Below, one piece after another: positions 1-51,089 of a DNA stretch of 51,089 nucleotides. Each line of letters begins with the position of its first letter. Position 1 is the stretch's first letter. The notes under the pieces are model-generated. The model made no database searches and was not told where the DNA came from. It saw only the letters and a list, made by a program, of their open reading frames with translations. Both the position numbers and the translations under genes were made by a program. Origin of the DNA: Coriobacteriia bacterium (GTDB lineage: Bacteria > Actinomycetota > Coriobacteriia > Coriobacteriales > Eggerthellaceae); the NCBI GenBank assembly GCA_030523425.1, contig JAUNIP010000008.1, forward strand, positions 1 through 51,089. The letters run 5' to 3'.

Positions 1-132
1 CCTGAGCGAAAGCAACAGCGGGCAGGCGCCCCCAAGCCGCCGAACGCACCGCTTTATCCGTCCATGAGCGAAACGGCCCGTATGGCAGGGGACGCGTTGT
101 TTTTGCCAGGTTCTGCTGCGAAGAAGGCCTAG
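1..132 (+). CDS. 3' end of an unidentified protein (partial)
   Basis: An open frame runs from the first base to a TAG at 130-132. It encodes 43 residues rich in Pro, Ala and Lys and ending in AAKKA. The 5' part lies outside the window and no domain is visible, so no function can be given. Its stop overlaps the stop of the converging cation-efflux gene by two bases. It could be a chance open frame, but the high-GC third positions and the tight convergent junction fit a real gene end. Confidence 0.4.
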   Translation, partial: PERKQQRAGAPKPPNAPLYPSMSETARMAGDALFLPGSAAKKA

Positions 133-1175
133 CGCACGTCCCAGGTGTCCTCGACTTGCTGTTGGCGCAAACATTCGCCTAAGCATTCAACCTCTATGAA
201 CACTTCGCTGGTTTCCGGCCACTGCTGGCGAATGGCAGCTTCAATGCGATCGGTCACGCCGTCCGCGTCATCGGCGCGCAAGGAAGGCTGAAACGTGACG
301 TCCATGGCCACCAGCAAGTTGGCGGGGCCCATGTAGTTGGTCAAAATGCGCCCGCATTCCACCACCATGGGGTCTTGCTCGACCAAGGCGCGCATCTGCT
401 CCACTTCTTCAGGGTTGACGCCCACGCCCACCAGCAAGCCCTTAGTGGCACGCAGAAGCACCACCGCCACCGCGCACAGCAAAAGGCCGATGGCAATGGA
501 GGCCGCCCCGTCGAACACGGCGTTGCGCGTCGCCTGGGTAAGCACGGTGCCCACCAAGGCAAACAGTAGCCCCACTTCGGCCGCCGAATCTTCCATCACC
601 ACGGTGTAAAGGGACGGGTCTTTCGCCTGCTTGATGAAGGCAATCGGCCCCAGATTACCCCGCGCCGCGTTGAAATTCTTCAAGGCAACCCGCAAGGAAA
701 GGCCTTCGATGATGGCGGCGCATATGAGCACCACATAGCCCACCAGCGGGTCTCCTATCTGGGCGGTGCCCGCCAAGGCCGCCTGCACCGCTTCGATGCC
801 TTCCTTCAAGGCCACGCCTCCGCCCAGCAGGAAAATGGCCAGCGCCACAATCAGGGTGTAGAAATACAGTTCCTTGCCCGATCCGAAAGGATGGTAGAAA
901 TCCGGCTTCCGACGGGACTTGCGCATGCCCACCAAAAGGAGCAGCCCGTTTCCGCAATCCACCAACGAATGGATGGCCTCGGAAAACAGCGCCGACGACC
1001 CGCTGAGAAACGAGGCTATAAACTTCACAACGGCCACGCCCACATTGCCGGCGATGGCCGCGATGACCGAAGACTTCCCGCCCTCGGAAGCATCGTGCGC
1101 TTCAGGCGCGGCCCCCGCTTCGGGCGCGGTCCCTGCTTCCTGTTGTGCCGATTCCGGCAGTTTACGCTCTTCCAT
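129..1175 (-). CDS. Cation diffusion facilitator family transporter
   Basis: This is a membrane cation/H+ antiporter of the CDF family (348 aa), expected to export divalent metals such as Zn2+, Fe2+ or Mn2+. After an Ala/Glu-rich cytoplasmic N-terminus with an imperfect GAAPEA repeat come several hydrophobic helices. The motif FSEAIHSLVD in the second helix and the later MEDSAAEVG carry the usual metal-site Asp/His residues. The stretch HPFGSGKE between helices is typical of the ZNT9-like branch. The start at 1175 was preferred over an upstream in-frame ATG at 1226 because GGAAGG lies just before it. A C-terminal cytoplasmic domain of about 90 residues follows the last helix. The substrate cannot be read from sequence. 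Confidence 0.88.
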   Translation of the reverse strand: MEERKLPESAQQEAGTAPEAGAAPEAHDASEGGKSSVIAAIAGNVGVAVVKFIASFLSGSSALFSEAIHSLVDCGNGLLLLVGMRKSRRKPDFYHPFGSGKELYFYTLIVALAIFLLGGGVALKEGIEAVQAALAGTAQIGDPLVGYVVLICAAIIEGLSLRVALKNFNAARGNLGPIAFIKQAKDPSLYTVVMEDSAAEVGLLFALVGTVLTQATRNAVFDGAASIAIGLLLCAVAVVLLRATKGLLVGVGVNPEEVEQMRALVEQDPMVVECGRILTNYMGPANLLVAMDVTFQPSLRADDADGVTDRIEAAIRQQWPETSEVFIEVECLGECLRQQQVEDTWDVR

Positions 1176-1228
1176 ATGGTACCTTCCGCCTAATGGCTCT
1201 ACTCGCATGTTACTTCGCGCGCGCAAAT

Positions 1229-1250
1229 CGGCCCGCCGGGGGGCGGGCCG
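1229..1250 (-). terminator. Hairpin terminator after secDF
   Basis: Perfect 9-bp GC inverted repeat (CGGCCCGCC / GGCGGGCCG) with a 4-nt loop, just past the secDF stop. On the minus strand it is followed by ATTTG, a weak U-tract, so termination is likely but not certain. Confidence 0.5.
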
Positions 1251-1256
1251 AATTCG

Positions 1257-4004
1257 TTAGTCTTGCTGATGTTTCTTTTGCGCTTGCCGCTTGCGCTGCG
1301 AAACGGTCAGCTTGGGTTCCGCGGGCTGCTTCGCCGCCGGCGCTCCCCCGCCTTCGCCGCCGCCAGTAGCAGCCGCCGCGGCAACCGGCGCAACAGTCTT
1401 CTTTTCGGCCTTGCGGGCCTTGCGGGCCTCGCGGATTTCGGCCGGCAGCACGGTGGGGCTGCTGACGGCGAACTCGAACTGCACCACGTCGGCGCCGTAG
1501 CGGCCCACCAGGCGGCTGTAGCGCTGTTCCCGCGTCTTCCAGATGGAATACAGCGGCACGGCAACCGCAATGGACGAATACGAACCGGAAACCAGACCGA
1601 TGGCCATGGCGAATGCGAAGTCCTTCAGCGTTTCGCCGCCAAAGAACAGCATGGCCAGCACCGGCACCAACGACGTGAGCGTGGTGTTGATGGTGCGCAA
1701 CAGCACCTGGTTGATGGAATGGTTGGCCATAGACATGAAGGTGCACTTGATGTCTTCGCCTTGCATGTTGTCGTTGATGCGGTGGAACACCACCACGGTG
1801 TCGTACAGCGAATAGCCCAAAATGGTCAGCAGCGCGGCGATGGTGTTCGGCGTGACTTCGCGGCCCACCAGGGCATAAATGCCCATGACCAATATAAGGT
1901 CGTGCAGCAGCGCCACAATGGCCATGATGCCCATCTTGTATTCGAAGCGGATGGCAATGTAGAGAATAATCAGCACGATGGACACCAAGAAAGCAATGAT
2001 GCTAGCGCGGATAACGCTAGAACCCCAGTCGGGGCCGATGGTGCTGATCTGGATGGCGGACGAGTCGAAGCCCAGTTCTTCGGCCACCGCGTTCGCCGCC
2101 GCCGCCACCTGTTCGTTATCGGTGGTGGCCACGCGCACGATGTAGCCGGAAATGCCATTGCTTTCGGTGGTCTGCACCACGGCGTCAGAAAGGCCCGCGG
2201 AAGCGAAGGCCGAACGCACTTCTTCGGTGGTAGCGCTGCCGGTGCCCGTGAAGGTGACCGAAGAGCCGCCCACGAATTCGATGCCGAAGGTCAGCCCGCG
2301 GATGCCCACGATGGCGAAACACGCCACCATGCACACCGCCGCCACAATAAGGAAGATGCGGCGATAGCCCAAGAAGTTGATGTCCTTCTTGATGAAGCGG
2401 CCGCGCAGCTTGCCGGCCGGCGGCACAACCTGGGCCTGGCCTTCTTCGGCGTCCTGATCGGCGTCGGCCTCAGCAACGGCCTCAGCAACGGCAACCGATT
2501 CGCCGGAAATGAATTCGTTGTAGCGCACCGCGGCCTCTTCGCTGTCCTTGATGCCCCAAAAGCCCGGGTTGCCCGCAATGGCCTTCGGCGCCAGCAAGCG
2601 AATGAGCGGGGCCTTGAACAGCAGCATCATCACGATGTCGCAGATAACGCCCAAGGCCAGCGTCAGGCCGAAGCCCTTCACGGAAGCGGATGCCAAGAAG
2701 AACAGCGAAAGCGCCGCCACCAGCGTAACCAGGTCGGCGTCGATAGACGTCTGGATGGCGTGGCGCACACCCGAAATGGAAGCGGCTTTCACGCTGCGGC
2801 CCATGCGAATCTCTTCGCGGAAACGCTCGATGGTCAAAATGGACGAGTCGGCCGCCATACCGATGGTCAGCACGATGCCGGCGATGCCTGCCATGGAAAG
2901 GCTGAACAGGCCGAATGCGGAAAGCGCCGCCAAAATGCCCAGGTAGAAGCAGGAAAACACCAGCATGGCGCCGGCGGTAATCAGGCCCAAGCCCTTGTAG
3001 AACAGCAGCAAATACAGCATGACCAAAATCAGGCCCACAATGGCGGCAATCAAGCCGGCCATCAGGGCTTCTTGGCCCAGCGTGGGACCAACAACCTGGG
3101 ACTGCGCGTATTCGAAGCTCACAGGCAGCGAACCGCTTTCCAAAATGGTTTCCAGGCTCTTGGCTTCGTCGGCGGAGTAATTGCCGGTGATGGCCACCTG
3201 GCCCGTGGTGATTTCAGACTGAACGGCGGGAGCGGATTGCACTTCGTTGTCCAAGATGATGACAATCTGGCCGTTGGTGGACACCAGGTCCTTCGTTGCC
3301 TGGGCGAAGGCGGATGTGCCCGCGCTGTCAAGCGTCAGGTTCACCGCATAGTAAGCCGAAGCTTCCGAAGCGGGGCCTACCGTCACATTGGAGATGTTGT
3401 CACCTGTGATAAGCGTTTCGTAGGTGCCCGGCGTCACTTCCAAATGCTGCATCTGTCCGCTGGGGAAGGAATTGCCGAACGAGTCGGTGACGGTGCCTTC
3501 GCTGGCGTACTGGCCGTTTTCGATGGCGGTCACGGTGTCTTGGTCGGTGAAGGAATCCAAGCGTGCGAATTCCAACTTACCGGTCTTGCCGATGGTGTTT
3601 AAGGCCTCTTCAGTGTCCACCACGCCGGGAATCTGCACCAGAATCTGGTCAGAGCCCTGCACCTGCACGGTGGCTTCCGAAGCGCCCAGCGCATTCACGC
3701 GGTTTTCGATGATGGAGCGGGACTTTTCCATGTCCTCGTCCGAAATGGCCGAGCCGTCGGTGTTCTTGGCGGTAAGCACCACCGAAAGGCCGCCTTGGAT
3801 GTCTAGGCCTTGATTGATGCGTTCCTGCGGAGGAACGAACAGCACGATGGAAACCACCACCAAAATGGTGGTGATGACGATAAGCCACACGTTGCGGCGG
3901 CTTGTCCCAGCCATCTTTTTCGGTTCTTTGGAATTCTTGCTTGGCTTGGGCTTGGTCGACTTTATCAGCTTCGCGGAGCCCTTTTGCTTCTCAGCGACGG
4001 ACAT
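1257..4004 (-). CDS. secDF: Fused protein translocase subunit SecDF
   Basis: Single-chain SecD-SecF (915 aa), the proton-driven accessory of the SecYEG translocon that helps pull exported proteins across the membrane. The SecD half has TM1 near residues 37-57, the motif GLDIQGG, a large extracytoplasmic domain and five more helices. The SecF half starts near residue 542 with its own TM1, the motif FGIEFVGGS and a further helix bundle including DTVVVFHRI. An acidic Ala-rich linker (about residues 500-525) joins them, and a basic tail ends the protein. Many actinobacteria keep secD and secF separate; here they are fused, as in Bacillus. There is no yajC between tgt and secDF. A TGG-CACAAT extended -10 lies 42 bp upstream. 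Confidence 0.95.
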   Translation of the reverse strand: MSVAEKQKGSAKLIKSTKPKPSKNSKEPKKMAGTSRRNVWLIVITTILVVVSIVLFVPPQERINQGLDIQGGLSVVLTAKNTDGSAISDEDMEKSRSIIENRVNALGASEATVQVQGSDQILVQIPGVVDTEEALNTIGKTGKLEFARLDSFTDQDTVTAIENGQYASEGTVTDSFGNSFPSGQMQHLEVTPGTYETLITGDNISNVTVGPASEASAYYAVNLTLDSAGTSAFAQATKDLVSTNGQIVIILDNEVQSAPAVQSEITTGQVAITGNYSADEAKSLETILESGSLPVSFEYAQSQVVGPTLGQEALMAGLIAAIVGLILVMLYLLLFYKGLGLITAGAMLVFSCFYLGILAALSAFGLFSLSMAGIAGIVLTIGMAADSSILTIERFREEIRMGRSVKAASISGVRHAIQTSIDADLVTLVAALSLFFLASASVKGFGLTLALGVICDIVMMLLFKAPLIRLLAPKAIAGNPGFWGIKDSEEAAVRYNEFISGESVAVAEAVAEADADQDAEEGQAQVVPPAGKLRGRFIKKDINFLGYRRIFLIVAAVCMVACFAIVGIRGLTFGIEFVGGSSVTFTGTGSATTEEVRSAFASAGLSDAVVQTTESNGISGYIVRVATTDNEQVAAAANAVAEELGFDSSAIQISTIGPDWGSSVIRASIIAFLVSIVLIILYIAIRFEYKMGIMAIVALLHDLILVMGIYALVGREVTPNTIAALLTILGYSLYDTVVVFHRINDNMQGEDIKCTFMSMANHSINQVLLRTINTTLTSLVPVLAMLFFGGETLKDFAFAMAIGLVSGSYSSIAVAVPLYSIWKTREQRYSRLVGRYGADVVQFEFAVSSPTVLPAEIREARKARKAEKKTVAPVAAAAATGGGEGGGAPAAKQPAEPKLTVSQRKRQAQKKHQQD

Positions 4005-4045
4005 GGATAACGTACTCCCTTACTAGCTTTTTGACATACCGCCCT

Positions 4046-4054
4046 ATTGTGCCA
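4046..4054 (-). promoter_or_regulatory. Extended -10 element for secDF
   Basis: On the minus strand this reads TGG-CACAAT, 42 bp before the secDF start. No good -35 hexamer is visible at 16-18 bp, consistent with an extended -10 promoter. Similar elements precede clpP, tig, trxA, proA and the SPFH gene. Confidence 0.45.
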
Positions 4055-4140
4055 CAATGCGGGCGCGGAAAAAAGCGGCAAGCACATGATTATTCTGCTT
4101 TCTGCATAGAACGGGGCCGCAACAGAACGCCTTTGCAGCC

Positions 4141-6176
<2,036 letters not shown>

Positions 6177-6222
6177 GTAAACTCCGTTCGTCGTTTGAAA
6201 AGCTCATGTTAGTATAAGCCAC

Positions 6223-7113
6223 ATGAATCGAAACGTTGACAACTCTTCCCAACTTCCCCTGTTGCTGCACGCCTGCTGCGGGCCGTGTTCGCTTGAGCCA
6301 GTGCGCCTGCTGCAAAAACGCGGCTTTGCGCCGCACATCTTTTACGCGAACAGCAACATTGCACCCGTTCAGGAATACCAGCGGCGGCGGGAAACGCTGC
6401 AGGATTGGGCGCAAAGCGAAGGCATTGCGGCGTTTGAAGGCACCTACGACCCGCAAGCCTGGGAAGAAACCGCCGGGCGCATAGGGCAAGCGGCCCTGGA
6501 GGAAGCGCAAAACGCCCCCGCGAACGACGAAGCCAACAACCGCGTCATTTCGACCGGAGGCGGCGAAGCCGCCGGAGTTAAGAAATCTAGTCCGGGACCC
6601 GACATTCCCGCCGTCTTGCGCGTTGACCCCGCAAAGCGCGAAGCCCGCTGCCGGGCGTGCTACCGCCTGCGCCTGCAAGAAGCGGCCCGCTTCGCCGCCG
6701 AACACGGCTACGAAGCCTTAGGCACCACGCTGACGGTCAGCATCTACCAATACACCAACGTGATTCGCGAAGAGCTGGAAGCGGCCTGCGCCCCCTTCGG
6801 CCTAACGCCCGTGTTCGACGACTTCCGCCCCTACTTTGACCAGGCCGAACAACGCAGCAAGGAACTGGGCATGTACCGGCAGAACTACTGTGGTTGCCGC
6901 TTCAGCGAACAAGAGGCGGCCGCCCAGCGCGCGCAGCGCCGCGCCGCCGCGAAGGCCCACAAGCAAGCGTGGCGCGAAGAGCACGCCGAAGAGTTGGCGG
7001 CCGAAGAGCAAGCGCGACAAAGCAAGCGAGCCGAAAAGGCCGCCTACGCCGAAAGGCAGCGCCAGAAGCACGCCGCCTTGCAGGCATGGCGCGAATCCCA
7101 GGTAAGGCAGTGA
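6223..7113 (+). CDS. queH: Epoxyqueuosine reductase QueH with an in-frame palindromic insertion
   Basis: QueH (296 aa) reduces epoxyqueuosine to queuosine in tRNA and is an unrelated replacement for cobalamin-dependent QueG. The family signatures are present: LLHACCGPCS (C18, C19, C22), YANSNIAP, RCRACYRLRL (C143, C146), and a late CGC in NYCGCRF. A Lys/Ala/Arg-rich helical tail of about 60 residues follows. Residues 107-130, just before the second Cys pair, are encoded by a palindromic repeat (6544-6591), making this loop longer than usual. The start is divergent from the HAD gene by 46 bp, and queA follows 9 bp after the stop, so queH-queA are an operon. Confidence 0.93.
   Translation: MNRNVDNSSQLPLLLHACCGPCSLEPVRLLQKRGFAPHIFYANSNIAPVQEYQRRRETLQDWAQSEGIAAFEGTYDPQAWEETAGRIGQAALEEAQNAPANDEANNRVISTGGGEAAGVKKSSPGPDIPAVLRVDPAKREARCRACYRLRLQEAARFAAEHGYEALGTTLTVSIYQYTNVIREELEAACAPFGLTPVFDDFRPYFDQAEQRSKELGMYRQNYCGCRFSEQEAAAQRAQRRAAAKAHKQAWREEHAEELAAEEQARQSKRAEKAAYAERQRQKHAALQAWRESQVRQ
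6544..6591 (+). repeat. Palindromic dispersed repeat inserted in frame in queH
   Basis: Imperfect palindrome with outer arms GTCATTTCGACCGG and CCGGAGTTAAGAAATC and a core stem GGCGGC-GAA-GCCGCC at 6559-6573. The same architecture, with matching GTCATT..CCGGAGG and GGA(A)ATCT ends, recurs between genes at 22482-22530. It keeps the queH frame open. Confidence 0.75.
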
Positions 7114-7122
7114 ACATCACCC

Positions 7123-8208
7123 ATGAGAACCGCTGATTTCGACTACGAACTGCCCGAAGAGCTGATTGCCCAAAGCCCCGCGTCCGTGCGCGACGAATGC
7201 AGGCTGTTGGTGATGGACCGCGCAACCGGCGCGCTGGAAGACCGCGTGTTCAAAGACATTTGCGACTACCTGCAGCCCGGCGACTTGTTGGTTGCCAACG
7301 AAACCCGCGTGCGACCGGCGCGTTTGCTGGGATTCAAGCACGGCACCGGCGGCGCGTCGGAAGTGTTTTTGCTTCGCCCGGCAACAGTAGGCGGCGTGCC
7401 TTCCAACAAGGAAGCGTGGTGGGAAGCCCTGGTGCGCCCCGGCAAGCGTCTGAAGCCCGGCGCGGTGGTGGATTTCTTCGCTGCGGACGGCACGGTGGCC
7501 ATGCAGGCCGAAATTGCCGACTGGGCCACGGCAGATACCGCCAGCAAAGGCGAACGCGTGGTGCGCCTGACCACGCCCTTGCCTTCGCTCGACGAAGCCC
7601 TGCACACCGTGGGCAACACGCCCTTGCCGCCCTACATCAAGGACTACCAAGGCGACAAGGAACTGTACCAGACGGTGTATTCGCGCAACGAAAGCAGTGC
7701 CGCGGCGCCTACCGCAGGCCTGCATTTCACCGAAGCGCTTATCGCGCGGCTGCAAGATGCGGGCGTGAGGTGGGAAACCGTGGAACTGGAAGTGGGTTTG
7801 GACACCTTTCGCCTGGTAGACGAAGACGACCCCACCCAGCACACCATCCACACGGAACTGTTTTCGGTGCCCCAGCGCACCGTTGACGCGGTTGAGCGCA
7901 CGAAGACCGCGGGCGGGCGCGTGATTGCCGTGGGCACCACCAGCGTGCGCAGCCTGGAAAGCTGCTGGGACGCGGAAGAGGGCCGCTGCAAGGCGTGCGA
8001 CCGCCAAGCCACCAGCCTCTACATTCTGCCGGGTTACACCTTTCACGTGGTTGACCAGCTGATCACCAACTTCCACGTGCCGAAAAGCACCCTGATGATG
8101 CTGGTGAGCGCGCTGAGCACGCGCGAGCACGTGATGGCAGCCTACCAACACGCCATAGCGCAGCGCTACCGCTTTTTCAGCTTCGGCGACGCCATGTTCT
8201 TGCGCTAG
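7123..8208 (+). CDS. queA: S-adenosylmethionine:tRNA ribosyltransferase-isomerase QueA
   Basis: QueA (361 aa) transfers the ribosyl part of S-adenosylmethionine to preQ1 in tRNA, giving epoxyqueuosine, the substrate of QueH. Typical stretches are FDYELPEELIAQ at the N-terminus, NETRVRPARL, SSAAPTAGLHFT, EVGLDTFR, AVGTTSVRSLES and NFHVPKSTLMMLVSA. The length fits the family (about 340-360 aa). It lies 9 bp downstream of queH and its stop overlaps that of the converging thioredoxin gene by 4 bp. Confidence 0.97.
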   Translation: MRTADFDYELPEELIAQSPASVRDECRLLVMDRATGALEDRVFKDICDYLQPGDLLVANETRVRPARLLGFKHGTGGASEVFLLRPATVGGVPSNKEAWWEALVRPGKRLKPGAVVDFFAADGTVAMQAEIADWATADTASKGERVVRLTTPLPSLDEALHTVGNTPLPPYIKDYQGDKELYQTVYSRNESSAAAPTAGLHFTEALIARLQDAGVRWETVELEVGLDTFRLVDEDDPTQHTIHTELFSVPQRTVDAVERTKTAGGRVIAVGTTSVRSLESCWDAEEGRCKACDRQATSLYILPGYTFHVVDQLITNFHVPKSTLMMLVSALSTREHVMAAYQHAIAQRYRFFSFGDAMFLR

Positions 8209-8519
8209 CGGATGAACGCTTCCAGCCGATCCTTGGGTTGGGCGCCTACTACTTGGCGGGCGGGAGCGCCGTCTTTGAACAGAATGAGCGTGGGCACGCT
8301 GAAAACGCGGTATTCGCGCGCCATGTCTGGGGACTGGTCGATATCTAGCTTGTACACGTCAACCGCATCGGCGTTTTCCGCGGCCACTTCTTCCAGCGCC
8401 GGCGCCATAGCGCGGCACGGCCCGCACCACGTGGCAAAGAAATCAACCAACACCGGCTTGCTCTTAGAAGCCTCCAACACCTTGCTTGCGAAATCCGCCG
8501 ACGTAACCATCTCACTCAT
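8205..8519 (-). CDS. trxA: Thioredoxin
   Basis: A 104-residue cytoplasmic thioredoxin. The redox motif WCGPC sits in FFATWCGPCRAMAP near residue 32, followed by the usual LDIDQSP, the cis-Pro segment VPTLILFKDG and a short C-terminal helix. It reduces disulfides in client enzymes such as ribonucleotide reductase (family knowledge). It is monocistronic here, converging on queA. A TGG-GACAAT extended -10 lies 35 bp upstream. Confidence 0.95.
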   Translation of the reverse strand: MSEMVTSADFASKVLEASKSKPVLVDFFATWCGPCRAMAPALEEVAAENADAVDVYKLDIDQSPDMAREYRVFSVPTLILFKDGAPARQVVGAQPKDRLEAFIR

Positions 8520-8553
8520 AGGGTGCTCCTTCCCTGCTTAGACTTGCTGCCTC

Positions 8554-8562
8554 ATTGTCCCA
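8554..8562 (-). promoter_or_regulatory. Extended -10 element for trxA
   Basis: Minus-strand TGG-GACAAT, 35 bp before the trxA start, belonging to the recurrent TGn-extended -10 set. Confidence 0.4.
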
Positions 8563-8621
8563 CAATTTCCCCAAACGCAATGCGGAATCGAAATTCCTCC
8601 ACTTCGGCGCACGGGAGCGCC

Positions 8622-8648
8622 AAAAAAGGGCGCCCGTGGGCGCCCTTT
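8622..8648 (-). terminator. Rho-independent terminator of the zinc-ribbon gene
   Basis: Stem AAAGGGCGCCC / GGGCGCCCTTT with a 3-nt loop, followed on the minus strand by a run of six T. It lies 20 bp past the stop of the zinc-ribbon gene. Confidence 0.85.
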
Positions 8649-8667
8649 GGAATCGGATGCGTTTGCG

Positions 8668-9210
8668 TTATTCGGCTGGCACATCCCTGGCAGGGCGTTG
8701 CTGCGCTTGCGCGCGCTGGCGCTGCTGCATTTGCGCCTGGGCCTGCGCGCCGGCAGCGCGGCGGCGCTGCTGGGGCTGGATGTTGCCTACCTGCGTGGCG
8801 CAGTAGGGGCAAATCTGCCACGTGGTTTCCAGGGCGTGGTGGCACGTGGGGCACATGTTCTTCAGGCGCACGTGGCACTGCGGGCACAAAATGTAGTCGT
8901 TTTCCACGGGGTAGCCGCAGTTGGCGCATTCGCCGTACTTCATAAGCTCGCGCTGCTTCAGGGCAACCTCAAGCTCTTGCTCGTCCCGGTCGATCTTCAG
9001 CATGGGGCTGCGCATCATGCAGTAAATGAGCGCGCCCACAAACGGGATCAGCGAAACGATGCCCCACACAATCCACGGATCGCCGCGGCGGTACGCATCG
9101 CGGATGACCCACACGATGGACAGAATGTACAAGATGACCAGAATGACCACGCACACCATGAGCGCCATCTGCAATTGCGGCGTCCACAGCGATGACAACA
9201 ACTCGCTCAT
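8668..9210 (-). CDS. Membrane protein with C-terminal zinc ribbons
   Basis: A 180-residue protein with two hydrophobic helices (about residues 15-38 and 46-66). The segment RRGDPWIVWGIVSLIPFVGALIY resembles the PLDc_N two-helix module. Four CxxC pairs follow (CANC, CPQC, CPTC, CPYC), forming two zinc-ribbon units. The tail is a Gln/Arg/Ala-rich low-complexity stretch. It is probably a membrane-anchored cytoplasmic metal-binding protein of unknown role. AAAGGG precedes the ATG. A TATAAT box at 9286-9291 just past valS suggests its own promoter. Confidence 0.8.
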   Translation of the reverse strand: MSELLSSLWTPQLQMALMVCVVILVILYILSIVWVIRDAYRRGDPWIVWGIVSLIPFVGALIYCMMRSPMLKIDRDEQELEVALKQRELMKYGECANCGYPVENDYILCPQCHVRLKNMCPTCHHALETTWQICPYCATQVGNIQPQQRRRAAGAQAQAQMQQRQRAQAQQRPARDVPAE

Positions 9211-9285
9211 CTTAGCCCTTTCACGTTGCGGGAAGCTTTGCCTTCCCTAGTACAGCCGCCTTGGCACACGCCAAAGCAACACACC

Positions 9286-9291
9286 ATTATA
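9286..9291 (-). promoter_or_regulatory. -10 box upstream of the zinc-ribbon gene
   Basis: Perfect TATAAT on the minus strand, 76 bp before the start. A weak TTGGAG lies 18 bp further up, inside the end of valS. Confidence 0.5.
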
Positions 9292-9297
9292 CAGAAA

Positions 9298-11967
9298 CTA
9301 CGCCAATGCCTCCAATTGAGCGGCAATGCGATCAAGCGTGGCGGAAATCTCGGCCAGGTGATCGGTGTCCTTCTGGATGATCTCCGGCGCAGCCTTCGCC
9401 AAGAAACCGGGGTTGGAAAGCTTCTTTTCCAGCTTCGCGGCGTCCTTGGAAAGCTTATCCCGTTCCTTTTCCAAGCGGGCGCGTTCGGCGGCGAAATCCA
9501 CCAAACCTGCCAAAACCACATAGATTTCCAGACCTGCGGCCAACACCACGGCGCTTTCAGCCGGTTTTTCAGCCGCTTCGCCAATAGTCAGGCCAGCCAC
9601 ATTGCCCATGCTTTCCACCAGCGAAGCCTGTTCCTGCAGCAGCGCAGCATCTTCCGCCGGCGCCTTGATGGCAACTTCTAGCGCCTGCTTGGGCGAAATG
9701 CCGTAACGGGCGCGCGTGGAACGCACGGCACCCACAGCTTCAATGACCAGCGAAACGGCGCGCTCGGAATGCTCATCCACGTATCCTGCCAAATCAGCGG
9801 CCTTCGGCCACGGCGTCATCATCAAGAAGTCGGCCTCGCGCTCTACCGGCAGCTGCTGGTAGATCTCTTCGGTCACAAACGGCATGATGGGATGCAGCAG
9901 GCGCAGCGCCTGGTCAAGCACAAACACCAGGTTGCGCTGGCAGGCCAAGCGGTCGGCGGCTTCCCCACCAAGGCGGCTCTTCGAAAACTCAATGTACCAG
10001 TCGCAGAATTCGCTCCAGAAGAAGGTGTACAGGTCGCGCGTTATCTCGCCGAACTCGTAGACGTCGAAGGCGGCATCCACACGCTGCACCAAGCCCGCCA
10101 AGCGGCTGAAAATCCACTTGTCAGCAGGCGTTATGGGCTGCGGCGCACCGGGCTTAAAGCCTTCCAGGTTCATCATCACGAAGCGCGCGGCGTTGCGGAT
10201 CTTGTTGGCGAAGTTGCGGCTGCTCACCAGCTTGTCTTCGTTGAAGCGCATGGCCTGCGCGCCTGTGACCTGCATCAACAGGCCAAAGCGCATGCCGTCG
10301 GCACCGTAATCCTGCATCAGCTTCACCGGGTCCACGCCGTTGCCGCGGCTCTTGCTCATGGGCTTGCCGTCGGCACCCATCACCGTGGGGTGGATGATCA
10401 CGTCCCTGAACGGGATGGTGCCCATGGCGTATTCGCTGCTCATGACCATGCGGGCCACCCACAGTCCCATGATGTCGCGCGCGGTGGAAAGCACCTGCGT
10501 GGGGTAATGTTTCACCAGGTCAGGCGCCTGCGGGCCATTCGATGCCCAGCCTTGCGTGGCGAAAGGCCACAGCTGGCTGGAAAACCACGTGTCAAGCACG
10601 TCTTCGTCTTGGCGCACGGCACCGCCGCAGTGCGGGCACACCGAAACCTCGTCCACGCTGGCGTCTTCCCAGCCGCATGAATCGCAGTAGTACATGGGAA
10701 TGCGATGCCCCCACCACAGCTGGCGGCTGATGCACCAATCCTTCAGGTTGGCCAGCCAATCCAGGTACACCTGCGCCCAGCGCTGGGGGTAAAACTGGAT
10801 CTCGCCGCTTTCCACGGCCTTCGCGGCCGCTTCCTTCAGCCCGTCAACGGCCACAAACCACTGCTCGGAAAGCCACGGCTCCAACGTGTTGTGGCAGCGA
10901 TAGCAATGCATCACGGAATGGTCGTGGTCCTCCACGTGGTCTAGCAGGCCTAAGGCCTCAAATTCGGCCACCACGGCTTCGCGGCATTCTTCGCGGGTCA
11001 TGCCGGAAAACTTGCCGTAGCCTTCCACCACATGCGCCGTTTCGTCGAAGATGTTCACCTTGGGCAGGTCGTGGCGGGTGCCCATGGCGAAGTCGTTGGG
11101 GTCGTGCGCGGGCGTCACCTTCACGCAGCCCGTGCCGAATTCCTTGTCCACGTAAAAGTCCGCGAAAATGGGAATCTCGCGGTCCACCAGGGGCAACATT
11201 ACCGTCTTGCCCACCAGGTTCTTGTAGCGCTCGTCCTGCGGCGAAACGGCCACGCCGGTGTCTCCCAGCATGGTTTCGGGGCGCGTGGTGGCCACCACCA
11301 GGTAATCCTTGCCGTCAACCGGTTCGGTCAGCGGGTAGCGCAAATGCCACAGGTGGCCCTTCTCCTCCACGTATTCCGCTTCGTCGTCAGCGATGGCGGT
11401 GGTGCAGTGCGGGCACCAGTTCACAATGCGCTTGCCGCGGTAGATCAGCTTGTCGTGGTACCAATCGGAAAACAGACGGCGCACGCCGCGGCTGAATTCC
11501 TCAGACATGGTGAACTGCTCGTCGTCATAGTCGCACGAACAGCCCATGGTGGAAATCTGGTTCACGATGGTGGTGCCGTATTCGCGCCGCCATTCCTGGC
11601 AGGCCTCAATGAAGGCTTCTCGCCCTATTTCGCGGCGGTTGATGCCCTGGTCGGCCAAGTGCTTGTCCACCTTGGTCTGCGTGGCAATGCCCGCGTGGTC
11701 GGTGCCTAGCACCCAACGCGTTTGGTAGCCTTGCATGCGCGCGCGGCGAATGCAGGCGTCCTGGATGGTGTCATTCAAGGCATGGCCCATGTGCAGCACG
11801 CCGGTGATGTTCGGCGGCGGGATGACTATGGTGTAGGATTCACCCGCGTGTTCGCCAAAGCCGGGCGTGCGCTGGAAATGGCCCGCCTGCTTCCAGGCGT
11901 CGAACAGCGGCTTTTCGTGCGCGGCGAAGTCGTAGTCTATCTTTTTCGCCTGTTCAGGGTTGGACAT
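9298..11967 (-). CDS. valS: Valyl-tRNA synthetase
   Basis: Class I aminoacyl-tRNA synthetase (889 aa) that charges tRNA-Val, with an editing domain that clears mischarged Thr. The HIGH-type motif is in PPNITGVLHMGHAL near residue 50 and the KMSKS-type motif is GKPMSKSRGN near residue 530. Zinc-binding CxxC pairs (CDSC, CPHC) sit between them. The C-terminal 70 residues form the ValS coiled-coil arm. ATG 11967 was chosen because AGGAGG lies 8 bp upstream and the sequence before it in the same frame is basic and unlike ValS. It starts 10 bp after the clpX stop and is probably cotranscribed with clpX. Confidence 0.97.
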   Translation of the reverse strand: MSNPEQAKKIDYDFAAHEKPLFDAWKQAGHFQRTPGFGEHAGESYTIVIPPPNITGVLHMGHALNDTIQDACIRRARMQGYQTRWVLGTDHAGIATQTKVDKHLADQGINRREIGREAFIEACQEWRREYGTTIVNQISTMGCSCDYDDEQFTMSEEFSRGVRRLFSDWYHDKLIYRGKRIVNWCPHCTTAIADDEAEYVEEKGHLWHLRYPLTEPVDGKDYLVVATTRPETMLGDTGVAVSPQDERYKNLVGKTVMLPLVDREIPIFADFYVDKEFGTGCVKVTPAHDPNDFAMGTRHDLPKVNIFDETAHVVEGYGKFSGMTREECREAVVAEFEALGLLDHVEDHDHSVMHCYRCHNTLEPWLSEQWFVAVDGLKEAAAKAVESGEIQFYPQRWAQVYLDWLANLKDWCISRQLWWGHRIPMYYCDSCGWEDASVDEVSVCPHCGGAVRQDEDVLDTWFSSQLWPFATQGWASNGPQAPDLVKHYPTQVLSTARDIMGLWVARMVMSSEYAMGTIPFRDVIIHPTVMGADGKPMSKSRGNGVDPVKLMQDYGADGMRFGLLMQVTGAQAMRFNEDKLVSSRNFANKIRNAARFVMMNLEGFKPGAPQPITPADKWIFSRLAGLVQRVDAAFDVYEFGEITRDLYTFFWSEFCDWYIEFSKSRLGGEAADRLACQRNLVFVLDQALRLLHPIMPFVTEEIYQQLPVEREADFLMMTPWPKAADLAGYVDEHSERAVSLVIEAVGAVRSTRARYGISPKQALEVAIKAPAEDAALLQEQASLVESMGNVAGLTIGEAAEKPAESAVVLAAGLEIYVVLAGLVDFAAERARLEKERDKLSKDAAKLEKKLSNPGFLAKAAPEIIQKDTDHLAEISATLDRIAAQLEALA

Positions 11968-11977
11968 AAAACGCCTC

Positions 11978-13408
11978 CTACGCCGATTCTTCGATGGCAT
12001 CGTCCGCCGCGTTGGCGGCGCCGCTGGCAGCGGCAATCACCAGCGGGGTTTCGCCGGTGATATGTTCGGCCTGCACGGTCACGTGGCCGGGTTCGCCCTT
12101 GCGTTCAGGCAGGTTGTACATGGCATCCTGCAGCACGCGTTCGCAGATGCTGCGCAAACCGCGCGCGCCCGTGCCATGCTCGGCCGCTTCATGCGCGATG
12201 GCCGCCAACGCTTCCGGCGTGAACTCCAGCGTGCAGTTTTCGAAGTCCAACATCTTGGTGTATTGCTTCACCAGGGCGTTCTTCGGCTCGGTCAGAATGC
12301 GCACCAGGTCTTCTTCGCTCAGTTCCTCCAAGGAAGTGATGACCGGGATGCGGCCCACGAATTCGGGGATCATGCCGTATTTGTTCAGGTCTTCAGGCAG
12401 CACCTGGGCCAGCAGTTCCGCTTCGCGGCGCTTTTGGCTTTCAGGCGCTTCTTCGGTGAAGCCCAATCCGTGCTTGCCCACGCGCTGGGCCACAATGTCG
12501 GACAGCCCCACAAACGCGCCGCCCAGTATGAACAGGATGTTCGTGGTGTCTATGTGGATGAGTTCCTGCTGGGGGTGCTTGCGGCCGCCCTGCGGGGGCA
12601 CCGAAGCCTCCGTGCCTTCCACAATCTTCAGCAGCGCCTGCTGCACGCCTTCGCCGGAAACGTCGCGCGTGATGGACAGGTTTTCGGCCTTGCGGGCAAT
12701 CTTGTCAATCTCGTCTATGTAGATGATGCCAATCTGGGCGCGTTCGATGTCGAAATCAGCCGCGGTTATCAGCTTCAGCAGGATGTTTTCCACGTCTTCG
12801 CCCACGTAACCCGCTTCGGTCAGCGTGGTGGCATCCGCAATGGCGAAGGGCACCTTCAGCGTGCGGGCCAACGTTTGGGCCAAAAGCGTTTTGCCGCTGC
12901 CCGTGGGGCCTAACAGCATGATGTTGCTCTTGGCCAGCTCCACGTCGTCTTCGGTGGCTTTCGCGCCCATCTGTATGCGCTTGTAGTGGTTGTACACCGC
13001 AACCGAAAGGGCCTTTTTCGCCGGTTCTTGGCCCACCACGTGCTCGCCCAAGCGCTCATACAGCTCACGCGGGGTGGGCAAGTTGCCCAGCACCTGGTCG
13101 ACGTCAAGCTTTTCCTTCTTCTTGCCGCCCTTCGGCGTGCGTGCTCCCTGTGGCATGTAACTTTCCGGGAAGTCTTCCAAATAGCCTTCCTCGGCGTCCA
13201 GTTCGTCTTCCATCAGCTGGTCGCGAATGTGGTCTAGCACGGGGTTGAAGCCCAAGTCGCGCATCATGGCATCGGCGCTGACCGCTATGCATTCATCGCA
13301 GATGCTGATGCCGTTCGGGCCGGTGACCATGGCCGCAACCTGGTACGGACGCTTGCCGCAAAAGGCGCAAGAAGAGTTATCGCGGGTGTAATCGTTTTTG
13401 TTCGGCAT
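11978..13408 (-). CDS. clpX: ATP-dependent Clp protease ATP-binding subunit ClpX
   Basis: AAA+ unfoldase (476 aa) that feeds proteins to ClpP. The N-terminal zinc domain has C14, C17, C37 and C40. Walker A GPTGSGKT is at residues 167-174, Walker B is in IIYIDEID, and LGF in KHGLGF matches the ClpP-docking loop. Between the zinc domain and the AAA module is an acidic then basic linker (about residues 65-100). The C-terminus carries the sensor-2 GARGLR. It is 24 bp downstream of clpP and upstream of valS, so clpP-clpX-valS probably form one transcript. Confidence 0.97.
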
Positions 13409-13432
13409 AATTCGGCTTTCGCGCTTGGCTTG

Positions 13433-14056
13433 CTATTCTTCGGTGCTGGTGGCCGCGTGGCTGGCAACAATCTTGTCCACCAGGCCGTATTCCAAGGCCT
13501 CTTCGGCGGTCATGTAATTGTCACGCTCGGTGTCGCGCTGGATGCGTTCCATGTCTTGCCCGGTGTTGGCGGCTAAGATGTTGTTCAGCTGCTTGCGGGT
13601 CTTCAGCATGAAGTCGGCCACAATCTGGATTTCAGTCTGTTGGCCCTGCGCGCCGCCGGAAGGCTGGTGGATCAGCACCATGGAATTCGGCAGGCAGTAG
13701 CGCTTGCCCTTCGCGCCGGCGGAAAGCAGCACGGCGGCCATGGAAGCGCAGCAGCCCATGCACACGGTGGACACATCAGGCTTGATGAAGTTCATGGTGT
13801 CCAAAATGGCCAAGCCGGCGGTAACGCTGCCGCCGGGGGAATTGATGTACAGGGAAATGTCTTTTTCCGGATCGGCGGATTCCAGGTGCAGAAGCTGCGC
13901 CACCACGGAATTGGCCACGGTGTCGTCAATCTGTTCGCCCAGAAACACAATGCGGTCGTTCAGCAAGCGGCTGTAGATGTCGTAGCTGCGCTCGCCGCGG
14001 GGGCTCTGTTCGATGACGTACGGAATCAGGGCGTTCTTTGCAATTTCCAAACTCAT
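13433..14056 (-). CDS. clpP: ATP-dependent Clp protease proteolytic subunit
   Basis: ClpP serine peptidase (207 aa), a tetradecameric barrel partnered with ClpX. The triad is S105 (GCCASMAA), H130 (VLIHQP) and D179 (DTERDNY), with the same spacing as the E. coli enzyme. The N-terminus [20 protein letters not shown] is the canonical axial-loop region. It precedes clpX. An extended -10 (TGG-CACAAT) lies 38 bp upstream, and a hairpin terminator of tig lies before that, so it starts its own unit. Confidence 0.97.
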
Positions 14057-14093
14057 ACTTACCTCTTTTCGATGGTTTTCACATAATGTTGCT

Positions 14094-14102
14094 ATTGTGC
14101 CA
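14094..14102 (-). promoter_or_regulatory. Extended -10 element for clpP
   Basis: Minus-strand TGG-CACAAT, 38 bp before the start and identical in nine bases to the secDF element. Confidence 0.45.
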
Positions 14103-14111
14103 GAAAATAAG

Positions 14112-14142
14112 GCGGTTCGCCCCGCTTAGCAAGACGAACCGC
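14112..14142 (-). terminator. Terminator of tig
   Basis: Perfect 8-bp stem GCGGTTCG / CGAACCGC with a 15-nt loop, followed on the minus strand by CTTATTTTC. It lies between tig and the clpP promoter. Confidence 0.65.
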
Positions 14143-14173
14143 AAGGAAATCATGTTTTCGGGCGCTCGCAGGC

Positions 14174-15493
14174 CTACTCTTCTTCTTCCGTGGTGACCAC
14201 AGCCTGCTCAATCACCTGTTCCATGGCCTTCTGACGCGAAATGCCTTCACGCAGCATGGGCAGACGGCCCGACTTGCGCCATTCTTCCACCGACTTCTTC
14301 ACGTTGGAAACGCCGGCTTTCTTGAATTCTTCCTCCACGTCCTCAGGCGTGGCGGCCAATTCGAAGTGCGCGGCCCAGGAATCCAGCGCCAAATCCTGCG
14401 TGGCAACGTCTTTGGCCTGGTCCTTCACGTCCTGTTGGAACTGCTTGGAATCTATGTCTTGCTGCTGCAGGTAGGCATCGAAGGTGAGGCCGGAACGCTG
14501 CAGCTGCTGGAAGAATTCCTGCAGCAGGTTGGACTCTTCGGCTTCCACGTATTCGGCAGACGGTTCGCCCTGCAGGCGTTCCTGCAGCGCTTCCAAGCAC
14601 TTGCGCTCCTTCAGCTGCGGCAGAATGTTCGCCTTTTGGGTTTCAATCTGTTCCGCCACGCGGGAACGCAGGTCGGCGGCGGATTCGAAGCCAAGGTTTT
14701 GGGACACCCATTCGTCGGTGATTTCAGGCTTCACCTGCTTTTGCACGGCAAGGCAGGTGACCTTGAAGTTCAGCTTTTCGGTCTTGCCTACCACGCCGGC
14801 GGTCAGGGCCGCGGGCTCGTCTTCGGGCAGATCGATGGTGAATTCCTTTTCCTCGCCCTTCTTCAGGCCTAAGATTTCGTCTTCGAAGGCCTGGGGCAGC
14901 AGGTTGGAACCCATGCCGTACAGGCGCTCTTCAGAAGTGACGGCAGCCACTTCGTTGCCTTCGTCGTCGGTGGCCGAAGTGGCCAACTTCACGTAGTCGT
15001 CCTGCTTGATCTTGGTGTTGGCAGGAGCGTCCTTGTATTCCACGTAGAACTTCGTCAGCGAATCAATCTGCTCGTCAATCTCCTTGTCCGTGGCGCCTTC
15101 GGCCGGCAGGGAAATTTCCACGGGTTCGTAGCTGCTCAGTTCGAAGGTGGGCTTCACGCCCACGGTGAAGGAATAGGTGTAGTCTTGGCCCTGTTCCACC
15201 AAGCCCAGTTCAGGGAAGTCCGGATTGCCCACGGTGTAGATGCCCGCTTCGTCGATGGCCAACACGAAAGTGTTTTCCACCAGGTCATCGGAAACGGCGG
15301 CGCGCACGGCTTCGGCGCCTAAAGCGTTGTCGATCACGGGGCGGGGCGCCTTGCCCTTGCGGAAGCCCGGGAAGTTGTACTTGCGAGCATATTCCTTATA
15401 CTGCGCGCTGATGGCGACATTCACATCCTTCGCCGGAATGGTCACCTCAATGCGAACCTTGTTGTCTTCCAAGACCTCAACTTTTGTTTCCAC
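14174..15493 (-). CDS. tig: Trigger factor
   Basis: Ribosome-bound chaperone and peptidyl-prolyl isomerase (439 aa). The ribosome-docking signature is GFRKGKAPRPV in the N-terminal domain, followed by the FKBP-like PPIase domain and a long helical C-terminal domain ending in acidic residues. The GTG at 15493 is chosen as start because GGAGG lies 7 bp before it; the in-frame frame further up is not trigger-factor-like. A TGC-GATAAT extended -10 lies 76 bp upstream and a terminator follows. Confidence 0.95.
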   Translation of the reverse strand: METKVEVLEDNKVRIEVTIPAKDVNVAISAQYKEYARKYNFPGFRKGKAPRPVIDNALGAEAVRAAVSDDLVENTFVLAIDEAGIYTVGNPDFPELGLVEQGQDYTYSFTVGVKPTFELSSYEPVEISLPAEGATDKEIDEQIDSLTKFYVEYKDAPANTKIKQDDYVKLATSATDDEGNEVAAVTSEERLYGMGSNLLPQAFEDEILGLKKGEEKEFTIDLPEDEPAALTAGVVGKTEKLNFKVTCLAVQKQVKPEITDEWVSQNLGFESAADLRSRVAEQIETQKANILPQLKERKCLEALQERLQGEPSAEYVEAEESNLLQEFFQQLQRSGLTFDAYLQQQDIDSKQFQQDVKDQAKDVATQDLALDSWAAHFELAATPEDVEEEFKKAGVSNVKKSVEEWRKSGRLPMLREGISRQKAMEQVIEQAVVTTEEEE

Positions 15494-15568
15494 GTTCAAT
15501 CCTCCATAAATGGTCAGTATGTTCGCGCTTGGTGCGCACAAAAGCGCCCGCACAAGCGCAGGCAGTCC

Positions 15569-15577
15569 ATTATCGCA
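15569..15577 (-). promoter_or_regulatory. Extended -10 element for tig
   Basis: Minus-strand TGC-GATAAT inside GTGCGATAATG, an 11-mer also found upstream of the SPFH gene. Confidence 0.45.
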
Positions 15578-15649
15578 CAGAATGCGCGGCCGTTAAAGAG
15601 TGGATTTGCCTAAGGGCATGAACCTAAGGTGCGCCCTGCCCCGCGCGCG

Positions 15650-16084
15650 CTATTGCCGTGCGGCAGCCAAAAGGGCGGCTATGCGGTCGGAATACTCCAC
15701 GTCGGTCAGGCCGGCTTCGGCGGCCAAGTCCATAACAGGGGCATCGTTCCACAGGGCTTCCAGGCGGTAATGATCGCGTGCTTCCGGCTGGAACACGTGC
15801 ACCACCACGTCGCCGAAATCCAACAGGCTCCACGTGTCGCCTTCGGTTTCGCGGTGCAGCGGCTTCACGCCCGCCTTTTCCCGCAGGTCGTCTTCGATGG
15901 TGTCTACAATGGCGCGCACCTGGCGGTCGTTAGCGGCAGTGGCGATCACGAAGTAGTCGGTGACGCCTACCAGTTCCGTGACGTCTTGGACCATGATGTC
16001 GGTTGCCTTCTTGGAGTCCGCTGCCTGTGCCGCGATGATGGCGCATTCACGGGCCTGCTCCTTCTGTGCCTGAAAATCTGTCAT
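15650..16084 (-). CDS. rsfS: Ribosomal silencing factor RsfS
   Basis: RsfS/Iojap family protein (144 aa) that binds ribosomal protein L14 and blocks subunit joining when nutrients run low. The conserved stretch DIMVQDVTELVGVTDYFVIATA is followed by DTIEDDLREKAG, the EGDTWSLLDFGDVVVHVF segment and REHY-like RDHYRLEALW. It follows the nadD-yqeK gene by 48 bp, the standard neighbourhood in Gram-positive bacteria. Confidence 0.95.
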   Translation of the reverse strand: MTDFQAQKEQARECAIIAAQAADSKKATDIMVQDVTELVGVTDYFVIATAANDRQVRAIVDTIEDDLREKAGVKPLHRETEGDTWSLLDFGDVVVHVFQPEARDHYRLEALWNDAPVMDLAAEAGLTDVEYSDRIAALLAAARQ

Positions 16085-16132
16085 AGTTGCCTTTCTGCGG
16101 AAGTGTCCGAACGGTTAGTGTGTAAGTGTATC

Positions 16133-17587
16133 CTATTCGCTGACGGCGCAGGGGTTAATCTGCACCGGCGGCAGCCCTTGCTCTTCGCGTTCGCGGCGCC
16201 GGCGGGTGGAACGGCGCAGCGCGTAATGGTTCCAGGTTTCCACGGTGGACGGATGCATGGTGCGCCCGCGGCCGATGATCAGCGTGATCCAGTATCCCAG
16301 CACCTGGAAGAACAGCTCTTCCAGCTCCACGTTGCCCACCATCGCGCGCAATTCGTCGCAGCGCTCGAAGTGCCGCGAAGGCTCCAAGCAGTCGGCCACA
16401 AACACCACCATGTCTAAGTCGGACATGTTAGTGCAGGCGGTGGTGTGGTGCGAAACGGCCTGCAACACGTCGGCGGGGATGCACGGGTAGTCCCGGGGCA
16501 AGGCCTTAGCGGCCGTCATGCCATGCAGCGTTTGGGGCATGCTTTCGCGCACCAACGGCTCCACGTCCAAGCCCACTTGGTCGGCTCGGGCGCGTATGCC
16601 CTGGTCGTCGAAGTTTTTGTCCCAGTCGTGCAGCATGCCGGCCAAGCGCGCCTTGGCGGGGTCTACGCCATACACCTTCGCTATGCGCTTCGCGGTTTTG
16701 GCCACGCCTTGTATGTGCCTGAAGCGGCGTTCGTCCACCCGCGATTTCATTTGGGCTTTTATGTGTTTGTAGAACGCCAACGAAAGCGGATCTGCGGCGG
16801 GATCGTGCGGGGAAAGGGCGGGCTGGTCGGAGGCGGGCTGGCCTTCGCCGCCTTCCCCTTCCGGCGGAAAGCAGGCCGCAGTGGCGCCGTACAGGCCCTT
16901 CTTCACCAAGTAACGCAGCGCCTGCGCGGGCACCACGCCGTCAAGCCGCTGACCGGCGGCGGCCATGCTGCGCACCTGGCTGGAAGAAATATCCGGCGTT
17001 TCGACATCCACCCAGTGCACGGAAAACTGCGCCATCAGCGCCTGGTAGTCTTCGGAGCTTTGGTCAACCGGGGAACCCGGGCGGGCCACAGCGGCAATTT
17101 CCGCCAAATACGCAATATCGGCGGCATCCTTCCACTGGGGAAGCGTCAGCGCGGCGTCGGCGCCGGTAATCAGCACAAACTGCGTGGTGCGCGGGTAGCG
17201 TTCCCGCAGCTGGCGCAGGGTTTCGGCCGTGTAGGTCTTGCCGCCGCGGTCTATTTCGCAGGTGTCCAACGCGAAGCCGGGCTGGTCTTTCAGGGCCCGC
17301 TTCAGCAGGGCCACGCGGTGCTTGGCAGGCGTGATGGGTTGGTCTAGCTTGAACACGGGAATGTTGGCCGGAATGAACAGCACCTGGTCAAGCTGCAGCT
17401 GCTGTGCGGCCGCGCGAGCGCAAGCCAAGTGCCCGGCGTGCACCGGATCGAACGTGCCGCCCATGATGCCCAGGCGCGCCGGCGCAGGCGCGGCAGCGGG
17501 CTGGGGCTGGGCGACGTGCGCGGCGGGTTCGGGCACCAAAACGTGACGCTTCGCCTTGCGTGCTTTTTTCTTCTTGCCTTTAGTCAC
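16133..17587 (-). CDS. nadD: Fusion of nicotinate-nucleotide adenylyltransferase and YqeK-type HD hydrolase
   Basis: A 484-residue bifunctional protein. Residues 39-235 are NadD, which makes deamido-NAD from nicotinate mononucleotide: MGGTFDPVHAGH (42-53) and SSSQVR (201-206). After an acidic/Pro linker (236-275) comes an HD domain of the YqeK type with H291 and H320-D321 (MLHDWDKN), then SHHTTA and the late Asp in VFVADCLE. YqeK enzymes cleave diadenosine tetraphosphate (family knowledge). The two are separate adjacent genes in Bacillus. The N-terminal 38 residues are basic then Ala/Pro-rich. Start is GTG, overlapping the proA stop by 8 bp. Confidence 0.93.
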   Translation of the reverse strand: MTKGKKKKARKAKRHVLVPEPAAHVAQPQPAAAPAPARLGIMGGTFDPVHAGHLACARAAAQQLQLDQVLFIPANIPVFKLDQPITPAKHRVALLKRALKDQPGFALDTCEIDRGGKTYTAETLRQLRERYPRTTQFVLITGADAALTLPQWKDAADIAYLAEIAAVARPGSPVDQSSEDYQALMAQFSVHWVDVETPDISSSQVRSMAAAGQRLDGVVPAQALRYLVKKGLYGATAACFPPEGEGGEGQPASDQPALSPHDPAADPLSLAFYKHIKAQMKSRVDERRFRHIQGVAKTAKRIAKVYGVDPAKARLAGMLHDWDKNFDDQGIRARADQVGLDVEPLVRESMPQTLHGMTAAKALPRDYPCIPADVLQAVSHHTTACTNMSDLDMVVFVADCLEPSRHFERCDELRAMVGNVELEELFFQVLGYWITLIIGRGRTMHPSTVETWNHYALRRSTRRRREREEQGLPPVQINPCAVSE

Positions 17588-18845
17588 GAACTTGCCCTTC
17601 CCCGTTGATCAGATACTTGTAGCTGGTCAGCGCCTGCAGGGCGAAGGGCCCGCGGGCGTGCAGCTTCTGCGTGGAAATGCCAATTTCGGCGCCTAAGCCA
17701 AACTGGCCGCCGTCGGTGAAGGCGGTCGACGCATTCACATACACCGCCGAAGCGTCCACCTGCGCCTGGAACGCATTGGCCGCCGCAGCGTCGGACGCCA
17801 CTATGGCTTCGGAGTGCTTCGTGCCATAGCGGTTTACATGATCGATAGCCTGTTGCACGCCATCCACCACGCGAATGGCCAGTTCGGGCCCCAGGTATTC
17901 CGTTTCCCAGTCGTATTTGGTGGCGGACACGCACGCCACATCGGCAGGAGCGCAGGCAGCCGCGCGCTCGCACGCATGCAGCACCACGCCCTTCGCGGCC
18001 ATATCTTTCATAACGCGGGGCAAAAACGCTTCGGACACGGCGGCGTCCACCAGCAGGGTTTCCGCGGCGTTGCACACGCCGTAGCGGCGGCACTTCGCGT
18101 TCATGATGATGTCATGCGCCATGCCAAGGTCAGCCGATTCGTGCACATACACGTGGCAGTTGCCCGTGCCCGTTTCGATGACCGGCACCTTGGAGCTTTC
18201 CACGCAGTGCTTGATCAGGCCCGCGCCACCGCGGGGAATAAGCACGTCCACAACGCCATGCAGCTGCATTAACGCATCGGTGGCCGCGCGGTCGGTGCTG
18301 GTGATGGAGCAGATGCAATTCTTCGGCATGCCCGCGCCTTCGGCGGCCTGCGCCAACACGCGCGAAATGGCCGCGCACGAGCGCGCCGCCAAGCTGCCGC
18401 CGCGCAGCACCGCCGCGTTGCCCGACTTCAGGCAGATGCCCGCGGCGTCGGCGGTCACGTTCGGACGCGCTTCGTAGACCACGGCCACCACGCCCAAGGG
18501 CACGCTCACGCGGCGCAGCTGCAATCCGTTGTACAGCGTGCGCTGCTGCTGCACTTCGCCAAGCGGGTCGGGCAGGGCAATTAAGTCTTCCAGCGCGCTG
18601 GCCATGTCTTCCAGGCGCTCAGGCGTTAACAGCAAGCGGTCAAGAAGGCTTTCCTTGGTGCCCTTTTCGCGGGCGGCTTCCATGTCCGCCGCATTCGCGG
18701 CAACAATGGTGCTGGCGTTTTCACGCAGCGCCTGGGCCATGGCCGCTAAGGCGTCGTTTCGTTGTTGGGTGGTGGTCAGGCCCAGCGGGCGGCTTGCCGC
18801 TTGGGCATCCAGCGCAATGCTGCGAACTTCTTCTTGCAAATCCAT
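17580..18845 (-). CDS. proA: Gamma-glutamyl phosphate reductase
   Basis: ProA (421 aa) makes glutamate-5-semialdehyde from glutamyl phosphate, the second step of proline synthesis. The catalytic Cys lies in RRYGVCNAAETLL, and the NADPH-binding segment is VVAVVYEARPNVTADAAG. ATG 18845 is chosen because GGAGGG lies 8 bp upstream; an in-frame ATG at 18884 lies inside the terminator hairpin. It follows proB but is separated from it by a promoter-like element and a strong hairpin with a T-tract. Its 3' end overlaps nadD-yqeK. Confidence 0.96.
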   Translation of the reverse strand: MDLQEEVRSIALDAQAASRPLGLTTTQQRNDALAAMAQALRENASTIVAANAADMEAAREKGTKESLLDRLLLTPERLEDMASALEDLIALPDPLGEVQQQRTLYNGLQLRRVSVPLGVVAVVYEARPNVTADAAGICLKSGNAAVLRGGSLAARSCAAISRVLAQAAEGAGMPKNCICSITSTDRAATDALMQLHGVVDVLIPRGGAGLIKHCVESSKVPVIETGTGNCHVYVHESADLGMAHDIIMNAKCRRYGVCNAAETLLVDAAVSEAFLPRVMKDMAAKGVVLHACERAAACAPADVACVSATKYDWETEYLGPELAIRVVDGVQQAIDHVNRYGTKHSEAIVASDAAAANAFQAQVDASAVYVNASTAFTDGGQFGLGAEIGISTQKLHARGPFALQALTSYKYLINGEGQVRD

Positions 18846-18859
18846 GGGCTTCCCTCCGT

Positions 18860-18899
18860 AAAAACAGATGGCGCCGGGCCGCATTCGCCCCGCGCCATC
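18860..18899 (-). terminator. Terminator or attenuator between proB and proA
   Basis: Minus-strand hairpin with arms GATGGCGC and GCGCCATC plus an inner GGGC/GCCC stem, followed by TGTTTTTA. It ends 15 bp before the proA start and begins about 20 bp after an extended -10 (18921-18929). It may end the proB transcript, act as an attenuator for proA, or both. Confidence 0.7.
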
Positions 18900-18920
18900 A
18901 CAGGAATTCTGCGTGGTTCC

Positions 18921-18929
18921 ATTATGGCA
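18921..18929 (-). promoter_or_regulatory. Extended -10 element for proA
   Basis: Minus-strand TGC-CATAAT abutting the proB stop codon, 76 bp before the proA start and upstream of the hairpin. Confidence 0.45.
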
Positions 18930-20123
18930 TTATTCGAACACGATAAGCTCGTCGCGATGCATGACCGGCTTTTCAGCCAAGCGCGAAAGCAAGCGATTGG
19001 CCGCCAAGTCTTCGCTGGACATTCCGCAGGCCAAGCTCACTTCGTCGGAATCGAAGGCCACCCGGCCGCGCGCCACAATGTAGCCGGCGGCGTCCTTCAC
19101 ATCCACAATATCTCCTTCGGAAAAGCGCCCGTCCACGGCAGCAATGCCCACAGGAAGCAGGCTGGATCCGCGGTTGATCAGCGCATTGCGTGCGCCTTCG
19201 TCCACAATCACCGCGCCCTTCGCCGAATCGCCCAAGGCAATCCACAACTTGCGCGGCGTGATTTCATGCGGCTTGCCTTCAGAAGCGAAGCGCGTGCCCA
19301 CCTGTTCGCCGAACGCGGCGCTGCGCACCACACCGGGTTTGCGTCCGCAGGCCACCACCAGCGGAATGCCGGCCGCCATCAGCACGCGCGCGGCCCTCAG
19401 CTTCGTAACCATGCCGCCGCTGCCCACCGAACTGCCCGTGCCGCCCGCCACCGACATGATGTGCGGGCCAATGTGGTTCACCAGCGGAATCAGCTTAGCC
19501 TGCGGGTTGTTCACGGGGTTGGCGTCGTACAGGCCGTCTATGTCGGAAAGGATGACCACCAGCGTGGCCTCCACCAGGCAGGCCACCAGCGCCGCCAAGG
19601 TGTCGTTGTCGCCGAAGCGGATCTGCTCCACCGAAACCGTGTCGTTTTCGTTCACGATGGGCACCACGCCAAGCTCCAACAGGCGGTTCATGGTGTCCCG
19701 CGCGTGCAGATACGCCGTGCGGTCAGCCGTGTCACGCCTGGTCAGCAGCACCGAAGACGTAAGGATGCCCCGTGCGCCGAACGCCGCGGCGTAGGCCGAA
19801 GCGAAGGCGGACTGCCCCACCGAAGCAGCAGCCTGCAGGCTGGGCATGTCGGTGGGGCGCTGCGTCATGCCTAACGCTTCCAGCCCGCACGCGATGGCGC
19901 CCGAAGACACCACCACCACCTGCCAGCCAGCGGCGCGCACTTCGGCCACCTGGGCCGCCAGCGCGTCCAAGTACGCATGGTCTATGCGGCCGTCAGCCCC
20001 CACCAGCGTGGAGCTGCCAATCTTGACCACCAGCTTCTTTTCGCCCGCACCCGCTGCGCCCGCCGAAGCCGCCGCCGAAGCCGCCGCCGGCCCTGCGCCC
20101 GGGCCTGTAACCGTGCTGTCCAT
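18930..20123 (-). CDS. proB: Glutamate 5-kinase
   Basis: ProB (397 aa) phosphorylates glutamate in the first step of proline synthesis and is usually feedback-inhibited by proline. The amino acid kinase domain has VVKIGSSTLV, VVSSGAIACGLEALG, NENDTVSVEQIRFGDND and LSDIDGLY. A C-terminal PUA domain begins near residue 300. The first 27 residues are a Gly/Ala-rich extension. The ATG follows the obg stop codon directly (TAAATG), so translational coupling is likely. An internal start nearer VVKIG cannot be excluded. Confidence 0.95.
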   Translation of the reverse strand: MDSTVTGPGAGPAAASAAASAGAAGAGEKKLVVKIGSSTLVGADGRIDHAYLDALAAQVAEVRAAGWQVVVVSSGAIACGLEALGMTQRPTDMPSLQAAASVGQSAFASAYAAAFGARGILTSSVLLTRRDTADRTAYLHARDTMNRLLELGVVPIVNENDTVSVEQIRFGDNDTLAALVACLVEATLVVILSDIDGLYDANPVNNPQAKLIPLVNHIGPHIMSVAGGTGSSVGSGGMVTKLRAARVLMAAGIPLVVACGRKPGVVRSAAFGEQVGTRFASEGKPHEITPRKLWIALGDSAKGAVIVDEGARNALINRGSSLLPVGIAAVDGRFSEGDIVDVKDAAGYIVARGRVAFDSDEVSLACGMSSEDLAANRLLSRLAEKPVMHRDELIVFE

Positions 20124-21527
<1,404 letters not shown>

Positions 21528-21561
21528 TTACATGCAATTCCTGTTGGCATGCCCTGTAACC

Positions 21562-21595
21562 AAAAGACGCCCCCTGCGCGTGCAGAGGGCGTCTT
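21562..21595 (-). terminator. Terminator after rpmA
   Basis: Stem AAGACGCCC / GGGCGTCTT with a GC loop, followed on the minus strand by TTTTGG. It lies between rpmA and obg and should reduce readthrough from the abundant ribosomal protein transcript into obg. Confidence 0.7.
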
Positions 21596-21626
21596 GCTTG
21601 CCGTTTTTCGCGCTTAGCAGAAACCA

Positions 21627-21878
21627 CTAAGCAACCGGGCGGACATGAATCTTGCGCTTCACGCCCCGGGTGAACTCCAGCGTGCCGTCGCACAGGGCGA
21701 ACAGCGTGTCGTCCTTGCCGCGGCCCACGTTCTCACCGGGGTGGAAATGGGTGCCGCGCTGACGGACGATGATGTTGCCAGCCTTCACGTATTCGCCAGC
21801 GAACTTCTTCACGCCCAGACGCTGTGCGTGAGAGTCACGGCCGTTGCGGGTGGAGCCTAAGCCCTTCTTGTGTGCCAT
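21627..21878 (-). CDS. rpmA: 50S ribosomal protein L27
   Basis: L27 (83 aa), located near the peptidyl transferase centre. The N-terminus [16 protein letters not shown] is mature-type with no cleavable Firmicutes prosequence. [23 protein letters not shown] is the family core. It follows rplU by 32 bp and a terminator comes after it. Confidence 0.98.
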
Positions 21879-21910
21879 GGTGGATACCTCCCTGTTATGC
21901 TTTCGGCCGT

Positions 21911-22216
21911 CTAACCGATGGTCTTGATTTCAACGCGGGTCAGATACTGACGATGACCGCGCAGCTTCTTGTAATTCTTGCGCTTCTTGAACTTGAACAC
22001 CAGCTGCTTTTTGCCGCGGAACTGCTCAAGCACTTCGGCGGTCACCTTGGTGGCAGCGGCCGCTTCAGGGTTGGCCTCTACCGCCGTGCCGTCAACAACG
22101 CAGATAACCGGAAGCTCCACGGTGTCCCCCACCTGAGCATCCAGCTTTTCAATGTTCAGTTTGTCACCCACGGCAACCTTGTACTGCTTGCCGCCCGTTT
22201 TCACGATTGCGTACAT
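21911..22216 (-). CDS. rplU: 50S ribosomal protein L21
   Basis: L21 (101 aa), a 23S rRNA-binding large-subunit protein. It starts [14 protein letters not shown], typical of the family, and ends with [18 protein letters not shown]. First gene of the rplU-rpmA-obg-proB unit. A clear sigma-70-type promoter lies 36-64 bp upstream. Confidence 0.98.
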
Positions 22217-22251
22217 GTTATCTCCTTGAACGTGTCAAAACGCGAAGCAGT

Positions 22252-22280
22252 ATCTTACCCGATACAAAGCCGCGCGTCAA
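22252..22280 (-). promoter_or_regulatory. Promoter of rplU-rpmA
   Basis: Minus-strand TTGACG (22275-22280), 17-bp spacer and TAAGAT (22252-22257). The -10 is 36 bp upstream of the rplU start, and the following leader has a purine-rich ribosome binding site. Confidence 0.65.
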
Positions 22281-22481
22281 CAACCCAAAGGCCTGTTTTT
22301 TCGATTGTGAGTGGAACAACCAAAAGCGCGGGTCTTAGGGGTGCAAGTAATTCTTCTTTTCGCCCAATTAGTGGGAAACAGCGCTTGGGCGCAAGTATTC
22401 TAGCACGCCCGAAGGCGGTTGCAAGTAGGAATTTGGCGCGCCTGCAGCATCTTACCCGGAGGCGCGACGGCGTGCGTGCAT

Positions 22482-22530
22482 GTCATTCCAACCGGAGGTG
22501 CGCCCTTTGGCGCGCCGATGTGGAGGAATC
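22482..22530 (+). repeat. Intergenic copy of the palindromic element found in queH
   Basis: Begins GTCATTCCAACCGGAGG and ends GTGGAGGAATC, with a GCGCCC-TTT-GGCGCG core. Ends and spacing match the queH insertion (6544-6591); the core stem differs. Confidence 0.65.
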
Positions 22531-22555
22531 TGCTTCAAAGCATGGACCATTCCCG

Positions 22556-22803
22556 GTGGGCGCGCGCACGAGGCGCAATGTTGGGCGCTACGCTGGGGGT
22601 TTAGGGCAAAGAAAAGAAGGGCAGGCTTGTTGAGGCATGGACCCTCGCCTTCGGCGACGCGGGGCTGTGGCTGGTCGCAGGGTCGCGCGCACGAGGCGCA
22701 ATGTGAGCGCTACGCTGGGGCTATTAGGCAAGGAAAAGGAAGCGCCCTGCTTTGGGGCATGGAACCTCGCCTTCGGCGACGCGCGCCGTGGCGGGCTTGG
22801 GGC
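22556..22803 (+). repeat. Two 122-bp tandem units, forward orientation
   Basis: The landmark CTCGCCTTCGGCGACG recurs at a period of 122 bp (22643 and 22765 for its start). Each unit also holds CGCGCGCACGAGGCGCAATG and CGCTACGCTGGGG. A truncated unit end precedes the first copy. Confidence 0.8.
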
Positions 22804-22825
22804 GTGGGCCGGCCGCGGCCCCGCC

Positions 22826-23453
22826 TGGCAGGAAACGCCGAAAGTTGGAACGGTTTTCGGGGAAAGTGGCAGGAGAACGCGAAAGTTGGAACGCACGGGC
22901 CGCATCGGGGCTAGGCGGGCGCGTGCGCCGAGGGACCTGGATTCGATGCCACCTCTGTGACCTGGGGAAACACAAAACGCCTCCAGCCTGAGGGGTTCAC
23001 TCGGGCGCTTCCGGTGCCGCGCGGGGGCCCAAGGATTCCAACTTTCGCCGTCTGCTGCCACGCAACGGAAAAAGTGTTCCAACTTTCGGCTTCTGCTGCC
23101 ACGCATCGGAAAAACCGTTCCAACTTTCACGTTTTCCTGCCACACGGACTTGACCGCGCCCCGTGTGGCAGCAGAAGCCGAAAAACGGAATCAAATCCGG
23201 AGCTTTTGGCAGGAGAACGTGAAAGACGGAATCAAACATCCCTTCCGCGGGGGCCGAACCCGCGACCGGATTTCGCACCAACGCGTTCACGAGCTTCTGA
23301 CCTGCTGCGATGCGATTCGGCGCCGAAAGGACGCCTGCGGGTGGCACCGTTCGGGCGCCCAGAAAGGGCCAAAAAGGCCGCCTTGATTCCGTCTTTCGGC
23401 TTCTGCTGCCATCTTCCCGGAATTTGATTCCGTCTTTCGGCTTCTGCTGCCAC
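22826..23453. repeat. Nine copies of a 28-31-bp motif in both orientations
   Basis: Copies at about 22826, 22867 (direct), 23035, 23076, 23117 (inverted), 23165, 23206 (direct), 23383 and 23423 (inverted). The core is TGGCAGNAGAA..GAAAG followed by either TTGGAAC or ACGGAATC. A perfect 10-bp hairpin TGCCACACGG / CCGTGTGGCA (23138-23170) joins copies five and six. Confidence 0.8.
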
Positions 23454-23479
23454 CTGGGGCCCCGCCCGGCCGCGAAAAA

Positions 23480-23960
23480 CCCCGCGTCGCCGAAGGCGAG
23501 GGCCCGGTCCCCAAAGCAGCACGCCTCCTTTTCCTTGCCCAATAGCCCCAGCGCAGCGCCCCCGTCGCGCCTCGTGCGCGCGAACCCGCGGCCTGCGAAA
23601 ACCCCGCGCCGCCGAAGGCGAGGGTCCATGCCCCAAAGCAGCACGCCTCCTTTTCCTTGCCCTAAGTCCCAGCGCAGCGCTCCCATCGCGGCTCTTGCGC
23701 GCGACCCTGCGACCAGCCACAGCCCCGCGTCGCGAACGCGAGGGTCCAGGCCCCAACCCGCTTGCCTCCCTTTTCTTTGCCTAAATAACCCCAGCGCAGC
23801 GCTCCCATCGCGCCTCGTGCGCGCGACCCAGCGGCCGGCAAACCCCCGCGTCGCCGAAGGCGAGGGCCCAGGCCCCAAGCCGCCTGCCCTCCCTTTCTTT
23901 GCCCTAATAGCCCCAGCGCAGCGCTCCCATCGCGGCTCGTGCGCTCGCCCGTTGCGAGCG
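23480..23960 (-). repeat. Four 121-122-bp tandem units, reverse orientation
   Basis: Units start at about 23480, 23602, 23723 and 23844, each opening CCCCGCGYCG and containing a pyrimidine tract and CCCAGCGCAGCGC. They are the reverse complement of the units at 22556-22803. Confidence 0.8.
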
Positions 23961-24028
23961 GTCCGCGCTCCAAGGAAGACCTCTCCACTCCGCGGCCTGA
24001 CGGCCGCTCCGGGGCAGAGTCAGACGGT

Positions 24029-24060
24029 CATTGCAACACCAAGCGAAAGGTGGTGCAATG
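24029..24060. other. Hairpin downstream of polA
   Basis: Arms CATTGCAACACC and GGTGGTGCAATG pair at 11 of 12 positions around an 8-nt loop. It is 59 bp past the polA stop. There is no T-tract, so it is not a standard terminator; it may protect a 3' end. Confidence 0.5.
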
Positions 24061-24118
24061 CAAAAGTACACATTTGACGATTGGGAGGCCGTGAGGAAGG
24101 CCCTTGCGCCGCGGGCTG

Positions 24119-26749
24119 TTAGTGGGCTTCGGCCCAGGTGGGGCCGTGGCTTACGTCGGCTATCAGGGGGACTTTCAGCTGCGCCACGTGTTCCATGATG
24201 TCGCGCACCAAGGTGCTCAGGCGTTCCACCTCTTCGGCGGGCGCGCTGAAGTCCAGTTCGTCGTGCACCTGCAGCATCAGCTGGGCCTGCAGGCCTTCGC
24301 GGGCCAAGGCATTGCGCACTTGCACCATGGCCAGCTTAATGATGTCGGCCGCGCTGCCCTGCATGGGGTGGTTCATGGCCGTGCGTTCGCCAAAGGCCCG
24401 GCGCTGGGGGTTGCGCTCCTTCAGTTCGGGGATGTAGCGGCGCCGGCCGTACATGGTTTGCGCGTACCCGCACGACTTCGCGCTGGCAACCACGTCATCC
24501 AAGTACGTGCGCACGCCGGGGTAGGCGGCAAAATACGCGTCGATCATGTCCTTCGCCTCGCCGAAGGGGATGTCTAGGCTTTGGGACAGACCGAACGCCT
24601 GCTGGCCGTACACGATGCCGAAGTTCACGGCCTTCGCGCGGCTACGCAGCTGCGGCGTTACCTGTTCCACCGGCAGGCCGAACACGCGCGCGGCCGTTTG
24701 CGCGTGGAAGTCTTCGCCGGAATTGAATGCCGCCACCAGGTGCTCGTCACCCGAAAGGTGGGCCAGCAGGCGCAGCTCTATCTGGGAATAGTCCGCCGAA
24801 ACGAACACGTTCCCGGGCTCAAGAGGCACGAAGCACTGGCGAATCTGGCGTCCGAAATCGGTGCGGACGGGGATGTTTTGCAGGTTGGGATCGCTTGACG
24901 AAAGGCGCCCCGTGGCCGTGACGGTTTGGTGGAAGGTGGTGTGCACGCGGCCGTCTTCGCGGCGCTGATTGGGCAGCGCGTCAATGTAGGTGCTCTTGAT
25001 CTTCGCCAGTTCGCGGTACTTCAACACCAGCTGCGGCAGCGGATGCAGGCCGGAGAGCTCCTTCAGCACCCCGGCATCGGTGGAATATCCGCGCGACGTC
25101 TTCTTCTTGGCGGGCAGGTTCAGCACTTCGAACAGGATGTGGCCTAGCTGCTTGGGGGAATCCACGTTGAAGTCCTCCCCCGCCTCTTCGATGATGCGTT
25201 GGCGCAAGTTGGCGATATCAACCGCCGTGGTTTCGCCCAACGCCGCCAGCGCTTGGGCGTCCAAGGCAGCACCCGTGCGTTCCATTTCAGCCAGCACGCC
25301 AACCAGCGGCAGGTCTATGTCGAAGTACACGCCGCGGTCGTCTTCTTCCTGCAGCGCCTTGGTCAGGGGATTTACCAACGCGCGCAGCACCGCCGCATGA
25401 ATGCAGGCCTGTGCGCGGTCGTCTTCGCCTGCGGGCAAAGCGCCGCCCAAGTAGCGTTTGGCCAGGTCAGAAAGGGTTACTTTGCTGGAACTGCTGTCTA
25501 GCACGTAAGCCGCCAGCGCCACGTCGAACAGCTGGGCGGCGGCCACTTCGGCAGGCGTCACCTGCGCGGGCAGCGCCGTGTCCGGCGGATACACCAGATG
25601 CAGCACCTCCTTGGCGTCGAAGGCCACCATGTTGCCGCGCGCCACCACGGCCGCCACGGCCGCAGACGCTTCGTCGTCCCGAAACAACGCCACGCCTTCA
25701 TTGCAGGCTATGGCCACCAACAAAGCCGGGTCGAACAGCGAAGCCTGGGCGGGCTCCATCAGCGCCACGCCCACCTGCTGACCAGCCAAAACAGCTGCGT
25801 CAACCGCCGCGCGCGCATCCGCGCCTTCAAGGATGGGCTCGTAGGTCAGCGTAATCTGTGCGGGCGCCGGCGCAGAAGCGCCCACCAACCCCAACAGCTT
25901 GTGCAGGTGCATGTTCAGCTGCAGTTCGCCGAACGCCTGCGTGGCGTTTTCCACGTCAAACGCCGGGAATGCCGCGGCCTCAACGTCGCAGGGAAAGTCC
26001 AGATCGCGCTTGATGGTGGCAATTTCGCGGCTGAGGAACGCAGCTTCGCGGTTGTTTTCCAGGTTTTCCTTTTGCTTGCCTTTCAGCTGGTCAAGGTTCT
26101 CATACACGCCTTCGATGGATCCGAACTGCTGCAGCAGCTTCGTGGCAGTTTTCGGCCCTATGCCCGGCACGCCGGGGATGTTGTCCGAGCTGTCGCCCAT
26201 CAGCCCCAGAAAATCCGGAAACTGCGCCGGCGTTACGCCGTACTTTTCTTCCACCTTAGCAGGGTCGAAATCAACCACGTCGGTGATGCCCTTCTTCGTG
26301 GTGATGATGTGCGTCAGTTCCGTTGCCAACTGGTTGGCGTCCTTGTCACCCGTGACCAGCAGCGTGTTGAAGCCTAACGCCTCATCGCGCGCGGCCAAGG
26401 TGCCCAAAATGTCATCGCCTTCCCAGCCATCCACCTTCACCACCGGCACCGCCATGGCTTCCAGCAAGTGCTCCATCAGGGGAAACTGCACGCGCAGCTC
26501 GTCGTCCATGGGCGGGCGCTGCGCCTTGTACTGCTCTAAGGCCTGAATGCGAAACGAAGGCTTGCCCGCGTCAAACGCGCAGATGATGGCGTCGGGTTTG
26601 TACATCTCGTAGAACTTGAAGAACATGCTTAAGAAGCCGAACACCGCATGCGTAGGCGTACCATCAGGCGCATTCATGGTAGGAGGCACCGCGTGATACG
26701 CCCGATGCATCAAAGAATTGCCATCAATAACCGCCACCGTCTTGCCCAT
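24119..26749 (-). CDS. polA: DNA polymerase I
   Basis: PolA (876 aa) for Okazaki fragment maturation and repair. The N-terminal 5' nuclease (residues 1-290) has VIDGNSLMHRAYHA, VTGDKDANQL and GDSSDNIPGVPGIGPKTA. The central exonuclease-like region lacks the metal-binding DxE (the matching stretch reads GVALMEPAQ), so proofreading is probably absent. The polymerase domain has motif A DYSQIELRLLAHLSGD, motif B RSRAKAVNFGIVYG and motif C QVHDELDF. A TATAAT box is at 26778-26783, 29 bp upstream. Confidence 0.97.
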   Translation of the reverse strand: MGKTVAVIDGNSLMHRAYHAVPPTMNAPDGTPTHAVFGFLSMFFKFYEMYKPDAIICAFDAGKPSFRIQALEQYKAQRPPMDDELRVQFPLMEHLLEAMAVPVVKVDGWEGDDILGTLAARDEALGFNTLLVTGDKDANQLATELTHIITTKKGITDVVDFDPAKVEEKYGVTPAQFPDFLGLMGDSSDNIPGVPGIGPKTATKLLQQFGSIEGVYENLDQLKGKQKENLENNREAAFLSREIATIKRDLDFPCDVEAAAFPAFDVENATQAFGELQLNMHLHKLLGLVGASAPAPAQITLTYEPILEGADARAAVDAAVLAGQQVGVALMEPAQASLFDPALLVAIACNEGVALFRDDEASAAVAAVVARGNMVAFDAKEVLHLVYPPDTALPAQVTPAEVAAAQLFDVALAAYVLDSSSSKVTLSDLAKRYLGGALPAGEDDRAQACIHAAVLRALVNPLTKALQEEDDRGVYFDIDLPLVGVLAEMERTGAALDAQALAALGETTAVDIANLRQRIIEEAGEDFNVDSPKQLGHILFEVLNLPAKKKTSRGYSTDAGVLKELSGLHPLPQLVLKYRELAKIKSTYIDALPNQRREDGRVHTTFHQTVTATGRLSSSDPNLQNIPVRTDFGRQIRQCFVPLEPGNVFVSADYSQIELRLLAHLSGDEHLVAAFNSGEDFHAQTAARVFGLPVEQVTPQLRSRAKAVNFGIVYGQQAFGLSQSLDIPFGEAKDMIDAYFAAYPGVRTYLDDVVASAKSCGYAQTMYGRRRYIPELKERNPQRRAFGERTAMNHPMQGSAADIIKLAMVQVRNALAREGLQAQLMLQVHDELDFSAPAEEVERLSTLVRDIMEHVAQLKVPLIADVSHGPTWAEAH

Positions 26750-26777
26750 GAGCGCCTCCTAAGGTTGTGATGCACCG

Positions 26778-26783
26778 ATTATA
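26778..26783 (-). promoter_or_regulatory. -10 box of polA
   Basis: Perfect TATAAT on the minus strand, 29 bp before the start; no clear -35 is visible. Confidence 0.45.
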
Positions 26784-26870
26784 CCCAAGGATGACAAGGG
26801 GCAGGGTCTCCTGCCATCTTTCTCCAAAGTCCACTCGGCGGGGGATGGCGGATGCCTTTCGGGCGACCCG

Positions 26871-27548
26871 TTACATATTCCACAAATAGCCTACGCCGCG
26901 GACGGTTTCTAGGCGTTGGGCCAGTTCGGGGCCTAGTTTGGCGCGCACACGGCGGACGTGCACGTCTACCGTGCGGGAGCCGCCGTAGTAGTCGAAGCCC
27001 CACACACGGCGCAGCAGGGCATCACGCGAATAGGTGCGGCCCGGGTGCGTTACCAAGAAGGACAGCAGGGCGTATTCCAGGTAGGTCAAATCCAGCGGTT
27101 CGCCGTTCACTTTCACCTGGTAGGTGGCCAAATTGATGGACATGTTGTCCACGGTCAGAAAGTCGTTGGTCGAACTTTCGTTGCCGGGCCACAGCAGCTG
27201 GCGTATGCGCGCGCTGCATTCTTCGGCCGTTGCTCCGTTGATCACGAAGTCACTTTTCATCTGCACCGGCAGGCGGAAATCACTCAGGCGGTCTAGGTCC
27301 ACTATCACCAGCAGGGCGGCTTGGCCGTCTTCCACCAGCATCTGCTCCACCTTGGCCACGCTTTCCAGCGCGTCGTTGCGTGCCTCGAAGATGACCAGGT
27401 CGTAGCCCGGATGCTGGGCCAGCAGCTTCTTGAACTGCACCGAAGACCCTGCAGCAACGTCCACATCTAAGCTGGAAAGCACCGATTGGAACTTGTGCGC
27501 GTTGTCCAGGCTGTCGGCCACGAATATGACGGTTTTACGCTGAGACAT
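26871..27548 (-). CDS. glnR: GlnR-like orphan response regulator
   Basis: OmpR-type regulator (225 aa). The C-terminal winged helix is very close to actinobacterial GlnR: PLDLTYLEYALLSFL, RRVWGFDYYGG, TVDVHVRRVRAKLGPE and VRGVGYLW. The receiver half is atypical: the expected phospho-Asp position in VIFEARND is Glu55 (GlnR proteins usually have IDARRD there). No histidine kinase gene is nearby. It lies 10 bp after glnA, with AAGGAGG before the ATG, so it is cotranscribed with the gene it probably controls. The GlnR assignment rests on recalled family sequences, not an alignment. Confidence 0.8.
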   Translation of the reverse strand: MSQRKTVIFVADSLDNAHKFQSVLSSLDVDVAAGSSVQFKKLLAQHPGYDLVIFEARNDALESVAKVEQMLVEDGQAALLVIVDLDRLSDFRLPVQMKSDFVINGATAEECSARIRQLLWPGNESSTNDFLTVDNMSINLATYQVKVNGEPLDLTYLEYALLSFLVTHPGRTYSRDALLRRVWGFDYYGGSRTVDVHVRRVRAKLGPELAQRLETVRGVGYLWNM

Positions 27549-27558
27549 AGGGCCTCCT

Positions 27559-28902
27559 TTACAAAACCGCTAGGTATTTGTCCCGTTCCCACTGGGTAAC
27601 AGAACCTTGGTATTCGTTCCATTCCTTGCGCTTGGCCTCCACCAGATACGTGTGGATGTGCTCGCCCAGAATGTCTTTCATCAGCTGGGACCCCGCGAAC
27701 AGCTCCACCGCTTCGCCCAGGCTGTCAGGCAGCGTGGCAATGCCCTGTTTGCGCAGCTCTTGTCGGCTCAGGAGGAACAGGTCCTGCATTTCGGTGGGCT
27801 CTTGCAGCTCCAGTTCGTCTTCTATGCCCTTCAGACCGGCGCCTAGCATGCAGGCGAAGGCCAAGTACGGGTTGCACGACGGATCGGGGCTGCGCAGCTC
27901 CACACGGCAGGAGTTTTCGCAGTTGGGGCGGTAGCCCGGCACGCGCACCAGCGTGGAGCGGTTGTGCCGCGCCCAGGAAAGATAGGTGGGTGCTTCGTTG
28001 CCGGCCACCATGCGTTTGTAGGAGTTCACGTTCTGGTTGGTGACCAGCGTGAATTCGGGCGCGTACTTCAGCAGGCCCGCAATGTAGTGCTTGGCCAGCT
28101 TGGAAAGGGCGTAACCCTGCGGGTCGTTTTCGTCGTAGAACAGGTTGTTGCCTTCGAAGTCGAACAGGCTTTGGTGCACGTGCATGCCGCTGCCGGGTTG
28201 ATCGCTGAGCGGCTTGGGCATGAAAGATGCGAAGAACCCGTGCTTGGCGGCAATTTCTTTCACCACCAACTTGTAGGTCATCACGGCGTCGGCCATAGAC
28301 ATGGCGTCGGTGAAGCGCAGGTCAATCTCTTGCTGGCCGGGGCCAATCTCGTGGTGGCTGTACTCCACGGGGATGCCCATCTTCTCCAGCGTCAGGATGG
28401 TGTCGCGGCGCAGGTCGCTGGCGCTGTCAAGGCTGGTCAGGTCGAAGTAGCCGCCGCGATCAAGCGGTTCGGCGCTCTTCGCGTCGCGGAAGTAGTAAAA
28501 CTCCAGTTCAGGGCCCACGTTGAACACATAGCCCTTCTTCTGGGCGTGCTCCACTATGCGCAGCAGCACCCGGCGCGGGTCGCCCTCGAAGGGTTGGCCG
28601 TCAGGCATGCAAATGTCGCAAAACATGCGCCCCACGGCGTCTTCGCTGGGACGCCACGGCAGCACCTGGAACGTTTCGGCATCCGGATAGGCGCGCACGT
28701 CGTATTCATGGCCCGCGCTGAAGCCTTCAATGCAGCAGCCATCAAAGCCCATGCCCTGGTTGAACGCATCGTCAAGTTCGCTGGGGATGATAGCGAAGGA
28801 CTTCATGGCACCAAGCACGTCGGTGAACCAGAAACGTACGAAGTGCACGTCACGGCTTTTGATGGTTTTCAACACGAAGTCTTGCTGAGGATTGGTAGCC
28901 AC
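27559..28902 (-). CDS. glnA: Glutamine synthetase, type I
   Basis: GlnA (447 aa) makes glutamine from glutamate, ammonia and ATP as a dodecamer. The beta-grasp domain has RFWFTDVLGAMKS; catalytic stretches are GPELEFYYF, HHEIGPGQQEIDLRF, FMPKPLSDQPGSGMHVH and NRSTLVRVPGYRP. The adenylylation-site Tyr loop of GSI-beta (NLYDLPPEE) is absent; the matching region reads EMQDLFLLSRQEL, so this is a short, non-adenylylated GSI-alpha-like enzyme. Start is GTG at 28902. First gene of glnA-glnR, with promoter and GlnR-box-like site upstream. Confidence 0.96.
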   Translation of the reverse strand: MATNPQQDFVLKTIKSRDVHFVRFWFTDVLGAMKSFAIIPSELDDAFNQGMGFDGCCIEGFSAGHEYDVRAYPDAETFQVLPWRPSEDAVGRMFCDICMPDGQPFEGDPRRVLLRIVEHAQKKGYVFNVGPELEFYYFRDAKSAEPLDRGGYFDLTSLDSASDLRRDTILTLEKMGIPVEYSHHEIGPGQQEIDLRFTDAMSMADAVMTYKLVVKEIAAKHGFFASFMPKPLSDQPGSGMHVHQSLFDFEGNNLFYDENDPQGYALSKLAKHYIAGLLKYAPEFTLVTNQNVNSYKRMVAGNEAPTYLSWARHNRSTLVRVPGYRPNCENSCRVELRSPDPSCNPYLAFACMLGAGLKGIEDELELQEPTEMQDLFLLSRQELRKQGIATLPDSLGEAVELFAGSQLMKDILGEHIHTYLVEAKRKEWNEYQGSVTQWERDKYLAVL

Positions 28903-28942
28903 AATCAGCCGCCTTTCAGTCCAAAAATTCCCGTAGTTAAAA

Positions 28943-28953
28943 AGTATAGTATA
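28943..28953 (-). promoter_or_regulatory. -10 region of glnA
   Basis: Two overlapping-phase TATACT hexamers (28943-28948 and 28948-28953) on the minus strand, 41-51 bp before the GTG start. No consensus -35 is seen; a GlnR-box-like site covers that position. Confidence 0.55.
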
Positions 28954-28962
28954 CGGATTAGT

Positions 28963-28978
28963 GTTTCAGGGGTGTTAC
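28963..28978 (-). promoter_or_regulatory. Candidate GlnR operator upstream of glnA
   Basis: Minus-strand GTAAC-N6-GAAAC, an exact match to the actinobacterial GlnR a-site/b-site pattern (gTnAc-n6-GaAAc). It overlaps where the -35 would lie, 10 bp upstream of the -10. Confidence 0.6.
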
Positions 28979-29008
28979 CGCGAAGGGAACCACGCCCCGC
29001 CGCACCGT

Positions 29009-29641
29009 TTAGAACTTCTGGGCGTACTCCAAGGCTTGGCGGTATAGGGCGTAGTCTTCGGGGCAGTGGGCATCGGAGGCCACGTAGTCTATCAGGCCTT
29101 CCTTCAGCATGGCGGTGGCGGCACGCCGGCGTACGCCAAAGCGGCCTTCTTCTATGAAGTTGGCGGAAAGCTGCAGGTAACAGCCCATTTCCTTCAATTC
29201 GTAGGCAATGTCTATGTCACGCTGGACGGGCACATAGCGTTCCGGGTGCGCAATGATGATGTCTAGCCCCATGCCCTGCAGCTTGAACACCAGGTTCTGC
29301 CAGTTGTTGGGCAGCTCTTCGTCGGAAAACTCCAGCAAAAACAGGCTGGTGTCCCCCAACGTCAGCTTCGGGGCCCAATCCAGGCCAATCTCGTAGAGCT
29401 TCTTCCAGTTCACTTCGCAGCCCAGGTCCATGTCAATGCCGTGTTCGGCCGCCACTTGGCTTAGCACCTTGAAGTGCGACTGGAAGCGCTTGGGGTTAAA
29501 CCAGTTGCGGCGGCAATGAGGCGTGCACACAATGCGGTCGATGCCGCTTTTCTTGGCCTCAACCAGCATGGCCTCGGATTCTTCCAGGCTTTCGGATCCG
29601 TCGTCTACGTCGTACAGAATATGGCAATGGATATCAAACAC
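29009..29641 (-). CDS. cpsB: CpsB/YwqE-type tyrosine-protein phosphatase (PHP family)
   Basis: A 210-residue manganese-dependent phosphatase of the PHP fold that dephosphorylates the BY-kinase of capsule systems. Metal-ligand motifs are DIHCHILYDVDDGS at the N-terminus, CTPHCR, a Glu in LGCEVNW, AHPERY and SDAH. It follows the CpsD-like kinase by 14 bp. Sequence identity is clear for the family; the target is inferred from context. Confidence 0.9.
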   Translation of the reverse strand: MFDIHCHILYDVDDGSESLEESEAMLVEAKKSGIDRIVCTPHCRRNWFNPKRFQSHFKVLSQVAAEHGIDMDLGCEVNWKKLYEIGLDWAPKLTLGDTSLFLLEFSDEELPNNWQNLVFKLQGMGLDIIIAHPERYVPVQRDIDIAYELKEMGCYLQLSANFIEEGRFGVRRRAATAMLKEGLIDYVASDAHCPEDYALYRQALEYAQKF

Positions 29642-29655
29642 GACGCCGCACCCGC

Positions 29656-30567
29656 CTATTCCGACGTATCGTGCGAATGGCGCCCGCGCTTGGCGGAATC
29701 ATCACTCTTGAACGCCCCCGGTGCGAAGGGGTTGTCCTTCTTCTTCGTCCGCGGCACGCCCACGCCGAAAGAATCAACGGAAACGGCATCGGCAAGGCCA
29801 GTGTCGTCGGCCCATTCGCTGATGTCGTCAGCGACAAGTTCGGTGGGCACCACGTCCATGGCGTCCTCTTCGCCTTCGGGTCCCTTGCCTTCTTCGCTGT
29901 AGTAATACGAATAGTAGTAGCTGCTACTTTCGTTGGTGGGCACAAACGTCATCACGGTGCCCAAAATGTGGGCATTACCGGCCTTCAGCTGAGTGACGGC
30001 ATTGATAACGTCCTTGCGCGGCGCACCGTGCTGGCGCAAGGCCAGCAGCGTGCCGTCAACTTGGTTGGCCACGATGGACGCATCCACGAACAGGCCTGTT
30101 GGCGGCGTGTCGATGATCACGTAGTCAAACATCTGGCGCAGGGTTTCCAGCAGCGCGCTGAAACGCTTGGTGGAAAGGATGTCAGGCGGGTTGGGCACAT
30201 GCGGTTCGGAGTCCAGGAAGTACAGGTTCTTGATGGGCGTTTCGATGATGGCCTTGTCCAGCGAAGACTTGCCGGAAAGCACCGAATACATGCCCGTCGA
30301 ACCATGCACGTCCAACATGCCGCCCAAAGAACGGCGGCGCATGTCGGCATCCACCACCAGCACGCGCTTGCCCGAAGAGGCAATGGCGCAGGCCAGGTTG
30401 GAGCACACCGTGGACTTGCCTTCGTCCATGCGGGTAGATGTTATGCAGATGGTTTTGACTTCTTCTTCCAGCGAAGCGAAGCGGATGTTGGCCAGCAGCG
30501 TCTTAGACGCATTACGCAGGCCCGGAACCTCGAACTTGCCGAGGACTTTGCGGTTCTTCTTTGCCAT
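29656..30567 (-). CDS. cpsD: CpsD/CapB-type bacterial tyrosine kinase
   Basis: BY-kinase cytoplasmic subunit (303 aa) that autophosphorylates on a C-terminal tyrosine cluster to tune polysaccharide chain length or export. Walker A is TSTRMDEGKST (about 43-53, DEGKS instead of the common GEGKS), Walker A' VLVVDADMRRR (69-79) and Walker B VIIDTPP (150-156). The tyrosine cluster SYYYSYYYS is at residues 216-224 but is not terminal: an acidic tail of about 80 residues follows, ending in a short basic stretch. It follows the CpsC-like membrane activator by 2 bp. Confidence 0.92.
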   Translation of the reverse strand: MAKKNRKVLGKFEVPGLRNASKTLLANIRFASLEEEVKTICITSTRMDEGKSTVCSNLACAIASSGKRVLVVDADMRRRSLGGMLDVHGSTGMYSVLSGKSSLDKAIIETPIKNLYFLDSEPHVPNPPDILSTKRFSALLETLRQMFDYVIIDTPPTGLFVDASIVANQVDGTLLALRQHGAPRKDVINAVTQLKAGNAHILGTVMTFVPTNESSSYYYSYYYSEEGKGPEGEEDAMDVVPTELVADDISEWADDTGLADAVSVDSFGVGVPRTKKKDNPFAPGAFKSDDSAKRGRHSHDTSE

Positions 30568-30569
30568 GA

Positions 30570-31232
30570 TTAGTTCGCATCCTTCACGTAGGGCATGCGG
30601 CCAATGACCGGCAAGCCAAGCAGTTCTTCGGCTTCTTCATCAGACTTGATGGTGGTATCCAGCATGTCCATCAGCACGATGATGGCGATGGCCAAAAACA
30701 GGCCGGCAAGCAGCGCCACCAGTGTGTACATCACGCGGTTGGGACCGGAAGGGGTTTCAGGCGTTTGTGCTTCCTCCACGACGTTGACGGCTTCCAGGTT
30801 CATGACGTCAACGGCCACCGTTGCCGTTTGGCGTGCCAATTCGTTGGCCACCTTCGCCGCGGATTCAGGGTTGGTGCCCGTAACCTTCAGCGAAATGATG
30901 CGGTTGGTGGTAGAGCTGCCCACAGAAGTGTTAAAGCCCGTCAGCTTGTCCACGCCCAGCGCAGCGGCCGCAGCGTCGGTCACGCGGCTGGTTTTCGCCA
31001 GCTCCGCGATGTCGTTGGCAATGTATTGGCTGGCAGTCATGTCCGAAGACGTGACGGAGTCGCTGGTGGTGGAAGCACTGCGCGTCAGCACGTACAGCGA
31101 CGTTTCAGCCGTGTATTGGTTGGGCAAGATGCCCCAGCACACAATGGCGGTAATAACAGCGAAAGCAACCGGCATGGCAATGACCAGCCACAGGTTCTTT
31201 CGCAGCAGACTCAGTAATTCTAAAAGAGTCAT
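30570..31232 (-). CDS. cpsC: CpsC/Wzz-type chain length determinant, kinase activator
   Basis: A 220-residue membrane protein with two helices, near residues 14-34 and 175-199, flanking an extracytoplasmic domain. The Pro-rich segment TPETPSGPNR before the second helix is the Wzz signature. In Gram-positive systems this subunit recruits and activates CpsD. It opens the cpsC-cpsD-cpsB operon. A TATACT box in the palindrome TAGTATACTA lies at about 31273-31282, 40 bp upstream. Confidence 0.9.
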   Translation of the reverse strand: MTLLELLSLLRKNLWLVIAMPVAFAVITAIVCWGILPNQYTAETSLYVLTRSASTTSDSVTSSDMTASQYIANDIAELAKTSRVTDAAAAALGVDKLTGFNTSVGSSTTNRIISLKVTGTNPESAAKVANELARQTATVAVDVMNLEAVNVVEEAQTPETPSGPNRVMYTLVALLAGLFLAIAIIVLMDMLDTTIKSDEEAEELLGLPVIGRMPYVKDAN

Positions 31233-31314
31233 GAACGGGTCTCCTTGTTGGTTCTAGACACAAAGCACACGCTAGTATACTACAGCGCCCACGCCTGTTG
31301 TGGCAGCCTGACGA

Positions 31315-31755
31315 CTATCTCTTACCACCAGCGGTCAAAAAAGGGCAGGCATCTGTCGGGGTTAACACCGAAACACCTGCTTCCGATAGCATTTCCGCGA
31401 ACACTCCGTTGCCGGGAACCAGCGTTCCCGTGAAAGTGCCGTCGTAGATGGTACCCCACCCGCAGCTGGGGCTGCGCGGCTGCAGCACGGCCACGTCGCA
31501 GCCGCACGCTTGCGCCAGGCACGCGCGGGCGCCAGCCACAAACGCGGCGGTCACGTCTTCGCCTTCGGCGTTCAGCACGCAATCCCCCACCCGTTCGGCC
31601 GGCACGCGCGGCCGGGGCAGCCCGCCGGCCGTTTCTGGGCAAACGGGCACCACTTCGTGTTCCTGCAGAGCTTCCACCAGGGCAATGTTCAGGTTGTTCC
31701 CCCCGTTGTACTTGCAGTTATGCCCCAGCAAGCACGCACTAACTGCCACCCGCAT
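31315..31755 (-). CDS. DUF523 (YbbK) family protein
   Basis: A 146-residue cytoplasmic protein with conserved Cys motifs: SACLLGHNCKYNG at the N-terminus, PVCPETAGGLPRPR, LQPRSPSCG and a final DACPF. The fold is known as DUF523; no reaction is established that I can state. The start at 31755 was chosen because a G-rich ribosome binding site precedes it and family members begin with this motif. It is divergent from the HelD gene. Confidence 0.85.
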   Translation of the reverse strand: MRVAVSACLLGHNCKYNGGNNLNIALVEALQEHEVVPVCPETAGGLPRPRVPAERVGDCVLNAEGEDVTAAFVAGARACLAQACGCDVAVLQPRSPSCGWGTIYDGTFTGTLVPGNGVFAEMLSEAGVSVLTPTDACPFLTAGGKR

Positions 31756-31841
31756 AGGCCCCCCTTTCACTTTTTTCACCACGCACACCCTAACATGCGG
31801 TAAAATTTTTCGTCCGAATTTTTTGGTAAAGGAGAAGTTGC

Positions 31842-33947
31842 GTGAGTACCGACCCCACGTTTGACGAAGAGCAGCGCCGTTTGAGCGAAACGTATGCGAA
31901 GCTGCAAGACATCGAAGCCGACCTGACGGCAAAGCTGAACATGCTGTCCACCGAAGCGGCCGAAGATATTGCCGCCATGCGTGACGAGCTGGCCTTCGAC
32001 TTCGCGGAAAGCGACCACACCTTCGACACCTTCACCGAATACGAACTGATGAACAAGGTGATAGACGCCTACAACCTGTCCAACGACATCAACAAGGAAA
32101 AGCTGACGCGCACGCTGATGCTGCTGCAGCGCCCTTACTTTGCGAAGGTGACGCTGCAGTTCAAGCCGGACGCGGCGCCGCGGGACATCTACTTAGGCGC
32201 GGCGGGCATGACCGACGAAAAGCGGCGACACTTCATCATAGACTGGCGCTCTCCGGTGGCCGAAGTGTATTACAACCAAGAAAACGGCCCCACGCAGTAT
32301 GTGGCCGACGGGCGCGTGATCACGTGCGACCTGCAGCTGCGCCGGCAATTCGACTTAGACCGCAATGTGCTGCATTCCTACTTCGACACCACGGTGGCCA
32401 TAGAAGACCCGCTGTTGCTGAAGGCCCTGCGCAAGCGGCGGTCGGACAAGCTGCAGGCCATCACCACCACCATCCAGCGCGAACAAAACCGTGTGATTCG
32501 CCACGCCGACGTGCCCGTACTGCTGGTGAATGGCATTGCCGGCAGCGGCAAGACCAGCGTGCTTTTGCAACGCATAGCGTATTTGCTGTACACGTACCGG
32601 GACACCCTTGACGCGCGCAACGTGTGCCTGATCACGCCGAACCCGGTGTTTCAGCGCTACATAGACAAGGTGCTGCCCGAAATGGGAGAGCGCAACCCGC
32701 AAACGCTTACCTGGGAACAACTGATGGGCCGCTTAGGCCAAGGCGACGCCGGGGCCGATGGCACCGTGAGCGTGGAAGACTTGCGCGCCATAGACGCGCG
32801 GCTGGAAGGCTTCACGTTTGAGGACGACGACTTCTGCGACATTATGGCCGGCAACGTGCGCGCCGTTTCTGCCCAGCAAGCGCGCAGCGTGGCGAACAGC
32901 TTGGCACACCTGAAGCCCGGCCCACGCTTTTGCAGCCTGGTAGGCGAACAGTTACGCGATAAGCTGGAAAACAAGATGGCGTCCTTGGCGTCATCCGATG
33001 CCGTGCATGGCGACATGATGGAGCTGCCCGTTGACGAGCAGATTCGGCTGTTCGGCTATCGCATATTCCCGCAAAGCGAAGAAGAATTCCAGCAGCTGGC
33101 GAAAACGTATTTGGCCGCGAAGTTCGCGCCGGCCTTCGACGCCATTGAAAGTGCCGGTTGGCTGCGGCTGAACCGCATTGGCATGCGGCTTCTGGGCAAG
33201 GAAAACCTTTCGCCCACCGAATGGATTTACCTGAAGCTGGCGCTGACCAACCAAGGCAACAGCAACGTGCAGTTTGTGATGCTTGACGAGGTGCAGGATT
33301 ACACGTTGGCCCAGCTGATGATGCTGCAGCGGTATTTCAGCAACGCGCACTTTTTGCTGCTAGGCGACGAAAACCAGGCCGTGAAGCCCGGCACCGCCAG
33401 CTTCGCGGACATCAAGGCGCTGTTCGCGGCGCGGCTGGGTGCCGAAAACGTGGAAGAGTGCCGGCTGATGACCAGCTATCGGTCGTCGCCGGAGATAACC
33501 GCGCTGTTCGCGGGCCTGCTAGACGCCACCGCGCGCATAGACATCACTTCCGTGCAGCGCGAAGGCGAAGCGCCCGTGGTTGTTGCGTGCGAGCCTGCCG
33601 CTTATGAGGACACGCTGCGGCAGCACGTGGTTGCCGCGCGCGAACGCGAAGGGCTTTCGGCGGTCATTTGCTCTAGCAAGAAGGTTGCCCGCCGCTTGGC
33701 GCAAGCGCTAGGCGAAGACGCCCCGCAGCTTTTGGCGGAAAACGCCGCGCTGCCCGCGCAGGGCGTGGTGATGATGCACCTGGAACTGGCCAAAGGCCTG
33801 GAATTCGACAGCGTGATAGTGCCCGATGCGCAGGCTGATAACTACCCCGACACTCCCCTTGCGCGCCGGCGCCTGTACACCGCGCTGTCCCGCGCCACCC
33901 AGCACGCAACCGTGCTGTCCTGCGGTGAAATGACGCCGCTGCTGTAA
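31842..33947 (+). CDS. helD: HelD-type RNA polymerase recycling helicase
   Basis: A UvrD/Rep superfamily 1 ATPase of the HelD type (701 aa), which inserts into RNA polymerase and frees it from stalled complexes. The N-terminal coiled-coil arm covers residues 1-80. RRHFIIDWRSPVAEVYYN is characteristic of the family, Walker A is GIAGSGKTSVL and the Walker B-like site is MLDEVQDYT. Late helicase motifs include TSYRSSPEIT and KGLEFDSVIV. The start is GTG, 5-8 bp after AAGGAG. It is a single-gene unit ending at a shared bidirectional terminator. Confidence 0.93.
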   Translation: MSTDPTFDEEQRRLSETYAKLQDIEADLTAKLNMLSTEAAEDIAAMRDELAFDFAESDHTFDTFTEYELMNKVIDAYNLSNDINKEKLTRTLMLLQRPYFAKVTLQFKPDAAPRDIYLGAAGMTDEKRRHFIIDWRSPVAEVYYNQENGPTQYVADGRVITCDLQLRRQFDLDRNVLHSYFDTTVAIEDPLLLKALRKRRSDKLQAITTTIQREQNRVIRHADVPVLLVNGIAGSGKTSVLLQRIAYLLYTYRDTLDARNVCLITPNPVFQRYIDKVLPEMGERNPQTLTWEQLMGRLGQGDAGADGTVSVEDLRAIDARLEGFTFEDDDFCDIMAGNVRAVSAQQARSVANSLAHLKPGPRFCSLVGEQLRDKLENKMASLASSDAVHGDMMELPVDEQIRLFGYRIFPQSEEEFQQLAKTYLAAKFAPAFDAIESAGWLRLNRIGMRLLGKENLSPTEWIYLKLALTNQGNSNVQFVMLDEVQDYTLAQLMMLQRYFSNAHFLLLGDENQAVKPGTASFADIKALFAARLGAENVEECRLMTSYRSSPEITALFAGLLDATARIDITSVQREGEAPVVVACEPAAYEDTLRQHVVAAREREGLSAVICSSKKVARRLAQALGEDAPQLLAENAALPAQGVVMMHLELAKGLEFDSVIVPDAQADNYPDTPLARRRLYTALSRATQHATVLSCGEMTPLL

Positions 33948-33970
33948 GGCGGGCGCGCCCGCAGGCACGA

Positions 33971-34001
33971 AAAAGGCCCGAAGCGGGTGCTTCGGGCCTT
34001 T
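33971..34001. terminator. Bidirectional terminator between helD and the SPFH gene
   Basis: Stem AAAGGCCCGAAGC / GCTTCGGGCCTTT. On the minus strand it is followed by TTTTTCG; on the plus strand only by TTTCGC. It serves the SPFH gene best and probably also helD. Confidence 0.8.
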
Positions 34002-34021
34002 CGCATGCTGGGGGGCTGATC

Positions 34022-35359
34022 CTAGAACGGATTGCCGCATTCGGGGCAGAACTTCGGGGGGTTCGCCGGGTTTTCGGGCTGCCAGCCGCACTTCGCGCAC
34101 ACAACGGGAGCGGGGGCGGGCTTGCCGCATTCCTGGCAGAACTTGCCGGTGTTGGTGTTGCCGCATTCGCACACCCACGAACCGGCAGCCGGAGCCGGGG
34201 CCGGCTGGGGCTGGCCGCAGTTCTGGCAGAACTTGCCGGTGTTGGTGGTGCCGCACGAGCACACCCAACCAGCCGCCGCAGCAGCCTGGCCTGCGCCGCC
34301 GAAGCCGCCGCCAGCCGCCTGCTGGTACTGGTTCTGGTACTGCGGGATTTCGCCCATGGGCTGCTGGACGGCGGCGTTGGTGGACTGGTTGCCCATCATG
34401 CCGGCCATACCCATGCCCATGAAGCCCGTCATGGCGCCGCCTTCGTTGGCTGCAGCCGTGCGCATGGCATCCGCCGCAGCGGCAGACGTGACCGCGGCAC
34501 GCATATTCGGATCGCGCATGGCGCCCGCCTTCTGCATGTCCTTGATCATCTGCTCGTCTTCTTCGGAAGCCACGATGGAATTCACACCGAAGCTGACCAC
34601 CTTCAGGCCGCGCAACTCGCCCCACTTCTCGGAAAGCTCATCGTTGAGCGCGTCGCACAGCTCCATGGTGTGAGCAGGCACGGCGCTGTAACGGATGCCG
34701 GCTTCGGAAAGCTTGCCAAAGGCAGGCTGCAGGGCGGAAAGCAATTCCGTCTTCAGCTGGGAATCAATCTGGTCGCGCGTGTAGTCGCCGGCAACGTTGC
34801 CCACCACGTTGGTGTAGAACAAAATGGGGTCGACCATCTTGTAGGAATATTCGCCGTTGCAACGCACGGAAATGTCCACGTCAAGGCCTATGTTGGCGTC
34901 GACCACGCGGAAGGGCACAGGGCTGGGGGTGCCATACTTGTTGCCCACGATTTCCTTGATGTTGAAGTAGTACACGCGCTGGTCGTGCCCGGTGTCGCCA
35001 CCGTAAGTGAAACGCGCGCCAAACTTCTTGAAGGATTCCACGATGCCGTTGCCCAAACCGCCGTAGAAGATGGTGGGCTCAGTGGACTGGTCGTAGGTGA
35101 ATTCGCCCGGTTCCGCGCTGAATTCAACCACTTTGCCCTGGTCAACAATGGCCATGGCCTGGCCTTCGTTCACCACGATGGTAGAACCGTTGGTGATGAT
35201 GTTTTCACTGCCCCTGGTGTTAGAGCTGCGGCCGTTTTTGTGCTGAACGCCCTTGGTAACCAGCACGTTGGCGTCAATGGAATCGCAGATGAAATACTCT
35301 TTCCATTGGTCGGCAAGCACGCCGCCTGCTGCGCCTAAGGCAGCCTTAATGAGGCCCAT
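34022..35359 (-). CDS. SPFH-domain protein with three C-terminal zinc ribbons (YdjI-like)
   Basis: A 445-residue protein resembling Bacillus YdjI. Residues 1-330 are an SPFH/band-7 type domain. A Met/Ala/Gly-rich linker (MGMGMAGMMG) follows, then Gln/Tyr and Gly/Ala low-complexity sequence. Three short zinc ribbons end the protein: WVCSCG..FCQNCG, WVCECG..FCQECG and VCAKCG..FCPECG. The first two share the repeat TNTGKFCQ. YdjI helps place PspA at the membrane in Bacillus; no pspA is in this window. Start 35359 has AAAGGAG before it. An extended -10 (TGC-GATAAT) lies 52 bp upstream. Confidence 0.85.
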   Translation of the reverse strand: MGLIKAALGAAGGVLADQWKEYFICDSIDANVLVTKGVQHKNGRSSNTRGSENIITNGSTIVVNEGQAMAIVDQGKVVEFSAEPGEFTYDQSTEPTIFYGGLGNGIVESFKKFGARFTYGGDTGHDQRVYYFNIKEIVGNKYGTPSPVPFRVVDANIGLDVDISVRCNGEYSYKMVDPILFYTNVVGNVAGDYTRDQIDSQLKTELLSALQPAFGKLSEAGIRYSAVPAHTMELCDALNDELSEKWGELRGLKVVSFGVNSIVASEEDEQMIKDMQKAGAMRDPNMRAAVTSAAAADAMRTAAANEGGAMTGFMGMGMAGMMGNQSTNAAVQQPMGEIPQYQNQYQQAAGGGFGGAGQAAAAAGWVCSCGTTNTGKFCQNCGQPQPAPAPAAGSWVCECGNTNTGKFCQECGKPAPAPVVCAKCGWQPENPANPPKFCPECGNPF

Positions 35360-35410
35360 AAGCACTCCTTTCAAGATAGCGGTGCAACCCGCGCTTATCT
35401 TTGCCCTTGC

Positions 35411-35419
35411 ATTATCGCA
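35411..35419 (-). promoter_or_regulatory. Extended -10 element for the SPFH gene
   Basis: Minus-strand TGC-GATAAT within GTGCGATAATG, 52 bp before the start; the same 11-mer precedes tig. Confidence 0.45.
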
Positions 35420-35493
35420 CGGGTTAGGCGAAATTCGGCCGACATTGTGCCTGAGCCACGAACAACTTATCTGCACCTTACGCACACCACGAA

Positions 35494-35520
35494 GAAGGCG
35501 CCCACGCGGGACGCCTTCTC
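35494..35520 (-). terminator. Hairpin after the 52-aa membrane protein gene
   Basis: 8-bp stem AGAAGGCG / CGCCTTCT with an 11-nt loop, 41 bp past the stop. Only TTCG follows on the minus strand, so termination is uncertain. Confidence 0.45.
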
Positions 35521-35561
35521 CGGGAATTTTTGTGGAAATGAAGAGCTAGAAGTGATGTGCG

Positions 35562-35720
35562 TTACAGGAACAACCCCATGGCTGCTATAACGACACCGGC
35601 AACCGTCGCTGCTCGGTAGACGTTGCGGGGGCTGCGATCGAAGCGCTGGCGGTCGAGAAGGATAACGCCGCCCAAGGCGATGATCAGGCCGATTCCGATG
35701 AGTACTATAGTTGCGATCAT
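35562..35720 (-). CDS. Small two-helix membrane protein (52 aa)
   Basis: An ATG-to-TAA frame of 52 residues. It reads as a hydrophobic helix (MIATIVLIGIGLIIALGGVI), a charged loop with LDRQRFDRSPRN, and a second hydrophobic helix ending in FL. AAAGGA lies 7-10 bp before the ATG. Predicted topology is a hairpin in the membrane with the basic loop inside. The family is not recognised. It is divergent from the Crp/Fnr regulator and upstream of, and on the same strand as, the SPFH gene. Confidence 0.7.
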   Translation of the reverse strand: MIATIVLIGIGLIIALGGVILLDRQRFDRSPRNVYRAATVAGVVIAAMGLFL

Positions 35721-35769
35721 GTTCGTTTCCTTTCTCGTTCGTGAACAGTTCTTTCGCGGTGTGCGCCTT

Positions 35770-35798
35770 GGGGGCAGCAGCCCTTTTCAACTGCCCCC
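35770..35798. promoter_or_regulatory. Inverted repeat in the divergent promoter region
   Basis: Perfect GGGGGCAG-N13-CTGCCCCC lying between the 52-aa gene and the Crp/Fnr gene, directly before a possible -35. It may be an operator or an RNA hairpin; the sequence does not decide. Confidence 0.45.
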
Positions 35799-35826
35799 TT
35801 GGCTTGTGCACAATAAGCACTATACT
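35799..35826 (+). promoter_or_regulatory. Promoter of the Crp/Fnr regulator
   Basis: TTGGCT (35799-35804), 16-bp spacer, TATACT (35821-35826), 50 bp before the TTG start. Confidence 0.5.
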
Positions 35827-35875
35827 GAGCGCTGTAAGAGGTTTTCGTTGTAAATACAACGGATTGGAGATTTTT

Positions 35876-36547
35876 TTGGATTTTTATTATTTGAAGCGCA
35901 GCCTGCTGTTCCAAGGCTGCACCGAAGAGCAGATAAACATGATGCTGACCTGCTTCGATGCGAAAATGCGCAGCTACCAGAAAAACGAAATCATTAGACC
36001 TGCGGGGCGCAACGTTACCACCATCGGCTTGATTCTTGAAGGAAATGTGCGCGTGCAGCACACCGACCCGTGGGGCAACGTGAGCATTGTGACGTTTGCC
36101 GAAGTAGGCAAGACCATCGGCGAGGCCTACGCCTGCGCGCCGAGCCGACCGCTGATGGTGGACATTGTGGCCAACACCGACTGCACCATTGTGTTCATGA
36201 ACGCCCACAAGATGATGCACCGATGCCCCAAGCGCTGCGAATGCCACCTGCGCGTGTCCACCAACCTGACCGAACTGATAGCGGTGCGCAATCTGGAGCT
36301 GGCCCGCCACGGCTACATAGCCACCAAGAAAAGCACCCGCCAAAAGGTGATAGCCTACCTGTCGCTGATGGCCACCGAACGAGGCAGCCTGGAATTCGAC
36401 ATCCCCTACAACCGCGAACAATTGACCAGCTACCTAGGCGTAGACCGCAGCGCCCTTTCCGCCGAGCTAAGCCGCATGAAGAAAGCCGGCATAATAGACT
36501 ACCGCAAAAACCACTTCATCCTGAACGAGCAAGGAGAAGTAATCTAA
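35876..36547 (+). CDS. Crp/Fnr family transcriptional regulator
   Basis: A 223-residue regulator. The N-terminal cyclic-nucleotide-binding-like beta-barrel contains GLILEGNVRVQHTDPWGN and EAYACAPSRP. The family-typical C117-x3-C-x-C motif (CPKRCECH) precedes the long dimer helix, and a winged helix-turn-helix (about 178-215, NREQLTSYLGVDRSALS) ends the protein. No N-terminal Fe-S Cys cluster of the Fnr type is present, so the effector is unknown. The TTG start is chosen because GGAG lies 6 bp before it and no ATG or GTG fits. Confidence 0.85.
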   Translation: MDFYYLKRSLLFQGCTEEQINMMLTCFDAKMRSYQKNEIIRPAGRNVTTIGLILEGNVRVQHTDPWGNVSIVTFAEVGKTIGEAYACAPSRPLMVDIVANTDCTIVFMNAHKMMHRCPKRCECHLRVSTNLTELIAVRNLELARHGYIATKKSTRQKVIAYLSLMATERGSLEFDIPYNREQLTSYLGVDRSALSAELSRMKKAGIIDYRKNHFILNEQGEVI

Positions 36548-36597
36548 AGGATGGCAAGCGACCGGATCACTTGTCGCCTTTTCGGGGCAGTGGTCAG

Positions 36598-36886
36598 AAA
36601 AGGCGCCCTGTGAACGAACAGACGCCGCACGGCGCATCGGCGGGCCCTGCCAGAGCCGTAAAAATGCTGGCCGTGAACGAATGAACGGCACTCAAAAAAG
36701 TAAAAAGCTGATTATGAACGAATCAGCCTGGCATGCTGCCTTCTCAGAGGCCCTTGCAGGAGGTTTGTTCGTGCATAGCCCGCGTTTTTGCGTCCTAAGC
36801 TTCTGAGGCCCCAAGCCAATTCGTTCACAATCAGCATTTTTGCTTTTCCATACCCACCCCATTCGTTCACAACCCGCCTTTTTACG
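36598..36886. repeat. Six copies of a short GTGAACGAAT-type motif
   Basis: Direct copies at 36598-36619, 36658-36682 and 36702-36725; inverted copies at 36767-36788, 36819-36841 and 36861-36886. Each has an A-run, a GC-rich middle (GCTG or GCGGG type) and TGAACGAA or TTCGTTCA. Confidence 0.7.
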
Positions 36887-36936
36887 ACCCAAGACCCAAA
36901 AGCCGCCAAGATACCCTGTCCCAAGTCATCCAACCA

Positions 36937-36985
36937 TGTTCGCAAGGAGGGCAAGCGGCCTAGCCGCTTGCCCTCCTTGCGAACA
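36937..36985. repeat. Perfect hairpin with 23-bp arms
   Basis: TGTTCGCAAGGAGGGCAAGC and its complement flank a 3-nt CTA loop, with 23 paired positions and no mismatch. No T-tract follows on either strand. Confidence 0.85.
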
Positions 36986-37040
36986 CACCCCCTCCCCCAA
37001 ACCCCGAAGCAGGTTGACGCCTAACCCGCAGCCTCGTTAA

Positions 37041-37333
37041 CGGCCCTGCTGGGGGAATGGTTGCGAAGTTCTCTGATAACAAATAATGCTGGGAGTGGCA
37101 CGGTGGGGCCAACGGTGCCGGGAACCGACAAACCACCGCCCCACCGTGCCCCTCCCAGCGGAATTAATAATGCAATCAACAGCGCAGCGCATGAAAAGAC
37201 CCTCCGCGTTATGAACTGCACCTCCGAAACTCGAACTTTCTTTTCTAAGTCCAAGTTCCGGGGTGCAGTTCATTAAGCGGAGGGTCTTAAGCAGTGAAGC
37301 GGGTGCTTCGCAACCATTCCCCCAGCAGGGCCG
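37041..37333. mobile_element. 293-bp fold-back (MITE-like) element
   Basis: Perfect 28-bp terminal inverted repeats (37041-37068 and 37306-37333, beginning CGGCCCTGCTGGGGGAATGG) enclose two internal inverted repeats: 37088-37108 / 37139-37159 (one mismatch) and 37196-37222 / 37262-37288 (two mismatches). No coding sequence and no obvious target-site duplication. Mobility is inferred. Confidence 0.55.
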
Positions 37334-37345
37334 CCCCCAAGCAGA

Positions 37346-38653
37346 TTAGGCGTCGACCGTGCGAAGGTCCACTACGCGCTTGGCCTTGCCTTCCGAGCGC
37401 GGAATGGCGTTCGGCTCCACAATCTTCACCTTGATGCCCACGGAAAGCGCGGTCTTCAGCGCAGCCTGAATTTCGTTTTGCAGCGCCTCAATCTCGGTCG
37501 GGGAATCGAAACTCACATTGTGCTCGGGTTCGGCGCGCAGGGTAACCACATCCAAGGATCCCTTGGTCTCCAGCGTAATCTGATACCAGCTGCTGATCTG
37601 CGGGAACGTCTTCATCACGTCTTCAATCTGGGACGGGAACACGTTCACACCGCGGATGATCAGCATGTCATCGGTGCGGCCATGCAAGCGGTCGATGCGA
37701 CGGTGCGTGCGGCCGCAGGCGCATTCGCCCGGCAGAATACGGGTGATGTCGCGTGTGCGGTAACGAATGACCGGCGAAGCCTCGCGGTCCACGGTGGTCA
37801 GCACCAGTTCGCCCCATTCGCCGTCAGGCAGCACCTCACCGGTTTCGGGGTCGATAATCTCGGCGTAGAAGTGGTCTTCGGCCAGGTGCAGACCGGTCTG
37901 CTCCCAGCATTCGATGGCCACGCCGGGGCCCATGGTCTCGGTCAGGCCGTACACGTCTAGCACCTTGTAGTCCAGCTTCTTTTCCAAATCGGCGCGGAAG
38001 TTGTCGCTGAAGGGCTCGGCGCCGTGGATGCCGGCGCGCAGGTGGAAGTCCTTCTTGGGGTCAAGCCCCATGGCAATGGCCGTGTCGGCAATGTGCATGG
38101 CGTAAGACGGCGTGCAGCAGATGATGGACGACCCCATGTCGCGCAGCACGCGAATTTGGCGTTCCGTGTTGCCGGCGCTCATGGGGATGGTAGTGCAGCC
38201 CATGTCCAGGCCGCCGTAGTGCGCGCCCAAACCGCCCGTGAACAGGCCGTATCCGTAGCACACATGGCACACGTCCTGCTCACTGCCGTTGGCATAAATA
38301 ATGCCACGGGCGAAGCATTCACCCCAGGTTTCCAGGTCTTTTTGCGTGTAGGCGCCCACGGTGGCCACGCCGCACGTGCCCGAAGACATGTGGATCTCCT
38401 TCACGTCAGCCAGCGGCACGGCCAGCATGCCGTAAGGGTAGTTGTCGCGCAGATCCTGCTTGCTGGTGAAGGGGCACTTCTTCAGGTCGTCCAGGCTTTC
38501 CAGCCCGTAAGGGTCAAACCCGGCCTGGTCAAACAGGTTCTTGTAGAACTCAATGTTTTCATAGCAGGCGGCCAAGGACTTCTTGATGCCTTCTAGCTGC
38601 ATGGCCTCAATCTGATCATGGGGCAGGGTCAAAACCGGTTGAGTCTTTGTCAT
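37346..38653 (-). CDS. paaK: Phenylacetate-CoA ligase
   Basis: An adenylate-forming aryl-acid CoA ligase (435 aa) of the PaaK type, activating phenylacetate or a related aryl acid with ATP and CoA. Key stretches are YPYGMLAVP, MSSGTCGVATVGAYT (P-loop-like), DVYGLTETMGPGVA, TRDITRILPGECACG and RTDDMLIIRGVNVFPSQIE, then a Lys near the end in EGKAKRV. In anaerobes such genes often pair with indolepyruvate oxidoreductase; that partner is not in this window. Its 3' end lies 13 bp from the fold-back element. Confidence 0.93.
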   Translation of the reverse strand: MTKTQPVLTLPHDQIEAMQLEGIKKSLAACYENIEFYKNLFDQAGFDPYGLESLDDLKKCPFTSKQDLRDNYPYGMLAVPLADVKEIHMSSGTCGVATVGAYTQKDLETWGECFARGIIYANGSEQDVCHVCYGYGLFTGGLGAHYGGLDMGCTTIPMSAGNTERQIRVLRDMGSSIICCTPSYAMHIADTAIAMGLDPKKDFHLRAGIHGAEPFSDNFRADLEKKLDYKVLDVYGLTETMGPGVAIECWEQTGLHLAEDHFYAEIIDPETGEVLPDGEWGELVLTTVDREASPVIRYRTRDITRILPGECACGRTHRRIDRLHGRTDDMLIIRGVNVFPSQIEDVMKTFPQISSWYQITLETKGSLDVVTLRAEPEHNVSFDSPTEIEALQNEIQAALKTALSVGIKVKIVEPNAIPRSEGKAKRVVDLRTVDA

Positions 38654-38928
38654 GACTTACCTTTCTATACGTTCGCGGCTGTTTCAGCGAACAGACCGCA
38701 GGCAAAATAAACGTGCTTGCAAGCATACCGCACCACGGCGCATATGCGCGAAGGAATTCGGCACCGCTCATTTTCTTCAAGACTTACGGCAAAAGCAACG
38801 CGCCGCTTTACCCATCTTTTACCGTTTCGCAGGCCGCTTCTTACCGTTTATGGCCTTCGAAGTGCGCCGCAGGGTATTTCTTGTAATATGAAACCGTTCT
38901 GCAACAAACGAGCCCTTGGGAGGACACT

Positions 38929-40524
38929 ATGGAAACTTACGGCATCGAACGTTGGGGCATCACCAGCCCGGCCGCCGTATACCGCAACCTGAATGCGGCG
39001 CAACTGACCGAAAAAGCCCTGCTACGCGAAGAAGGCAAGCTTTCTTCCACCGGCGCCTTGGTGGTGACCACCGGCGCCTACACCGGTCGTTCTCCCAAGG
39101 ACAAATTCATTGTTGACACCCCGGGCGTGCATGACGAAATTGCGTGGGGCAGCGTGAACATGCCCATCAGCCGCGAAAAGTTCGACGCCATCCGCGACAA
39201 GGTGGCCAATTACCTAAACGGCCGCGACGTGTTCATCTTCGACGGCTTCGCTGGCGCTGACCCCGCCTACACCCAGAAATTCCGCGTGATCAACGAACTG
39301 GCCAGCCAAAACCTGTTCATCCGCCAGCTGCTCATCCGCCCCACCGACGAACAGCTGGAAGCCTTCGGCGAACCGGACTTCACCATTTTGTGCGCCCCTG
39401 GTTTCAAGTGCGACCCTGTTGTTGACGGCGTGAACTCCGAAGCCGCCATCATGATTGACTACGAAGCTCACACGTTGGTCATCTGCGGCAGCGCCTACGC
39501 CGGCGAAATCAAGAAGAGCGTGTTCAGCACCATGAATTACGTGCTCACGAAATCCGACGTGCTGCCCATGCACTGCTCGGCCAACCTTGATCCCAAAACC
39601 GGCGAAACCGCCATCTTCTTCGGGCTGTCCGGCACGGGCAAGACCACCCTTTCGGCTGACCCCGCCCGCAATCTGATAGGCGACGACGAGCACGGATGGT
39701 CGCCCGAAGGCGTGTTCAACATCGAAGGCGGCTGCTACGCCAAGTGCATCAACCTGTCGGCCGAAAACGAACCCGACATCTACAACGCTATCAAGTTCGG
39801 CGCGCTGGTGGAAAACGTGATCATGGACGAAGAAACCCGCGAATTCGACTTCGCCGACGGCAGCCTGACCGAAAACACCCGCGTGGGATATCCCATCGAA
39901 TACATCAACAACGCGCAGATCCCCGGCCTAGGCGGCATCCCGAAGGTAGTCATCTTCCTGACGGCCGACGCATTCGGCGTGCTGCCCCCCATCAGCCGCC
40001 TTTCCAAGGAAGCGGCCATGTACCACTTCGTCACGGGTTTCACTTCCAAGGTGGCTGGCACCGAACGCGGCATCACCGAACCGGTGCCCACGTTTTCCAC
40101 CCTGTTCGGCGAACCGTTCATGCCCATGAACCCGCGTGTGTACGCCGGCATGCTTGGCGACAAGTTAGATAAGTACGGCACGAAGGTGTACCTGGTGAAC
40201 ACCGGCTGGGCCGGCGGCAGGGCCACCGACGGCGCTTCCCGCATGAAGCTAAGCTACACCCGCGCCATGGTGACCGCCGCCTTGAACGGCAGCTTCGACG
40301 GCATTGAGTTCAAGCATCACGACGTATTCAACGTGGACTACCCAGTAAGCTGCCCCGGCGTGCCGGACGAAAAGTTGGACGCCCGCGGCATGTGGGCCGA
40401 CGGCGCCGCTTACGACGCCACGGCCGACCAGCTGGCCCAAATGTTTGTGGACAACTTCACCAAGAAGTACCCCGACATGCCGGCCGAAGTGGTGGCGGCA
40501 GGCCCGAAGCCTTCCAACGCCTAG
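38929..40524 (+). CDS. pckA: Phosphoenolpyruvate carboxykinase (ATP)
   Basis: PckA (531 aa) interconverts oxaloacetate + ATP and PEP + CO2 + ADP, serving gluconeogenesis or, in anaerobes, CO2 fixation with ATP gain. Signatures: GAYTGRSPKDKFIVD, SAYAGEIKKSVFS, MHCSANLD, the P-loop FGLSGTGKTTLSAD, GDDEHGW and the C-terminal YPIEYINNA and TGWAGG. GGGAGG lies 6 bp before the ATG. It is divergent from paaK (275-bp gap) and ends at a strong terminator. Confidence 0.97.
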   Translation: METYGIERWGITSPAAVYRNLNAAQLTEKALLREEGKLSSTGALVVTTGAYTGRSPKDKFIVDTPGVHDEIAWGSVNMPISREKFDAIRDKVANYLNGRDVFIFDGFAGADPAYTQKFRVINELASQNLFIRQLLIRPTDEQLEAFGEPDFTILCAPGFKCDPVVDGVNSEAAIMIDYEAHTLVICGSAYAGEIKKSVFSTMNYVLTKSDVLPMHCSANLDPKTGETAIFFGLSGTGKTTLSADPARNLIGDDEHGWSPEGVFNIEGGCYAKCINLSAENEPDIYNAIKFGALVENVIMDEETREFDFADGSLTENTRVGYPIEYINNAQIPGLGGIPKVVIFLTADAFGVLPPISRLSKEAAMYHFVTGFTSKVAGTERGITEPVPTFSTLFGEPFMPMNPRVYAGMLGDKLDKYGTKVYLVNTGWAGGRATDGASRMKLSYTRAMVTAALNGSFDGIEFKHHDVFNVDYPVSCPGVPDEKLDARGMWADGAAYDATADQLAQMFVDNFTKKYPDMPAEVVAAGPKPSNA

Positions 40525-40552
40525 GCAAAACGCACCGAAAACGGTATTGTGT

Positions 40553-40580
40553 GTGGGCGGCCCCGCGGCCGCCCACTTTT
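40553..40580 (+). terminator. Terminator of pckA
   Basis: Perfect 10-bp stem GTGGGCGGCC / GGCCGCCCAC with a CCGC loop, followed by TTTTG; 29 bp past the stop. Confidence 0.85.
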
Positions 40581-40621
40581 GTTGACCCGCGCAGCCCGCG
40601 CTGCGCCGAAAGGAGATGCGC

Positions 40622-41086
40622 ATGGACGCACCTGCAAGCTTCATCTTGCGCTGCATGGAGCCCGCCGATTACCCGGTGGTGTATGCCCTGTGGGAGCGCA
40701 TCCAGGGCTTCGCGCTGCGATCGGTTGACGACTCCCAGGAATACGTGGAACGCTTCCTGCAGCGCAACCCCACCACCAGCGTGGTGGCCGAAGTGGACGG
40801 GCGCGTGGTGGGCAGCATTTTGTGCGGGCACGACGGCCGCCAAGGCAGCTTCTATCATGTGTGCGTGGACCAGCAACACCGCAAGCTGGGCATCGGCCGC
40901 GCCATGGTGCGCTTCTGCCTGAGCGCGCTGGCCCAAGAAGGCATCAGCAAGGCCACCCTGATTGCCTTTGACAACAACAAAGGCGGCAACGCCTTCTGGC
41001 AGCGCATAGGCTGGACCCCCCGCCAAGACTTCAACAGCTACGAATTCCTGCTAAACGAAGAAAACATCACCCGATACGTGAACTAG
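40622..41086 (+). CDS. GNAT family N-acetyltransferase
   Basis: A 154-residue acetyltransferase with the acetyl-CoA loop in VCVDQQHRKLGIGRAM (motif A, Q/R-x-x-G-x-G/A type) and NKGGNAFWQRIGW near the C-terminus. The start at 40622 has GGAG 6 bp before it; an in-frame ATG at 40616 lies inside that site. The substrate is unknown. It converges on the GH36-like gene 9 bp downstream. Confidence 0.88.
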   Translation: MDAPASFILRCMEPADYPVVYALWERIQGFALRSVDDSQEYVERFLQRNPTTSVVAEVDGRVVGSILCGHDGRQGSFYHVCVDQQHRKLGIGRAMVRFCLSALAQEGISKATLIAFDNNKGGNAFWQRIGWTPRQDFNSYEFLLNEENITRYVN

Positions 41087-41095
41087 GGCGCGCTA

Positions 41096-42736
41096 TTATG
41101 CGTTAGCCGCCTGCTGCAGGCGCAGGGCTTGCTGGAAGGCAGCAATCTGACGCGCGTCCCAATCACCCATGTTGCCCGAAACCAGCAGCGTGGCGCTGTG
41201 GCAGGCGGCACCCATCATCAGCATCTCAAGCTGGTCGGGGCTCAGCTTGCCGGCGCTGCCCCACGGCAGCACGCCAGAATACGCACGGAAGGCCCGCCCG
41301 TTCAGCGGCCCGCGGAACACCATGCTTGCCAGCGCACCGCGCACTCCCCTGCCTTCGCGGCCAGCCACCCAAGGCAGCGTGGGGTTGTTCCATCCCGCAG
41401 CAGGCTGGCAGCACGTGGCCACGTAGTCCACGCGCCCGAAAGTGCAACCTAGCGGCACATCGGTGGCAATCAGCAGCGTATCTTCGCCGGCGGCGGCGCG
41501 CAGCAGGTCAAGCGCGTCGACAAGCAGCTGGGCGCCGTTCATGCCGCCCTGCGCCAGCGCACATGCGGCGCTAAGGCCGTCCAGGCGCAGCACTTGCGCG
41601 CCCCACTGCTGCACCAACGTGCTTACACACTGGGAAACATAGTCTCTGACCTGCGGGTTTAATGTGTCCAAGGCATACAGCTTACGCGCACGGGGGCCCA
41701 CTGGCACCGGCTTGCCCTGAGGGTCGGCAAGCACCCAGTCGGGGTGTTGCGCGTACAGCTGGGAAGCGCGTTCGCACGCAAACGGCCAAAGCGCAACGCC
41801 CGGCAAAAAACCCAGCGAACGGGCCGTTTTCGCCAGCGGCGCCACCCCATGCGGGAAGCTTTCGGCGCTTGGCTGCAGCCAATCGCCCACCGCGCAATAG
41901 CCGGAATCCAGCAGGAACACCTTTTCGTGCCCGCAGGCGTCCAAGGAAGAAAACACGGCGCAGGCGCCTTGCAAGTCCGCCAGAAGCTGGCTTTCGCACA
42001 GCGCCGCACCCTGCCGCTGTTGGCTGGTGTATCCCGCAAGCGGCTTAGCCACCGGCCGACGCACGCCCGCCAAGGCGAACCACCGCGCGAAGGCGGCGTT
42101 GACCGCGCGCTCAGCAGCTTCACCTTCCGCAGGCACGCTCACGCAGCAACATTCGCACAGCGCATGCAGCTTGCCGGGCTCAATGGGTTCGCACGGGCAT
42201 TCGGGCTGCACCGCCACCTGCTGCTCGAAGGCGTCCATGGATATCCGCAGCAGGCCCCGGCTTTCGTCAAGCGACCCAACAAGTTCGCAGCCCGCCGCGC
42301 CGCGCAGGTACGCAAAGGTGTAGCCCTGCGCCACACCCGCCGCCTGCCCCGGGCGTGCAGCAAATACGTCCACTTCCGCGGTTTCATCGGAAGACAGGCG
42401 CCCGTTGAACAGCGCCTTTTCGCCCACCCGGAAAGCCCGCTGGAACACAACCTGGCATTTCGTGATGCGCAGGGCGTTGCGTGGCATCACCGCCACCTGC
42501 ATGACTTCGTCAGAAAACCGCAGGGCAACCGTAAGGTCTACCCCCTGCAGCAATTCCGTGCGAAACGCGTGGTCGCCCTGAGCCTGCTCCGCGAACGCAG
42601 GCACCTTCCCCAGGCTAAACGACGCGAACCCCGAAGCCGGGGCCTCTTCATTTGTCACCTGGTATTCAATTATGCAACTTGATGGCCTTAGCACGGCATC
42701 CCCTGTTCTGTAAACCGCATCTCTCTTCTTCGCCAT
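41096..42736 (-). CDS. GH36/melibiase-like protein
   Basis: A 546-residue protein with a beta-sandwich-like N-terminal half and a TIM-barrel part resembling alpha-galactosidases. Recognisable segments are FLLDSGYCAVGDWLQPSAESFP, LGFLPGVALWPF, LYAQHPDWVLADPQGKPV, YALDTLNPQVRDYV and VLRLDGLSAA, where the Asp matches the family nucleophile of the KWD motif. The downstream acid/base motif of GH36 (SDDTD type) is not seen; the region after GRVDYVATC reads CQPAAGWNN. It is cytoplasmic, with no signal peptide. Activity and substrate are uncertain. The start is the best of several in frame and has only a weak ribosome binding site. Confidence 0.7.
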   Translation of the reverse strand: MAKKRDAVYRTGDAVLRPSSCIIEYQVTNEEAPASGFASFSLGKVPAFAEQAQGDHAFRTELLQGVDLTVALRFSDEVMQVAVMPRNALRITKCQVVFQRAFRVGEKALFNGRLSSDETAEVDVFAARPGQAAGVAQGYTFAYLRGAAGCELVGSLDESRGLLRISMDAFEQQVAVQPECPCEPIEPGKLHALCECCCVSVPAEGEAAERAVNAAFARWFALAGVRRPVAKPLAGYTSQQRQGAALCESQLLADLQGACAVFSSLDACGHEKVFLLDSGYCAVGDWLQPSAESFPHGVAPLAKTARSLGFLPGVALWPFACERASQLYAQHPDWVLADPQGKPVPVGPRARKLYALDTLNPQVRDYVSQCVSTLVQQWGAQVLRLDGLSAACALAQGGMNGAQLLVDALDLLRAAAGEDTLLIATDVPLGCTFGRVDYVATCCQPAAGWNNPTLPWVAGREGRGVRGALASMVFRGPLNGRAFRAYSGVLPWGSAGKLSPDQLEMLMMGAACHSATLLVSGNMGDWDARQIAAFQQALRLQQAANA

Positions 42737-42770
42737 CGCAGAGTCCCATCTTAGCGCTAATCGCACGCCC

Positions 42771-42800
42771 TTGAGCAATCTTTCCGCGATAAGGCATAAT
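42771..42800 (+). promoter_or_regulatory. Promoter of the PAP2 gene
   Basis: TTGAGC (42771-42776), 18-bp spacer, CATAAT (42795-42800), 63 bp before the ATG. Confidence 0.5.
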
Positions 42801-42862
42801 AGGGTGCAGAAAAAATACCTTGGCGACCGCGCGTGCCCGGCCGCCCGCCCGGAAAGCAGCCC

Positions 42863-43360
42863 ATGAACGCACAGCAGTACAACGCAATCAGCCAGCCCCT
42901 CCGCCAACGCCCGGCGCTGCTGCGTGCGCTCACCGTGGCGAATATAGCGCTCACCTGCTTGGGTTACGTGATGTATCCGTTGCTGGTGGCGGTGCTGTTC
43001 GCCACGCATGACGCTTTCCTGCTGCGCTGCATTGTGGTGCCCGCCGTAAGCTTTGTGCTGGTCAGCGTGCTGCGCGCTGCCGTCAACCAGCCGCGGCCCT
43101 ACGAAGCGCTAGACATAGTGCCGCTTATTGCGAAAGACACGCAAGGCAAGTCGTTTCCCAGCCGGCATGCGTTCAGCATAATCATGATTGCCCTGTGCTG
43201 GCTGTATTGGCTGGTGCCCGTGGGCGTTTTCATGCTGGTTGCCGGCGTGATCCTAAGCGTGGTGCGCGTGCTGGTGGGCGTGCACTACCCCCACGACGTG
43301 GTGGCCGGCGCCCTGATAGGCGCAGCCTGCGGCGTGGTAGGTTTTTGGGTTATCCCGTAA
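42863..43360 (+). CDS. PAP2 family membrane phosphatase
   Basis: A 165-residue integral membrane phosphatase with about five helices. Motif 1 is RAAVNQPRP (Arg where K-x6-RP is usual), motif 2 PSRHAFS and motif 3 RVLVGVHYPHD, with the catalytic His residues intact. Such enzymes hydrolyse undecaprenyl pyrophosphate or phosphatidic-acid-type lipids; which applies is unknown. ATG 42863 has GGAAA 8 bp before it. It is divergent from the GH36-like gene and converges on the YdjC gene. Confidence 0.88.
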   Translation: MNAQQYNAISQPLRQRPALLRALTVANIALTCLGYVMYPLLVAVLFATHDAFLLRCIVVPAVSFVLVSVLRAAVNQPRPYEALDIVPLIAKDTQGKSFPSRHAFSIIMIALCWLYWLVPVGVFMLVAGVILSVVRVLVGVHYPHDVVAGALIGAACGVVGFWVIP

Positions 43361-43405
43361 GGGCCGGCAAGCGCGAAACGCCGGCGCGCCCCGCGCGAAA
43401 ACGCC

Positions 43406-44293
43406 CTACAATCCGCGCAGGGCGGCGGCTTCCAGGCCGCGGTGCGGGCTTAGATAGAAGTCCACGAAGCCCTTCAGCTGCGGGTCCAGGCAGTCCTGCG
43501 CGTTGTCCATGCCGCCGGGGTGGAACAGCACTTCCAAAGCACGGCCGCGTTCGGCGGCATAGGCCTGGAAGCGGTCCAGCAAACCGTGTTGCACCACCAG
43601 CTCCATGCGGCCGGAAAGCACCAGGCCGCAAAACACGGCGGAGCGTTCCTGCCACTGCGGGAACTTCTTCTTGTTTACAGCCCACAGCACGTTCAGCAGC
43701 GAATGCTTCACGCCGTTGATGGGCGCATACTGCCGGTACAGCCCCGGCGTGGCGGCGAAGGGCGCGGCGGGCTCGGAAGGGATGCGCATATATTCCAGCG
43801 TGCAGCCTTCCTGCTTTATGGCGTCTAACAGCGCGTCGAACACCACGGGGATCATATGGAAATGCTGGTGGGAATCAACCCGCAGCGCGCCGCGCGCGTT
43901 CGGGAACAACGCCAAGAAGGCCTGCAGCTGGCAACGCACTTCCACGTACACCTGCGCAATCAGGTCGGCTGCGGGAGCGGCGGCGGTGGTGGCCGCAAGC
44001 AGGTTGGCAAAGCTGCGGCAGAACATGCCGCGATCGTTCACCAGCAGCCCCACTTCGGAAGCCGGCGCGCAGCTGGGGCCTTCCACCAGGTTCAAGTGCA
44101 AGCCCAGCTTGATAGCGCCCGCTTCCACATGCGGTGCCACCAGCTTTGCGCAGGCAGCGGCGTTGGGGCTGGTCACAACCATGGACGTGCTGTTAAGCGT
44201 GCCCGTGCCCCCACAGGCGGCGCTGCAGTCCAAAATGGCCTGGGACTGGGCAACCGAAAGGCCGAAATCGTCGGCGTGATATATAACATTCAT
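43406..44293 (-). CDS. YdjC/ChbG-family carbohydrate deacetylase
   Basis: A 295-residue metal-dependent deacetylase of the YdjC (ChbG/HpnK) fold. Metal motifs are YHADDFGLS at the N-terminus, LGLHLNLVEG, DSHQHFHMIP and FHPGG. It should remove acetyl groups from an N-acetylated sugar or sugar lipid. It is divergent from the GT2-ABC gene pair by 140 bp, so HpnK-like action on a glycosylated lipid is possible but only inferred. Confidence 0.9.
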   Translation of the reverse strand: MNVIYHADDFGLSVAQSQAILDCSAACGGTGTLNSTSMVVTSPNAAACAKLVAPHVEAGAIKLGLHLNLVEGPSCAPASEVGLLVNDRGMFCRSFANLLAATTAAAPAADLIAQVYVEVRCQLQAFLALFPNARGALRVDSHQHFHMIPVVFDALLDAIKQEGCTLEYMRIPSEPAAPFAATPGLYRQYAPINGVKHSLLNVLWAVNKKKFPQWQERSAVFCGLVLSGRMELVVQHGLLDRFQAYAAERGRALEVLFHPGGMDNAQDCLDPQLKGFVDFYLSPHRGLEAAALRGL

Positions 44294-44335
44294 GGACTAT
44301 CCCCCGCTGTTCGTTCGCTTTTCGCTCTGCGATTG

Positions 44336-44341
44336 TATAAT
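44336..44341 (+). promoter_or_regulatory. -10 box of the GT2 gene
   Basis: Perfect TATAAT, 92 bp before the GTG start. No clear -35. The same sequence on the minus strand contains TATTAT and could serve the divergent YdjC gene. Confidence 0.4.
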
Positions 44342-44433
44342 ATCCATTCGCATGCACAAGCCAGAACCTGCCCCATGCGCGGCGCTGGCCAACAACGAAG
44401 CGCAAACCGAAGCTGGAAAAGAGAAGCGAAGCC

Positions 44434-45423
44434 GTGGATTTTTCCCTGATAGTGCCCTGCCACAACGAAGCGGAGAGCCTGCCCGCGTTTTACCAGGCAG
44501 TTCGCAACACCTTCGACACAGCCGGGCTGGAATACGAAATCATCTTCATAGACGACGGCAGCCAAGACGGCACGCTTGACACGCTGAAGCGCCTGACCGC
44601 CGAAGATGGCACCATCAAGCCCGCGGCGACCATCGTCAGCTTTTCGCGCAACTTCGGCAAGGAAGCCGGCATCTACGCCGGGCTGCAGCACGCCACGGGC
44701 ACCATGCTAGGCATCATCGACGCCGACATGCAGCAAGACCCCGCCATCAGCTTGGACATGCTGCGCTTCTTGCAGGAAAACCCCGGCTTTGACTGCGTGG
44801 CCGCCGTGCAGGAACAGCGCAAGGAAAACGCCGTGCTGCGTGGCTTCAAAAGCGCGTTCTACAAGATGTTCAATCGCATGGGCACCATCGACATCCCCGA
44901 AAACGCCAGCGACTTCCGCGTGTTTCGCAACTACGTGGCCGAAGCGCTGCTGAGCATGCCGGAAAACCATCGCTTTTCCAAGGGCCTGTTTGCGTGGGTG
45001 GGCTTTCGCACGCACACCATTACCTACCGGCCCAACGAACGCTTGGCAGGCACCACGAATTGGTCGTTTGGCGGGCTGATGAAATATGCCTTAGGAGGCA
45101 TTATGTCTTTTTCCACCAAGCCGCTGCGCATGGCCATGTGGATGGGCGGGCTGGTTTCCGTGGCGGCGGCAATATACCTGGTGGTGGTGGTGTTCGAGAC
45201 CATCTTCGCACGCAACGCACAGCCGGGCTATCCCACGCTGGTATGCCTGATTTTGCTGTTCGGCGGCATACAGATATTCCTGATGGGCATCATAGGCGAA
45301 TACTTGGGCCGCACCTACATAGAAGGCAAGCATCGCCCCATCTATGTGGCCCGCGAAGTGGTGCAAATCGGTGGCCTGCCGGAAAGCGCCGCACCTGCGC
45401 CCGCGCCTGAAAGCCAGAACTAG
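44434..45423 (+). CDS. Family 2 glycosyltransferase with two C-terminal membrane helices
   Basis: A 329-residue polyprenyl-phosphate glycosyltransferase of the GtrB/ArnC/DPM1 type. The GT-A domain has LIVPCHNEAESLP, IIFIDDGSQDGT, SFSRNFGKEAG, and the metal-binding DADMQQDP. ARGHRFSKG-type NHRFSKGLFAWVGF and ERLAGTTNWS are also family-typical. Two helices (about residues 230-255 and 265-290) are followed by GEYLGRTY and a cytoplasmic tail. It transfers a sugar from a nucleotide donor to undecaprenyl phosphate (inferred). Start is GTG. The ABC exporter begins 3 bp after its stop. Confidence 0.93.
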   Translation: MDFSLIVPCHNEAESLPAFYQAVRNTFDTAGLEYEIIFIDDGSQDGTLDTLKRLTAEDGTIKPAATIVSFSRNFGKEAGIYAGLQHATGTMLGIIDADMQQDPAISLDMLRFLQENPGFDCVAAVQEQRKENAVLRGFKSAFYKMFNRMGTIDIPENASDFRVFRNYVAEALLSMPENHRFSKGLFAWVGFRTHTITYRPNERLAGTTNWSFGGLMKYALGGIMSFSTKPLRMAMWMGGLVSVAAAIYLVVVVFETIFARNAQPGYPTLVCLILLFGGIQIFLMGIIGEYLGRTYIEGKHRPIYVAREVVQIGGLPESAAPAPAPESQN

Positions 45424-45426
45424 CCC

Positions 45427-47244
45427 ATGCCTGCCGGTTGGACCGCGCCCGTGGGACAAGCGGGCATGCCGCGCGACGTGGTGAGCGAAAGCGCCAAGCA
45501 AATCCCTGCGCGCACGGTGCTGAAGAAATTCGTGGAGTACTATCAGCCCTTCACGCTGCTGTTCTTCGCCGACTTGGTGGCAGCCACCGTGTTAGCCGCC
45601 ATTGACCTGGCGTTTCCGCAAATCCTGAACTTCTTCGTGCGCGATTTCTTCGTGAACGCCACCGATGCCATTTTAGGCGTGCTGCCGGGCGTAGCGGCGG
45701 GCCTGATTGCGCTGTACCTGGTGCGCAGCGGCTGCCAGTACTTCATTGCCACGTGGGGCCACATCATGGGCGCGCGCATGGAAGCCAACATGCGCATGGA
45801 CCTGTTTTCGCAGTACCAGCGCCTGTCCTTTAGCTACTACGACAAAAACAACACCGGCGAAATGATGTCGAAGCTGGTCACCGACCTGTTCGACATTTCG
45901 GAAGTGGCCCACCACGGGCCGGAGAACCTGTTCATTGCCACGTGCAAGGTTGTGGGGTCGTTTGTGCTGCTGATGCTGGTGAACGTGCCCATGACGCTGA
46001 TCATGTTGGCAGCCACTGTGGTCATGGCCACCTATTCGGGCGTGCAGAACTTCCGCAAGCGAACCATCTTCCGGCAAAACCGCCAAACCATGACCGACCT
46101 GAACGGCCGCATCCAGGACAGCTTAGGCGGCATCCGTGTGGTGAAAAGCTTCGGCAACGAAGGCATGGAAGTAGACCGCTTTCACCAGGCCAACGACACG
46201 TTCATCCACACCAAGGAGCTGTCGTATCGCTTCATGGGGCAGTTCCAGATGGCGAACAGCCTGTTTGCGGGCGTGCTGTACACAGTGACCATAGTGGCGG
46301 GCGGCTACTTTGTGGCGCAAGGTTCCATGGCGCCGTCGGATTTGATTCTGTACGCGCTCTATATTGGCATCTTCTTGGCGCCCATAGAGCTTCTGATCAA
46401 CTTCACCGAACAGTTCCAGAAAGGGTACGCCGGCTTTCGGCGCTTCGTGGAAACGCTGGCCGAGCAGCCGGGCGTGGAAAACGCCCCCGATGCGGTGGAC
46501 GTGGCACTTGAGAGCGCACCGGATGTGCGCTACCAGGACGTGCGCTTTTCCTACGATGGCGAAACCGAGGTGCTGCACGGCATTGACCTGCACATTCCCG
46601 CAGGTCAGACCGTTGCGCTGGTGGGCCCTTCGGGCGGCGGCAAGTCCACCACCTGCGCGCTGCTGCCCCGCTTCTACGACGCCACCGGCGGAAGCATTCT
46701 GCTTGACGGCACCGACGTGCGTGACGTGACGCTGGAAAGCCTGCGCGCGCAGGTGGGTGTGGTGCAGCAAGACGTGTATCTGTTCGAAGGCACCGTGCGC
46801 GACAACATAGCCTATGGCAACCCCGAAGCCACCCCTGAACAGGTGGAATGGGCCGCCCAGCAAGCCTGCCTGCACGACTTCGTCATGACGCTGCCGCAAG
46901 GCTATGACACCTTGGTGGGAGAACGCGGCGCGCGCCTTTCCGGCGGCCAAAAGCAGCGCGTGGCCATAGCGCGCGTGTTTCTGCGCAACCCGCGCATCCT
47001 CATTTTGGACGAAGCCACCAGCGCGTTAGACAACGAAAGCGAAAAGCACGTGCAGGAATCGCTGGAGCGCCTGAGCCGAAACCGCACCACGCTGGTGATT
47101 GCGCACCGGCTTTCCACCATCCGCAATGCGCACGCCATAGCCGTGGTGGACGAAGGCCGCGTGGTGGAATGCGGCACCCACGACGAACTGCTGGCCCAAG
47201 ACGGCCTGTACGCCCGCTACTACCGCATGCAATTTGGCGCTTAA
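45427..47244 (+). CDS. ABC transporter, fused permease and ATPase
   Basis: A 605-residue half-transporter of the exporter type. The first 340 residues hold six helices, with the intracellular-loop stretch QYQRLSFSYYDKNNTGEMMSK split by the membrane. The ATPase domain has Walker A LVGPSGGGKSTT, Q-loop QQDVYLFEGTV, signature LSGGQKQRVAIAR, Walker B ILILDEATSALD and the H-loop AHRLSTI. It works as a homodimer or with another half. The substrate is unknown; cotranscription with the GT2 suggests a lipid-linked sugar or lipid. Its stop overlaps the dapL stop by 4 bp. Confidence 0.94.
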   Translation: MPAGWTAPVGQAGMPRDVVSESAKQIPARTVLKKFVEYYQPFTLLFFADLVAATVLAAIDLAFPQILNFFVRDFFVNATDAILGVLPGVAAGLIALYLVRSGCQYFIATWGHIMGARMEANMRMDLFSQYQRLSFSYYDKNNTGEMMSKLVTDLFDISEVAHHGPENLFIATCKVVGSFVLLMLVNVPMTLIMLAATVVMATYSGVQNFRKRTIFRQNRQTMTDLNGRIQDSLGGIRVVKSFGNEGMEVDRFHQANDTFIHTKELSYRFMGQFQMANSLFAGVLYTVTIVAGGYFVAQGSMAPSDLILYALYIGIFLAPIELLINFTEQFQKGYAGFRRFVETLAEQPGVENAPDAVDVALESAPDVRYQDVRFSYDGETEVLHGIDLHIPAGQTVALVGPSGGGKSTTCALLPRFYDATGGSILLDGTDVRDVTLESLRAQVGVVQQDVYLFEGTVRDNIAYGNPEATPEQVEWAAQQACLHDFVMTLPQGYDTLVGERGARLSGGQKQRVAIARVFLRNPRILILDEATSALDNESEKHVQESLERLSRNRTTLVIAHRLSTIRNAHAIAVVDEGRVVECGTHDELLAQDGLYARYYRMQFGA

Positions 47245-48467
47245 CGGGTGGCCATCAGGGTTTGGATGCGCTGCATGGCTTCCTTGGTGGCATCGGCGTC
47301 GCCGAAGGCGGTCAGGCGCACATAGCCTTCGCCGCTAGGACCAAAGCCCGCACCCGGCGTGGTGATGATGTTGGCCTGCTCAAGCAGCAGGTCGAAGAAT
47401 TCCCACGATCCCATGCCAACGGGTGTCTTGCACCACACATACGGGCTGCTAACCGCGCCATACACGGTAAAACCGGCGGCTTCCAGGCCTTCCTTTATCA
47501 CCTTCGCGTTCGCGCGGTAGTAATCCAGCGTTTCTTCAATCTGCCGCGCGCCTTCTTCGGAATACACGGCTGCGGCGCCGCGCTGGATAACATAAGACGC
47601 GCCGTTGAACTTCGTGGTCTGGCGGCGGTTCCACATGGCATGCAGGCTTTGCCCTTCGCGCACCAGGGCCTTCGGCACCACGGTATAGCCGCAGCGCGCG
47701 CCCGTGAAGCCGGCGGTCTTGGAGAAGCTGCGGAATTCGATGGCGCAGGTGGTGGCACCCGGCACCTCGTAAATGCTGTGGGGCACGTTGTCTTCGGCGA
47801 TGAAGCGCTCGTAGGCGGCGTCGAACATAATGATGGCGTCGTGTTCGTTGGCGTAGTCCACCCAGGCCTGCAGCTGCTGGAAGTTCAGCGTGGTGCCCGT
47901 GGGGTTGTTGGGGCTGCACAGGTAGATGACATCCACTGGTTCGGTAGGCAGTGCCGGGCAGAAGCCGTTTTCGGCGGTGGTGGGCATGTAGTAGATGTTC
48001 GTCCAGCCCTGGGCCTGCTCGTCGTAGTCGCCCGCACGGCCGGCCATGGCGTTGGTGTCCACATACACCGGATACACCGGGTCGCACACGGCAATCTTGT
48101 TGTCGGCGCTTAAGATGTCGCCTATGTTGCCGCAGTCGCTTTTCGCGCCGTCGCTGATGAAAATCTCGTCAGCTGCAATTTGTATGCCGCGGGCGGCGAA
48201 GTCGGCCTGCTGGATGGCTTCGCGCAGGAAGTCATAGCCTTGTTCGGGGCCATACCCGTAAAAGGTTTCCGCACGGGACAGGTCGTCCACCGCGGCGTGC
48301 ATGGCTTCCACCACCGCGGGCACCAAGGGACGCGTCACGTCGCCGATGCCCATCTTGATCAGCTTGGCTTCCGGATGCGCTTCGGCATAGGCCGCCGTGC
48401 GCCGGGCGATTTCGGAAAAAAGGTAGCTGCCGGGCAGCTTCTGGTAATTTGCATTGACGTGCGCCAT
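47241..48467 (-). CDS. dapL: LL-diaminopimelate aminotransferase
   Basis: DapL (408 aa) converts tetrahydrodipicolinate directly to LL-diaminopimelate with glutamate as donor, a short route to lysine and peptidoglycan found in plants, chlamydiae and several anaerobes. The PLP enzyme has IKMGIGDVTRPL, FYGYGPEQGYDFLREAI, SDGAKSDCGNIGD, CSPNNPTGTTLN, and the PLP-Lys region EFRSFSKTAGFTGARCGY. Length matches the family. A single-gene unit with no clear promoter, apart from TATAGT at about 48536-48541. Confidence 0.96.
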   Translation of the reverse strand: MAHVNANYQKLPGSYLFSEIARRTAAYAEAHPEAKLIKMGIGDVTRPLVPAVVEAMHAAVDDLSRAETFYGYGPEQGYDFLREAIQQADFAARGIQIAADEIFISDGAKSDCGNIGDILSADNKIAVCDPVYPVYVDTNAMAGRAGDYDEQAQGWTNIYYMPTTAENGFCPALPTEPVDVIYLCSPNNPTGTTLNFQQLQAWVDYANEHDAIIMFDAAYERFIAEDNVPHSIYEVPGATTCAIEFRSFSKTAGFTGARCGYTVVPKALVREGQSLHAMWNRRQTTKFNGASYVIQRGAAAVYSEEGARQIEETLDYYRANAKVIKEGLEAAGFTVYGAVSSPYVWCKTPVGMGSWEFFDLLLEQANIITTPGAGFGPSGEGYVRLTAFGDADATKEAMQRIQTLMATR

Positions 48468-48830
48468 GTTCTCTCCTCAGTGCGGCCGCCTGGTGGCGGC
48501 AGTTTCCCGTGTGGCGGGCGCGCGGCCCGCTGTGCCACTATAGCCATTCAACAATTCCAGATGGTTACAAGATTTGCATGAATACAAGGTAGTGGTTTCT
48601 TGCCCCGCGCGGCAAGTGATATACTCGCTTTCCTGCAAAATACGCCCCTGAGCGGCGGACAGCAGAAGGGACCTTTCCCCCATTGCGGCAGATGGTGGAA
48701 AGACTGTTGAAAACGGGAAGATAACCTGACGAAAAGTTGTTAAGAATCTGTCGAAAACTGCCTGAAAACCTTACAAAGTCTGTTATCATTCCAAAGGACA
48801 AAAACGTGCGTAGGGAGTACTTCGTTTAAC
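48468..48830. other. Intergenic region between dapL and the C39-like gene
   Basis: 363 bp without a gene. It holds GC-rich hairpins near 48481-48535 just upstream of dapL, a TATACT at 48620-48625 (plus strand), several GAAAAC repeats (about 48690-48770) and TATCAT at 48784-48789. The stretch from 48626 to 48830 could be a 5' leader of about 200 nt. No known riboswitch was recognised. Confidence 0.5.
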
Positions 48831-50069
48831 ATGGCATCTGAACCAGTAAAACGCGCACGCCATGCCAAGCAGGCGGTCCCTGCTGTAGCCACCCAGGTTT
48901 CGCTTACCGAAGCCGCATGCCACAAGCACGCGGACGCGGGGCAAAGCTGCGCTGCAGCACGGGGCCGCCTAGCCGAAAGCCCTGAACAACCCCTACCACG
49001 CCCCCAAGGAAAACACGCGGCTCCTGCACACGCAGGCGCTTCTTCCGCTTCTAAGGCCGCCCGCAGCCACGCTTCCGCGAGCCGCCACAGCGCCGGCAAG
49101 CACCGCGCGCACGCCAAGCGCCGCAGCAACACCGCCGCGCGCATTGCCATTCCCGCCGCAGCCGTGGCCGCAGCCGTGGCCCTAGGTGTAGGCGTGGTTG
49201 CCTACAACGCCCAGCCCGCGCAGCAGCATGCCGCGCCGGTGGTTGCAGCCGAAGCGTGGACGCCCGCCAGCGGCGACCCCACCGTGGTCACCATGACGCG
49301 CATAGAAAGCAATGGCCTGGCCAACGACGCGAAAACCCAAGCGCAGCTGTTCCAGGAATTCACCGACCGCATAGCCGCCATCATGCAGGCCGAATATGCC
49401 CAGCGCGAAGCCGACCGCTTGGCGCTAGAACAGGAAATGGCCCGCCTTGAGGCTGAACGCGAAGCGTTCGCCCACACCCAGCAGACCGCCCTGGAGCTTT
49501 CCTTGGTGCCCGATTTGTTCTTGGCCCAAGGCGAAGGCACGGTCACCTGCACGTTGGTTTCCAACGCCATGATGCTGCGCCGTGCCGCCTACCACGACGG
49601 ACGCACCGACTGGAAGGATGTCACCGAAGAGGCCGTGGGAGACGTGGCCTGGGGCGGCGACGGCATGCAGTGGGGTTTCACGTCCTTCGGGTATGACGTT
49701 ACCCACGGGTCCATGGAATCCGAAGCCGGCGAAGCGCGCGTGGCCGAAATTGTGGCGCTGCTGAAGGTCCATCCCGAAGGCGTGGTGCTGTACGACCCGG
49801 ACGTGCCGCACGCCGTGTTGGCCATCTACTACGACGAGCAGACGAAGACGCTGTTCTGCGCCGACCCAGCCCCCTACTACGCCGGTCGCGCCCTGCCTGC
49901 ATCTGAAACCTGGAACGGCACCTGCCATGGCAACGACCAGCAAGCCACCATCGACGGCTTCACCGAATTCTGGTGCCTGACCCGAGAACTGCCCGAAGAC
50001 CCCAGCTTCTTTTTGGGCCTGACTGCTTCTGAAGAAGAGCAAGACACGGCTGATTCTGAAGCCGATTAG
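48831..50069 (+). CDS. Membrane-anchored C39-like papain-fold peptidase
   Basis: A 412-residue protein. The N-terminal 100 residues are Ala/His/Arg-rich, low-complexity and cytoplasmic. One helix (about 105-125) anchors the protein with the C-terminus outside. Residues 165-220 are helical and coiled-coil-like. The C-terminal domain resembles Peptidase_C39_2: C240 in TVTCTLVSNAMM, H327 in VPHAVLAIYYD and D345 in FCADPAP. The mature part lacks a sugar-binding repeat. It may cut peptide crosslinks or surface peptides; substrate unknown. The tail is acidic. Confidence 0.75.
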   Translation: MASEPVKRARHAKQAVPAVATQVSLTEAACHKHADAGQSCAAARGRLAESPEQPLPRPQGKHAAPAHAGASSASKAARSHASASRHSAGKHRAHAKRRSNTAARIAIPAAAVAAAVALGVGVVAYNAQPAQQHAAPVVAAEAWTPASGDPTVVTMTRIESNGLANDAKTQAQLFQEFTDRIAAIMQAEYAQREADRLALEQEMARLEAEREAFAHTQQTALELSLVPDLFLAQGEGTVTCTLVSNAMMLRRAAYHDGRTDWKDVTEEAVGDVAWGGDGMQWGFTSFGYDVTHGSMESEAGEARVAEIVALLKVHPEGVVLYDPDVPHAVLAIYYDEQTKTLFCADPAPYYAGRALPASETWNGTCHGNDQQATIDGFTEFWCLTRELPEDPSFFLGLTASEEEQDTADSEAD

Positions 50070-50117
50070 GGCGAATAGCTTTCCCACTTGTAGCGGGCGG
50101 GCGCGTGAGACGCGCGC

Positions 50118-50882
50118 CTACACAACCCCCAGCACTTCCAGCAGGGTCTTCACGAAAAAGATTGCCAGCACGCACAGCATCAGGGGCTTCACCACGCGCA
50201 CGCCTTTCGAGGAAAACAGATTCACGCCCACCCAGGCGCCTGCCATGTTGCATACGCCTGCCACCAGGCCCAACGCTATCCACACCTGGCCGTTCGCCAA
50301 AAACACCACCAATGCGGAAAGGTTGGTGGTCAAGTTGATGGCTTTCGTGGTGCCGGCAGCGTCGTTCAGCGTCATCTGCGCCACGCTGGTCAGCAGCAGC
50401 AGCAAGAAGGTGCCAGTGCCGGGGCCGTAGAAGCCGTCATAGGCGCCAATACCTAGCGCCAACAGCGTGGACAGCGCCAAGGTGCGCGCGTACGGCAGGC
50501 GCTCTTCGCGTTCCACCATAGCATGCGGGCGCAGCAGATACGCCGCGGTCAGGGGGATGACCACAAGCATGATCGCGCGCAGCGCGCCATCGTCCACCAG
50601 CAGGTTCAAGCTGGCACCTGCTGCCGACCCCACCAGCCCCGCAACCACCGGCACCACGAACAGCCGCGGCTTCAGGTACCCCTGCATACCCAAGCGCGCG
50701 GTAGCCAGAGCCGTGCCCATGGAACTGGACAGCTTGTTAGTGGCCATGGCGGTGTGCGGCGGAATGCCCGCCATCAGGAAAGCCGGCAGCGAAATGAGGC
50801 CTCCCCCGCCGGCAATAGCGTCCACAAACCCCGCCAACGCCACCAACGGGCACACAATCAGAAATGTCAGCACCACATCCAT
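50118..50882 (-). CDS. TSUP family membrane permease (TauE/SafE-like)
   Basis: A 254-residue membrane protein with seven to eight helices and the duplicated TSUP motif: GFVDAIAGGGGLISLPAFL near the N-terminus and GAYDGFYGPGTGTFLLL in the second half. Family members carry sulfite, sulfonates or other anions; the substrate here is unknown. The start at 50882 is chosen because upstream residues in the same frame are unlike the family. TATACT (50891-50896) lies only 8 bp before the ATG, so the message may be leaderless or nearly so. Confidence 0.88.
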   Translation of the reverse strand: MDVVLTFLIVCPLVALAGFVDAIAGGGGLISLPAFLMAGIPPHTAMATNKLSSSMGTALATARLGMQGYLKPRLFVVPVVAGLVGSAAGASLNLLVDDGALRAIMLVVIPLTAAYLLRPHAMVEREERLPYARTLALSTLLALGIGAYDGFYGPGTGTFLLLLLTSVAQMTLNDAAGTTKAINLTTNLSALVVFLANGQVWIALGLVAGVCNMAGAWVGVNLFSSKGVRVVKPLMLCVLAIFFVKTLLEVLGVV

Positions 50883-50890
50883 AGCGCGAA

Positions 50891-50896
50891 AGTATA
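50891..50896 (-). promoter_or_regulatory. -10 box of the TSUP gene, very close to the start codon
   Basis: Minus-strand TATACT separated by 8 bp from the ATG at 50882; a transcript begun here would have almost no 5' leader. Confidence 0.4.
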
Positions 50897-50978
50897 ACCC
50901 AACGAGCGCAAGGCGCCAGCCGATTGCCGGCCGCACCCGACTTACGGATGAGCCCGAAAAGCCTGACAAAAAGGACAT

Positions 50979-51089
50979 GTGAAATGGGGACGTAGCTTTT
51001 TTTGTGAAATGGGGACGTAGCCAGTTTCACAAGTTGCGCCCCCCAAATGTGTGAAAAGCTACGGCCCCCGTTCCCAAAAAAATGGACCT
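50979..51089. repeat. REP-like repeats at the window end
   Basis: Two direct copies of GTGAAATGGGGACGTAGC (50980-50997 and 51004-51021) are followed by an inverted related copy (51052-51077, reading GGGGGCCGTAGCTTTTCACA on the minus strand). Such GGGGAC/GTAGC units often flank REP-associated tyrosine transposases, but none is inside the window. Confidence 0.6.

Follow-up and report, generated by a model that had tools for sequence, protein, structure and literature searches.

Palindromic repeats that code for part of a protein were at first regarded as a peculiarity of Rickettsia. The Rickettsia palindromic elements (RPEs, reviewed in PMC10969869), which are described as about 150 bp long, occur as in-frame insertions in metabolic genes unrelated to one another and are translated as extra segments. 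In-frame palindromes are also known from other REP-rich species (PMC3733652). The CGTC-tagged REP superfamily (Di Nocera 2013, PMC3733652), which includes RPE-4 and RPE-6 of R. conorii and dRS3 of Neisseria, has an unpaired CGTC, TGTC or CCTC tag, one stem of 8-9 bp that begins with A-T and then T-A pairs, a loop of 4-5 nt and a CCA tail. Units of this superfamily occur in frame within genes, are predominantly arranged as head-to-head dimers and have no dedicated transposase. GTAG REPs and REPINs are short imperfect palindromes that are present in many copies and are associated with a RAYT (TnpA-REP) transposase. Finally, the enterobacterial units RU-1, RU-2 and RU-3 (PMC2759123) are 103-168 bp long and intergenic, but also lie in frame in genes, where they give new peptides.

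We analysed a DNA stretch of 51,089 nucleotides (the window), which is contig C58 of the genome of a Coriobacteriia bacterium (1.97 Mb in 92 contigs). Within the window, a palindrome of this kind lies in the gene for epoxyqueuosine reductase QueH. The best reading is that a known phenomenon occurs here in a new lineage, namely a REP-like palindrome as a linker peptide in a gut-type actinobacterium (Coriobacteriia). The host phylum, Actinomycetota, is not mentioned in the main text of PMC3733652, and a literature search of incomplete coverage found no report of such elements for Eggerthella or Coriobacteriia, which is weak evidence of novelty.

In-frame palindrome in queH

The queH ORF (6223..7113, forward strand) is intact, has 296 codons and matches PF02677 (E=1.3e-48) and PDB 7lc5; the named relatives of this QueH are from Eggerthellaceae (Coriobacteriia, Actinomycetota). 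An earlier note, made from the sequence alone, had placed a palindrome at 6544-6591 in this gene. The palindrome is real and lies inside the gene (68.8 bits, E=1.2e-15 with covariance model R1, a score that is partly by construction because the queH copy is among the 17 aligned copies from which the model was built), but its extent is 6544..6593 on the forward strand (GTCATTTCGACCGGAGGCGGCGAAGCCGCCGGAGTTAAGAAATCTAGTCC). The first base is the exact start of codon 108, at an offset of 321 nt (107 codons), and the reading frame is uninterrupted across the palindrome, as had been claimed. Both Cys clusters are indeed retained (ACCGPC at residues 17-22 and RCRAC at 142-146), and CGC is present at 223-225. 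In contrast, the size and position of the added segment had to be revised. Instead of residues 107-130 (24 aa) immediately before the second CxxC pair, the repeat encodes residues 108-123/124 (16-17 aa, VISTGGGEAAGVKKSSP), and this segment ends about 18 residues ahead of the CxxC.

Other QueH proteins had been thought to possess a short loop at this place. In 79 QueH sequences, 78-177 residues (median 85) separate the first Cys motif from the CxxC, a distance that is thus not uniformly short; the loop is free to vary in length. The spacing here is 127. Because the excess over the family median (42 residues) is larger than the 17 residues from the repeat, the repeat explains only part of it. 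The linker would either have been long beforehand or have gained further sequence besides the repeat.

An AlphaFold2 model of QueH was built from 40 aligned QueH sequences. The mean pLDDT was 91.4, and residues 112-114 were the sole stretch below 50. In the blocks spanning residues 101-120, pLDDT averaged 63 and 52, and residues 107-129 had no secondary structure. Because pLDDT is low and secondary structure is lacking at the segment, the repeat is predicted to form a disordered loop, while the rest of QueH is normal. QueH also has a long helical C-terminal extension rich in Ala, Glu, Arg and Lys (residues 226-295, window 6898-7110). This extension is common to most of the Eggerthellaceae proteins aligned, and the QueH ORFs of Collinsella are far shorter.

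When we searched both strands of the approximately 80 QueH-bearing loci of relatives with the covariance model, the palindrome was absent from all of them. In this comparison with relatives from other genera, the closest of them only about 55-59% identical, neither an exact empty site nor a target duplication was found at queH.

Structure and genomic copies of the palindrome

The 17 aligned copies have a common structure, GTC-ATTYC-GA-CCG-GAG-[stem]-CGG-AGTGGA-GRAAT-CTA. In the queH copy (forward strand), the CGTC tag (6543..6546) is next to the stem. The outer stem pairs ATTTC (6547..6551) with GAAAT (6582..6586), which is followed by CTA, the middle stem pairs CCG (6554..6556) with CGG (6573-6575), and the inner hairpin is GCGGC-GAA-GCCGC (6560..6572). 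According to the pair counts, 93.1% of stem cells in the 17 copies are paired. The outer helix has 95.3% of cells paired, with T-A/C-G covariation, and the middle helix 86.3%; in the inner helix, whose arms covary among copies, both-side changes occur in 4/4 pairs. The covariation score is 0.453, as compared with 0.209 for shuffled alignments (0 of 500 shuffles reach the real score) and at most 0.164 when the partners are slid. Two simpler measures are unconvincing alone: the single-sequence fold has a z value of -1.4, and a pattern search in the window only gave 2 matches against 1.5 expected. Genome-wide, the pattern GTCATTNCGACCGG was found 23 times and the reversed control 3 times.

Model R1 detected at least 56 copies in the genome at E<1e-3, so the palindrome has dozens of copies other than that in queH. 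The copy nearest to the queH copy, C81:10141, is intergenic and 90% identical over 50 nt. About 9% of copies would be expected to lie no more than 1 kb from a contig end, but 18 of the 56 do, so the assembly breaks at the palindrome and the copy number of 56 is a minimum. Most intergenic copies have a common 50-bp 3′ extension. A related intergenic copy, which the earlier note had located at 22482, was detected at 22482..22536 (forward strand; 56.0 bits, E=4e-12) between obgE-side genes and polA. A third copy (23972..24015, reverse strand; 23.2 bits, E=0.0036) is weak, degenerate and inverted and lies at the far end of a repeat array. This array (22482-24015) consists of intergenic tandem repeats of about 122 bp arranged as large inverted repeats, and is flanked by the strong (+) and the weak (-) copy.

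A known structured RNA was rejected as the identity of the element, since the sole match, RF01497 on the other strand, scored 14.5 bits against a gathering threshold of 50. Selection for a stop-free element was also rejected: five of the six frames are open in 41-43 of the 56 copies, and in 64-73% of shuffles. Thus, the consensus has no special coding readiness.

Comparison with described repeat families

The tag is CGTC in the queH copy. Among the 56 copies of the genome, TGTC is found in 33 and CGTC in 5, and 70 of 78 copies in one relative (G058) carry CGTC. The first stem pairs are AU (columns 4-50) and UA (columns 5-49), each in 14 of 17 aligned copies. Head-to-head dimers are seen in relatives: opposite-strand pairs of palindromes at most 150 bp apart number 8 in G058 and 4 in G064, and 0 in the source genome. 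In its tag, its first stem pairs, the presence of units inside genes and the non-association with transposase genes, the palindrome matches the CGTC REP superfamily. However, it is about 50-55 bp long, folds not into one stem but into three helices (5 + 3 + at least 4 bp) interrupted by a bulge and an internal loop, and ends in CTA, CTG or similar instead of CCA. The longer bulged stem and the tail place it outside the families of PMC3733652.

In behaviour, the palindrome resembles the RPEs, as the earlier note had suggested. In its own genome it lies in frame in four unrelated genes (three besides queH). Many genes of relatives also hold in-frame copies, and there are same-genus orthologues among the relatives that lack the segments (see below). 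The core of about 50 bp is shorter than the RPEs, with which it was compared by description only. In sequence, the palindrome appears closer to the CGTC-tagged REPs than to the RPEs, which are longer. The RU units, likewise compared by description only, are longer and come from other hosts. The palindrome shares its shortness, imperfect pairing and high copy number with the GTAG REPs, but has no consistent GTAG tag: the opposite strand reads GTAG in 22 of the 56 copies and CTAG in 17, the queH copy included, and GTAG is hardly present in the copies of relatives.

In-frame copies in other genes of the genome

Besides queH, three genes contain in-frame copies. One encodes a gamma/delta fusion of 2-oxoacid:ferredoxin oxidoreductase (C66:26259; POR, Fer4; PorC_KorC, PorD_KorD), in which the copy sits between two 4Fe-4S motifs. 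According to the alignment, this copy adds about 18 aa relative to L227, L228 and L230, the three orthologues nearest in linker length. The second gene encodes an AddA-like helicase-nuclease (C9:71913), with the copy in the linker between the Pfam domains UvrD_C and PDDEXK_1. The third encodes a putative membrane protein (C9:2111), which is the weakest of the four in-gene cases because it did not pass the GC-periodicity filter and lacks a Pfam match. All four in-gene copies, QueH included, have the same orientation and the same frame (VIST/VTPT/VIPS/VIPN...). They also lack the 50-bp 3′ extension (log-odds -20 to -32, as compared with +18 to +54 for the majority), as do a few other copies. A sequence of 16-17 residues that is nearly identical to the QueH segment is present in another gene.

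The codon-position GC test failed for long ORFs across intergenic copies (488 aa in C29, 520 aa in C4 and 269 aa at 21824-22633), which were therefore left out of the in-gene cases; the 520-aa ORF has no Pfam match either. A CCAACAA or similar AACAA stretch precedes in-gene copies (window 6532-6549, C9:71905, C9:2103, C37:3690 and C37:4562), and CCAACAATGTCATTCCGA occurs 10 times in the genome, with 0 occurrences in the control. This stretch may reflect a preferred target or belong to a variant of the element.

Palindromes in relatives

In the first-search tally, the covariance model matched 14 of 100 genomes, with a patchy distribution. Copies in relatives were assigned to ORFs when both flanks had coding-type GC periodicity. 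By this criterion, 40 of the 158 copies examined in G058, G064, G003, G040, G043, G022 and G090 are within ORFs (G090, G003 and G040 were sampled rather than exhausted). Applied to the source genome, this filter retains 3 of its 56 copies, all three being in-gene copies named above. Many of the in-ORF copies in relatives fall between Pfam domains. For example, the segment in MtaB (NCBIfam name) is at residues 158-173, between UPF0004 and Radical_SAM. Segments are also present in MurT|GatD (503-518), RimI|TsaD (400-440), three regions of Lhr, a two-domain ABC ATPase protein, an ABC exporter, DXR and others. The in-gene copies of relatives use both orientations and several frames. In G058, single housekeeping proteins hold several palindromes each (loci L305, L317, L320 and L325), as in the RimI-TsaD linker, which has an inverted pair, and in one Lhr helicase.

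G017 is of the same genus as G058 and has no model match. Its MtaB, 63% identical to that of G058, lacks a block of 35-45 residues, and a 572-aa protein (72% identical) has gaps across the element. The RimI-TsaD of G017 (81% identical) has an ordinary Ala/Gly linker where G058 has the inverted palindrome pair, and its MurT-GatD has a shorter linker without palindromes. These alignments indicate that same-genus orthologues lack such segments, the empty sites being at segment level and not base-exact, with linkers that have diverged too. In G003, the linker of an orthologue of the POR gamma subunit (L228) holds CHPERSDGAATPCHPGRAQRVEGSP. This resembles the peptide that a further REP-like palindrome would encode after a separate insertion into the same gene.

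Probable insertion of the palindrome in queH

We consider it very probable that a REP-like palindrome landed in queH, kept the frame and was tolerated as a linker peptide, with a probably neutral effect on the enzyme. A dispersed hairpin-forming, CGTC/TGTC-tagged palindrome would have spread through the Eggerthellaceae genome and reached queH as a 50-bp copy by insertion. It may have been moved by a trans-acting enzyme or through an error of replication. The insertion would have preserved the frame and, having no in-frame stop, would have given a short hydrophilic peptide of Gly, Ala, Lys, Ser and Pro in a length-tolerant, solvent-exposed loop that connects the first Cys motif with the CxxC; QueH would presumably have remained active. 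Selection may then have acted as a filter, in which the survivors are in-frame, stop-free insertions in disordered linkers. Such a filter would account for the presence of in-frame copies in the linkers of proteins in this genome and its relatives. Thus, the earlier interpretation of a mobile palindrome tolerated as a peptide segment is supported, with mobility as its inferred part.

It is unlikely that the inserted palindrome is now functional and selected, with the peptide or the mRNA hairpin tuning QueH activity or translation. Such a role would fit the intact stems of the queH copy and the other in-gene copies, the single frame and orientation of the four copies in this genome, and their core-only form. 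However, frame bias and the core-only form are expected from survival filtering too. Moreover, the target proteins are unrelated, the copies of relatives have no common orientation or frame, and the segment is predicted to be disordered and is absent from all other QueH loci searched.

An assembly artefact, in which a misjoin at the repeat put the palindrome into queH, might be suspected from the crowding of copies at contig ends. We regard this as very improbable, because the gene lies 6.5 kb into a contig of 51 kb and its reading frame runs on from the N-terminal half of one QueH into the C-terminal half, the same pattern recurs in three further genes, and in-gene copies are found in relatives too, single-contig genomes included. 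That no insertion occurred and a native low-complexity linker converged by chance on the palindrome is hardly credible: the loop is hypervariable and of low complexity in relatives and the single-sequence fold is unremarkable, but the match to a genome-wide family (E of about 1e-15), the identity to the intergenic copy C81:10141 and the near-identical peptide in another gene contradict it.

The insertion in queH may be one example of a wider process. It is possible, although we would not rely on it, that the core-only form of a transposase-independent Coriobacteriia palindrome recurrently yields new linker peptides genome-wide, and that some species (such as G058) have at least one such segment in many housekeeping proteins. 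The comparative material in relatives is unusually good. Same-genus genomes with and without the repeat offer a natural experiment on the conversion of selfish hairpins into protein segments, on the places at which proteins tolerate them and on the spread of CGTC-type repeats in the absence of an evident transposase. There is also a practical warning, that extra peptides in such proteins derive from repeats.

Transposase genes and dispersal

The mobility of the palindrome is suggested by its dispersal and by its absence from compared loci. The source genome has three Y1_Tnp genes, one of which is near the cut-off of the NCBIfam REP-associated transposase model (71.7 against 80 bits). In the loci of these three genes, no full or clear palindrome copy was found beside the transposase gene; a weak half-site is upstream of one. 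Y1_Tnp was tallied in 7 of 13 repeat-bearing relatives and in 43 of 87 others, and several repeat-rich relatives have no Y1_Tnp at all. Dispersal driven by a RAYT was therefore rejected, because the presence of Y1_Tnp does not track the repeat and none of the three genes is flanked by it. The lack of a linked transposase agrees with the description of the CGTC REPs (PMC3733652). One of the three Y1 transposase genes (L135, C50:12621) has an apparent frameshift, with its downstream part in another frame.
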